Positions 1 to 64,000 of a stretch of 64,000 bases of DNA are shown here, piece by piece (the first letter of the stretch is position 1; the number at the start of each line of letters is the position of its first letter). The DNA is taken from assembly GCF_000001735.4 (NCBI RefSeq), contig NC_003076.8, positions 7,006,001 through 7,070,000 of the forward strand, in the 5' to 3' direction. The position numbers were made by a program, and so were the translations under genes. This DNA is from Arabidopsis thaliana. Its lineage: Eukaryota > Streptophyta > Magnoliopsida > Brassicales > Brassicaceae. The notes under the pieces were generated by a model. That model was not told the DNA's origin, did not search any database, and saw only the letters and a program-made list of their open reading frames with translations.

Positions 1-177
1 CCCCTCATCAAAATTTCTCGATGTTGTTTCGTTTCCACCATAATATGGACATACATGTCTTAGTATATATATATATGCTAATTTATTTCTCTGCCCCGAT
101 TATTTATGCCTAATTATTTTATTTACCCCCAATCCCCCATATATATATATATAAACTCATCAGTAGAAGAACTCCGG

Positions 178-1003
178 CTAAGTCACTAGAACTCCGGTGG
201 AGAAAATTTGGCCGGCGGTGTAAGGAGAGGTTGAGAATTTTGATCTACATCTCTCTTTCCTTTCATCATTTGCTATATGACTCGATCGACACTCTGTGCT
301 GCAAAATGCTTTTTCTCCTCTGCATATAAAAAGCAATAAGCAATCGAAAGATACGACCATAGTATAAAAATACTTATATATATGCTCCCAAGTTATACCT
401 GTAAATAAATATGTCTTGACCATGAAGTTTCTTCCTGCACAAGTAACATGAATTGAGGAAACCCAAACCCTGAAACTCTGGCGAATTCTCTGGAGATTCC
501 GTAACGACATCGACCACGAAAAGTCTTTCCCGACGATCATCGTTGATCTTACTTGAGAAACACTCAAACCCATCTTTGTCATAAACCCTTGTATTACAAG
601 ATCCACTTGGTCCATGGTGGCATGTCACCAACGTGTAATCCTCCTCGTCCATTATGAACATCTCCTCGTCTTCTCCGTCCGTGCTTCCACCATGGCTCAT
701 GAACTGAACCGGATCAGACCGGCCGGGTTGGTTCGGTTCCGATCTACAAACGCTCGTGATTCGACGAGTGTTTGAGTTCTCGAGCGCGGCTACAATCCCT
801 AGACCAACAGAGCCACCAAGATTGTCATCGTAGAATCTCTTTGAGCTGTTTCTTTGAGATATCTGAGGGAGAATCTTGAAATCCAGTGGGCTTTTAGGGC
901 TCGTCATCAAGACGTCGAAGAAAGGAGCCGCCGTGGATCGGTTGACACCGACGAGGAGCTCCGATATCTTTCCGATCATGGGATGGGTTCTTTTAGTAAG
1001 CAT
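178..1003 (-). CDS. FLZ14: FLZ-type (DUF581) zinc-finger protein, 248 aa, 2 exons
   Basis: Two exons: 1003-399 and 319-178. The donor at 398 and acceptor at 320 are GT-AG, and 605+142 nt closes in frame with stop TAG at 178-180. The C-terminus holds the FCS-like zinc finger: Cys-x2-Cys in SCYLCRKKL, then IYRGEKAFCSTECR, with the intron falling inside the finger after the IYR arginine. The N-terminus MLTKRTHPMIGKISELLVG is typical of the longer members of this family. FLZ proteins are plant-specific adaptors that bind the SnRK1 energy-sensing kinase. That role is family knowledge, not visible here. The middle is acidic and probably disordered. The symbol FLZ14 (At5g20700) is recalled from gene order and is less certain than the family call. 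Confidence 0.88.
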
Positions 1004-4000
1004 GATCTTGAGAGAGCAGAGTTTTGATGATCAGATTAAATCGAAAAAACAAAAACAAAAAGAAGAAACATAAAAGAAGAAGAAGAGAGAAGATTGGTGG
1101 TGTTTGTAAACCTCCACAGAGAAGAGAAGAGATGGGAGAGAGATGTGTTATTTATGGTGGAGTTGGTGGGAGAGTTGAGTTGAGAACCCTTTACACTACT
1201 TTTTATTTATTGCGGTATTTACAAAAAATCACGTGAACTATTCTTATTTCACGAATAAAACCCTTACTGTTTATCTTCAAAACTAAACTAAACCATAGAA
1301 TATCTAAATGACGTAACATGCCACGAAGCGTGTGAAGCTAATTCAAATCGAAATCTTTTGGATTTTTTTTATTATGAACGTCTAGAGAGAGAGAGTAGGA
1401 GTAGAATAGCTGATCCCAGGTTATTATCCAAGGAAAAACAGAAGAGAGAAATATATAAATTTGGTCTAATCAGTAGTGTCTTGATCTATTAATTGAATGT
1501 AGTACGTATGTAAGTATATTATAAGTACATGAGTAAGTCGTCAATTATAGTTATGAAGATTGTCAAAATACTAAAGCTAATTGACGCAAATATGATTTGG
1601 TACTTCTTTATACAAATAATAGTGTGGGTGACACGGTGTTAAACTGTTAGACTGTTAGTACTGTACATTATATTAATCTAGGTTAATTATTTCTTTAGTC
1701 ATAACTCATGGGGCAAATAATAGCTCTCTATTCATAAAAATAAAATTATGTACATGAGGCAAATAATAGCTCTTTAGTCATAAATCTATGTTACTAATAA
1801 GAAAACATAAATTGTTATAAAAATATGGAGATGAATTCATATGTGAAAAACAAATCATACTAATAGGGCTATACCACAAACGCTACGAGAGGATAGCTTT
1901 TGGTTTCGAAATTAACTTTTACAGCGTTATAAAGTTAGTTTCAAATGCATGCAAATGATGCGAATATGCAATCACAATCATCCATCCACAAACGCTATAC
2001 CCAAAAAAAAAAAAAGAAAAAAAAATCATGCAACCACAAAGATATATTAACGTTTTGTGAGCAGTAATGTCTAAACCAAACGCAACCATCTGTATTTGCC
2101 CAAACTTGTACATAACAGCAACACATGCATGTTTTCTTAGTTATTCAATAAATTAAACAAATATTTAGTTGAGTGTTATATGTATAAGCTGAATTGACAT
2201 AAACCCTAAACAATGCTTATAATGATTTAGATTTGAAAGATTTGTTTTTGTAAGAAAATCAAATAAAAGATTTTAAAATACTGACATAAAAACAATAATA
2301 AGAGAGATATTAAAACGAATATGAAGGTGAGGTGCCAATAAAAGAGTGGTCCACAAAGAGACAACTAATTTACTTTAAAAAATACAAACCAAAACACCAA
2401 AAAAGTCGAGATCGACAATGTGGCCAATGGATCCCACAGGCTAAATTAAAGAGGATTCGTTGAGCACTTTCATGAGATGTGGATACGTGGCATTCATCAA
2501 CAGCTACATTGTACCCTCCACTATTATTTTTCTGACTCGGATTTCTGTTTTACATTACTATTATTTCCTTTTTTATATGGTCCCATTCCCCTACTAAGAT
2601 CCCCCTATATGTATTTTCGCAGAATTATATAGGAAACTAAAAAGAAAATTTAAATTGTTCTACAACCAAAACAATCCGTCAAAATCATAAAATGAATTCC
2701 ATCAAATGAAATACAAAGTTTGTTTAATGAAAAATTTATATTTGAGCTCTAGGTAAAAATGACTCACAATTTTAATCAGTTGAGTGTTTAGGAAATTATA
2801 ATAGTCTTCACACATTTTAAAACAACTTACCCTATTTTGATTTTCAAAAAGGGAAATAGTGAAACTCTTAGAACTAAAAGTTGGGAGACAAAGATGGTTT
2901 GGTCTAATCTAAAACCAAGCACTAGGATTTGATTGAAAGTTTAAATTCCCAAAATTTGGATCCTTAACCGATTCTCCTCCCGGTTTATCGATATCGAGTT
3001 ATTTTTCTATATCCGGATTACAGATCTCTTTTTCCACAATTTTCTATATCCTTTTCTTTGCATAGCAAAAAATAAAAAAAAAAAAAAAAAAAAAATCATT
3101 TTTATCATATAGAATCCTTATAATGAGTGTGGCATGCTCATGCTTTGAATAATTAACGACCATGTTGTTATAAGTGAATGATGAGTTCACTTACTTTCTC
3201 TTACGTACGACATTTTATCATTAAAAATAGTTTAACTTTCTTGCAAACTTTATTTGTTCTCTGCCATTTTGTTAATAAATTTTCCAAAAAGTATTATTAC
3301 CAGCCTATCGTTTTTGTGTCAAATTTTTTACCAACGGTATAATTTTTTCTTACCTGTTTTTAAACAAACAAAATAATCTAACTAATGTGATCGATTAGCA
3401 CATAATTTTCCAAACCATTTTTTTGTCGAACATTATCCATTATAATTTTGTCGAACAAAAAAACTCTTCTTTCTCATCCCTAATTAATTGTTCGACGAAC
3501 ATAATCCAAAAGTGTTTTGCCTAGTCAATCCTTTATCCAAAAAAATAATTAAAAAATAACCTAGTCAATTACTGGAAAAGAAGAAGATATCCTAATCAAA
3601 TCCTATAAACTCTGAAAATCTATAATTAGATAAATTATTTAATTTCATTTTTTCCTACAACCTATTCAAATCCTAAAACGCTAAATACTTAAGATAGTAG
3701 ATAACTCCTAAGTTAAATCTATATATATAATGAGAAACTAAAATCATTTTCCACCGTTCCATACAAGTGAAAAATATACATATAAATATAGTTCATTAAA
3801 AACACACAAACTCTATCCGACAGTTTTCTGCATAAATATTCAATGCAAAATTTAAATGTTATCTTCTATTCTTCTTAGTTTATAAAACCAAATAATGTAC
3901 ATTTTTTTATTGAAAAGAAGTACCAGTAGTTTTATCCAAAAAAAAAGTACCGATAATGATGTCCGAATTTGAATTATTATTGATTATTGAAATGATAGAT

Positions 4001-4044
4001 TTAAATCCTAAATACTGTATAAACGTTTTTCTAATACATTTTCT

Positions 4045-4375
4045 TAAAGCAACTCCATTGGTTTATAATCAATTGGTTCTTAATTTTCATTCTTAACCTT
4101 GTTTTATATTAAAATGTTGTTTTTACAAAGTTAATAAAAGTTATAAAAAAAACTTAACTTATTTCTACTCCAATGGTTAAGAACTATTGGGTTCTTAAAA
4201 AACAACTTGGATGATTACTCAATACACAACACATGTCCTCTTCTTAGTTTTAAGAAAACATCTTAATTAAGATATAAATCTTAGAGATTTGTTGTTTGCA
4301 TTATATTTAATCAATTTAATAGGTAAAAATTAGCTAAGAATTATCTAAGAACCAAAGTTGGAATTGTTCTTATCT
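4045..4375. mobile_element. Degenerate MITE-like inverted repeat upstream of BGAL7
   Basis: The left end (4048-4083) reads AGCAACTCCATTGG followed by TTGGTTCTTAA. The right end, read on the other strand from about 4372, gives AACAATTCCAACTTTGG followed by TTCTTAGA. The two resemble each other as imperfect inverted repeats. A second internal copy of the theme (CCAATGGTTAAGAAC) lies at 4170-4186. There is no coding capacity and I could not define a target duplication, so the ends are approximate. Confidence 0.35.
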
Positions 4376-4465
4376 CAATTATCTAGTCAATCCTAAAATT
4401 AGATTTAATTAAGATATTGAACAGACAGATCTAAAAAATCGTAGGTTATTGTTCCATCAAAACTA

Positions 4466-4477
4466 CTATAAAAATAG
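4466..4477 (+). promoter_or_regulatory. TATA box of BGAL7
   Basis: CTATAAAAATAG sits about 60-70 bases before the BGAL7 start codon, leaving room for a leader of roughly 35-40 bases. This supports 4536 as the start codon. Confidence 0.5.
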
Positions 4478-4535
4478 TTCATCTTAAACCCTTCAAAAGC
4501 ACTTGTTTTCTACCGTAGAAACTCAACACTAAGCT

Positions 4536-7500
4536 ATGAAAATGAAACACTTCACTCGTCTCTTATCATTGTTCTTCATCCTCATTACTTCATTATCTTT
4601 GGCTAAATCAACCATTGTCTCTCATGATGAACGAGCCATCACAATTAATGGAAAACGCCGGATCCTACTTTCAGGCTCCATTCATTACCCACGAAGCACT
4701 GCTGATGTAACCATTAATGACTTAACACATCACTTTCATATGTTTTTTTCATCCATTTTCATGTTTTAGTGGCTTTTGGTTGCAGATGTGGCCTGATCTG
4801 ATCAACAAAGCCAAAGATGGTGGCTTAGATGCAATCGAGACGTACGTTTTTTGGAACGCACATGAACCAAAACGTAGGGAATACGATTTCTCGGGGAATC
4901 TCGATGTTGTTCGTTTTATCAAAACCATTCAAGACGCAGGTCTCTACTCCGTTCTTCGCATCGGACCTTATGTTTGCGCAGAATGGAATTATGGAGGCTT
5001 TCCCGTGTGGCTGCACAATATGCCCAACATGAAATTCAGAACAGTTAACCCTAGTTTCATGGTATAACCAAAACTTTGATTTGACAAATCTTGCTACTGT
5101 CAGATTCTTGAATTTCTTCAAATGTTTGCTTGAAATATCTTTATGGCAGAATGAAATGCAAAATTTCACTACAAAGATAGTGAAGATGATGAAGGAAGAG
5201 AAGCTCTTTGCTTCACAAGGCGGTCCAATTATCCTAGCTCAGGTATGTATTTTATCATTATGGAGGATGTTATGGGCATCCTTTATCCCCCGGACTGGCC
5301 CATTGGGCTCAGAATCAGCCTTTGACGACTATATATGTCATATACATCAAAAACGTTTTATTGATCATATTTTTTCCTCTATATTGGTATAAACCGGTTT
5401 TTTTTTTTTTTTTTTTTTTAACTTGTTCCTCCATATTTTAGATCGAGAATGAATACGGGAATGTGATCTCGTCGTATGGAGCAGAGGGTAAGGCCTACAT
5501 TGATTGGTGTGCCAACATGGCCAACTCTCTAGACATTGGTGTTCCATGGCTTATGTGCCAACAACCAAACGCTCCTCAGCCTATGCTCGAGACGTGCAAT
5601 GGATTCTACTGTGACCAGTACGAACCAACCAACCCGAGCACCCCAAAGATGTGGACAGAGAATTGGACCGGCTGGTTCAAGAATTGGGGAGGCAAACATC
5701 CTTACAGAACCGCTGAGGATCTTGCTTTTTCAGTTGCTAGATTCTTCCAAACCGGAGGAACTTTCCAAAACTATTACATGGTTAGATTCAGCTCATTTTT
5801 ATTCGTTAGTATTAGTAACCAATCTTATCTAAACCTTTTTTATTTAATGTGAAATTTTACAGTACCATGGTGGTACTAACTTTGGAAGAGTCGCTGGAGG
5901 TCCATACATCACCACTTCATATGATTACCATGCTCCTCTTGATGAATTCGGTATAAACAACTTAACAAACAAAAATGAAATATACATAACGCTTAAAATG
6001 TAGGATTATAGGGTCTTGACATATTTTTTTCAGGTAACTTGAACCAGCCTAAATGGGGTCACTTGAAACAGCTCCACACAGTCTTAAAATCCATGGAGAA
6101 ATCGCTGACTTACGGAAACATATCAAGAATCGATCTTGGCAACTCAATCAAGGTTAGATCCGGCTCTGTTTCTTTTGGTTATATGTTGACGTTATCATCA
6201 ATTAACATTCAACATGTTTGCTGTATCTGTAATAAGGCGACGATTTACACAACAAAGGAGGGATCAAGCTGCTTCATCGGTAATGTGAACGCAACTGCGG
6301 ATGCTTTAGTCAACTTCAAAGGAAAAGACTACCACGTACCGGCTTGGTCTGTAAGTGTTCTTCCGGACTGCGATAAAGAGGCTTACAACACTGCAAAAGT
6401 GAACACTCAAACATCAATCATGACCGAGGACTCTAGTAAGCCAGAGAGGCTGGAATGGACCTGGAGACCGGAGTCCGCTCAGAAGATGATTCTTAAAGGC
6501 AGTGGAGATCTCATTGCCAAGGGTCTTGTAGACCAAAAAGATGTTACAAACGATGCTAGTGACTATCTTTGGTACATGACTAGGTATATCTATGATCCAA
6601 CATATATATTAATTACCTAGACCTACAATATCTTGAAATAATTTGTATTGTCTTAACTTATTTTTGTATTCATTAGGCTTCATCTCGACAAGAAAGATCC
6701 ACTTTGGAGCCGAAACATGACGTTACGGGTTCACAGCAATGCCCATGTTCTACACGCTTACGTCAATGGAAAATACGTCGGTAACCAATTCGTAAAGGAC
6801 GGGAAATTTGATTACAGATTTGAGAGGAAGGTCAATCATCTCGTTCATGGGACTAATCACATTTCACTTCTCAGCGTTTCCGTTGGACTACAGGTAAGAT
6901 GTGAAACTATAGTTTTTATATAAATTTCTTTCTCCAAAATTTGTTGTGACAACTAAAGTTGTGGTCATATGTTATAGAATTATGGACCTTTCTTTGAGAG
7001 CGGACCAACTGGAATCAATGGTCCTGTGTCCTTAGTCGGATACAAAGGAGAGGAAACAATCGAGAAGGATCTCTCGCAGCATCAATGGGACTACAAGATT
7101 GGTTTGAATGGATACAACGACAAACTTTTCAGCATAAAATCTGTTGGTCACCAAAAATGGGCAAACGAAAAGCTACCTACTGGTCGGATGTTGACATGGT
7201 ACAAGGTCAGTATTAATTAAAACCTTCTACAAAAAAATTATTTGTTTTTGCAAATGAACGGTTTCTTACAATGAAATGTTATATCTTCAGGCAAAGTTCA
7301 AGGCTCCTCTTGGTAAGGAGCCAGTGATTGTGGACTTAAATGGTCTCGGGAAAGGTGAGGCTTGGATCAACGGTCAGAGCATTGGTCGTTACTGGCCGAG
7401 CTTTAACTCTAGCGATGATGGTTGCAAAGACGAATGTGACTACCGTGGGGCGTATGGTAGCGACAAATGCGCTTTTATGTGCGGCAAACCAACTCAAAGA

Positions 7501-7994
7501 TGGTAACTAAACTACTAATGGTTCCTTCATTACATCACATAACTTTGACTTATAATTATTAACGTTTCATTATTCTGAATCTCTGATGGCCGAACTCTTG
7601 TAGGTACCATGTTCCACGATCGTTCTTGAATGCGAGCGGACATAACACTATCACACTATTCGAAGAAATGGGCGGTAACCCGTCAATGGTGAACTTCAAG
7701 ACAGTAGTGGTTGGAACAGTTTGTGCCAGGGCTCATGAACACAACAAAGTGGAGTTGTCCTGCCATAACCGGCCGATTTCAGCCGTTAAATTTGCAAGCT
7801 TTGGAAATCCGTTGGGGCATTGTGGGTCATTCGCGGTTGGTACGTGCCAAGGAGACAAGGATGCTGCGAAGACCGTGGCTAAAGAGTGTGTTGGCAAACT
7901 CAACTGCACTGTCAATGTGTCTTCCGACACGTTTGGTTCTACTTTGGACTGTGGAGATTCACCTAAAAAATTGGCCGTGGAATTGGAGTGCTAG
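4536..7994 (+). CDS. BGAL7: Beta-galactosidase 7 (GH35) with C-terminal SUEL lectin domain, 826 aa
   Basis: Eleven exons rebuilt by GT-AG splicing: 4536-4706, 4786-5061, 5150-5242, 5442-5780, 5863-5950, 6034-6152, 6237-6583, 6677-6893, 6978-7205, 7291-7502 and 7604-7994. All phases close, giving 826 aa. Residues 1-23 form a signal peptide, so the enzyme is secreted to the apoplast or wall. The GH35 signature [15 protein letters not shown] spans exons 3-4 and carries the acid/base Glu. The nucleophile Glu is in [10 protein letters not shown] (exon 4). The C-terminus from about residue 745 is a cysteine-rich galactose-binding lectin (SUEL) domain, with [18 protein letters not shown] and a final ELEC. 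The family removes terminal beta-galactosyl residues from wall polymers. Gene order and length match At5g20710. Confidence 0.96.
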
Positions 7995-9014
7995 ATTAGA
8001 TCTTAGCTCTAGCTAGCTAGTGATTGCAATAATTTCCATCAAATAATGTCGTACTTGTTTTTGATCTATCAGGTTTTTTAGATGATTTGGATTTAGGATT
8101 GTGGAATAAATATTATGATCGAATAAAAGTTTCTCTTGTTTAAATATTTTATCTTGAGATGGTTTTTGTTCTGACCTTTATATTATTAAGCAACGACACT
8201 ACAATTTGTTTTCTCTGTTGTGTTAAGAAATAAGTTTCACAGTTTTCTCTTTAACAATAGCCACAATTTTGTTTATGTCAACATTAACCACATTTTATAG
8301 TATCTGTCGTGCTCTTAGCTAAGGCGAAGCATACTTCAAAAGATTAAATTACTTTCTCATTACACATAATATTTATGATTTTAAAAGTATTATCAGCATT
8401 CTCCTCATATAGTACTAAAATTCTTTTTTAATTTGGATAGTGTAATATTTTTGTGATTACCAAATAATAGATGTTTTAGCATGATTCATAACAAGAAAAA
8501 CATCTCAGAATGATTTACTAATCTATAAATTTCAGAAAGTGTGGCAAGAGGGTTAGGTAACGACCCGACCCGACCGCCCGGATCGGACCCGTTTAAGACA
8601 AAAAAGACCCACCCGGTTAGAGCGTTCTAGAACACTTGGGCAATAAAAAGAGAGGAGTCATGTGTTTTAGTCTATCTAACTCTCTCTCTACTGCAATTTT
8701 TAGGGTTTTATCCTCCGAAAGTCTCAACCTTTTTCTTATCCTCAACAAGGTATCATCACTCACTCTCTTCTCTTTAGCTACCCACTCCCTCTCTCTTCAC
8801 TGTCTATTCGTATTATAGAAATCCTTTACAACGAGAATTGAATACAAAGGTTTGAACTTTGGGCGGATAAAGTAATCTAGTTCGCTCAATAGTGGTTGGG
8901 TTTTACTCTTATTTTGGTGAATCTGGGAGAAATCTTCATTTTTGCCCATTTGTTTATCTGTCTCTCTCAGTTTCATACTAATTGAGAGTTTGTGTGTTTT
9001 GACGGATAGGAGAA
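7995..9014. other. BGAL7 3' flank and CPN20 promoter/leader
   Basis: The 3' flank of BGAL7 is followed by the CPN20 promoter. A GC-rich patch of repeated CCCGAC units at 8561-8600 stands out against the AT-rich surroundings. A telo-box-like TAGGGTTTTA lies at about 8701. A leader intron is plausible, from AACAAG|GTATCATC near 8747 to GGATAG|GAGAA at about 9010, just before the CPN20 ATG. The splice sites look good but are unconfirmed. Confidence 0.5.
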
Positions 9015-10354
<1,340 letters not shown>

Positions 10355-10703
10355 TTATGTTATATCTTTGTAATCTGCAACTTGTATCCCAATTGTGGAA
10401 ATTTTTTCCGTAAACGGCCTGAGCATAATCTGGAATAAAGACTTGAGTTTGAAAATGTGATTTTATTGCTGATTTCATGTTTTTCCTTCTCTTTTTGGTT
10501 ACAAGCGGTTTCAGTTGATCAGTTAAACTTGGTAGAAACAGTGACTCACAGCAAATAAAATCTCCGTGTAAACTTAGTGGAAGATATTTTACAGGTAAAT
10601 GCTCTACAGTGCCCAGTGGAAACTTGAGACATGTTATCAACGAGAAGTTATATTACAAAACGAAGAAAAAAGAATCTTTGTCTGTGAGAGAACTCTTCTG
10701 CCA
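10355..10703. other. Shared 3' region between convergent CPN20 and ARF7
   Basis: Only 349 bases separate the two stop codons of these convergent genes. The two 3' UTRs must lie in this interval and may overlap. No other gene is seen. Confidence 0.6.
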
Positions 10704-13700
10704 TCACCGGTTAAACGAAGTGGCTGAGTTATCATCATAATGACCTCTCCAAGCATTGCCACTGTCACCGCCACTACAAGCTTGATTAGTAACTGGTACA
10801 CCGGCAAAGTTCCCGTCTAAGCTCATCTGCTGAACCTCAGCTGATGAAAGGATCTTAATGCTCTGAACACAGTTTACGAATTCTCTGCAAAAATCACGAT
10901 TTTAAAGGTTAGCAAAAAAATAATGGAACTTCTAACAGTCTGATGTGTGAATGTAATTGCTCTCTACTTACTCCCATGGATCATCGCCGACGAGGAGGAT
11001 GTCATTTTCATGATCGACATAAACAAGTTTCCAGTCAGATGTTTGAGGATCTTCGAGCTGTCCTTCGATCCCAAACATGCGCGCTAGATCATGCCTCAGC
11101 TCATCGTAACCTCTGTAACGGTTGACGTCTATTGATCTCCCCACTGAGCCTCGTTTTTGCACCTGTAGGAAAATTTAACATTTGTCAAACCGAAAACATA
11201 ACCCAAATATCAACAAGCATAGATCAGAGCACAATCGAACCTTTGTATAAGTTCGCATTCGCTGAGTCTGAGCTGGCCACAATCCACCACCAAGAACTCC
11301 AGCATCGTTGACAGCTAGATCGTTCGAAATGGCGGGCACATTGGGGACACCAAAAGATTGAGTTCTTACAGCTGAAGTAGACATCTCTGTACCAATGTCA
11401 TTTGTCACTCCTCCATAGTTTGAAAGCATGTTCTGAAGATCTTTCTGGGAGTCATATCCCCTCGAGAGTAGCGTGTCAGGCACAAAGCCATTATCAACAT
11501 TAGCTCCACCGAGCAAGCTGTTCCTGGAATCACCGTCAAGGCCAAAAGTTGGAGCCAAGAAATTTTGTTGTCTGTTGTTTTCGCCTCCATCTAAACCGTA
11601 AGAAGTTCCAGAGGCAGATGCTTCTAGTTGATGATCTGTTAAACTAGCTTTGGACTTTTGCTGACCCACGAGTTCTTGTTTTAGCCGCATATCGGATTTG
11701 CTGTAAAGATCCTGAACAAGATTACCAGACATATCAATCGCTGCATCAGGTATCAAGATCGCTGGCCCGCTTTGGCTTCTGTTGAGAAAGCCTGAAGAAG
11801 AGATCTGACAGTTGTTGGTGGAAGGCGACGTTGAAGAGGAAGGTGCATCTCCTCCATCTGTGATGCCTGAATAAGCTTTGACCCCTCCCCCAACCGGTGG
11901 GTTTTGTTTTTCCTGAGGTCGGCTCACCAGCATTTGAGGTGGTTGCAACGTCGATAAGCCATTGTTAGTGCAAGATGACGGAAACTGATGACCTTGAGAG
12001 AGAGTAGGCAGCTGTTGCAACTGCTGGCTTTGCAATTGATGGTGTGGTAACTGAGACTGCGGCGAAAGAAATTGCTGCTGCTGTTGCTGTTGTAATCTCT
12101 GTAACAGCTGAAACTGTATATGCGGCTGTTCCAAGAGACTCTGCTGGAATATCTGTTGGGCCTGTGCCTGGTGAGCTTTCTGCTGCAAAAGTGTTTGCTG
12201 ATTCTGCCCGTTGAGACCAGGAGGCTGCTGCTGTTCTACTTGTCGTGAAAACTGTGTCTCTTGCGGCGGTGCGGACATCAGATTGGATGAAGACTTGCTG
12301 GTTTCAATTACACTACTCTGGCTAGTGCTAGCACCTAAATGGTGATGTGCTTGTTGAAGTTGCTTAGACTGTTGTTGTTGCTGTTGAAAGCTTTGATTAA
12401 GGGAGCTGGACGGAGGCGTGATGACACTGCTTGCCATTGATCCCGAAACTAATTGTGGTTGCAAATGATGTGTAGATGCTTGTTGCGACTGATGCTGCTG
12501 CGCTGCTTGTTGACCATTGTAAAGCTGATTCTGTGGAACCTGAAGTTGCTGCAACTTATGTTGTTGTAACTGTTGTGGCTGTGGATGCGAGTGAGATTGC
12601 AATGGCTGTGTTCTTAGCTGCTGCTGCTGAGTCTGTTGCTGTAACGGTTGTTGATGTTGTTGCTGCAGTTGTTGTTGTTGTTGCTGCTGGAGCAATTGTT
12701 GTTGTTGCTGAGACTGCGATTGATTGTTGTTGCTGTGTTGTTGAGACTGCAATTGTTGTTGCTGCTGCAGCAACTGTTGTTGTTGTTGCTGTTGTTGAGA
12801 CTGCGATTGCTGTTGTTGATGGTTCAAAGAGGAGTGCAACAATTGCTGCAGCTGCTGTTGTTGGGACAACGTAGTTGGTGGCTGAGGCAACTGAGACATT
12901 GGGGCTTGCTGATTCTGTTTGTTAAATTGGAGATTTGAGGAGGAAATCCCCCCGTGCGGCGTCTGAAAGCTCAGTAACTTGGAGGGATCATCAGTGCCGC
13001 CAAGATTGTTGTGCAGCGCCGCGGTTGGCGAAAGCATTGATGGGAAGAAACCTGGCTGTGCAGCAGCAGAGGGTAGCTGGCCGTTCTGCTGCTGCATATT
13101 CATCCACTGAACTAAACTCAGACCAGGAAAGATAGTACTCGAAGGGTCTTTCATCTCTAAGCTATTATCAAGCCATGGCATTGCTCTCTTCAGTGCAGAC
13201 TCCATGTCAGTCTCATCATCTGCAAGAGCACCGGAAATTCCGTCCTTGAGGAGATTCAAAGAAGTTGTGTCGAAATGAAATGGTACAAAAATTTACCTGG
13301 CATTCCAGGTTGTCCAGAAAAGCGAGGTCGGAAAAATGGAGGAGGACATATGTAGAAAGGAGTTAAAACCGGTTCAATGTCCCAAACTGAAACTCGACTG
13401 GGCCTATCACCAGCAGCTGACTCATCCCATCCAATCTTTAGCAGAAACAGAAACAAAGCATAACTAAAATGAATGGTGCAATGTATCAAGAAAGACAAAT
13501 CTGACATTCATCATGAGTTTTACTTCAAACTACCTGAAGATTCCGCCACTGAGAGTTTTTCCATCTCACTGGATCAAGATCACTGATACCGGTAACTGTA
13601 CCCATATACCGACGAACTCCACATTCTTCAGTCTCAAATATCATTCTAAACCGCATACCGAGGGAAACTTGAGCGTACATCGCTTTGGTATACTTGGCTA

Positions 13701-15504
13701 AAGGAACCACAAACTCAGCAGGAGCAGCCCTGAAAAAACTCGGTTGTAAATCTCTCAGCAATTGCCATGAAACAAGCATATATAGTAAGGTTAACGTAGA
13801 CAAAAGGAAACATAGATCGCCACCTCGGGTTGTAGAAAATGGTGAAAGGACTGTTATTAGCATTAGCATGAGCTGCAGCTGCAAGAACTCCGATGTGCAT
13901 GCTATCACTTGATATTACAGATGAAGAAAGTGCAGGCTGTTGTCTATTTGCACGTCTTATCCCCAACAGAAGTTGCGCCTTTCCATCTCTTAATTGAAAG
14001 AAAAAAAGAATTAGCATCTTGACAAAAAAAAATACCGAAAGAGAGCATTGGCACATTGAGATTGATATACCTTATAAAAAGAACAGAGTCTCCAGCAAAG
14101 AGCCTTTTCGTGCTGACAAACACACTCCAGCCTGTAGTTAGCAAGTGCCTTTTTGGTTGACCTGATAAATGTCAACATATCCAAAACGTAAGAACAATTC
14201 TACGAAAGCCAAATTGATTAAAGAAGGTAATCTACCAAAAACAAGGTAAAACCTCGATAAATATGTCTGAAAGTCCATGTGTTGTCATGAATATCCTTAG
14301 CAACAAGCTCCTGACAAGGTGGTTGCATCGAGAAATCCTAGTAAAATATTGCCAACAATGTAAGAAACTAAGGCAATACAGAGATACTAACTATCAGATG
14401 TATAAGAAAGTATTGTATATACACCAGAGCAGGAAAGATTTTCTCAGCAGCTCGTCGGGGTACAGAAAATCCACCGTGAGTACTTGTGTCACTCGCCGTG
14501 AGGGTTTTGCAGAAAAATTCATTAGGTTGTCTGTTTAGCTTAAGACCCATGTCAGAAGCAAGCAATGCATCTCTGTCATACTGTTCAACAAAATGCTCAG
14601 AGCAATTAGTCCCTCCCTACTCCTTAAATACACCTATAAATCGAGTTATTCAGTGAAAGGTAAGCTACTTTGTTTACTGGCTGAAGAGTCATCTGCGCAT
14701 AGACCTCATCCGTCTCAGGATCAGCCTGGTTCACAGTCGACAATTAGCAAAACATTAGCAACTCAAAAGCAAAAAATGTTAAAACAACTAGCCTAAGAGG
14801 CCATTATAGATATTTAAAAGATACCATACATTCAGTGTAACATTGTGGAGCATGCATATGAGCTTGGAAGGAAGATTCGGGTAACTTGGTATGAAATCAG
14901 TCTGCTTCTGCATTGAAGCCGCGACCTAAGAAACAGAAAAATAAATAGCAACCACATGAAATTTCCAATCAGCGACTCATTCTTGATCAGCCGCGAATGA
15001 TACCAAACTTTATTGAACAACATACTTGCTCACTGTGACCTTGAGGGAAGTAAACAACAAGACTTCCTGCTGGAGGCAACGAAATCAATGGCCCAGCACA
15101 AGCGTGCCATAGCTCTGAGTTTATATTTCTCCTTTCTCCTGCATTCACACAACATCAAAGCTGTGATTACTTAAAATCTCTAGGATCTTCATTCAGTTAC
15201 TATTATCAAACCAACAAGATAGGAGAGAACTGCTCTAAACCAACTAAAAGCCACAGTCTTTATAAACCAATACAATAGTAACTTAGCTTACTCTCTAAGC
15301 AGAAAATGACCGAAACCAATTCAATTCAGGTTCTCAAATCCAGCAATTCTGAAGAAATGTGTGACCTCTTCTACTTAAAACTTGAATCTATTCAAATCCA
15401 GCAATGAATTTCTTCTACTAAAGGATTGACATTTATCAGATACGAGAAACACACAAACCTTCAACAGGATTAGGAGAAACTCCATTTGATGAAGGAGCTT
15501 TCAT
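10704..15504 (-). CDS. ARF7: Auxin response factor 7 (activator ARF with Q-rich middle region), 1164 aa
   Basis: Thirteen exons: 15504-15459, 15138-15026, 14925-14830, 14725-14669, 14580-14425, 14337-14253, 14161-14071, 13988-13824, 13729-13534, 13435-13297, 13219-11241, 11162-10972 and 10884-10704. They total 3495 nt, in frame. The order of parts is: N-terminal dimerisation segment with [18 protein letters not shown]3 DNA-binding domain ([20 protein letters not shown] through [20 protein letters not shown]); ARF ancillary domain; a very long glutamine-rich activation region, nearly all in exon 11; and a C-terminal PB1 (III/IV) domain with [15 protein letters not shown] and GDDPWEEFV. It binds auxin response elements and activates auxin genes, and is held in check by Aux/IAA proteins through PB1. 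It is needed for phototropism and lateral roots (known as NPH4). Matches At5g20730. Confidence 0.97.
12030..12900 (-). repeat. CAG/CAA repeat tract coding for poly-glutamine in ARF7
   Basis: Dense runs of CTG/TTG on the + strand are CAG/CAA on the coding strand of ARF7 exon 11. They encode long runs of glutamine, broken by Leu, Ser and His. The mix of CAG and CAA interrupts pure repeats and should limit slippage. Long ORFs on the opposite strand here are by-products of the triplet repeat. Confidence 0.85.
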
Positions 15505-18030
15505 GATCACTCAACTTTACTTTCTCTGAAGAATAAACCCAATAAATAATCTGAATCTGAGCTTATACAAAGCTAAGCTCTTTGCGTGAGAGCTTCATCA
15601 AAAGCCCTAAACTTTCACTCAAGTTGTTAATAGCTTCCTAGCTCAAGTAACAGCAGAGAGAATCGTTAATCAGAAATGGGGAACTCCAAGATCTCAGCTT
15701 TTTATCTCCGACAGAGCCGCCAATTTCTCGGAAATTTTAAGTATCTCAAAGAGATCAAAAACCACGACTTTTCACACGCGGAATCTCCGGAGAGACAAAC
15801 AAAGCATACGACCTTAAAAAAGATTCCGTTTTTAACGAAGCTCTTTATCTCGAGTCAGATAATTCAAAAACACCCACAAAGTTACTTGATTCAGCTGCTC
15901 TTCTTTGTTTTGCTTTCCTTTCTTGGGGGGAATCAAATCAAAGAGACGGGTTTCTATAAAAAGAAATCTGGAAAATGAATCGAAAGAGAAAAACAAAACT
16001 TAAGGATGACCAAGGACAATCGAAGATTAAGACTCAAACGTGAGAGAAAGAGCAACAGAGTTGTCGGAAAGGGATGATCAGCGACCAGGACAACTACCAA
16101 AAGGTCTGCTAAAGCACAGGAACAGCTTTTTCTTCTTCCTCTCCTTTTTTTTTCCTTCTCTTTTCTTTTTCCGATATTTTTATTTTTTTATACCTATTTA
16201 GTTATGCTCATGAAGCCGACATATTCACTAGCAAACTGGCCACGATTTAATTTCTTAATGTTATTATTGTCCTCTAAAATTTTAACTTTGACACACAAAA
16301 AAACAACTTTATTAGTGTTTTCTTTTTCCTTATCTCTGATAATTTGATAAGTTTTTTTCATTAAGGTTATTATTACTGTATCATTTATTGTAATACTTGA
16401 TTAGGGATAACATAGATTTATAGGGGATGTATTGAAAAAAACAAACTAAGCTGACTAGCTAGTTATTTGATCAAAGTGCGTACATATATGTTTGGCAATT
16501 TCTTTTGTAGTTAACTATATTTAATTCAGATAGATTTTAGGATTCATAATTCATCAAAAAATTTTATGATTTTCATTATTTTGAACAAAAGCATTTTACT
16601 AGAAATTTTGTGGAGTTTTACATGGTTGGTTCTGAGTTTCATAAACTAGCGTTCATGTTTTAAACGAGAATGGAACTTAAATGTTTAGTAATGAGTTCTA
16701 TAATAACAAACAAATCTAAATTCGCTTAGATCATCATTATAAACAATTGATCTTATTTTGTTGTAAATGTTGATTAATTGATCAAATCTAAGTACATACA
16801 GCATATGCGATCACAAAGAACAATATTTTAACGGACGATTTCATATCAAAAATGATAGAAGTTCTCTCTTTGTTCATGATTCTTTATTGGTTTCTTATAT
16901 TAATTAACCTAAACTTTTGTCTTTTGGAAGAAGTGTTATAATGTCACACAAAATAAAATTACATATGATGATCACAACTTACACTCTTTTCCCAGTACAG
17001 CCATCATTCAAAATTTTCCTCTATAATCGTTAAAATGTCTACCCAAAAAAAAACGGTGATATATATTCCTAAACATATTGGAAAACCGAATATAACCATA
17101 AATATGTCATTGTACAAACTACAATCTATTTGGTTTAAGGCCACATAACAAGTTTTATCTACCAAAGACTGAACCTCCATATTCATCACAGACCATTGTA
17201 AAATGCATGTAAACCCTTTGAATGACCCCACATCAAAAAAGAAAGTTACAAAACAGTAACCTCTTTGTTAGTTTAGGTTCGATCCAAAACTTATTTGGCA
17301 GGAATGCTTAAAATTCTATATACTTACAACTTTAAGTGAAGGTAATATATATGTATGGAATGAATGGATGTCAATTCAAATAAGTGGCAGTGAGTAGCGA
17401 CATGATGTCCCTGAGCAATAAATGCGTGAAGACAGAAGTTTGGAGATTGGATGAATGTAAGAAGGCCTTTTGAAGTTATGGATTTCGACGCCTAGCTTTT
17501 TTTTTTCTTTTTTTTTTGTGAAACTTTGAGGCCTAGCTAACGTTTAAAAAAAGAAAAAGAAAAATGTTAATAGTTTTCTTATTACAAAGTGACCGAAATT
17601 TAGTATGAACTCCGAACTACGACTTCATGCATGTATTAAAGTTGGAATGAAAGGAAGAAGAGCGTGACGCATTTCAGAACCGGTTGTGTGTCCGTATGGT
17701 GTCCGCAGTGGAAAGTGGAAAATGAACAAGATGAATAACTCATATACTGTCCTAAAGATATTTCCAGAATCACATCAACGTATTTTAGCCGATTTAATGA
17801 ATTCGACAGTTGGTGTTGACAATATATGTAAATGTAACCACAAAATACACCACTTGAGTTGGATGAATTATCAGAGAGAGACGAGGAAGTTTCGTTACGA
17901 TTCCATGATTTTCTCGACTTTACTATGTCATTCTGATATGCATTATTTGTTAATTTGTATGTAAGAGAGAGTTGTGGAAAATAATCTACGTACTGATTAA
18001 TTTTTTGCGTTTTAAGTGATTTTAGATTTC

Positions 18031-18115
18031 CGCTAAACATAAACTTTTCTAGCATAATTTTTGTAAAACGCTAAACATAATTTTTTAACATAAATTTTGT
18101 AAAACGCTAAATATA
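18031..18115. repeat. Short tandem repeat, about 37-bp unit
   Basis: CGCTAAACATAA begins units at 18031 and 18069, and CGCTAAATATA begins a third, partial unit at 18105. Each full unit ends with CATAA...TTTTGTAAAA. The unit length is 36-38 bp. No function is apparent. Confidence 0.6.
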
Positions 18116-19292
18116 GAGAAACGTTACTTTGCTTTAGGAGATTTTCTCGTTACTTTTATGTTTAGTGGTTTACAAATGTTATACTATGGTTAACAAATCT
18201 CGAATATTATTTTTAATAATAGTTACAAAAATTTTGCTATTCTTATGTGTTATCAATATTCATATTTCTTGTAGAGGATCCTTTAATTTATCGAATATTT
18301 GTATTTGATGATAAGTTTAATTACATTATTATTGAAAATAATAATTGAAGAAAAAGGAACAAACAATAAAGAAGGGCCTCTCACGGCAAATCCCACCTGA
18401 CGTGGTCACACTCCCACCCCATTTCACATTGGCTCTAATTGTTGTTTGGTGACATGAGCTGGTTTGCGACATCTCTTTCGCCGTGGACCTGGATTAGTCA
18501 AATCTATTCAAAGAAAATGTACATTTTACAACTTCCTTGAAATTTCAAGAAAATATTGCTTTCAAACGATCTAACTATTTTCAGAAATATACAAAAAATC
18601 TGTTTACTTTCTAGAAAAATTCACAAACAAAAAAATTATAGTTTAGTTTTGTATTCAAACTGACCATTGTGGTTGTATAATAACAAAATTAAGAGCGTCG
18701 TTAACTATTTAAAGAAGAACAAAAACAAAAAGTCTTAAATGATTCTACATGTGACCATTTATTTGAGAATTAATTTTAAGATATGTTCATAAGACGAATT
18801 ATATTATATTTTGTAGGGGTTTTCTTTTTTAACAAAATAATGTTTCTATTTGGTTTTTATTTTATTTTTATTTTGTATACTCGAAAGTGTAAATAATACT
18901 GTAAAATAGAAAATGATAATTTCTATTAACTTTAGATAGAAAACAAAATTCTAAAGCCCAAAATTGTCGTGTGTATGTATTTGAAAAAATTAGTTGGTAA
19001 ATTTTTCTTTTCATATATATGATACCAACATGGGTGGATTAGGAAATGAAGCGAAAATTCTAGATACTTTTAAGAAATTTGAGTTTAATTATATAAAATG
19101 TGGAAACTAATTAAGATCTTCGTCGTATATAATGAACAAGCATCAACTGGAATGATTTAAGGGACCGGAGATTTAAAGTACATATATACATTCTTTTATT
19201 GATATCAATATAAGTTAGTACAAAATGCTGAGTATAATTGGATATGAAAATGAATATGTCTAATAATCAGCTCTTGACTTCTTAGAAAACAA

Positions 19293-19431
19293 TGCCCACC
19301 CTTTTCTCATGCCTCTTTAGCCATTGTATAGGACATTCGTTTTCGACCGGCTCCAAAATCCCATCTTCTAGCGCAATCGAGTCTCATGCCGCAAGTTTCC
19401 TCGCGGCACTATGGATTTCGATCGAAGCCAT
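19293..19431 (-). pseudogene. Possible short coding relic of unknown family
   Basis: Read on the minus strand from ATG at 19431-19429, the frame gives MASIEIHSAARKLAA and then TGA at 19386-19384. The same frame then runs on as DSIALEDGILEPVENE and further to about 19293. Base composition is closer to coding DNA than the flanks. I do not recognise the family, and chance cannot be excluded. Confidence 0.25.
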
Positions 19432-19866
19432 TTTATTTGTGATCCCGGATTTATCAGTAGTCTTAACGACATGATGCCATGTCGATGTTGGGCTTTCTTG
19501 ATGGGCCTGATTTCTCATGAGCTTTGGTCAAACATTTATAGTTTATGAGTTATACGCATACGTTATCAGTCTCAAGAAATCGAGTTTCAGTTTCATATCA
19601 AGACAAAATCACATGACGTACGTACGAGAGTAACAAGTCTTTCAATCGAATCTCAACGGATCCATAACACCGTATACTGACATAGAGGATAAAATAACAT
19701 GTTATTTATTAGACCATAATCAGAACTACGAAAAACGACATTATCCATAATCAAAAACTCATTTCTATATATCGTAGCGATAGATAATCTCACACTTAAA
19801 ACACATGAACGAAAAACCAACACACACAATAAAGACCGTCCATTAAAACGATCTAGTGCATTAACA

Positions 19867-20484
19867 TCAAAGATGTACGTCGTGGGGTTTGCCACGTGTC
19901 TCATCTAGCTGGTTGACCATGTAAAGCGCGTTGCTCGTAACCCTGGCCACTTTCGTCATCCACTGCTTCACCTCCGTTTTGATTTCACCGTCGTCCATCC
20001 CTTGAAACCCATCGAGACACGTGTCGTCATCCGTAAGTGCCGCGCTAGCCCACGTCTGTGCATTGCTCATCTGCCACCGGAACTCTTTAGCTGAACCGCC
20101 AGAGACACGGAGGTGCTTCAAAACGCCGAGCGTACGGCTTAGCTCGTCCACAGAGTCTCCAATCATCTCCACACAGTCCACAAGCGCCGCTTTCTCTTGC
20201 TTCTTCTTCCCCACCGAGTCTCGCACCACCGCGAGTTTCTTCGCGGCGCTTTGAGCGTGGGAGAGGCTGATTTTTATGGCGGCTTGAGCTAGATCGCGGC
20301 GGTTGGTGATGGTTGGACCGGAGTATGACGAAAGAGTACGGACGCATAGTGATGGATAGCTCGCGTGTTCGCAGGAGGAATGCACGATATCTTCTGCACC
20401 ATTATGACGACCATGTACGGTGGAGGCGGTGAAAATGACGGCGAAGGCAATAGCGACAAGGAAGAGATTTTGTGTAGGAGCCAT
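19867..20484 (-). CDS. Plant invertase/pectin methylesterase inhibitor-like protein, 205 aa, single exon
   Basis: An intronless ORF. The start at 20484 (MAPTQNLFLVAIAFAV) is preferred to an upstream in-frame ATG at 20586, because it begins directly with a hydrophobic signal peptide of about 25 residues. The mature part has the expected four-cysteine pattern: SSCEHASYPSLC at the start, DCVEMIGDSVDELSRTL in the middle, and AALTDDDTCLDGF near the end. The protein is a predicted four-helix bundle secreted to the apoplast. Members inhibit pectin methylesterases or invertases, and sequence alone does not say which. Position and length match At5g20740. Confidence 0.93.
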   Translation of the reverse strand: MAPTQNLFLVAIAFAVIFTASTVHGRHNGAEDIVHSSCEHASYPSLCVRTLSSYSGPTITNRRDLAQAAIKISLSHAQSAAKKLAVVRDSVGKKKQEKAALVDCVEMIGDSVDELSRTLGVLKHLRVSGGSAKEFRWQMSNAQTWASAALTDDDTCLDGFQGMDDGEIKTEVKQWMTKVARVTSNALYMVNQLDETRGKPHDVHL

Positions 20485-21421
20485 TATCTCTCGGGTTAGA
20501 GTAAGAGACCAAATTAGGGTTATGTGTGCAAATGAAAAGGAGAGTGGTGGTGGGTAAGAATTTAAAGTCGTAGGTCCGTAGAACATTACTTAATTACCCT
20601 CAGATATTTCCTATGTTTACGTGTTTTACGTGTAAAAGGATAGGGGTAGGAAGGTGAATGTAGCATCTCTTGATTATGGGGGAAAATCTGTAAAATTAAA
20701 TGCACCGCATATTACAGAACAGAGAATAGCGAATCCAGCGAAAGAAATAAGACTGTGCAATGCATAGATTAATAACAAAAATGTAAATAATTTGTATATG
20801 TAAGTAACGATACGAAAAGGAACAAAACTTGTAGAATTATTGGCGGACTGGTCACCAGTGCCCAATTATTTTCAAAGAGGTTTCAGAAGTTTGGGTCCAC
20901 GTTGGGTTATGAATTGACAAAAGAGGTTTCAGAGACAAAATCTTTATCTGCCATTAAATGGCTGCCATTTCTTTTGCTCCACTCTTGTAACTTTTAAGGG
21001 TAAACTGAATTCTACATTACATTTTTACATGCTATTAAAAACGAGTAAAAATTAAATCAAAATTCATATTCTGATATTGAATTTGAAAACAAACAGCAAA
21101 TTTGATTAACCAAGTATAATTTACTAAATAAAATAACACCACACTATTTTATCCCAAAGAAATAAAAAATAACACCAAACTATCCTAAAGTTTTGGTCTG
21201 TAATAACTTTAATGATGCTTTCCTAGAAGGACCCACTTAAAAGAAAATGTCACATCTTCGTATGTTTATTTGTTTTGGAGATTCAGGAGTCAGGTCAATT
21301 GTGTGAAAAATAACTTTGATCATCGTCTTTGAGGCCGCTTTAGTCTGCGAAAGATCGACAAGTTCACAATAACGGAGACCGATTTCTTCACCATAACCAT
21401 GTGATGATCGATATATCCCAA
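20485..21421. other. Intergenic region between PMEI and the transposon
   Basis: Promoter and leader of the PMEI gene, then AT-rich DNA with no credible gene. It ends at the 9-bp target duplication of the Mutator-like element. Confidence 0.55.
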
Positions 21422-21430
21422 TAACTTCAA
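21422..21430. repeat. Left 9-bp target site duplication of the MULE
   Basis: TAACTTCAA lies immediately before the GGG that starts the left terminal inverted repeat. The same nine bases follow the right end at 33194-33202. Nine bases is the usual target duplication length for Mutator-like elements. Confidence 0.9.
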
Positions 21431-21517
21431 GGGATAAGTTGCTATCTAGTCACTTATTTGAACTTAATTATTGATTTGGACAACATACTATTCACAATTA
21501 GCAATTTAGTAACCTGG
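21431..21517 (+). repeat. Left terminal inverted repeat of the MULE
   Basis: Starts GGGATAAGTTGCTATC, then TAGTCACTT. It aligns without gaps to the first 39 bases of the right end read inward, sharing GGG, TAGTCACTT, GAAC and TAATT. With small gaps it aligns on to AACCTGG at 21511-21517. Confidence 0.85.
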
Positions 21518-21772
21518 TCGTAACCCCACACATTGAAACATCCTGTGTACCCTTTTAAAATTTCTGTATTTTCAAAACTGCCACTGGGTAAATCCTTTCT
21601 GATTTTGCCCATGTCGTTTTGTTTTCCCCTTTTGTCTCGTCTGAAGTCAAAACAAAATTATACAGAGAATGACGAAAAAAAGAGAAATCAAATCCAGTAA
21701 AAAAAATTAATTTTCGTTGATTCCGTCGGAGTGAATCAACGTCAATCTCCTCGTAATCGTAGTAAAAGTAAG

Positions 21773-24700
21773 ATGTATTCTACTAAAGGTAAATTTTCAA
21801 CTTAACCCTAATTTCGTTTTATGTTTTCGATTCTGTGAATTTGTGAATGCTTAGTACCGGAATCCCAAATTGAAATGCAGATCCGGCGGTGTCTTCCACC
21901 GGAGCTTCATCGGACGTTGATAATTGGGACTTAATCCCTACTTTGCCTAAAGGCCTCTTCGCTGTTGACGGTTTGCCAGAGGGTGCTCGGCTTAACATCT
22001 ACTCCACACCGGAGTATTTGGGTTCTCTCGTCAAGCTACTGCACGGTTCTGAAGCCTGGGCTATATTAATGTCTTCTCAATTTAGGAAATTGTTCTTACT
22101 CCCTGTTGAAAGATGCTCTCACTCAGCGAAATTGATCCATGGAATGCTGTCGCGTCAAGTGATTACCCGGAAAATTAACGAACTGTGGGTGGTTTATGGT
22201 GGGTTTCCTTTTCGTTTTTCTCTGCGCGAGTTCCACATTTCCACTGGTCTTTTGTGTCATCAAATTCCCACTCAAGCTGAGGTTGAAGAACACCAAGACC
22301 CTGCATATCTGTGTGTTTGGAATCGTCTTTTTGGGGAGAAGAAAATTGTGTTTGTCACCGAAGTGCTTCAGATGCTCCAAGATGATTTGGAAGCGCCGGC
22401 TAACAAGAAGCTAACGACTTGGAAAAAATTATGTCTAGCTCTAATAGTCATTGTTGATGGTGTGGTTGTATGTAGCAACCGGTTAGCCGGGAGAGTAACC
22501 TCTCGGTTTGTTGAAATGTTACATGAACCTGAGTTTTTCATGGCTTACCCATGGGGCCGTGAGGCTTTCTCTTCAACAATGGAGCGTTTTGGCCCTGACC
22601 TTGGGGATTCGAACCCTATAGTTGAACTGAAGAAACGTTTATGTCAGAAAACCAGCCTTTGTTATGGCTTCCCTCTTGCCCTTCAGCTTCAAGTCCTCAA
22701 CTCTATTCCGGCCCTGTGTAGCAAGATAAAAGATCCTACTGATATGAGGAATTTCATAGACCGATCTCCTGTTGTGCTGGGCAAGACTATTCTCCTCCGT
22801 GAATCTCCTGTTCTTGAGGTTGAGTGTGATGCTAATGTAAGTAATATTACTTTTTCCATCATTTTCTTCTTTTTTTCCTGATCTTCTATTTATATGATAA
22901 GCCACTTGTTTCCATTTCTCCCAGTTATCTGTTGCCTACACTTTGACTCCCTCTGTAGTACTTAATGAGAATGAATTTGCTTGGTCTAAAGAAAACGATG
23001 ATCCGAAGGTTGAACATATGCTTGGTTTGATTAGTAAAGGTCATCGATTCCAACCTAACCAATGGCCTATTGATGCCACTACTGTGCAACCTACTAATGA
23101 TGAACAACACCCTAGTGGTAACCGGCGTCCCTCTCCTGGCCTGGCTGAAACCTCACAAGCTCATCCTATCCCTGAGATGTCAGCTAAAGAACCAAAGCAG
23201 TCATCCTTCCCCCCCCCCTCCCCCCGCAAACCCTTTACTCGTTCAGCTAGCAAGTCGTGTGGAGTAGGTCCGTCTAATCCTATTTGTAACCCTCCTTCCA
23301 GGAAAAGCAAAAATAGTGGTTTTGCTGCGCCTGCTGATGGCTCTCATCCGCGCGGTGAGAAAGGTTCTGCTGCTTTTGTTACCCATTCTGATTTGCTGGG
23401 GTTGAAGGATTGGTTCTCTCAACAGTTACATTTGCTGCGCTCTAATTTATTTGCTGATATGGAGAAGCTTGTAGAGTCGAAGTCTGCCTCTTTCAAGTCA
23501 GGTGTTCGTCCTTCCCGCAAAGTCAAAACTTCTCTCAGCAAGAAACCTTCGCCTTTTGTCAGCAAAAAACCTCCTCCATCTGATTCCCGTAAGCGTCAAC
23601 GCGTAGAAGTCCAATCATTATCTCCTGACACTTCTAAGGATATTGTTCAGGATGGTGGTTTCCATGCGCCATCCTTTGACTCTCCTTTTAACCCCAACTT
23701 ACCAGCAACTGAAGGTCATGATGATGCCAAATCTACTAGTCAGGTAACTATACTTCTCTTCTCATTGTTTTCTTATCTGTTTCAACAATACCTTAGCATT
23801 AATCTGTTTTGTCATGTGTTCTTGGCAGAACTTTTGTGGAGACACTCAAGAGCCACCTCTCCCAATGAAAGATTTAGATGTGGTAAATATATGTGTTCCC
23901 TTTTCTTTCAATATTTCATTTTCTAGGGGCCCTCCAAACCATATAAATGTATTTCTCCATTCTTTTGAAATACTATTTAGGATCAAGTAGGGGAACACCC
24001 AATAATCCTGCCCTGGCCTTCATCTCCTTTGTCTTCACCCAAAACTCCTTCGGCGCCTTCAGATCAGGTATTCCTCTAGCCATTTTGCTGGTTAAGATTC
24101 AGTCATAACATATGGAATTGAGGAAATAAATCTGGTGTCTTGTTTTATAGGTATTTGGGGATGGAGATGAAGTTGACTGCAATTCGTCAGCCATTGTCCC
24201 TGTAGCTCCTGCATATTTTCTTCACGAGACGATTAACATTCGACAGCCAGTTCTTCAAAAGCGTGTTCCAATACGGTCTCGGTACCTTGACCCTGCTCAA
24301 TATAGTGTGGACGCTAGGATAAGTGCTTTGTTTAAAAGCCGAACCAAGAAGCCTGCCTACAGCCCCCTTGGGTCTTTGGATGAGCTTGAATTTGAGAATT
24401 TTAAATCTCTTCTTCAAGAAGATACAGACCAGTAAGTTATTAAACACACTCTTCCTTGCTTTACAAATTACTAATCCACCATCTGCACTGGCCACAAGCT
24501 TTCTAATGCACACTTTTTGGATATTGCAACCAAGGACAAGTGGGTGACAACTGAGGTAATACATACTTGAATCTTTCCATACAATGTTACTAATGCCTTA
24601 TGCCAAAATTTAAGCATATTGTTACTTCTCAAACAGCATATGCAACTTATCATGGGAATGTTGTTGAGACGCCGCTGCAAATCATATGCCCTCAAACGGA

Positions 24701-25290
24701 TTACCATAATTGACACTTGGTTTACTGCTCTTCTGATGACACATCATGAAGATTTCATGCAATGTCAAGACAAGGGAAACTACGATTGGGGTTTATCAAT
24801 GAAGGCTTATGTAACTGGCAAATCAATCGGAAATCTTATGAAGTCTGAATTTCTAAGGAATGTTGATGTTGTCTATGTTCCTATGAACTGGGGGTCCTGT
24901 CATTGGGTTGGCTTGGTAATCAATCTTCAGCTCCGTAATGTGCTGATTCTTGACCCTTTTAGTGCCCCCTTTCCGGACGAACAAGTTTCGGTGATGATCA
25001 AACCTGTTACAGAGTTGCTTCCTTCGCTGCTTAAAAGATTTGCAATTCCAGCTCTCACTGAAAATCTCACTACTGAACCCTTCGATTGGTCCCGAGCATC
25101 TTCCATATATGACAACAATGGCGATGGCGACTGTGGCCCAGTTAGCTGCAAGTTTCTGGAGATGCATGCTCATGGTTTAGGTGTTGCTGACATGGCTCGG
25201 CTTACTGATGATGTTGTATCGAGGTTTAGGAAAGTCTATGCGATGGACACATATGCCACCTTTGTTGATTCCCCTAATCAAGCCGCCTAG
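21773..25290 (+). pseudogene. DUF1985/Ulp1 (C48) SUMO-protease-like gene of the MULE, one broken exon junction
   Basis: Exons by GT-AG: 21773-21788 (a 16-base coding exon, MYSTK), 21881-22836, 22925-23743, 23829-23882, 23981-24067, 24151-24431, 24499-24555 and 24637-25290. The N-terminal part carries a DUF1985 domain (YGGFPFRFSLREFHISTGL). The middle is Pro/Ser/Lys-rich with a basic patch (SRKRQRVEV), possibly a nuclear signal. The C-terminal Ulp1 protease domain has the triad His in SCHWVGL, Asp in LDPF and Cys in GDCGPVS. Family members cleave SUMO from proteins. At the sixth intron the only usable donor (24432) and acceptor (24498) leave exons 6 and 7 out of frame by one base, with TGA soon after. 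A lost G at the donor (ancestral CAG|GTAAGT) would explain it. All catalytic residues survive downstream. Confidence 0.8.
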
Positions 25291-25633
25291 TGCTTTGGAT
25301 GTTAATATTGTTTTTTGGATTATAAACTTCTACTTTTCTTCACTCACCCTCTCTTCAAACGATTATGCGTAACTTTTGTATTTATTTCTGAACTTTTTAT
25401 TAGTTTCTCTGCCTTGTAACTCCTTGTAACTTTCTTCCAAACTCTCTGTTCTAAATATCTAACTTTCATTACCTTCTCTGCCTTGTCACTCTTTGTTTTT
25501 AAACTCTCTGATATATTATTCCAACAAAGTTTCAAACTGTACATTCGATTCTGTACAGATATGTCTGTACAATGGATTCTGTTCAGAGTATTTCTGTACA
25601 ATCGATTCTGTACAGTTATAAATGTGTTCAATT

Positions 25634-26400
25634 AGCACTGTCGGCAAATCTTTTTTTGTTCCCAAATTTGTACAGATATTCTGTAAAATTATTCAAATGT
25701 ACAGTTTGTAATTAGTGTACATCTTGTTATCGTACATAAATAAATATTGCCTTCCATCCTCTTAGGTTCATGATACGAGCTTGGGGAATCTATTGTCTTC
25801 TCTTCCAAAACCTCTGGCCAGATGTCTTCCCCACAACTTAATCCACCATTCATGTAAACTGTACTGTATATAAGAATAGCACTGTCTGGCAAATCTTTTT
25901 TTGTTACCCAATTTGTACAGATATTCTATACAAATAGTCAAATGTACACTTTGTAATTAGTGTACATCTTGTTATCGTACAGAAATAAATATTGCCTTCC
26001 ATCCTCTTAGGTTCATGATACGAGCTTGGGGAATCTATTGTCTTCTCTTCCAAAACCTCTGGCTAGATGTCTTCCCCATAACTTAATCCCCCATTCATGT
26101 AAACTGTACTGTATATAATTTGTACAGTTTATGGAGCTGTACACATTTTGTATCGTACAATTACTTACTAATATAGTAATTCCCATATTTTTGTATAAGT
26201 TCACTTCCATCCTTTTAGGTTCTCTTTTACTTGCTTGGTGAATTTTATATGGTCTATTCCAAACCCTTGGGGCATATGTATTTCCTACAAGTTAGTTTCC
26301 CATATATATAAGCTGTACGAGTATATATATACTGTACAGTTTATGATTTGTACAGTTTCTGTATCGTACAATTACTTAATAATATAGTAATTCTCATTTC
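25634..26400. repeat. Tandem repeat, about 244-bp unit, with decayed extra units
   Basis: Unit 1 is 25634-25877 and unit 2 is about 25878-26118. They are nearly identical, each starting AGCACTGTC and containing ATTGCCTTCCATCCTCTTAGG and a near-perfect CTTGGGGAATCTATTGTC block. A more diverged unit runs about 26119-26339. A partial fourth unit follows, repeating CGTACAATTACTTA and AATATAGTAATTC at about 26153-26183 and 26364-26394. Every unit carries several GTAC cores. Confidence 0.85.
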
Positions 26401-26437
26401 TTTCTTACTTATCTCTCGTTTGCCATCAATTCTCTCC

Positions 26438-26446
26438 CTATAAATA
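26438..26446 (+). promoter_or_regulatory. TATA box of the first F-box-like gene
   Basis: CTATAAATA lies about 85 bases before the ATG at 26527, with a pyrimidine-rich leader between. The spacing is right for a start near 26475. Confidence 0.5.
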
Positions 26447-26526
26447 TCTTATTTCTTCCAAACCTATATCCACTTACCTTTTCGATCACTCTATATCTAT
26501 TATATTTTCCTTTTCAGCAAACGAAA

Positions 26527-27189
26527 ATGTCACTATCTGATTTACCCGATGATATTTTCCAAATCATTGTCAAGAAGCTTGGAGATGAAGACTTCAATCA
26601 TCTAGGCCCTATCATTCGTTCCAACAAGCGTGGGAGGGACATCGGTTTGTCTCGAGAGATACTTAAGTCTGCCAACCTAATGGGTATGTGTCTACACCCA
26701 CCTAACATTTTCCCCGGCCAGCTATTTAGAAATTTTTTTGTTCGATGTTTGGAATTCGAGAATGCGACGGCCATGTACTATGAAGCTATCCGCCTCATTG
26801 TTAGGGAGGAAAATGTGATGGGGTCTCTATTTTTGCTTAACCAACTTGTCCCCACCTACGACTATGCCACTATAGCATATGCCTTCTTCCAAATGTGTGC
26901 CGGGAGAGGTGATCTCGCAGGTACCACTTTTGACACCATCTTTGAACAAAACTCAGTCTCCAGGTGGGGCTCTATTTATTCTTTCGAGTTAGAGGTCAAG
27001 TGTGAAGCTCTTATTGACACGATTATGGATTTTCAACCACATTTTGGCATGACTTTCGCTCCTGACTGGAAATTTGCCTCCTCCGACTGCTTGAGCATTT
27101 CCGAATGTCCAGATTGGCATGGTGTTGAGTACTTTTGCGAAGGATGTTACATTTACTATGTTGCTTTGCGTATTCTAGAAGTTCTCTAG
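26527..27189 (+). CDS. F-box-like protein carried by the MULE, 220 aa, intact ORF
   Basis: A single open frame from ATG (context AACGAAAATG) to TAG. The N-terminus LSDLPDDIFQIIVKKLGDED fits the first helix of an F-box. A block FFVRCLEFENATAMYYEA follows at about residues 68-85. It resembles a conserved region in Arabidopsis F-box proteins of the At2g35280/At1g67623 type (recalled). A cysteine-rich end (YFCEGCYIYYVALRILEVL) closes the protein. F-box proteins are substrate adaptors of SCF ubiquitin ligases. It is homologous to the gene at 28188-28889, which faces it. It could have been captured from the host. No frameshift or internal stop is seen, unlike the transposase. Confidence 0.65.
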   Translation: MSLSDLPDDIFQIIVKKLGDEDFNHLGPIIRSNKRGRDIGLSREILKSANLMGMCLHPPNIFPGQLFRNFFVRCLEFENATAMYYEAIRLIVREENVMGSLFLLNQLVPTYDYATIAYAFFQMCAGRGDLAGTTFDTIFEQNSVSRWGSIYSFELEVKCEALIDTIMDFQPHFGMTFAPDWKFASSDCLSISECPDWHGVEYFCEGCYIYYVALRILEVL

Positions 27190-28187
27190 TATAATTTACG
27201 TTTTTCTTTATGCGATGCTTTATGTAATTTGTTCCTTTTTTCGGTCTCATGTAATCTCCATTGTATTGCTTATATTTTGGTATCTCCTATGTTTTCTCCG
27301 TCGAAGGACTGTAATTACTTGTGTAATATTTTTGGGGTTTTCTTTCTGTAATATATTATCAGTCCCGATAACATTTGCTTATATAAGAATTAAATATAGA
27401 ACTGACAAACTTTTTAACAAAAAATATGTACTTCTCTCTTCTTTCTCCAATCTCATAATGACTGTTTTGAAAAGCCATTTATCTCCAAACCAACTATTGT
27501 CAGTTGATGTGTCTTACACGCTTTTTAGGTTTGGAAGTTTACATTGGTATCCCCTATATCCTATCCCCTATATCCGTTTGGATAAGTCCTTCTTTCCCAC
27601 ACAAACTATATTATTGCCCTTAGTAAAAATTAACTAATATTTTAAAGAGGTAAATATTGACACTAACCACTAATTACTAACCCCTTCTCGCAGGGTTGTC
27701 TAATCTCACACCCACTTGGAATCTTTGCATGCCTTGATAAGTGCATCTAATATAATTTACAATTTATTTCTATCAACAGTTCTACTTTTATCACCTCACA
27801 TAAATTTACTTTTACTCGGTGCCCTAAATACTATTAAAAAATGCTCAAAACTTCCATCATCTTATCACCTCACATCTAAACTTTGTTGTTCGAACGCAAC
27901 TACATTTAATTTGTTGTTCGAACGCAACTACATTACAATTCATCATTAACAGGATCATTACAAACAGATTCATATTCCTTCTTACTTTGGACTATAAAAC
28001 CAAATTAACTATTACAACCAATTCATACATTACCCTAATTAAACAGAATTAAAACATTACCTCCTCAGCGTCTAAATATTACCTAAATTATACAGAAAGA
28101 GAATATTCATAACATGACACAAAAAACATAATCTTAATTTAATACATAAAAGGATTCAAAATTATTTTACATTCTTACCTCAAACCA
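27190..28187. other. Spacer between the two convergent F-box-like genes
   Basis: AT-rich DNA holding the 3' ends of both genes. It contains a 25-bp direct repeat (about 27882-27906 and 27910-27934, core TTGTTGTTCGAACGCAAC) and a repeated TTATCACCTCACAT (27788 and 27861). No further gene is seen. Confidence 0.55.
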
Positions 28188-28889
28188 TTACAGCATCTGT
28201 GAAACTTTTCTTGATAACCACCACAAATAGCATTCATTGCACAAGATCTCGTAAGGACCAGACACAGTTGCACAATCCATAGCACAATCTGGTGATGGAA
28301 GCTCCTTGCAGATAGGATAGACGAACGTCTTTCTCAAAGGAAAACTGGTGTGCCTTCTATACGGTTGTAAGTCATGTACTAGCTCCTCCCCATAACGTCT
28401 GACTTCCTCTGTTCCCAACTTACAATGTTTACCGCCAAAGACTTCGAGATAATGAACAGCCATTTCTTCATCTCCAGCACATATACTTAGTACTCCACAT
28501 GCGAATGTGGCCAGCCCGTCATCGGGCACGTTTTGATGTAGCAATGCTATTCCTCTTTTGACGTCTCTTTCTTCTGCCACAACCATTAACCCTTCATAGT
28601 AAATAGCTGTATTGTTCCCAGAATTAAGGCATCTTTCAAAGAAATCACGGTACCTCCCTTTCATTTGGACGCCAGTTGTTTGACAACGAAATGAGTAGAG
28701 GTCGCTTGGATCAGTACAAAGGCTGTAGATGTTTGCATCTTTCAAAACATCGCTGCGGTACACAATATTTCTTCCCCTAGTTCCAGCTTTCAAAATAGGT
28801 CCTAGTAACCACCATCGATCATCCGCCACCAGCTTTACAATTTTTGCTAAAATATCATCTGGCAAATCAGGCATCATCTCCATGGACAT
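28188..28889 (-). CDS. Second F-box-like protein carried by the MULE, 233 aa, intact ORF
   Basis: An uninterrupted frame from ATG at 28889 to TAA at 28188. The N-terminus MPDLPDDILAKIVKLVADDR is F-box-like. The following GPILKAGTRGRNIVYRSDVL and RCLNSGNNTAIYYEG align with the first F-box-like gene (GPIIRSNKRGRDI, RCLEFENATAMYYEA). The C-terminus CNECYLWWLSRKVSQML parallels CEGCYIYYVALRILEVL. The two proteins are clearly related but well diverged, so the duplication is old. Inferred role: SCF substrate adaptor. It converges on its relative. An alternative ATG three codons downstream is possible. Confidence 0.65.
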   Translation of the reverse strand: MSMEMMPDLPDDILAKIVKLVADDRWWLLGPILKAGTRGRNIVYRSDVLKDANIYSLCTDPSDLYSFRCQTTGVQMKGRYRDFFERCLNSGNNTAIYYEGLMVVAEERDVKRGIALLHQNVPDDGLATFACGVLSICAGDEEMAVHYLEVFGGKHCKLGTEEVRRYGEELVHDLQPYRRHTSFPLRKTFVYPICKELPSPDCAMDCATVSGPYEILCNECYLWWLSRKVSQML

Positions 28890-29604
28890 CGTCTTCGCTC
28901 TCTTTTACTCAAGTTTCTTTTGGTTTTCTATGTTTCTTATGTTTTCCCCCAAATTACTTGTGTAATGTTTAAATATTGTTATGAAGTAGCCTCCACAGTT
29001 GTCTGTGTGGTTGACAGTTGGAGGTCTTTAATGATTAACTAAAAGTTTCGTTATGCTTTTCCCACTCATTTACACATCAGGTGTATTTACTATGTGTACA
29101 ACATACTAGATGGATGAATAGTCATACTCCATCCATTATTCTGTACAAATCATGTTTGAGGTACATGTTTTCACCTTTTGTACAACAAAGGCGCTGGATA
29201 TTATATATACTATCCAGCGCCTGACTGTACAATTGTATAACTGTACAGTGCTTTTAATCTATTGCAAAATATCATTATATTTCAAAATAACATTAGAAAT
29301 ACGCTGATTACATATCCTTGCAAAGTCTAATATCACTTCATACAACGTAGGCAGTAGACATTTATCTGAAACATTTGTGACCATATTTCATATATATGTC
29401 TACCCCTAACCAAAACATCCAAAGTGTCCTATAACCTTCTATTCAAAAAACATTCCCCATACCTATGGTTATTGTACTCCATAGTCCAAAAGCCTATTTT
29501 CATAGGAATTAACTACGCAAAACCAAACCGAATTCACCAAACTTTTAAACCAAATGTAATTTGCCAAAAAAACTTTTCGCCCCTCATCTTTCTCCATCCC
29601 ATCA
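28890..29604. other. Upstream region of the second F-box-like gene and 3' flank of the transposase
   Basis: Contains six GTAC cores within about 165 bases (29093-29245), the same word that fills the upstream region of the first F-box-like gene. It also holds a perfect hairpin at 29190-29221, listed separately. From about 29290 to 29604 no gene is seen. Confidence 0.55.
29190..29221. repeat. Perfect 11-bp inverted repeat (hairpin)
   Basis: GGCGCTGGATA (29190-29200), a 10-base AT spacer, then TATCCAGCGCC (29211-29221). It is unusually GC-rich for the region and is flanked on both sides by GTAC motifs. It has no T-run after it, so it is not a conventional terminator. Confidence 0.8.
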
Positions 29605-32537
29605 TCAACCAAGTGGGTTGGTGCATGTCACCCTATTGTGTCCTAGCCCTCCACATCTTCCACACTTGTTAGGCTGTTTCGATTTGTTTTTCCCCTACAA
29701 CATTATCACGCCATTATATTACTTTATCTTATTGATTACAATATGCAATTCTGAAGCACAGTCCTCACCACTAACCTCATATTCTCCTACTGAATGTATC
29801 CGGAGTTTTGGTGGTCTTCCTGGTGGTCTCTTTGTTTGTGGAGGCATTAAGCACATCACTCTTATATCCTCTGGCACTTCCACTTCGGCTGGATCCTGAA
29901 CTGGTAGGATAGCTCCTTCGACCGTTGGTTGCCACATTTTAATTTTATGCATATCCCCAACTAACAATTTGTATTCAAATCCCCTTTCGTGAGCTGCAGC
30001 CATTGCGTGTGTACATGGAAGTGACCTCCCTCTTCTGGAACTCTAAGCAACTGCAAGTACGTTTCTGCAGCGAGACATGGAAGTGACCTCCCTCTTTTGG
30101 CTTTACCTCAAAATCCCATCTTCCAACAGCCAATAAAATCATCCCCAAGCCTCCCTTAAATCGTTTTAGCAATTCCCTTTCTACTGCTATTGGGATATCA
30201 CCTACGGTTCTTGCTATCCTTTTTCTGCGTGTTTTAAACCATCTCCCTAGCATTTTTCTTATGAATTCTATCAGTGCTAATACAGGGCTGCCTCTAGCTG
30301 GTAGCAATGCTTTGTTTAATGACTCTGCAATGTTGCTTGACATTAGATTATACCTCTCTCCTTCAAAATATGCCCTGCTCCAATTTTCAACTCCTATCCC
30401 TTCCAAGAATTCCCAACAACGAACATTCCTCTGCTTTATTCTATCATACTCATCATCGAAATCTTTCTTCCTGTACATACTTCCTGCTCTCCACACAAGT
30501 GATGGAAGTCCACTTTTTTCAGGTACTTTGCCTTAACATTCCTTCGTATGTGCACCAAACAAAAGCCATGATGTGCTTTAGGGTACACCTCAGGTATAGA
30601 CTTCAATATGGAAGAGTTCCTATCTGAAACAAATGTTAAGTCTTGCCCATCGTTAACAATTTCACTCAGCTGCTGCATAAACCATCTCCACGACTCATCT
30701 GTCTCACTGTCCACTATTGCAAAGGCAATGGGAAATATTTGAAAATTGGCGTCTTGGCAACTTGCTGTAAGTAAGCATCCCAAATATTTCCCAAATAGGT
30801 CTGTTCCATCAACTACTACAACTCGCCTAACATACGAAAGTCCTCGCACACTAGCCCCCAAAGCAACAAACACATATTTGAATCAGTCATCACCATTATC
30901 ATCTCTAACCGTTTCTAACTTCTACACTGTTCCAGGGTTTGCAAGTTTTAAGACATGTAGGTACACCGGTAATAGTGCGTAAGAACTCTCGTCTGTCCCT
31001 TGTGCTGTCACTACAGCCAATTCTTTCACTTTCCACGCCTTCCAGTACGAAACCCTAACATTGTGCTCAGTGAGAATACATTCTGGCAGGTCTCTTGCTC
31101 TTGGCCCACAATAAGCGTTTGCATATTTTGACCTCAAAAGAGCAGCAACAACCTTTGATGTAGCGTGTTTCGAAAACCTGCTACACGTTTCCACATTACA
31201 GAGATGATCAAGCTTAGCTTTCCTCACCTCATATTCTTCTGAATCACCTACTTTATGTGCAAAGACTCTCCAATCACATATTCTTTTGTCATCACATTCT
31301 GCTACTAGATAGTCTTTGCGGTACCTTGTAAATTTGAATTTGAATACGCGGTTTATTGCATAAATTGACAATGCCGTTTTGAAAGCTTCTCTTGTAGCAA
31401 ATGTTCTCCCAACATACATATTATCATCCTCCTTTGTTAAGTCCACATGAGCTGCTTTCTTGTTCATCTCCTCGTCGGCAAACATAGGCTCAAGGTCCGC
31501 ATAACCATAAACTTCATCTATCGTTATCCCAATCTTAGCTGCATCCTCAAGAGCTCTTTTCGCATTTCCTTTAAACAGGTTACCTGCACCCCAGACGACA
31601 ACTTCTTTACCTTTGTTCCTATTTGATGGTGGATGCTCTATGAAGTCATCATCGCCATTGTCTTCTCCTTTCTCTGCTGTTTTACTATCACCTTTATTGC
31701 CCATATCTTCAATCTTATCTCCATCAAAGTCATCATCTTCTTCCCCACTTTTTTGACTATAAACAGAAGATCCATCAGAGCTGTCCTCATCGTCTTTACA
31801 GTTTTCAGTCCCTTTATCCTGTCCATCAAACAAATTCTCCACAGCTTCCAATTCTCTGCCTCCTAAAAGTTGCAGCTCCACAGCTTGTACGTGCTCCAGC
31901 AGGATATCATCATTAATCTCACTTTGTTTCCCATCTTCTCCTAACAAAGCAGCTTCCACCTCTTCTACATGTGTTACTAAATCTTCGTCATTTATTTCCC
32001 AAATTTCTGAAACCGTCCTTTTGCTACCTCTGCCTTCCTCCTCATCTATTGTCTTCGCTCTCTCGACAACTGCAGACATTAGGCTTCCAAAGTACCCAAC
32101 ATCCCCAAACCCTCTCGACGAAGATCCTCTTTCTAACCTACTATCATCACAACTCTGCAAACTCCCTAACTTCTCTTCCTCCCGTCCGACAATAGTCCCA
32201 TCTGTCTCTCTGAAGCAGACAAATAGGTTCACAGATTTGTCTCCTAAGCTTAGAGATTTGAAAAACCTGAATTGCCAATCGTCTTTAATCATGGTTGGAC
32301 CTTCCTCTACCCCTCTCAATACTGCCAATTTGTCCTCAAACATGTAGCTAAGCTCCACGAAAACCGTACGTTTCTCCATTTTGAATATTTGTTTCACCTT
32401 CAATTCCAGATCCACCAAACATTTTAAATCTGACATCCTCAAACATCGACCTTGCCGGAAAGTATCCATCTTGAACTCCCATTCTCCGGAGCTGTACAGA
32501 ATCCACCTACCCGCTTGGGCGACGACAGTATCATCCG
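29605..32537 (-). pseudogene. MURA-type (MULE) transposase, four lesions
   Basis: Exons visible: 32537-29776 and 29694-29605. The N-terminus has the MULE block WILYSSGEWEF at about 32510 (an earlier short exon must supply the ATG; the first ATG in this exon is 32469). Then come an acidic linker, a MuDR DNA-binding region, and the catalytic core with VDGTDLFGKYLGC (Asp) and LTFVSDRNSS (Asp). A SWIM zinc finger (CSCLEFQ...) and a RPPGRPPK hook follow. The last exon carries a CCHC knuckle, CGRCGGLGHNRVTC. Lesions: in-frame TAG (30922-30924), in-frame TGA (30883-30885), loss of one base in an A-run (30514-30519), and a 4-base insertion near 30020-30023 that breaks the SWIM motif. All fall in otherwise well-kept sequence, so decay is recent. 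Confidence 0.85.
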
Positions 32538-33105
32538 CTGCAATTGGAATTCAAAAATAGTCGGTTATGTCTGTTATTACACCTACTAATTCGCATTCAA
32601 TTCCTGAACAAAATTAATCCAAAAAAACAAGTTCTCTCACCTTCCATTGGTGATAAACTTCTCTGCGTTTTATTGTTGAACATTTATTACACACAGCCAT
32701 ATTCTTATCCTTCTCAAATCAAATATATCTTCTACTGTCAAATCGTTTCTCGTTCCGCCCCATACATTTTCCTCCAATAACGATTCCATTATTAATATAA
32801 TTTCCACAGATTTTTCATATCCTATCGCTAATCATCTACAAATAGCTACACTATTAAGAGCTTAAACCCTTCTTATTTTCCCCCCTTACATTTAAGTCCA
32901 ACTGAAAATTTTTGTGCCCAAATGTGTAAGGAATCAAAGCCCATTTTTAGGCCCACACATAAACAAAATTCGTTACAAACACTCTATCTCCCCAGTGTCT
33001 CCCATTTATCTCTCTTTCCTGTCAAAAGGATTATTCGGTCATTTCAAACACCATCTCTTACCCCACCAAAACTTCTATTTCACGCTCCTCTATTACACGC
33101 GCATT
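32538..33105. other. Transposase promoter/leader inside the MULE
   Basis: AT- and pyrimidine-rich DNA between the transposase and the right inverted repeat. The missing first transposase exon should lie here. I could not place it with confidence. Confidence 0.4.
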
Positions 33106-33193
33106 CCAAGTTACCTCTTTTGCCAATTTCAAATAGTGACTTGCCGTATTACCCAATTATGTTCTCAAAAGTGACTACTTAGCCAACCAACCC
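33106..33193 (-). repeat. Right terminal inverted repeat of the MULE
   Basis: Read on the minus strand it starts GGGTTGGTTGGCTAAG, then TAGTCACTT. It continues through ACTATTTG and AATTGGCAA to TAACTTGG, matching the left repeat in order. TAACTTCAA follows directly outside. Confidence 0.85.
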
Positions 33194-33202
33194 TAACTTC
33201 AA
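33194..33202. repeat. Right 9-bp target site duplication of the MULE
   Basis: TAACTTCAA, identical to 21422-21430. Confidence 0.9.
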
Positions 33203-34045
33203 TGACATCAAAGTTTTTACTTAATGACTGTGTTCAGTTACTATTCACATTTAGAGATAAATATTAAAATTGTCTTCCACAAACATGAAATTATTATTTT
33301 TTATATACAAATCAGGATGGTGATAATAATATTACATGCCTTATGCAAATTTCCCGTTTTCCGTTTTAAAATGTGATTTATACTATTTTTTTATTAGTAT
33401 GATTTAAAATATGTTCGGTTTTCATTTTTGCATTGCCTTAACTCGCATTTGTAAAAAAGTATATTACTTTTAAAAATGATCTATTGTTTCAAAGAAATAT
33501 CAGAAAATAATATTTCTCAGAGTTGGCTCATTTAAGCTACACGAATAAAGCTGTCGACCAAAAAATATCCGAAAAAACTATGTAGCTATGTTAGAGCCAA
33601 ACTGAGCTAAAAAAAATCCGGGTACGTCGATCAGACCAGAGTCTAGACTAAGTAAGAAGAATTCGTGGATTTTGCGGGTTTGAGGCTGGGAGTAACACGA
33701 ACAAATACATGCCTACAGGCTACAGTCAAGTTTAAAATGGGCCTAAAAGTAAATGTGTGTAGTCAATTTTAGATGGGCCTTAACAAGAAAACGCACTTGT
33801 TTGTTGTGTTCAAATAGTTGACCCCTTGTCACGAATTCATCATCGCAATGGACGTGTTACCTAAGTTCGACTAGAAAAAGCTGGGAATCAACACCAATTG
33901 ATATTGATTTAAGCGTTCCTTCTTGGTCTCTTGTGTGAAAATTATTTACAAATTACAACTTAATCAACCAACAAAAAAAAAACACTTCAAACCAAGAAAG
34001 CTTCTCAAGATTTAAAAACTTTCCGAAATATGAAACTTCTCTAAT
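33203..34045. other. Intergenic region right of the MULE
   Basis: AT-rich. No gene or clear repeat seen. The end is the 3' flank of the minus-strand gene at 34046. Confidence 0.5.
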
Positions 34046-34627
34046 TTAGACACATGCCGCCGTTACTAGTGTTTTGTTGTCATCCCATAACCTTACCACA
34101 TTTCCATTAATCACCGTTAAATCCACGTAACGGTACCAACTGTCATCACCATTTCTCATCCTCACCACTCCATCCCATTTCTCCCACCAATCCCCGCCAC
34201 AATTACCCAAACCTCCTCCGTAGCTAACTGCCGTTAAATCTCCGTTAACACACCTCCCACCGTCAACGTCAACGTCTACCTCGTAGCACATCGTCAGCTT
34301 CCCCTTTGTCACTCCGTCATCGCATATTAACGGCTCCGTTTTCGTAACCGTTTCCTTCACTCGTGCAACCGTTTCTTTGACCGGACCGGTTATTGATTTC
34401 GGTTCGAGACGACCGGATTCGTTTTCAGATTTAGAACCGGTTAATTCTTCTATCAAGACACATGCATGGCCGTCTCCGACTCCTATGGTTGTGACTCTGA
34501 TCCTCCAGAAGCTGACAGCGGCAGTCACGACGGCGATCCATGTCCAGACGTTGTTGACGACGGCGAAAACACCTAAGCTAGCGTATTCAAACGCCAACGC
34601 CTCTAATGGAGATTCCAAAGTCGACAT
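34046..34627 (-). CDS. Small predicted membrane protein of unknown function, 193 aa
   Basis: The start is placed at 34627 (MSTLESPLEALAFEYASLG). An in-frame ATG at 34744 lies upstream of a TATA box at 34683-34691 and would be untranscribed. A single hydrophobic segment (FAVVNNVWTWIAVVTAAVSF, about residues 20-40) suggests one membrane helix. The middle is charged with repeated VKETV units. The C-terminal half holds a hydrophilic, Trp- and Gly-rich part (GGLGNCGGDWWEKWDGVVRM). I recognise no domain. Position suggests At5g20790, an unknown protein. Single exon. Confidence 0.8.
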   Translation of the reverse strand: MSTLESPLEALAFEYASLGVFAVVNNVWTWIAVVTAAVSFWRIRVTTIGVGDGHACVLIEELTGSKSENESGRLEPKSITGPVKETVARVKETVTKTEPLICDDGVTKGKLTMCYEVDVDVDGGRCVNGDLTAVSYGGGLGNCGGDWWEKWDGVVRMRNGDDSWYRYVDLTVINGNVVRLWDDNKTLVTAACV

Positions 34628-34682
34628 CGATCTCTTTATTGAAGTGTGTATAATTTTGCAAAGAGGTGAACGATTCAGTCGG

Positions 34683-34691
34683 TTATATAAA
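34683..34691 (-). promoter_or_regulatory. TATA box of the 34046-34627 gene
   Basis: TTTATATAA on the minus strand, about 60 bases before the chosen ATG. It fixes the downstream start codon as the likely one. Confidence 0.5.
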
Positions 34692-35112
34692 GGAGAGAGA
34701 GAAGGGATATATAGATGAAATCTGGACCGTCGGATGAAGAGCAAGTTGAGTGAGGAAAGGTAAGCCGTTGGATGAAGAGCAAGTGGAAGTATGAATATTT
34801 GGTAGATGCTGAGAATCGAGAGCGAAAGATGCTTCTGTCTTGAAGAAAGATGCGCATATAGCCCAAAGAGTTATTCTCCTTATGGATTTTAATAATAGAA
34901 AACATATAACAAACTTAATAGACTTTCAATACGACTCTTTGTTCGTGTGCTTACGTTACGGTTGTGTGCATGACCGATACAACATTTACTAGGTGGAGGA
35001 TGTTCCGTGTTCGTACATCACTAAATTTAGATAACTTTATTATCGATTTAAATTTTGAATATTAATTTTTTAGAAGTTGAGTTATATAAGTGGTGGAAAA
35101 TCGCTTATTAGT
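34692..35112. other. Promoter region and spacer before the LINE
   Basis: Upstream region of the 34627 gene. A duplicated phrase, CGTCGGATGAAGAGCAAG at about 34727 and CGTTGGATGAAGAGCAAG at about 34771, is the only repeat noticed. No gene. Confidence 0.4.
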
Positions 35113-35125
35113 AGTGTAAACGTCG
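35113..35125. repeat. Left target site duplication of the LINE
   Basis: AGTGTAAACGTCG, repeated exactly at 36955-36967 directly after the LINE poly-A tail. Confidence 0.85.
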
Positions 35126-36954
35126 GTTAGACAAAAATATTTTCTTTTATTAGAGATAGATTATAAACTAGAATTAATGGTTGGTCGGCCAAATTTTTAT
35201 TAAAGGATGGGAAAGAAGTGATGATTAAATCGGTAGCTTCAGCATTACTAACTTATGTTATGTCTTGTTTCAGACTACCAAAAACCATTACTTCTAAGCT
35301 TACAAGTGCGGTCGCTAAATTTTGGTGGAGTTCAAATGTCGATTCTAAAAGCATGCATTGGATGACTTGGAATAAATTATGTGATAGTAAGGTAGATAGT
35401 GGATTAGGTTTTTGAAATGTAGATGATTTAATTCTGCGCTTCTAGCAAAACAATTATGGCGGTTGATTACGGTTCCAGATTCACTATTTGCAAAGGTTTT
35501 CAAAGGAAGGTATTTTCGGAAATCTAATCCTATAGAAAATATTAAATCGTACTCTCCATCTTATGGATGGAAAAGTATTTGCTCAGCTAGATCTCTGGTT
35601 AAAAAAGGATTAATTAAAAGAGTCGGATCTGGGGCATCCATCTCCGTTTGGGAGGATCCTTGGATTTCAGCTCAATTCCCGAGACCAGCAAAAAGTAATG
35701 GGTCTGTTATTGATCCATCTTTAAAAGTAAGTAACCTTATTGACAGAAGGTCAAACTTTTGGAAAATGGATATTTTACATGAGATTTTTGATCCAAATGA
35801 TATCCCGTTGATAAGTGCCCTGCATGTGGGTGCGCCCAACAAAGAGGATACTCTAGGTTGGCATTTTACAAAATCCGGAAAATATACTTTCAAATCTGGA
35901 TATCATACTTCTCGGATAGAATATATAGATACAAATTTGTCTTTTATTGGTCCGGAGATCACATTGCTTAAAGCATATTCTTGGAAAGTGCAATGTCCGC
36001 CAAAGCTACGCCACTTTTTGTGGCAAATTTTAGCGAGTTGCGTGCCGGTCAGAGAAAATTTACGGAAAAGAGGCATAAATTGTGATATAGGTTGCGCAAG
36101 ATGCGGTGCCACGGAGAAAACAATTAATCATACACTTTTTCAATGTCATCCAGCTCGACAGATTTGGGCGCTTTCACAGATTCCCACGGTTATAGGAATT
36201 TTTCCCTCGGATTCTATTTATGAGAATTTAGATCACTTATTTTGGAGAGTACAATCAGCAGTTGATTCATTTTCATATCCATGGATTATCTGGTATATTT
36301 GGAAAGCACGGAATGCAAAGCTTTTTGATAATGTGGATAAAGATCCACTTGATATTTTAAGTTTAGCGGAAAAAGAAGCACAATCGTGGAAATCAGCTCA
36401 AGTTGAGCTACATTCTGAAAATCCGGTTTCTTTTTTGGAATCACGAACTCGTGTGAGAAATATCTCAGAGGATAATGTTTATGCAGGACTTCGTTGTTTT
36501 GTAGACGGATCTTGGAAAGAGAGTGATCAGTTTTCAGGATTAGGATGGTTTTGTACATCATCAAATGAAGAAACCTCAAGCATGGGCACTACTAATCTCC
36601 GTAGAAGTCTCTCCCCATTACATACAGAAGTTGAAGCTCTTCTTTGGGGGATGAAGTGTATGATCGGTGCAGATAACTAAGATGTAGCGTTCTTTACAGA
36701 CTGTTCAGACCTGGGAAGATGGTGTCTTCCCCAACCGAATGGCCAGCATTTTCAGGATATTTCTAGGAATTTCAGAGCGACAAGGATGAGTTTTCAAACT
36801 TCTCTTTATCTTTAATCTCACGACGCGCAAATGTAAAAGCGGATAATTTGGCACGGAATGTCCGTTCTGAATCGCATCACATCACTTATGTAAACAACAT
36901 TCCACAGGAATGACTCTTTTGAGTTATAATTAAAAGCAGATGACAAAAAAAAAA
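35126..36954 (+). mobile_element. 5'-truncated, inactivated LINE (non-LTR retrotransposon), 1.8 kb
   Basis: Flanked by a 13-bp duplication and ending in an A-run (36945-36954). It keeps the end of the reverse-transcriptase region (NGWSAKFLLKDGKEVMIKS, SCFRLPKTI). A reverse-transcriptase zinc-binding region follows (YSWKVQCPPKLRHFLWQIL, CARCGATEKTINHTLFQCH). An RNase H domain comes last (CFVDGSWKES, HTEVEALLWGMK, FFTDCSD). The main open stretch is 35463-36680. Breaks: TAA at 35164, TGA at 35413, a frame change before 35463, and TAA at 36678 inside RNase H. It is a dead-on-arrival copy typical of 5' truncation. The locus may be what is annotated as At5g20800. Confidence 0.9.
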
Positions 36955-36967
36955 AGTGTAAACGTCG
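36955..36967. repeat. Right target site duplication of the LINE
   Basis: AGTGTAAACGTCG, identical to 35113-35125. Confidence 0.85.
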
Positions 36968-38790
36968 TTTTTTTTTTGTTTTGTATTTAAGTTAGTATAC
37001 AATGACCAAATTACACTCTCTTCACTTAAATAGTTAACACATTTACGAAGAACCATTCCGTATTTCCTTGTCTTGTTTTTTTTAATAAATAAAAACTTCT
37101 AAAATAGAAATAAAAAGTTTTAATAAATAAAAACTCCTATAAATAGAAATAAAAAGAAGAAAGATATGTTTTATTACTAAATTAAAAGAGTCATATTTTT
37201 ATTAAAAAATATATATAAGACTCTTAGAAAAACAAAAAAATCATAAATAACTTATAGACCAACCATTTAAGCCCATCAGACTACTCCTTATAGAAAAGGT
37301 TATACTACGGCCCATTTAGACAGATAGAACTGTCTAATTCAAGAATTTAATTATGAGAAGAAACTTTATCAAAAACAATGCACATGAGAGAAGATTTTGT
37401 AAAATCCATCCATGATCCTCAGCAAAAAGAACACTATCCACAATTATATAATCTTTTCTTTAGAATAAGCCCACATCTTATAATAAGCTTCTGACATAAA
37501 TTATCTTATTACTAAATTGATATATCATAAATTAACAGGATCAACTAAGTTAAGTAAATTATTATAAAATAATAATAATAAGTTAAAGTACATAATACAT
37601 TATAGATCACATAATTAAAAACTTTAACAAGGAAGGCACGGATGAGGTGTTAAATGAATAATAAAGTAGTAAAGGGGTAAAATTGTAAAATAAAGTAAAT
37701 ATCGGAGTAAAGGGGTCAAATTGAAAATAAAGTAACCATCGGTATCGAGAAGAACGTGAGAAAATAAAACGGAAGAACCTGAAAAGGCGAAAGTGACGGG
37801 AAAGCCATCAAAACAAATCTGTGCGAGAGAGAATCAAAAACGAAGAAAACTCAAAAACTATAAAATCCAAATAAAGCCTAATCCCTAATTTCTCTCATCT
37901 CCCAAAATTCGCTTCTCTATTCGTTTTTTTTTCACCCCCACCAAATATTTAGATTCTATCGATTTTTTTTTCTTAATTTTTTTTTTGTAGTTTCAGTACT
38001 TAGAAATTGCTTCTTCCTCTCATATCATCATCATCGTTGAGCTCTGCCAGTCTCCGAGAACAGAATTATCCTTAAAAAAAAGATCGAAGCGAATCATAAC
38101 AAACAAATTTTCGGGGGCTATTTTTTTTTGCATGGTGTTATTCATCGTGTCCATAGCTAAAGCAAGCTTCAATTCGTTTTCCTCTTCAGGTAATTTATAC
38201 TCTTTGATAATGTAATTTACACGATTGCGTATTAGTCTGTTTCAGCTACGTGTTTTGGTTTCATCTGAACTATTTACAGTTTTTGAGAAGAACTTTGATT
38301 TAGCGGATTGGGATCAAATCTGGATTCATTTTCGCTGATTTTGCTAAATAAAGTTAGCGAAATTATATTTTAAAAAAAACTTAGGGTTTGATGTTCTTTA
38401 GATTGATTTGGTTTACCATAGATAAGAATTGGACCCTAATAATATTTAGGAATCTGAGAAAACATTCCCTTGATAAAGACGTCTTTGGGATCTGCTTCTC
38501 TGTGTATTTGGGTGGGTCCTCTGTTTTTTTTGATGATATTCTTTTCTTTATTTGGGACCTAACCTATTTATATAGTAATGCTTCAAATTGATTTAGAGGT
38601 CAATAAACTTGGTTAATTGATTTTTAATTCTTTCTCGTTACACAGATTTATAGTAATGTGTATTTTCATTTATTTTGATGCAACTGAGTCAGAAAGAAAC
38701 TAATCAAACAGTTTTGTGACATTGTAAATGCAGCTACAAAGGGAAGAAGAAGATCATATGTGACATTTGATCTTTCGTTATACTAGCCAG
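36968..38790. other. Intergenic DNA and spliced leader of the first SAUR gene
   Basis: AT-rich DNA with two small duplications. One is at 37083-37117 and 37121-37156 (TAATAAATAAAAAC... units). The other is at 37670-37705 and 37708-37742 (TAAAGGGGT... ATCGG units). The leader of the SAUR gene starts at about 37850. It probably has an intron from 38190 (CTTCAG|GTAATT) to 38733 (AAATGCAG|CTAC). Confidence 0.55.
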
Positions 38791-39555
38791 ATGGATGAAA
38801 ACAACGCGGCCAAGTTAACCGGTATCAGGCAGATTGTCAGGCTTAAGGAGATTTTGCAGAAATGGCAAACCGTCACCATAGGCCCCAAGTCAGAAGTTCC
38901 TCCATTGGCAGCTGGAAAGCAAGCAGTGGCGATGATTTCGCCCGCCATCAACAAGAGGCTATTAGATGTCAAGAACGGTGACTCGGATGAGGAAACCTGT
39001 CAAAGTCCTGAGCCGCCTCATGATGTTCCTAAAGGGAATCTTGCTGTTTATGTTGGACCGGAGCTAAGGAGGTTTATCATACCGACAAGCTATCTTAGCC
39101 ACTCTCTGTTCAAGGTTTTGCTCGAGAAAGCAGAGGAAGAGTTTGGGTTTGATCAGAGCGGTGCGCTCACCATCCCTTGCGAGGTCGAGACTTTCAAGTA
39201 CTTGCTTAAGTGCATGGAGAACAATCTTAAAGATCTTCATCCTGATGACAACTCTGGTAAGCCCCCCAAAGACCAACTCTTACCTAGAGATCATACCATG
39301 AACTCAAATCCTGGTGGCCAGCCAAGGCTTAATCCAGGGACTGGGTTAAAGTCTAAACCCTGAAGAATCAGGTCTAAAAACATGCTGCGTTTAAAATGGG
39401 CCGGGCCAAGCCCGTTAACATTCACAAGTTTGTTTGATGAGAGAACAAGCAAGACGATTAGTTATTAGACACTGTTATGCTGATTCTTGAGAAACACTAA
39501 TGGCTTTGTCTTGTCTTTTGCAGATGGGGAGGCAGTAGCAGCAAAGGAAGAGTAA
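38791..39555 (+). CDS. SAUR70: SAUR-like auxin-responsive protein, 165 aa (190 aa if the intron is kept)
   Basis: Exons 38791-39256 and 39524-39555; the second codes only for DGEAVAAKEE after a split Asp. If the intron is retained the frame stays open to 39363, giving 190 aa with a different tail. The start MDENNAAKLTGIRQIVRLKE is preferred to the ATG at 38767. The SAUR core is clear: DVPKGNLAVYVGPELRRFII, SHSLFKVLLEKAEEEFGFDQ, and IPCEVETFKYLLKCME. The N-terminal extension IVRLKEILQKWQTV is typical of the longer SAURs. SAUR proteins promote growth by restraining PP2C.D phosphatases (family knowledge). The symbol is recalled for At5g20810. Confidence 0.92.
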
Positions 39556-40910
39556 ATACAAGTCAAGTGATAAAAAATCTTAAAACATTTATTTTGTTTT
39601 GATTCTCTTGTTATCCTTTAATCATATACTGATGGAAATTGTTAATTAGGGATGATTACTTTGGGGTGTAATTGTAAAATCAGATTATCTTTGTGTTTTC
39701 CTGGTTTCTTTATTGATTCTCCATTCTTTTTTCAAGGGGGATTTAAGTTTTAGGACATGTATGTTAGATGTGAAAAAATTTGGTGGTCAAAGTGTGATAC
39801 GAAACAAAAATATAACTTCTTGTACGAAAACATGTTCACATTTCTTGTCTTCTTCTTCGATGTTGTTATCGAAAATTGTTATGTGTGACAATCAAGTAGA
39901 CTAATGAATAATATGCAACAATGTGGGGAAGATGGATTGTGGTCGAATTGTCAAGAACTGGTCGGATTTGGTATATAATTCGTATACACTACTTACGATT
40001 GTTTGGGCCGGAGCTAACAGTTAAAGAATTCTCCCAAACAGCATGCACTCGAATTCAGGAAAGACACAACTTCACCCTTTGCTATGGGACCAAAGTCACC
40101 AAGCACTACTTATTTGGTTTTCCATGTGTTTCCAATCTCCAAAAAGCGGTGTACCCCATTCCAAGTCTTGCATTCGTCTGTTAGCGATCCAGTCAGAAAA
40201 AAATTTCGTTTCTAATTTTTCACATAAAGCCTAAATATGTTTAATCGTTTTTTTTTTCATTCTGCATTTTACCAAATAAAATCAGTTTCTTACATGACTT
40301 TTGCCAAAACAAAAATTAAAAAACATCACATGTAGATTTAATTTATTATATTTTTTTTTCTCAGTCATCATATTTCTTTTGCGACTTTAAAAGATGCAAA
40401 TCCGTCTAGACTTTATCAAAATTATTTATCTATATAATACGTTCATTGTTTAATTGTTTAGTTTGTATGTTTATGTGCAATTGTGCATGACATGCGTGTA
40501 TACGTATGTTTTTATGGAAAAAAAAAGATACACGGATAAATTTTATAAATATATTTAAATACGTAGGGGCCAATCAATCTAAAGTAGATAAGATGAATTG
40601 ATTAGGGTTTGAAATTTTGTAGCCCGTGATTGATCTAGTTCACGAAGTCAGTCAAATACAACATTGACATTGCAATTAGTTTTAGCTCTTTGTATAACCA
40701 TTAAAAAATCATCATTTTTAAACTACATTGCAACTTGCAAGACAATATTTACACATTTAAACATTTATTTTATCGTTGTTGTATCATTTAACAGAAAATA
40801 GATTATTTCACGAAATACTATGTAAAGTGTAAAGTATACAAAGTGTAGAATATACAAACATGTAACATTTAATCATAAATATATTTTGAACCTAAATTAA
40901 TCATAAAGAG
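39556..40910. other. Intergenic region between the two SAUR genes
   Basis: The 3' flanks of two convergent SAUR genes. AT-rich, with short runs of T and A. ORFs at 39713-40234 show no family resemblance. Nothing supported. Confidence 0.5.
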
Positions 40911-41294
40911 TTAACAAGCGTAGAACTCGACAAGTTCGTAGACCGACTCGGGGCGTGACTCATCGGCGTCGGCGTTCTCCAACATCCAAAGCAAATGCTC
41001 AAACAAGACAACTTCGCACGACACAGAGATGGAACCGTCCTCGCTGCCGCATCCACCATCCACCGCCGCTAGCTGCTGGAAGAGCGGGTGGCTCACGACA
41101 TCGGAGCTCACGTGGTATGTCCTCCGTGTTCGGCCTACGTAGACAGTTTGAAGGTCTTCAGAGGGGAACGCACTCACGGCGGAGGATCGGCTGTGATTGG
41201 TTTGAGCTGGTGGCTGGTTAGGCTTGGTGTTGAATGAATTGAGTTTCTTCAAAACTGATTTCAGCTTCATCAGTTTGTTTCCTCCTTTCGCCAT
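40911..41294 (-). CDS. SAUR76: SAUR-like auxin-responsive protein, 127 aa, single exon
   Basis: An intronless ORF. The N-terminus MAKGGNKLMKLKSVLKKLNS is basic. The SAUR core is degenerate but recognisable: LQTVYVGRTRRTYHVSSDVV, HPLFQQLAAVDG, and ISVSCEVVLFEHLLWMLEN. It lacks the usual VPKGH motif and the extended GxLxIPC spacing, so it belongs to the divergent SAUR76-78 type (recalled). Those members affect growth and ethylene or auxin response. The TATA box and a GA-rich leader upstream support the start. It converges on the other SAUR gene 1.4 kb away. Confidence 0.9.
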   Translation of the reverse strand: MAKGGNKLMKLKSVLKKLNSFNTKPNQPPAQTNHSRSSAVSAFPSEDLQTVYVGRTRRTYHVSSDVVSHPLFQQLAAVDGGCGSEDGSISVSCEVVLFEHLLWMLENADADESRPESVYELVEFYAC

Positions 41295-41360
41295 TACCGA
41301 TTCGGTTTGGAGAAGTTTGACGTCGGAAATGTAAGTCCGAGTGAGTTTTCCGGTGAGAGA

Positions 41361-41374
41361 GAGAGAGAGAGAGA
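41361..41374. repeat. GA microsatellite in the SAUR76 leader
   Basis: A run of GA dinucleotides, which reads CT on the gene strand, within the expected 5' UTR between the TATA box and the ATG. Confidence 0.7.
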
Positions 41375-41424
41375 AGCGAGGAAGAGGAATGTCGATGTCG
41401 AAGAGAGAAAGGAGAATGATGTTC

Positions 41425-41434
41425 TTATATAACT
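41425..41434 (-). promoter_or_regulatory. TATA box of SAUR76
   Basis: TTATATAAG on the minus strand, about 130 bases before the ATG. This implies a leader of about 100 bases. Confidence 0.5.
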
Positions 41435-44400
41435 TGCTAAGGGTAGATTCGTAATTATAGTATTATTATTTTCAGTATAATTTCATGGTTTTAATAAGTT
41501 TGAGAACGTTTAGGTTATCAACCGATTTTTGAATAGCCATTATCCAATGATCTAAAAGTTTCCAAGAGCCGGAAGCAATTATTCGAAAAGATTATGATTA
41601 TGAATTGGAAAGATAAAGCTAAAAGTATATATTAAAACATGCAAACCCACATCACTCCAAAAGTTTTTGTTATCCCAGTCAACCATATACATCATCATTT
41701 CCCCATAACCATTTTCTTAAAACTAAATTTGGCTAACGTTTTAACTACGTTGTGGTAAGAACCTTCGAGACTTCGAGTGTGTAAAGTGTAAACTTATATT
41801 TTGGATGAATTTTTGTTAAGTTTGGATCTTCATCACATTTGTTTTTGTGTCATTTCAATCCAAATGATGAAGTAACGAGTACCACAAACTTACTAGATTA
41901 TATGTTCTATTCAATATGTACTTTTCTTCAAAGGATTTTCATAGTATTTATTAGAAACTTTAAATATATTCTCTTTTCTTTCAACGAATTTCAGTTAGAT
42001 ATTTAACTACGACAATTTTTCTTCTAAAAATTTATGGAGTTCCCATTTTTCTCGTTTATATAAAATATAAATTTCTTTGAATGAAGATCATAACAATATA
42101 AATGAAGCTGTGAACTTTATGTAATCACTTGATTATAATAAACTAATCCAACAACTAAAGGAGGTTCATGAACTTCTAAAGCGGCTTATTAGTTCTAATT
42201 AGTTAGGTAAGTAATTGGCTATCTCTGCTTTTGATTAAAAAAATTATCTTCTCTTTTTTTACACATAACATGTTACAATAACAAATACTATAAAATTGCA
42301 AAATTTTGTCATTTTGTTGTGGTTAGATTAGACTCCGACATTATTCATTTGTGAAGTTTATTTATTATTTACGTAGTATTGGCTTCTACTGTTACAGCAT
42401 GTGAGTTCCGGAAGATTTGTCTTCTTCTTTTTTTACGTAAAATTGTTTATATCATAATCAGCCGACACAAGGGCATCAAATGTCTTTCTAATCATGTAAC
42501 CAAAATATTAATATGAAATTGGACCTCCTCCTAGTTTGTCTACTTATAATTAATTGAAAAGTTTATCAATCTTCGTAATAAACTAGACATCATATTAATT
42601 AAAAGTGTGAGATTTATAAAAGATTGGCGGAAGAGTCCAAGTAAAGATAATATAGAAGAAATTAAGATGAGAGCAACGACCAATCACAGATTTATAGTAT
42701 CAAATAAATTTGTTAGTGAAAATGTCAAGTTCTCTATTTTTGGGCGGACTCGATCACCTGCCAAAGCGTCAAGCTGTACTAGAGGAACCGTTTAGACGAC
42801 TGAAGTTTCTTTCCCAAAAGGCCAAAAAACGTTGAAAAACTATCTTATAATGCATATGCATTCATAGTTTACGTTCACCATTGCAGACATATAATCTAAA
42901 CCTTTGAAAAACCTAAAGCTAGCATGGAACTTACTCATAAAGTTGATACAAAGCTTTAGTTCTTAATATCAGAATTGCCTTAAACAAAGGGGAATGCACA
43001 CACATGTGTGTTCCCCACTATTTAAGTGGTGCATAGCCCGTGGACAATAAAACCAAACATTTGTTTTGAGGAAACATTTATAAACAATACCAAAAGTTTA
43101 ATAAATACTTAAACCGCTTCTATTCCCTCTTAGTGTATGTTGGTAAGCGAGGACCCATTTGGATCCTTTGATGTCTTTATTCAAAATATTGTATCATTAA
43201 AATATATATTGTCGGAAACCCAAAAATTCTCCCTATATTATTATCCCTATTTCTTCCAAATTATTATTACCTAATTAGAATCAATTTTATATCATACTTT
43301 CATAAATCCATGTCTTAATCACAAGGTGGAGAATCGGAGATACATGTAAATGATATGGACTAATCATAAGGATTATAACTCTGACACAAGGGTTATAAAA
43401 ATGAGAAATGCTTCGAATCTATAATCATCAGAAGAAATAATATCATCCAATTTCTACCAACTTAGGTTATTTGATCAAGTTGTTCCACACATATATTATA
43501 CAACATCGACATGAAAATCCGTCTTGTTACAAAGATTGTTGCACTATACATGTGAGAAAATCGACCATCGTCAAACATACCAAAACAGAAAAGACATGTG
43601 CAACAAGTTGGTGTGTATTGACTTATGCGTCCCTCTCCACTTGCATACTATTAATGACACTCTTAAATCTTAATACAATATGTGAATTATTTGATTGTAG
43701 CACAAGATCAAGTAACATTTGTAGATGAACTGAAGTTGAATGTACCTCTACGGGAGGCAGTAGATGTGAGTTATCATGTTATGTGTTTAGGACATTCGAC
43801 CAATCAAGGAGTGAAAATGGTCAAAATGCTAAGGCTGAGTCAAAATATTCAACAAGATGGTTAAAGCTTGCTTTATTCTATCTCCACTAAACCATCAAGT
43901 TTATGTTGCCATTTACTAAGTTCTTTTTAGGTGGTAGAGACTCAAAATTCCAAGTTATGTTTTGTTTAAGAGTCTTTAGTTCAACATCAATAGCATCTTT
44001 CCATAAGGAATATGTCATAGCTTGCTTAAAAGTTAGGTTCTCTACAGGGCTGACTGATATATGGAGGGTTAAAATTTAATCTATTTTTTTTATCAAGAAA
44101 AGGAGATGTTAATTAAGAACTAAAAAAGAAGAGATGAAGCACAATGATAATGACGTTATCTAGCCTTGTCTTGTTACAACAACCCAAGTAAGTCCAATTA
44201 ATAAGCCCATTGAAGATCCACTGTTAGTCCACCATAGAAATAAGCCCAACTTTAACAAACAAATATTGATATTGTTTTGTGATCTGATAATGGTCACACT
44301 TCTTTGCTAATAAGGTGCATTTGGTTACTGGAAGATGTAAATATTGAGAAATATTTTGCAAAAGACACTTTACTGCAATTAGAAGGGGAATCTCCCAACA

Positions 44401-44598
44401 GCCAGAATTCAAAGCAATGCCACAGAGGCAAAGGAAAACAAAGACAAATGATTGAAATAACAAAGAAGCAGAGGAACACAAAATGCGCTTCCCAATCCGA
44501 ATGATAATAAGAATCAAAAGGAGATCTTGTTTTATTCTTCAAACACCGGAACCACTCTCTTCAAACTCTTTACTGGTTCCGAGTCTTTTCTCTTCTCT
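41435..44598. other. Intergenic region between SAUR76 and SUS1
   Basis: About 3.2 kb of AT-rich DNA containing one recognisable copia relic (43900-44062). The last 300 bases include the SUS1 3' UTR. ORFs at 42607 and 43471 show no recognisable family. Confidence 0.5.
43900..44062 (-). pseudogene. Fragment of a Ty1/copia reverse transcriptase
   Basis: Read on the minus strand the frame gives ENLTFKQAMTYSLWKDAIDV, then ELKTLKQNITW and FESLPPKKNLVNG before a stop. This matches the start of the copia reverse-transcriptase region: a (F)K(Q/E)A..W..A(M/I).E motif, a conserved N-TW, and LPPGKK. No LTRs, no active-site block and no clear ends were found. It is an old scrap. Confidence 0.55.
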
Positions 44599-47500
44599 TC
44601 AATCATCTTGTGCAAGAGGAACAGCCTGAGCCTACAAGACGCAAAGAAACAGTAGAAAAACGACATTAGAAACAGACAAAAGTTTCAGTCTTTCAATGCA
44701 AAAAGAGTTTAAGAATGCATACCAATGGGCGATACTTCAATGCATAGAACATTTCAAGGTAACGGCGAGCCTCAAGACGGTCAAGGTTCGAGACATGCTT
44801 CCAGAATCCATACACACCAGTCAATGTCAAGAGCCTCTGTGAATAGATTTGCCAAGTGTATCTACAAAACATACACAAGATAAGTCAGCACCTAATATAC
44901 TAGTAAAAGAACCAAGCCATGATGAGTTTATTTTTTTTCTTACTTCTCCTCAATCCTCTGAAGCCCTCCTTTTGAGATCTCATCCCAGTGAGATGGATCC
45001 TCCTTACACTTGGTGAAGAAATCAGCAAGAGTATCAGCAGCCTGATCACCATGGTAAGGGTCAATGTGGAAACCCGATTTACCGTGCACAATGATCTCAG
45101 CTGGACCACCTTTGCAAGTGGCGAAAGTCGGTAAACCACAAGTCATAGCCTCCACAACAGTTAACCCAAAGGCTTCATATAATGCAGGTTGGACAAAAGC
45201 ACCCTTGGTGTCACAGATGTACCGGTACAGCTCACCGTTCCTTACCCGGTCCATCTGAGAGGAGATCCACCTGAACTGACCGTTTAGCTTGTATTCCTCA
45301 ATGAGATCATACATTTTCTTCATCTCTGCTTTCTCTTCATTGTCCTTTGACTCTTTCCTCCTGTCTCCTCCAACAACAACCAAGTTAGCTAGCTCACGCA
45401 AGCGGGTGTTCTTCCCGTACCACTCAACAAGACCTGACAAGTTCTTGACACGATCAAGCCTAGCCATTGTGAAGAGAATCGGCTTCTTCTTGTCCTTGAG
45501 CACACATCTGTTTCAAAACATCAGATACATTAGAACGACACTCAAAATGTTAAAGATGAACATGAAGAGTGAACAAAAGCTTACAAGTGCTCTTTGTTCT
45601 CAACATCGCTGTAGAGGAGCTCCTCGATCTCAGAGTGGAACTTAGTCAATCTACGCTTCTCCTCTGTGTAAGGGAAGTAGATGCTCATATCAGCACCAGG
45701 AGAGACAATGTTGAACTTGGGATCAAACACATCAATCCCGTGAACAACTCGATACAATCCGGGAAGAGTAAAGGCTGTGTGGCTTTCATACTGCCCAACA
45801 GTTTCTTTGCTGCAAAATGAGTAAAGCAGACCATTGTTATACTGACACAACTTCAAAGAAACTACTTATGTTTACTTCATAATCAATCTATTTACCTTCC
45901 AGCAATTTCTTGGAAAGTACTAGTGATGATGAAATCAGTGTGGTTCATTGCGAAAATATCCGCAGTGAACTGGCATGAGAAATGGTACTTGTCGTCAAGC
46001 TTCTTCCAGTAGATATCAGAATCCGGGTACTTTGTTTTCTCAAGAGCATGAGCAATGGTACACTGTAAGAGATAATTCGCAATGCATTAGCTTGACGTTT
46101 GACATATCTCATTGGAGAGATGCTAAAGATTAAAGTTTCAAGAAGCCAAACCTGAGTGACACCAAGTTTGTGAGCCAATAAAGAAGCAACAAGATTTCCA
46201 TCACTGTAGTTACCAATGATAAGGTCAGGCTTGCCATTCAATTCTTTCGATAGCTCAACCGCAGCATCCTGAAACAACAAGAAAGGTTCAGTTTGTCTAA
46301 AATGGCGAACAGAACATGGTTTTAGAGGAAGAGGATGAGTGTACTTCACCTCGGTGTAAGTCTCTAGATATGGCCAGACTTCGAACCTTGAGATCCATTT
46401 GCGAACAATACCCTTCTCTGTTCTGAAGGGCACACGAAGAATATCACAGTACTCAGAATCATAAACTCTCTCGAGACGTTCACCGCATGTAGTTCCTACC
46501 GCATCAGGTAGAAGTCGAGTTAGCTGCAACAGAACCAAAACACACAGTGAGAATCAGACATCCACAAGAATCCATGGTTAAAGCAAAATTACTAAAAACT
46601 TACAATGAGAATCCTTGGTTTAATGTTGAGTCCTTGTTGCTTAATACGTTGAAGCATCTCTATCTCCAGAGCACGAACTTGATCAAGAATGTAAACAACC
46701 TGCAAAGCTCACAAAATATTGAGCTCATCGATAAAGACAGAACAAGAAGTTTATCTCTACTAGAAAAAGAAGAAGATAATGGTCCTGACCTGTCCACCAG
46801 TGTCAGGGTAACCAAGAACATTGTCCTGAGCAAAGTAACCATGTGGAGAGAGGATCACAACGTTGAACACCATTGGTACTCTTCCAAGAAAAGTCTCAAG
46901 AGTGCAAGGATCAGGCGCCTCAAGAAGGTCCAAAAGAAGACGTATCATGTCAAGGACACGCTCTGCATTGTCTCCCCATCCCCTCTCAAGACCAATCTCC
47001 TCAAACTTGGCCTCAAACTCTTCATACAGTGTTTCGGACTTAAGCTCTGCTAGATACTCTTCTGCTTTCCTCAAGGTGTGTTGCAGAGTGTTGAGGTTCT
47101 GAATCTTCTCGCTCAACATCAGGTTCTACACAGCAAAAACACAAATCATTCAAACAAAATTCTGCGTTTAATAGAGGAGAGATTTAAAGAGATTTGATCA
47201 AATACCTTGCCCTGGTGGCTGTGAAGACGAAGGAACTTAAGCAATGGAAGCAAACTCTCCTTGTCATGGAAGAGCTTAGCCGATAAATGACGGTTAAGGA
47301 AGTCAACACCATTTCCAATGTATTTGTGGAGTGTTGGACGAGGGATAGACGCATTGAATGGCTCGAAATCAAGCTCAAGAGTGAAATTACCATTCTTACT
47401 GCAAATCAAAATGTCATTGATGAGAACAGAGTGATTATACAACATAGTTAAAGTTGAGAGAAATGGTTACATACACTCCATCAACGAGTTCTTCCTTGAA

Positions 47501-48032
47501 ATGAAGAAACTCAGCAGGTTGGAGTTCTTCAACGACAAGAGCATGGAGATTGACTCGTAAGTATTCCCAAACACCAGGCCTTGGCCTCACAGCTAGAGCA
47601 ACCCATGGTGGCAACACAATTGCTTCCTGTTTTTAACCAAACCAAAAAAGATCAAAACTTTAGTCTGAGAAAAAAAGATCAAAACTTTCACTACCCATTT
47701 GGAAATTAGTGTAAATAGTGTACCTGAGTGGATTTGAGAAGGTCAAAGAAAGGACCACCTTCAAGTTTCTTCCGGGTTTGTTCAGGCAAAGCTTCGAATT
47801 CAGCAATGATCTGGTTTTGTTGTAAAATACCTTTACCTTTGGCTTCAACCCTAAAAGAATCATGTGAAGTGATCAGACTATTTGTTCTTTAACCATTTAA
47901 CACAAAAAGCCATCAAAAAGGTAAATACCTGGAAAGCAAGGCAAGGACTTCGTTTCTCTCAGAAACAAGCGTTTCGTTCAAACGCTCACGTTGGCTGTGG
48001 ACGCGCGTTATCATACGTTCAGCGTTTGCCAT
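44599..48032 (-). CDS. SUS1: Sucrose synthase 1, 808 aa, 13 coding exons
   Basis: Exons: 48032-47929, 47850-47724, 47626-47475, 47398-47206, 47125-46790, 46699-46604, 46523-46350, 46268-46152, 46062-45896, 45809-45585, 45507-44944, 44861-44723 and 44631-44599. They total 2427 nt and every phase closes. The enzyme reversibly turns sucrose and UDP into UDP-glucose and fructose. The N-terminus [18 protein letters not shown] holds the known phospho-serine context (Ser13). The GT-B catalytic part includes [18 protein letters not shown], a [14 protein letters not shown] loop, and the E-x7-E motif in [20 protein letters not shown]. It acts in the cytosol or at the plasma membrane and cell wall. It feeds cellulose and starch synthesis and responds to low oxygen. 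Gene order and length match At5g20830. Confidence 0.97.
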
Positions 48033-48078
48033 TGATCCAAAAAAGAGACGCAGATAACAGTGAGAAAGTTTTTGAAAA

Positions 48079-49162
48079 CTGCAGAGAGAAAATAAGAATA
48101 AGATTGATGAATATAAGATGAAGTCTTGTGTTTTCCATATTCACATTATATATAAAGAAAAACTATGGGTTAGATATTATAACAAAGGTCAAGATATTAT
48201 AACTAAAAGTCAAGAAATTTATTGAAAACATGACTTTTCTTTTACGCTTTTAGCCTTCAAGCTTCCAAGGTTTTACGAAACAAGCCTAGAGCAGTAGAGC
48301 TAAGAGCTAGAGGTTGTTATTATATTCACGTACTTGACCTCTACATGTACACATGGCGAAACCAAAATTCGTTTTTGACTAATATATTTTCTAGCCGACA
48401 TAGGACATTGTTTTACAAAATGAAATTGATGTTTAAAGAACAATCTTATCCATCAAATTCATTAGTTTTTTGGTTAAACGTTTCCTATCCACCATCCATT
48501 TTAAAGGAATGGTGTTTAGGAATCCATACAAGTTACAAAACATCTTCGTCAAATTTAATTCCAAGTGTGTGACATATAAAAAAGTTGGATGCAGACATGT
48601 AAAATAAAGACAAGAATAAGAATCCTGGTACACGTCATACAGTACATTAAAAGAAATTATGATTGTAAAGGGAAAACTAAACATATATTTTGAGTTTCTT
48701 GAACAGTCAAAAGTCTCTATAGTGGATTCCTTATTTGGAGTTTTATTATCGGGAGAAAATGGTTCATAATGCAAAAGAATTTTTCCGAAAATGTTTACTA
48801 AATTAAAGAAAATGTTGGACGTGACATTCTTTTGTTTTCTGCAACACAGCTGGAAAATTCTCTATGAGAAAATTCCTCTAAAAAAATTAAAAAGCGATAA
48901 AATAGAATACAAATCACGACTGATTCTTTAGAATATAAAAACGTTTTGGTGTTTTTTTACTAACCAGAGATTTTTCAGGCAAGAATTTTCTAAGAAAAAG
49001 AACAAGATGTTGTTTGATTCATCTTATTTTTCTGCTTTTTTGTCAGAAAAATAAACACAAAAACTTGTTTCGTTAACTATCATAAGAACGAAAAATGATT
49101 AAACTAAATGTATCAGAAAAACTTTAAACCAAACTTTAAAGATTAAAGAAGAAGAAATGAAC
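48079..49162 (-). other. SUS1: Likely leader intron of SUS1 (1084 bp)
   Basis: On the minus strand, CTCCAG|GTTCATTT gives a donor at 49162 and CTCTGCAG|TTTTCAAA an acceptor at 48079. They would join a short 5' exon to the exon carrying the ATG. The interval is T-rich on the coding strand, as plant introns are. Sucrose synthase genes commonly have such a leader intron. Confidence 0.65.
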
Positions 49163-49220
49163 CTGGAGTATAGAGAAGTGGTTTTGAGTGAGATGTGGAG
49201 GTTAATGTTCAATATGTTTC

Positions 49221-49230
49221 AGATTTATAG
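49221..49230 (-). promoter_or_regulatory. TATA box of SUS1
   Basis: CTATAAATCT on the minus strand, placed so that transcription would start near 49195, just ahead of the leader donor site at 49162. Confidence 0.55.
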
Positions 49231-51600
49231 AGAGACGAATTTTTAAAGCTTGATACAAATTTTGGTAAGCTGATATGAATCATTTACTTCCCTCTGTTTC
49301 CTTCTACGTTTTATTTCTTGGGCTCCAAACCCAGAAGACTAAATATAATGGATTTAAAAGTCCAAGGAAAAGGGTGTTTTAGGAAAATAGGAAAGTTCTG
49401 AATAGTGTACATTTTCCTTAAATGTTATAATAAAACAATCACTAAATGTTTTTTTCCTTTAAATAGAATAGATATATCGGATATGTCACTGATCTTTGGA
49501 TAATTGGATTAACAAGACATTTACATTTGATGATATGAAATAATATCTCTCTATCTTAATAATACTTGACAAACAAGAAAAATTAATTACACACAAATAT
49601 CATATTTAAAACCAAAGTAAAAAAAAATACAGCTTTTAAACATATAAATTATAAGTTTGACTCTATGGAAATTTTGTTTGATACAATTAAAATGAATCAT
49701 TGTAATAAAAGTTTGTTGAATAATTTTGACTAAATATGAAAATGATCTAAAGTATTAGTTTAAGGTTATATTTAATTTCCAATAAATGCAAAAAAAAAGT
49801 TTTATTAATTCTCAAATATTTTGCAATTCAAAATATTTAAATATTAATGTTAAATTAACTTTTCAACCCAAAAGTTTATTTATTTATATTATAAATTGTA
49901 AAAGTTATGTGTTGTTTTTTTTGTTTTGTTTTTGCTAATTTTTAATAAAAAACTTGTAACTGTTTGATGAATAAGCTGCAACTATATATCCCACGTTTTC
50001 CTTTTTGACCTTTTCAAGAAAATAATTAATTCCAGTTTTAACAAATCTTTTTTTCTTTTCCTTTCTTTAGTTCAATTAACTAGTCCTAACTTCTTGATTA
50101 ACCTTGACTTCTTTTTTTACTCATATTTTAGAAATTAACTAACATTTGGCCCCTGCTATGCAGAGACAACATTGTTTTAAATTATATTTGCTACAACTCT
50201 TAACTAAGATTTTTAAAATAAAACAGACAGCATAAATATACAACAAATTTATTATCATTAACTGAAGAATATACAAAGATTAAGAAAAAGATATAAAAAA
50301 GGTATAACTTTTCTACCCAATGAATCAATTGCGATAGACAGTAACTAACAAATCAAGAGTTTAGAAATATAAGAGAGTATAAGTACGAAAATTATGCTGG
50401 GTATATACATGTCCGCTTATTTCATCATTAGCTACAACCAATTGTAATGTGTTCTTCTTCTCATCATCAGTAATTCAGTTTACAAACATTCGTTGACACC
50501 CAAAGCTTGGAAGTCTAAAAACAATGTAAAATGTGCAAAAGTAAGTAACTACATGACGCAGACGCTGCCTTTGAAACAATATCAAAGATATTGTAGATAT
50601 AAAGAAGTAAAATAAGAGATGACTTTAAAATTGAAGTATTTGTATTAATACAAAAATCTTGCGTGAAAATACAATTGCGGTTTAATACAAAAAAGAAATT
50701 GCAGATATAAAGAAGTAAAATAAAAGATGAAAGAAGAATAGTAAAAAGTATGAGAATTAATTTACCATTAAAAAAACACTTGAGCTTTGATTAAGATATT
50801 AAACTCACCCTTGTTTTAAGGCAATTGTTCAGATGAGAAGCCAAAATTTGTCGTTGTTCCTTGAGTGTTTGTGAGACGGGAGAATCATAGGCGTTGATTG
50901 TATTAAAGAATAATTTTATGGAAAAAAGGAGATGTATGAGAGAAACCGAATTCAGTCAAATAAAGCAGAAACAAAGCAAAAAAAAAAAAAAAAACCCCAT
51001 AAAAATCTAGAAGAAGGATATATGATTTTCGGATCTATGGAGAATTCTATATATATAAAACAAAATTACAAACAGAAATAGAAGATGGTAAATTGGTTCA
51101 TTGAGATGAACAAAGTACCTGATTTCTGAGTAATCGATTAATGATGTTGAGAAACCCATCTTTGAGATTTTACACAGTAGTCATGGAGTTTTTGGAAGAG
51201 AGAAAGTGGAGATGTGGAGATCGTGGGGATGAAAGAGAAAATCGTTTGAGAAAGAAACAAAGTTAAATAAAAACGACACATAAAAATCCTTCGTGAAAAT
51301 GAAAGAATAAAAAAATAGTATTAAGCTGATGTGTCAATCACTGAATGCATCAGTTATTGGAAAAGTGACTGCTGATTTAGTATATTTAGATATCTCTATC
51401 TACATAACCTTTGATAAATGAAAAATGTATTTTTTTAAATGATGGGAAACTGATCACCCGAAAATACTACGATTGAATGTTTTACAAATAGTCATAAAAT
51501 ATTGGGAAATTTGCAAATCTAACACACAAAAAAATTATAATTAATAAAGTAGTATCAAAACAAAAAAGAGATGATATTCTTTATATTTTGTGTATTAATC

Positions 51601-51765
51601 ACAATTTTGCCCCCTTCCTCTTTCTTTCTCTTTCTTTCTCTTTCCCTCTCTCTCTCTTTCTCTCTCTCCCTCCCTTCCTCTCTCTTTCTCTCTTTCTCTC
51701 TTCCTCCCTCCCCCTCTCTCTCTTTCTCTCTCTCCCTTTCTCTCTCTCTAAATCTCTCTCTCTTA
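51601..51765. repeat. CT/CTTT pyrimidine microsatellite
   Basis: About 165 bases made almost only of C and T, mainly CT with TTTC and CCCT variants. The overlapping ORFs translate to Leu/Ser/Phe runs and are not genes. Confidence 0.9.
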
Positions 51766-53467
51766 ATGTCTCTTACTTCTATTTTCTATATGTACTTTCT
51801 ATTCTATTCTAACAAAAAAAAATATTACACATAATAAAATTCATAATACAATTATCATATATATTATTACACCATTACCTCTACTACCAAGTCACCATTA
51901 TCCTTATCAGTGGCTCACTGCTATAACCGTATTGTCGTCACTACAATCGTATTGCCGTCACTACAACAGTTAACTTGCTTGTTTGGGTTTCCAATATTGT
52001 ATCTCTTATGGTATAGTTTTTTAATGGGGATCATATCGCTTTAACTCGGTAATTTAAATCGTCTATGTTTTATCTTTTACGATTATCGTAGCTAATATTG
52101 CAACCTAAACTACTATCCCACCACCACTACCACCACTATTACTTTATTTAATTTAAACTTTTTTGTTTTATACTAAAATTAAAACTGAATTACGAATGAT
52201 TTATGAAAATAGTATAGTACAACATTCTATTTCTATACATCATAAATAATACAATATAATTTACTTACAAACATTTTTTACTATTTTATAAATACAAATC
52301 CGATTTTAAAAATTCAAACTATGTTGTATGTAGAAAAAAACAGAAATTTTTATCTAATAAATTTCATAATTAGAATCTATTTTTTATAAAAGATATATAA
52401 CAAAAACATACAAAAAATAGGTGAAAACTAAATGAAGTGTTACTAAATCATCTCTCATCAACTATTCCACACCAAGATTGTCTTTTCTCAACTCTTATAT
52501 GCTATTTTCTTAATTTATATGTATATAATGCTATATTCTTAATTAAGTTATCAAATATAACTAGTTTTACAATTGACCCTAAAATATTTTTCTTAAAAAA
52601 ACAAAAAAAAAAAACTCTATAGGTAAATGACTTTTAACATCGTTCGTCGTCACTTTGCTTATTAGTTCACAATTCTAACGTAATATAATAATCCCTTAAG
52701 TAATTTTTCATTACACCATCATAGTGTGGCATGAAATAGTGCAATAAAAATAAGATCAAACGGTTTCTAAAAGAAAAGAAAAACGTTAATGGTTTGTCAT
52801 CCGGTTTTATTGGACGTTCCCGAAGGGACTAATGGTTTTGTCATCCATTTGCTAAAAGGTTATTATCCATTGGTTACATATAAATGATTTGTTGTGATGG
52901 AAGCATTTTTCTAAAAAGAAATTGTAAATGGTCGTCATATAGATAAAATTTAATTGCCCATATATCGACCACCACGTGTTGGGCTACAAGAAGAGTTTCA
53001 TGTGGAATGACGATATTTGTGAATCTAGGAGCTACACCAACAAAACCGGAGGACTTAGATAAAGGCAAAATAGCAATTGTGACGTGGCTTTCCACCGACT
53101 TTGAAATAGTATCAAATTTGTGTAATAATTTGTATTAGGATAAGGATTATCCAATTACAGTTGATTAATTTAATTCAAATGTCGTACATAAAAAGTAATA
53201 TTTGGTCTCCACTAACACAGTCCACTGTTATTTCCTGTGGGGTGGTTTTCACTTTTGAGGTAAGTGAAAGCGGTATTAGTTGTGTTACTGTGAATAGATG
53301 GTTGCTGGAAAAACCAAAAAAAATAAATTAAATTGTTTCGCAGAGAATTTAGAAGAATGAGGAATGGGGTAGATAGATAATTCATTTATATACATAAAAA
53401 AATAAACAAAATTTGAAGCTGAGTAGAACAATCCTTGTAAACAATTATGCTTGCTATTAAATTATGA

Positions 53468-53610
53468 TTACATCCCCGGCTATTTAGCCTTGATACCAAT
53501 TAGCAATAGAGTTTCCACTTTCCACTCAACCTGATAATAAGGCACGATCATCATGTTTTGAGGAATTAATGTAAAAGAAACTTACATCCCTGGCTATTTT
53601 GCCTTGATAC
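53468..53610. repeat. Direct duplication, 29-bp copies 114 bp apart
   Basis: TTACATCCCCGGCTATTTAG (53468 on) and TTACATCCCTGGCTATTTTG (53582 on) are both followed by CCTTGATAC. They differ at two positions over 29 bases. The sequence is not recognised. Confidence 0.75.
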
Positions 53611-55637
53611 ATAAACATTAGTAATTTTTCAAGTGAATATTTACGATTCAACTAATCTTTACTTTGTTGAACAACAACATTCTTAACTAACAAAAAAAAA
53701 CTTTAGGTTGTTTGCACTGTTGAAAATTGTAAGGTGTCTAAGCAGCTGATTTTGCAACACTGGTTTTTTGGTAATGAGCTCTCATGATAACCTCTCCATT
53801 CTCGATCTTACCGAGGAGAAGAGTTGGTTCAATTGCAAGATATAGTTGCGTATAAGTTGCCAATAACCAACTAGTTTTCCAGTTATTCATCAGGTTCAGT
53901 CTCAACTTTTTTTTGTTTAATAACTTTTTTTTGTTTGGCTTTTCATGCATTTTAATAGAATATACATTTAAAAAAGAAGTAAATATTATACTAAATAACC
54001 TAAAGAAGTTCCAAAAGGAAGAAAAGTAAAACATGCAATAAATTTTTATGCGCAGACGATAAAGTTTTATAATTTTTTTGTGATTTAATTAGTTCATTCA
54101 TGTCTCTACAAGCTAATTAGTGTTTTTATGTTACACTGTTTTTTTGTTAAATATTACAAATCTTTGTTTGAAACTAAAAAGTAGAAACTCTTGGCATGTC
54201 ACCATTTCTTATATCACCAATCAAATCCATTATATTCATAAATTTCCTAATTCAAATTTATAATGATGGTATGAAAGTAATTAGAAAAAAATAGCATAAA
54301 ATGTGACTTACAAAAAAAATGCATTTTTCAAAAGTATGAAATTCCTTTTTTGTTTTTTTAGGTAGTTGTCAAACATTACATGATTTCCATTAGGTTTGCC
54401 TAATTTCTGGAATTGAAGTTACATCTTCTTCTATAATTGATACAGGTTCAAGAAACAAAGAAATAGTAAAAAGTTTTTTTGCTATATTCAATCATCCATC
54501 ATTTTCTTTAACAAACCACAATATCGGTCACGTTGCTTTTCTTTAAAAAAAAATGGAGGGTTTGTATTTTTCTGTTCTTCAAATGAAAGACGCAAATATA
54601 TGCCATTGTATGATAACCATCTAGGAAATTTTATAATTTCGTCAGAGACAAATCCTAGTGTCTGATTTTTTGCGTGTTTATTTTTTTCCCCTCATTCTAC
54701 GTGTGTAATTTTTTATGATATGTTTTTTTCTAGCATTTTAAAGAAGAATTGGGAAACTTCAGACTACATATAGCTTTTATATATGACTTAACATGGTAGG
54801 TCGGAAATTTTTCTCCTCGGATTAAGACTTGAAACAAAATAATAATACTCTCATTTCATCTATATTAAGAAAAGATTTAATATAATTTGAAATTAATATG
54901 GATAAAATTAGGAATTTGTCTTTCTAGGAACAATGAAAACAAATAATAATGTCATTCACATCAAACAGTTCTATATGCTATTCAAAAGAGAATCATTTGG
55001 TCGAGTTAGGCAATGCAAGGATGGTGTGGATCCCTGAAAGATGTCGAACGATTTGTAACTTGGCTCAAAACCAAAAGGACAAGCCCTGAAAGATCCTCTT
55101 TAACTATTTGAAGATTAGTTCTTAAACCAATGAAATCGCAGGCCAGTCAAAACCAACAGAAAATTAGCATTTAGAACTCTCCCCAGACCGCGAAACGCAA
55201 AAATGCAGTTGTGTTTTGAAGCGACTACAGGTTAGACGAATGGATTTTTTTTTTACGAATAGTAAAGACCTTACGAGATGGATTAACAAATGATACAGAT
55301 ATTTACAACAGACTTCAAACCCCCCAAAAAAAGACCCTAACAAAAGTCTCAGATTATCACAAGTTTAATTTCTTCTCTCCATAAAGATGAAATTTTCGTT
55401 TTCTCTGCAAGACTGCAAACTCAAACTTCTCAGCTTATTTAGTATTTGCTCCTCTTAATAGTTCTATCTCTTTTGACCGTTCGGTCGTCACCGTGAAGCC
55501 TCATATACATGGTACTGAGGATCTTTCCACCAGTCGCTTCTCCATGTTTGCACCGTTATACCCAAATGTTCAGAAGACTTTTAAGTTTGGTGAAAGCAAA
55601 GTATGTTCTTTGTTGGAAATGGAAAGTTGAGAGATCT

Positions 55638-58600
55638 TCAATGGCAGAGTGCTTCCCCGTATGCTACCCATTGTTTGAAGCTATCTGGGAAATCATCGCG
55701 AATCTTTGTGTGTACAGACAGTTCGGTTTCCACTGGTTCTTTTCCCTGCCAAAGGAAATAAATCCGGTTGAGTTTCAAGTGAAGAAACCAAATGACAGTA
55801 TACGCCTTTCAAAATAATCGAACAATCCGAGTGCTGTGAGATATATGAAATGATACAATACCGTATGAAATCACACTGCTGAGAGTACTTCACTAGATTA
55901 ACTAATACAGATTGGCCAGACTCCAGCCATTTCATATTAATTTAACGTTCTAAGACAAGGACTACATGCTTAGTAATAGAACAGGGTCAACAGAACCGTC
56001 TATTTGTGACAGGTTTAGCTTTTAGATATACTCTGCTCGTTAAATCCTAGTATAGCATCTGCTTACAATCTGAGCTCGTTCAACACTTAGTTCCCGTGTT
56101 TCCAGTTTTAGACAATGGTGGAAAATGGTTCATCCAGGTTTCAGAGAAGATATAATATGGATAAAAATGCAAGCTAGATGTCAGAAAGTATATCGCACAT
56201 GCTTATTTAAGTAACACCAACTCTCACTGTACAAAACTAGCTAGGGAGATATGCAAAGTCGAATTTGGAAGTCTGACCTTCCTGCTGCTTGATCCACTCT
56301 CTCTCATAGCTGGCGTCAATTGTTTTACTTCAGTGATGATATTCTCTGATGAAGACGTCTCTGCGGTTGAATATATTGTAAGCGCTGACGGCCTGCCAAA
56401 ATAATGCAATGAGACTTGCACAGTAAAATTGACCAAACCGTGATTAAAAAAATTGTTGATCATTCATGATGAATATTATTGTTATATTAGACATACGCAG
56501 ATGGATATTTGAAAATTTTGGTTTTAACATTTTCAGATGGAACATAATCAGATGGATTTTTAGATTGATGGACGATATAATGCTATAGATGTGAAATTTT
56601 AAGCTTCTATGTGACGACATCTGGTTGCTCTATTGACTGCTTAAAATCGTGAATTGATCTCTTTAGTGCACAGTAATTTTACCTGGACAAGTGATCGTTC
56701 TCACATAGATTTTCTGACGACGAAAGCCACTCAATATCAACGAAATTTGAGACACTAGACATATCTTCTTGCTCGGACAAGTAAATGGAGCTACTACCAT
56801 TATGTTGAACTTTTTGGACATCTCCAAAAAAATGTGTGCTAGGCATTGACGGAGTACACCTACAAAGATTTTATAGCTGAATATTAAGACCAACAACAAA
56901 GACGAGTATTATTATGTACTAGTACACACAAAATCTTAAGCTACATGAAGCATAAAGAGTAAAGACAACCACCTCATGAATAATATATGAGCTATAATCA
57001 TGGATAGAATTGACAAGCACAATAGAGCTTGACCCAGGAAAATTATAATGCATACACAGCATGGACACTCAAGCTAAATGTACCAGCAGTACATATTTTA
57101 TCTAGCTATAATGAAGAAAAATGTAAGAAAGATTTAAACAAACCTCGATAATGTTACATCACCGGCAGCTGGCATATCTGGTGATGATTCTGAAATTATA
57201 TGAGTACGAGTCACTTGGTGTGACGACACAAAACCTCTATGTGATATGCTTTCATTCTTTCTACTCATTGCAGACATCGGAGTGTGACTTTCATGGAGAA
57301 TATTCCCATCTGATAAGCACCTCTTTACAAGAAACCTGGAAACACAGTAATAAGAGCTATGATATAGATGCGAAACAAAATCAATATATTTTTGTTCACT
57401 TTTAGAGGAAGGCTAATAGAGTTGGAAACTTCATATACTAAAAAACAGAGCATTCTTAAGCTAGCAGAGAGTACAGATTTTGGTACAGTTCGATGCAGTT
57501 AACAAACCAATCCTAGTTTCCCATGACCCCATATGTCTATAACAAAAGCCCATACCTCCTTGTATCTAAATCCTATGTTAATTTCGTATGATTAGGGTCA
57601 CAACAGTTTTGTAGGATCTAAACTGGAAGTTATGGTGGAGAATAAAATTCCAGTGAATGGATAATGTCGAGATATGTAGAGCCTATATTTTTCAAATTCG
57701 TAAACTTAATGCATAGCAAATAGGTATAAGATATTAGAACTCATGTGACTCATAAATCATCAAAATATGTCTAAAGAAGAAAATGGAAACCTCAAAACCT
57801 TTCTACCTACATGACAGCAACTAATTATATAGGCATATTATTGTTGAATTTATGAAATCCAAGTTAGCAGTCACAGAACCTACTTTTCATCTTCCCCCAT
57901 GCTTATCTCTCCACTTCGTCCATTAGAGTGGGAATCTGAACGCAACTCCCAAACCGCCTGGCTCCCTTGTTCAGGCCGGAAAGTACCAAGAAATCTGCAT
58001 ATAGAAATTCACAAAGGCCCAAAGAATTTCTGTAAGACTCTAAGAGATCATCGCGTAACATGGATATATACGAGAGAGTGACATAGAGCAGCTTACATAT
58101 TAATGGCATCTTGTTTATCCGCATCCATATATGCGTTATTATAATAACGTTGCAGAGTCCTCAAGAACTCTTGTGACTGGGTTGCTGCTCTCCACTGGCC
58201 TCGCCTTTCACTAAAAACCTATTACACACCAAAAATTCTAGGAATCAACAAAGTGTATCCCAACAATAGTGAACATAATGGGAACTTGAGTCGGCTGCAG
58301 AAGATCAATACATCATAATTCAGTGCAGAACAATGAGACAGATTACAAAATGAATGTTAACTAAGTCTGATATCCTTTTTTTTTTTTTTTTTTTTTGTTT
58401 GTTGTCACCAAGTCTGATATCCTTCCAAGACAGTAAAATAACGAGGGCACAGTTGTGATTAAGATATAATATAGATCACATAACCCTTGTAATTCTTGGA
58501 CTTCAAAGACCAAGATCAGAAAATAGACCAGATTTTCTTACAGCAATATCATCACAAATGATGAATTCCAAAAATTCAAAAAGAAAAACATTTTAAAATT

Positions 58601-61600
58601 TGCCAATCATGTATATGCTGCTTCTAACATAAGAATCAGATCATAATAATAATGTCAGCTGAAAAGTGTCAGCTACAGAGAGGTTCAAATATAAGAGATG
58701 ATTGATCAGCATGCATGACGGATTCCTGTTGTTAGACCGAGCAACAAGGATGTACAAAGAACACTAGATTTTTCATGAGCTTAGATTTACTTTAAGGTAA
58801 GGCTTGTTATTTTAATTGTAAACAATAAAAAATGTTGACGAGAAAAGGGATACAAATCATCTCATGGAGCCAGTCATGAATCATTCCCAACCGAGACTAA
58901 ATGGAATCTATTTTGTGCATAATTAACAGTCCAGCGTTTAGTATCAACTAACTGTCTCTAGCAGAAGACTTAATATGAGACAGTTCCATATGAACATGAA
59001 CAAAATTAGTCTGCTGCCATGTCAAGACTTATAAAAACAAAGTAAGCATAATAATACCTTATTGTGGGCTGCAGATCCACCATATTGATAAGCTAGTGTG
59101 TCTCCCATTCTCTCGTATAACCCCATTAAAGTACTAGACAAAGGATCATCAAGTTCTATTGTTGGAGCATCTCTAATTCCTAAAGCATGAAGCTGTTGCC
59201 CTAGAGCAGCCCAACCATATGCATATTGGGCAACATTTGTACGATCAAGGCAATCTATGCAGTTGGTCCGCAGCACTCCACTCTGGAGCCTGCTAGGCTT
59301 GACATCATAATCACCATTTGCAACATTCTTACTTGGGCGGCAATTCTTCTCTAATGAGTCATAATCCCTACTATCATCATCAGAACTATTATGTGGAGAC
59401 GTGTCGGCACTGCAAATTTAAAGACATTAGTACTGTAAGTGTTTACTATATAGCTGCAGGAAAATATAACTTTTCTAATAGAAATATTTCGATAAAACCA
59501 TTTTCCACCAAGCAATAGTTGCATGCTATTACCCATTTTCAAAGAGTACAACAAATAATCAAATGGTTGGCGACGATTAACAAGTTATCCAATTTGCAGG
59601 AAGATAGCCAGGAAAGGACTTTTATTCTAGATGAATAATTGCGTGAACTACTTTGCATATAACTCGGAGAAGAATTTATATGATGAACGAGTAAGTTACA
59701 GGAAGTCGAAAAAAAGGCTTACTCAGACGAAGACAAGCTCATATAACCCTCAAGCTTCATTGCTGGTGTAAGTTGATAATAAAAGAAACCTGTTAGCATC
59801 AAAGCACAGGCAGCTACTTTTCCAAGAAGTGCCAATACATTTTCTGTTTTGCTGAAATAAAGACAAAGAAGAGAGAAAACTGGTTATTATCTAAAAATGT
59901 ATTGATAGATATTCATTATTTGAAGCAGCTGGAACGCAAATTAAAAGGATACCTGTGAAAATGTTTGTGCAAGTCCCAGTGGAGGAATCTAAGCCGATTT
60001 TCTTCCGGCAGATCTTTGTTTATAAAGTCAATTGCATTAGCAAACTCTGCCCGGAGAATCGACTCCCTGGGTTTCCTCTCGTTGGTCTATTGATTGTCAA
60101 AAGTAACAAGAAATATCAGTGAAAGCGTCGAGGTGTGAGAGCATCAAAAATATAGTACACACTCGTTTCATTGATAGTTTAACTAGAATAAGGTATTAAG
60201 GTGTAAGAAGATGCGTCACTTGCCAATACACAAGGTACCCAGGGAAGTGAGGACTAGGCGTGAAAGATGATAAGAACGTGAAACAAGCTAGATTAGGCAA
60301 CTCACCTTGATCAAGTTCAGAATAATGATGGGGACTCCATAACGCTCCACAAGATTTTCAAAGTGAACTCTAGTTGCCTCATAGTTCAGGTCCCTTTTTG
60401 ACACTGGGATTGAGATTGAGGTGTTTAAACACAAAGAAAAGAGAGAGAGAGGGAGGAAGAAAGATGACCAGGCAGTATTTTATTTAGTATAATAACACTT
60501 ACATACTATATCAGGCTTAACTTTCATCCGTGAGGTCTCCTGTGACCAGAATAGAGGGATTGAGCCACGATTCTGCACAACAGAACTTATTTGCATGGGA
60601 CGGTCTACTGGAACATCCTCAGACACTATCTGTTCTGTTTCCACATCATTAGCAACATTGCCACTTTCGTTTATTCCTCGTTTCAAGTACCTAAAATCAT
60701 AAGGAGTTTAAGAGAAAATAAGCATAATAACTACCCTTATGCCTCAAGTGAAGATATATAATTTAAATCTCATAATGTTAAAAAGACCCTCGAGATGGAA
60801 AAACTTCTTATTTGATTAACAGTGTGGACTTTATTTGCAATGATTTCATGCTACTGCTAAAAAGTAGAATACAGAGCGACTTATAATAGTCACGTTTACC
60901 ACAGAAATGGAAACTAGGGAGTGATGAAATCTGATACCTGGTTCCAGCATTATGGCGGGAACGCCTAGCAATAAGAGTGAGTTTGAAATTCCGTCCAGCT
61001 TCGGAAAGTATTGTCTACATGCACAGCAAAACAAGGTTCAGCATCCATGAATCTAAACAGTACTGTGCGATTATGAAGGTATATGAAAATAAAGATGCCA
61101 GAGTATTATAGCTGTATCTGAAGTAGCACGACCAAGTATATCAAAATTGATAGTCAACTATTAAAAATTTGCATATGAGACAAAAAGCTTCTTTCCAGAC
61201 CTTTTAGGCAAGACAGGACTGATGAAAAAAAAAAAAAAAAAAAAGGCAAGACAGGACTTGATTTAGGGAAGCAAAATAGTGATCCTAAAGAAAATGGTAC
61301 ACAAATAAAAAGACTACAAAAGAAAAACAATTGAAGTCGGGCAAACTTTCTTTCCTCTGGGTAGTAAGTGAGGTGCAGAAAAACATACAATTCTCACCTG
61401 CTTAAAAAACCCATACACCAATGCTACAGTCCACAGGGTATTCCGAAGGTGATGTCGAGTTCCCCGAGTCAAGAATTCGTTCCACACAAACATTTTCTTA
61501 TAGAGAGTACCTCCACTCTCATGGTCGCATATATTCTTCTGGAAACTTCGCATTATATTGTAAGAATAGCTGAAAAAGAAGTCTTTCGTAAGGTCCACCA

Positions 61601-62572
61601 TACACAGGAGTCTCTTGTACCTATTTATCAACAAGTGGGAAACATCAGATAGAGAAACGCAAGAGTTTAATGACTTCAGTACATATAATGGATGGAATGG
61701 TACAATGTTGCTAAAGCCGTGCACTCTCGCTTTTCACCAAACAGAAACGACCAAACAGAAACGAAAAACAGAACATTTCTTCAGCAATGGGATTGCAATA
61801 AATATATATAAATTAAAAAAGCATAATGTAGCCAAAGATATATCAAAATACCTGTTCTCGTCTCTTAAATTTGCAGTGTTGCAAAGCACGCTAGAATGTT
61901 GCAATGCAATCATATCACTCTTTGACACTTCGTAAACAATGTGACCACAAATTTCACCTATCTCTCTTCTTTCAGTTATAAGCAGCATGTAATATGGTCC
62001 CAAAAACTTAATGAACCCTGAGAGCAAATGCCAAAAAAAATAACAAATTGTGAGAACAAATCTGTAAAGTAAAACCATCTACTACTCTTCTGTAAACATA
62101 AACTTGAGAGAAAAACACATACCAATGATTCCATAACAAACAGTGACAAGTTTCAGTCCACCAGTCGCCTTGTTTCCTTCGTGTATCCGTTTAAGCAACT
62201 CGTAGCATTCTTTTTTGGTATACGCAGTCGAATCCTCTCTGAGATTAAGCTCAGATGCTTCGAGCCGGTCTATCTTAAGTATTCTATATACTCCACTACC
62301 GTTCCAACCAATCATATAGAAATTCTGAAATATATATCATCATGTTAGTTACAAATATCTATAGTGAAACAATAGTACAACACGAAAACAGATCTCATAG
62401 CTGATTCATGAGACAAGAAAAAGCAATCAAATGGCAGTGAAAATACTCAAAAGTGGAAGTTTTAAAATACCGCTTGAGTCTCGAAGAGCTTGAATTGTTG
62501 CATACAGCCTAAAAGAGCAGATGATCCAGAGGAGCCTGAGCCGCCATTCTCCACTGATGGCGATGAGGTCAT
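55638..62572 (-). CDS. SAC4: SAC-domain polyphosphoinositide phosphatase, 831 aa, 16 exons
   Basis: Exons: 62572-62471, 62324-62123, 62017-61852, 61620-61398, 61014-60938, 60690-60503, 60403-60306, 60086-59953, 59851-59723, 59409-59058, 58218-58097, 57994-57884, 57335-57144, 56859-56683, 56392-56278 and 55745-55638. They total 2496 nt, in frame. The SAC domain occupies about residues 100-560: [38 protein letters not shown], and the catalytic Cys-x5-Arg motif in [20 protein letters not shown] (exon 10). A Ser-rich tail of the plant SAC1-5 group follows, ending [12 protein letters not shown]. The group removes phosphate from PI(3,5)P2 at the tonoplast and so affects vacuole shape (family knowledge). 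The start at 62572 was chosen over an in-frame ATG at 62671 because [10 protein letters not shown] fits the family. Matches At5g20840. Confidence 0.95.
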
Positions 62573-63250
62573 AGCTGATTTCTCAATTATTGGTTCCTTT
62601 TGATTTACAGATCTAAGCCCAAGCCGATGGGCTGAGAGAATAATCTCGCCGGAGCATTCACCAATATTCAAAATCGAAATAAAATGTCGAATTCAATTCA
62701 GACGCAATTCAATCAAAGATACTCTAAAACTTTGACCACGTATCGTTGGGTTTGAAGCAAAACACGAATCTCTTGCTCCCGAGATTTAAACCATGGACTT
62801 GCAAAAACAATCAAGCAGCCCCAGAAAAATCTTCCAGAACCGACGAAAACAAACAGTAGTGATTGTTTCTTCTGCTGCAATCGAATCGAGAACAAATGCG
62901 AGAGACTAATAGAAAGAGAAAAGAGGTAAGCAAGTAGAGAGACCCGATCACGAGTCCAGAAGCTCCAAAGAAACGAAGAAGGAAGCTCAGATTCGCAGAT
63001 GAAACAGAAGATGAGATTACGAATTGGTAAAATTTGAAAAAAGAAGACAAGTATATATGAGGAAGAAGAAGAAGAGGATAGAGAGAAAAAGAAGGGTTTA
63101 TGATATAGAGAGAGATGATGATGATGATAATAGTTTTCTCAGCTGTTTCCTTTGTTTGTGTCGAGAGACAAAGGAGAAGATTGGATCGGGGAAGAGAGAG
63201 AGAGAGAGACGACGACGACGACGCAACAAAACCACAATTTCTCTCTTCTT
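62573..63250 (-). promoter_or_regulatory. SAC4 leader and proximal promoter
   Basis: The region upstream of the SAC4 ATG is CT-rich on the gene strand and holds ORFs of 79 aa (63050-62811) and 60 aa (62895-62713). If the leader is not spliced, these would be upstream ORFs. No convincing TATA box was found. Confidence 0.4.
63191..63223. repeat. GA then GAC microsatellite upstream of SAC4
   Basis: A run of GA dinucleotides passes directly into five GAC triplets. On the gene strand this reads GTC then TC repeats, a common feature of plant leaders. Confidence 0.75.
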
Positions 63251-64000
63251 TAAAACAAAAAAGATTTTTTTAAGGGATCTTTAAATTAAAAAGAAAAAAA
63301 AAGAGCCCGTGACGAAGCAATATATACTAACAGCTGTCTGGCCGCTAATGGAATAGCTGCACTTTCGAGGACTTATGTTATGTACTCTCTCTCTTTCTCT
63401 CTTTATCCAGTTTTCCAGTTACACCTATAATTCTGAGTAACTTTAGTTAATAAGAATAAATAGTATATAGAACTAAATGTGTTTGGTAAAAAAAAAGAAT
63501 AAAGTAAATGAAAATCATTTGTAGACTTGATACAAAAATACTAATGATTTTTTTTTATATATGTAGAGGATGAGTCATTCTAACAAAAGTTTTGTTAATA
63601 CTAAAAAGGTACAAACAAATCATGTTTTGAATATTGGAGATGGTGATGTCAACAACAGAAAAAATGAAAATTATCTGAGAAAGTATGACAAAAACATGAT
63701 AAACTATTTTAGTGTTCTTATGACAATTTTTATTATAATAATTAGACTTCTATCGAATCACAATTTGTGAGTTTATAGAATCACAATATGTGAATCACAA
63801 TTACTAATTAAACCATTGGAGATGGTGATGCTTTTATGTTTTAAAATTGTAATAATATGGATTTTTCGTTGTTAAATAAAAAGAAATGTGATTAAATGCC
63901 TATTAGTATATAAAAAACATGATAAACCATAAGACATTCTAATTGTAAGTAATGGTTAGTTAATATTTGATTGTTCACTAAGTAATATATCTATATATAC
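63251..64000. other. Right-edge intergenic DNA
   Basis: AT-rich, with a CT tract at 63380-63400. The repeated words AATCACAA and TTGGAGATGGTGATG (63633 and 63817) were noted. No gene seen before the window ends. Confidence 0.4.

Follow-up and report, generated by a model that had tools for sequence, protein, structure and literature searches.

Purifying selection on an F-box-like gene pair carried beside a VANC-like Ulp1 gene by a Mutator-like element of Arabidopsis

We analysed a window of 64,000 nt of the Arabidopsis thaliana genome (the whole stretch C5:7006001-7070000) and found in it a MULE of 11,763 bp (21431-33193) that carries two F-box/TPR-like genes, FbA and FbB, between a putative VANC-type gene and the transposase. 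Strong purifying selection acts on the F genes of its element group (group 1, which includes the window element and its three closest relatives), with dN/dS of 0.06-0.10, and the pair is very probably a selected module of the element lineage. Judged by its sequence, the element itself is almost certainly an Ulp1-carrying (KIU-type) VANDAL MULE. We give a probability of about 0.55 to the explanation as a whole, in which such an element would encode two different aids against host silencing. Lying next to the Ulp1-VANC gene, the selected F-box-like genes offer a concrete, deletable candidate partner.

Structure of the element and its DUF1985-Ulp1 gene

The sequence TAACTTCAA occurs on the plus strand of the window at two positions only, 21422 and 33194, and flanks the element as a perfect 9-bp duplication. 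When the first 87 bp inside each copy were aligned, 67% of the columns were identical; the alignment score, 24, was well above the highest of 1000 shuffles (5), so the terminal repeats are real but degenerate. An earlier sequence-only reading had described this duplication and repeats of about 87 bp, both of which were borne out. The Ulp1 gene, the two F-box-like genes and the transposase that it listed are also present; it overlooked the DUF1985 exon that precedes the Ulp1 exon (Table 1).

Table 1. Features of the element, in window coordinates
Feature	Position	Strand	Evidence
Target-site duplication, left copy, 9 bp, TAACTTCAA	21422..21430	+	exact sequence match
Left terminal inverted repeat, ~87 bp, degenerate	21431..21517	+	60/90 columns identical
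DUF1985 exon of putative VANC/KIU-like gene, stop-to-stop frame	21874..22881	+	PF09331, E 3e-33
Ulp1 C48 peptidase exon of putative VANC/KIU-like gene	24571..25290	+	Peptidase_C48, E 8.4e-44; His/Asp/Cys triad by motif
Noncoding tandem-repeat block, CTGTACA-rich, candidate VANC target	25537..26370	+	
FbA, F-box/TPR-like gene, single frame, 220 aa	26527..27189	+	
FbB, F-box/TPR_27-like gene, single frame, 233 aa	28188..28889	-	
Smaller second CTGTACA/TGTACA cluster, upstream of FbB	29095..29250	+	
Mutator transposase (DBD_Tnp_Mut, MULE catalytic, weak SWIM; separate frames)	29722..32547	-	
Right terminal inverted repeat	33107..33193	-	
Target-site duplication, right copy, 9 bp	33194..33202	+	

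The transposase has Pfam matches to DBD_Tnp_Mut (1.7e-9) and MULE (PF10551, 4.7e-20), with a weak SWIM match below the cut-off (E 0.0098); VANDAL/KIU transposases are characterised by SWIM and CCHC motifs. The 9-bp duplication and the MULE domain together are those of a MULE; degenerate terminal repeats, DUF1985 with Ulp1 in opposite orientation to the transposase and repeats of a short noncoding motif are those of a VANDAL/KIU element. According to the available portions of the papers concerned, short or degenerate terminal repeats are a VANDAL feature (PMC6446971), the Ulp1 gene and the transposase lie on opposite strands (PMC2528002), and the VANC proteins of Ulp1-carrying VANDALs have both DUF1985 and Ulp1 (PMC13317346).

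Since the VANC/KIU architecture is of this kind, we took the DUF1985 and Ulp1 exons, both in plus orientation, as one putative split gene. Its C48 domain had been read as that of a SUMO protease; the domain stands, and the gene is better described as a putative VANC anti-silencing gene that includes a Ulp1 domain than as a gene for a SUMO protease and nothing more. The positions that we take to be the catalytic triad were assigned by motif. His, Asp and Cys were all present at 15 of the 16 distinct Ulp1 places examined, the window, which defined the columns, included. The exception, at L064:5743-6285 (C1:2790000-2799999; one copy read), has Ser where the others have the catalytic Cys. The element of this family, which seems to have spread recently, may not need protease activity.

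Distribution, origin and constraint of the F genes

The three closest relatives were read at both ends: C3 14766082-14783105, C4 1976929-1989648 and C5 12966786-12981781. Each insertion is bounded by a perfect 9-bp duplication of its own (TATAAATTA, CTTAATTAA and TATTTCTAT, respectively), as are all four elements examined at both ends, and the terminal repeats are 64%, 70% and 70% identical. The order and strands (DUF1985 +, Ulp1 +, FbA +, FbB -, transposase - in the window) are the same in all four, so one four-gene set recurs in four separate insertions. Other insertions of exactly this description had been named by the sequence-only reading as support for its view.

We searched the 119.66-Mb genome (7 contigs) with the element gene products and two families, and joined matches within 8 kb into clusters, leaving out second pieces of one gene. 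As the best 80 of 306 transposase candidates and 150 of 297 DUF1985 candidates were scored, the cluster counts are lower bounds. Among the matches listed, 40 clusters had DUF1985, Ulp1 and transposase; an F gene was present in 29 of them and none was detected in 11. The expectation that other members keep the F genes thus held for the three closest relatives and for 29 of 40 listed loci; at the other 11 no F gene was detected at this sensitivity. The share was 26/36 when matches were joined at 6 kb and 34/48 at 12 kb; an earlier count on a partial DUF1985 list had given 28/38, with 29/40 obtained from all 150 listed DUF1985 places. An F-gene match was found in 63 clusters among the matches listed, 58 of which also had DUF1985, Ulp1 or transposase, while 14 clusters found by TPR_27 alone, host-like, had none of these three among the matches listed.

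Two elements are mixed in the cluster at C5:13274336. In each of the other 39, again among the matches listed, DUF1985 and Ulp1 are on one strand and the transposase lies beyond them on the other; at C5:10219236 a second DUF1985 match is situated past the transposase. Where detected, F genes sit between Ulp1 and transposase: FbA and FbB tail to tail in group 1, two in tandem in the large sister group, and one in a family of five places with equal search scores (the L064 family). By its numbering, the sister-group element C1:17036912-17048592 may be the VANDAL1 copy AT1TE56425. Target families of VANC1 from AT1TE56425 have been published, as stated in the available part of PMC10398659.

Of the F-gene domains, TPR_27 of FbB alone exceeds its Pfam cut-off (27.8 bits, cut-off 27); FbA matched F-box-like_2 alone, below the cut-off (E 0.034). 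No F-box at the Pfam cut-off was found in the window proteins or in 17 relatives. Among these relatives F-box-like_2 was matched in five (best E 0.09), F-box in one (E 0.24) and TPR_27 in 14 at E<=1. We therefore speak of F-box-like homologues and not of F-box proteins, and the label 'F-box-like' given from the sequence alone was a fair one. In an hhalign profile comparison with nine host F-box/TPR proteins, the element F proteins aligned with 98% probability over 200 columns, and the homology spans the F-box, the TPR part and the C-terminal Cys pair. The element genes and the host family are alike in this end-to-end homology and in TPR_27; the Cys pair is common to the element genes and part of the host family. 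Host gene L065 is above the Pfam cut-offs for F-box (25.6, cut-off 20.5) and TPR_27, whereas the examined element copies are below for F-box, as is host gene L069 (14.1), which passes for TPR_27. We take L065 and L069, by position, to be probably At1g67623 and At2g35280. The FbA relative from Arabidopsis arenosa is labelled 'F-box domain-containing protein' in UniRef. AlphaFold models were almost wholly helical (mean pLDDT 86.2 for FbA and 81.6 for FbB), and fold searches of the F proteins returned TPR-like matches with no confident SKP1-F-box match.

In the tree, 25 element F proteins are split from six host proteins (support 97/94), with FbA and FbB in separate clades, each containing one A. 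arenosa protein (P0013, P0002). In both clades the window copy is the earlier branch relative to the A. arenosa and C3-type copies, though not strongly supported (92/72, 85/64). This topology agrees with a single capture, followed by duplication within the element ahead of the divergence of these lineages. FbA and FbB are probably descended from one captured host F-box/TPR gene, two captures from near relatives being a possible alternative.

We determined dN/dS by the Nei-Gojobori method for the group-1 pairs C3-C4 and C3-C5, with bootstrap 95% intervals. The values were 0.10 and 0.10 for FbA and 0.10 and 0.06 for FbB, and all four intervals end at or below 0.17. For the same pairs we obtained 0.15 and 0.16 for Ulp1, 0.10 and 0.13 for DUF1985, 0.29 and 0.37 for the N-part of the transposase, and 0.11 and 0.09 for its MULE domain. 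The F pair is constrained about as tightly as the transposase catalytic domain, and the earlier proposal that selection maintains the cargo, F-box-like genes and Ulp1 alike, agrees with these values. F genes of the sister group are less constrained (medians 0.42, 0.52 and 0.33). That sister copies keep the same F pair suggests that the element uses it for itself.

These observations bear on the idea of passive transduplication, by which the F genes would be captured host fragments of no function. Gene-fragment capture is frequent in MULEs, as the available text of PMC2528002 states, and internal stops are present in some relative copies of F genes and of other element genes; yet given the low group-1 ratios, the separate FbA and FbB clades and the presence of F genes at many loci, we regard this explanation as highly improbable.

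Constraint differed between segments of the two genes. In FbB, dN/dS (C3-C4/C3-C5) was 0.03/0.03 in the F-box-like part, 0.13/0.06 in the TPR part and 0.12/0.10 in the C-terminal part; the FbA values were 0.08/0.06, 0.14/0.14 and 0.05/0.03. The F-box-like part is therefore the tightest in FbB; in FbA the C-terminal part is held no less tightly than the F-box-like one. Between the window and C3, where dS is saturated, dN was 0.17, 0.38 and 0.36 for these three parts of FbA and 0.11, 0.31 and 0.24 for those of FbB. The F gene of L064 (a near-identical family at five places of equal search score; one copy read) keeps the TPR part alone, and no F-box was seen by eye in three frames upstream of it.

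It may be, with a chance somewhat short of even, that the F genes are no longer linked to ubiquitin, and that their TPR and C-terminal Cys parts bind VANC or the transposase, taking the position of VANB in VANDAL21. The subthreshold F-box matches, the L064 gene and the constraint on the C-terminal segment of FbA favour this, as does the lack of an F-gene match at the VANDAL21 locus (best E 0.73 for FbA and 8.2 for FbB; the 9.5 kb compared may not span all of VANB21). The F-box-like segment, on the other hand, is the most constrained one in group-1 FbB, and in both genes by window-C3 dN.

The CTGTACA motif and the proposed action against silencing

From the DUF1985 and Ulp1 architecture of the putative VANC gene one would predict a family-specific noncoding motif, and CTGTACA fits. 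Tandem repeats of the window element, with units of 29 bp and 245 bp, are rich in it. Across eight noncoding stretches from the four elements its counts were 4-33 against shuffle means of 0.14-0.62, in all eight above the maximum of 300 shuffles. It was absent from all 10 noncoding stretches examined in eight sister-group elements and from the noncoding pieces of L064. The window stretch upstream of FbA had no plus-strand match at 1e-3 among the stretches of the relatives, thus the motif has outlasted the surrounding sequence. In sister-group noncoding stretches L052, L054, L062, L043 and L041 we saw enrichment of ACGTACAC/AGTGTACG in place of CTGTACA; these are GTAC-centred, related to it but different. 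ACGTACAC was enriched in 5 of 11 sister-group stretches and not enriched in the other six.

Spaced CTGTACA pairs numbered 165 in the genome, against 73 for the reversed pattern; among 100 places listed, three or more pairs occurred in 12 of 26 clusters. The two densest clusters among the places listed, L094 and L095, are gene-less and were found through the motif alone; both carry the family ends. The L094 copy (507-2165, 1.66 kb) has a longest stop-free stretch of 117 codons, a perfect 9-bp duplication TTATATTAT and terminal repeats 67% identical, while L095 was read without its far left end. Gene-less relatives thus keep the family ends and the motif.

Cut-and-paste substrates would be expected to look like these two copies, and the repeats could be transposase-binding sites rather than anti-silencing targets, with the F pair aiding transposition. 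We consider this rather unlikely. Most of the CTGTACA in the window lies in the Ulp1-FbA interval or upstream of FbB, away from the element ends, and tandem arrays of short motifs, with a different motif in 5 of 11 sister stretches, match the VANC targets described in the available text of PMC5735166.

By analogy with published VANC biology, the DUF1985-Ulp1 protein probably demethylates its own family through CTGTACA: it would bind the arrays of family members, gene-less copies included, and remove DNA methylation from them. The arrays are a ready test site for such VANC action. The F pair probably helps. FbA and FbB would act alongside the DUF1985-Ulp1 protein as adaptors, their F-box-like helices recruiting SKP1/CUL1 and their faster-evolving TPR part choosing the target; in this way a silencing factor would be ubiquitinated or cleared near VANC-bound DNA. 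The homology to host proteins and the constraint on the F-box-like segment point to this SKP1/ubiquitin route, but SCF-type action is doubtful, since the C-terminal segment of FbA is as constrained as its F-box-like segment; the L064 gene, lacking the latter, speaks against such action as a general rule. Slightly more doubtful is the broader proposal that a duplicated captured host F-box/TPR adaptor forms a ubiquitin-based second counter-defence arm, SUMO- and ubiquitin-type modules co-evolving as selfish genes. Some viruses turn the host ubiquitin machinery against silencing, and the F pair suggests that plant transposons may do likewise.

Comparison with known systems

At the VANDAL21 locus an ORF beyond VANC (L063:7497-7934) has a CPCGG...C pattern. 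By eye it looks zf-GRF-like, and we take it to be perhaps part of VANB21. The comparisons that follow rest on the available portions of the cited papers. VANDAL21/Hiun carries VANA, VANB and VANC (PMC5735166, PMC10398659), and VANC21 binds short motifs, which occur in noncoding DNA as amplified tandem repeats (PMC5735166); parts of VANC action are called enigmatic (PMC5735166, PMC10398659). With the window element it shares a DUF1985-bearing VANC gene and tandem motif arrays in noncoding regions. The difference is in the VANC protein, which is drawn with DUF1985 and DUF287 (PMC5735166) and has no Ulp1 named, and in the motif, YAGTATTAY (PMC5735166, PMC10398659).

The term 'F-box' is absent from the available portions of PMC5735166, PMC10398659, PMC6117577, PMC13317346, PMC2528002 and PMC6446971; Hoen 2006, Sasaki 2022 and Fu 2013 may describe F genes. 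Within these portions of the literature surveyed, we see a known kind of element combined with a conserved accessory F module that we did not find described.

The closest known system is that of the Kaonashi (KI/KIU) MULEs, which are Ulp1-carrying VANDALs (Hoen 2006 and Sasaki 2022, as cited in the available text of PMC13317346). The window element has in common with them a Ulp1 C48 gene opposite the transposase, DUF1985, a 9-bp duplication, weak terminal repeats and family-specific noncoding motifs. The review gives Kaonashi/KIU elements three coding genes, KIU being one of them (PMC13317346, same portion), whereas the window element has the F-box/TPR-like pair; the third coding gene of the published elements may itself be an F gene.
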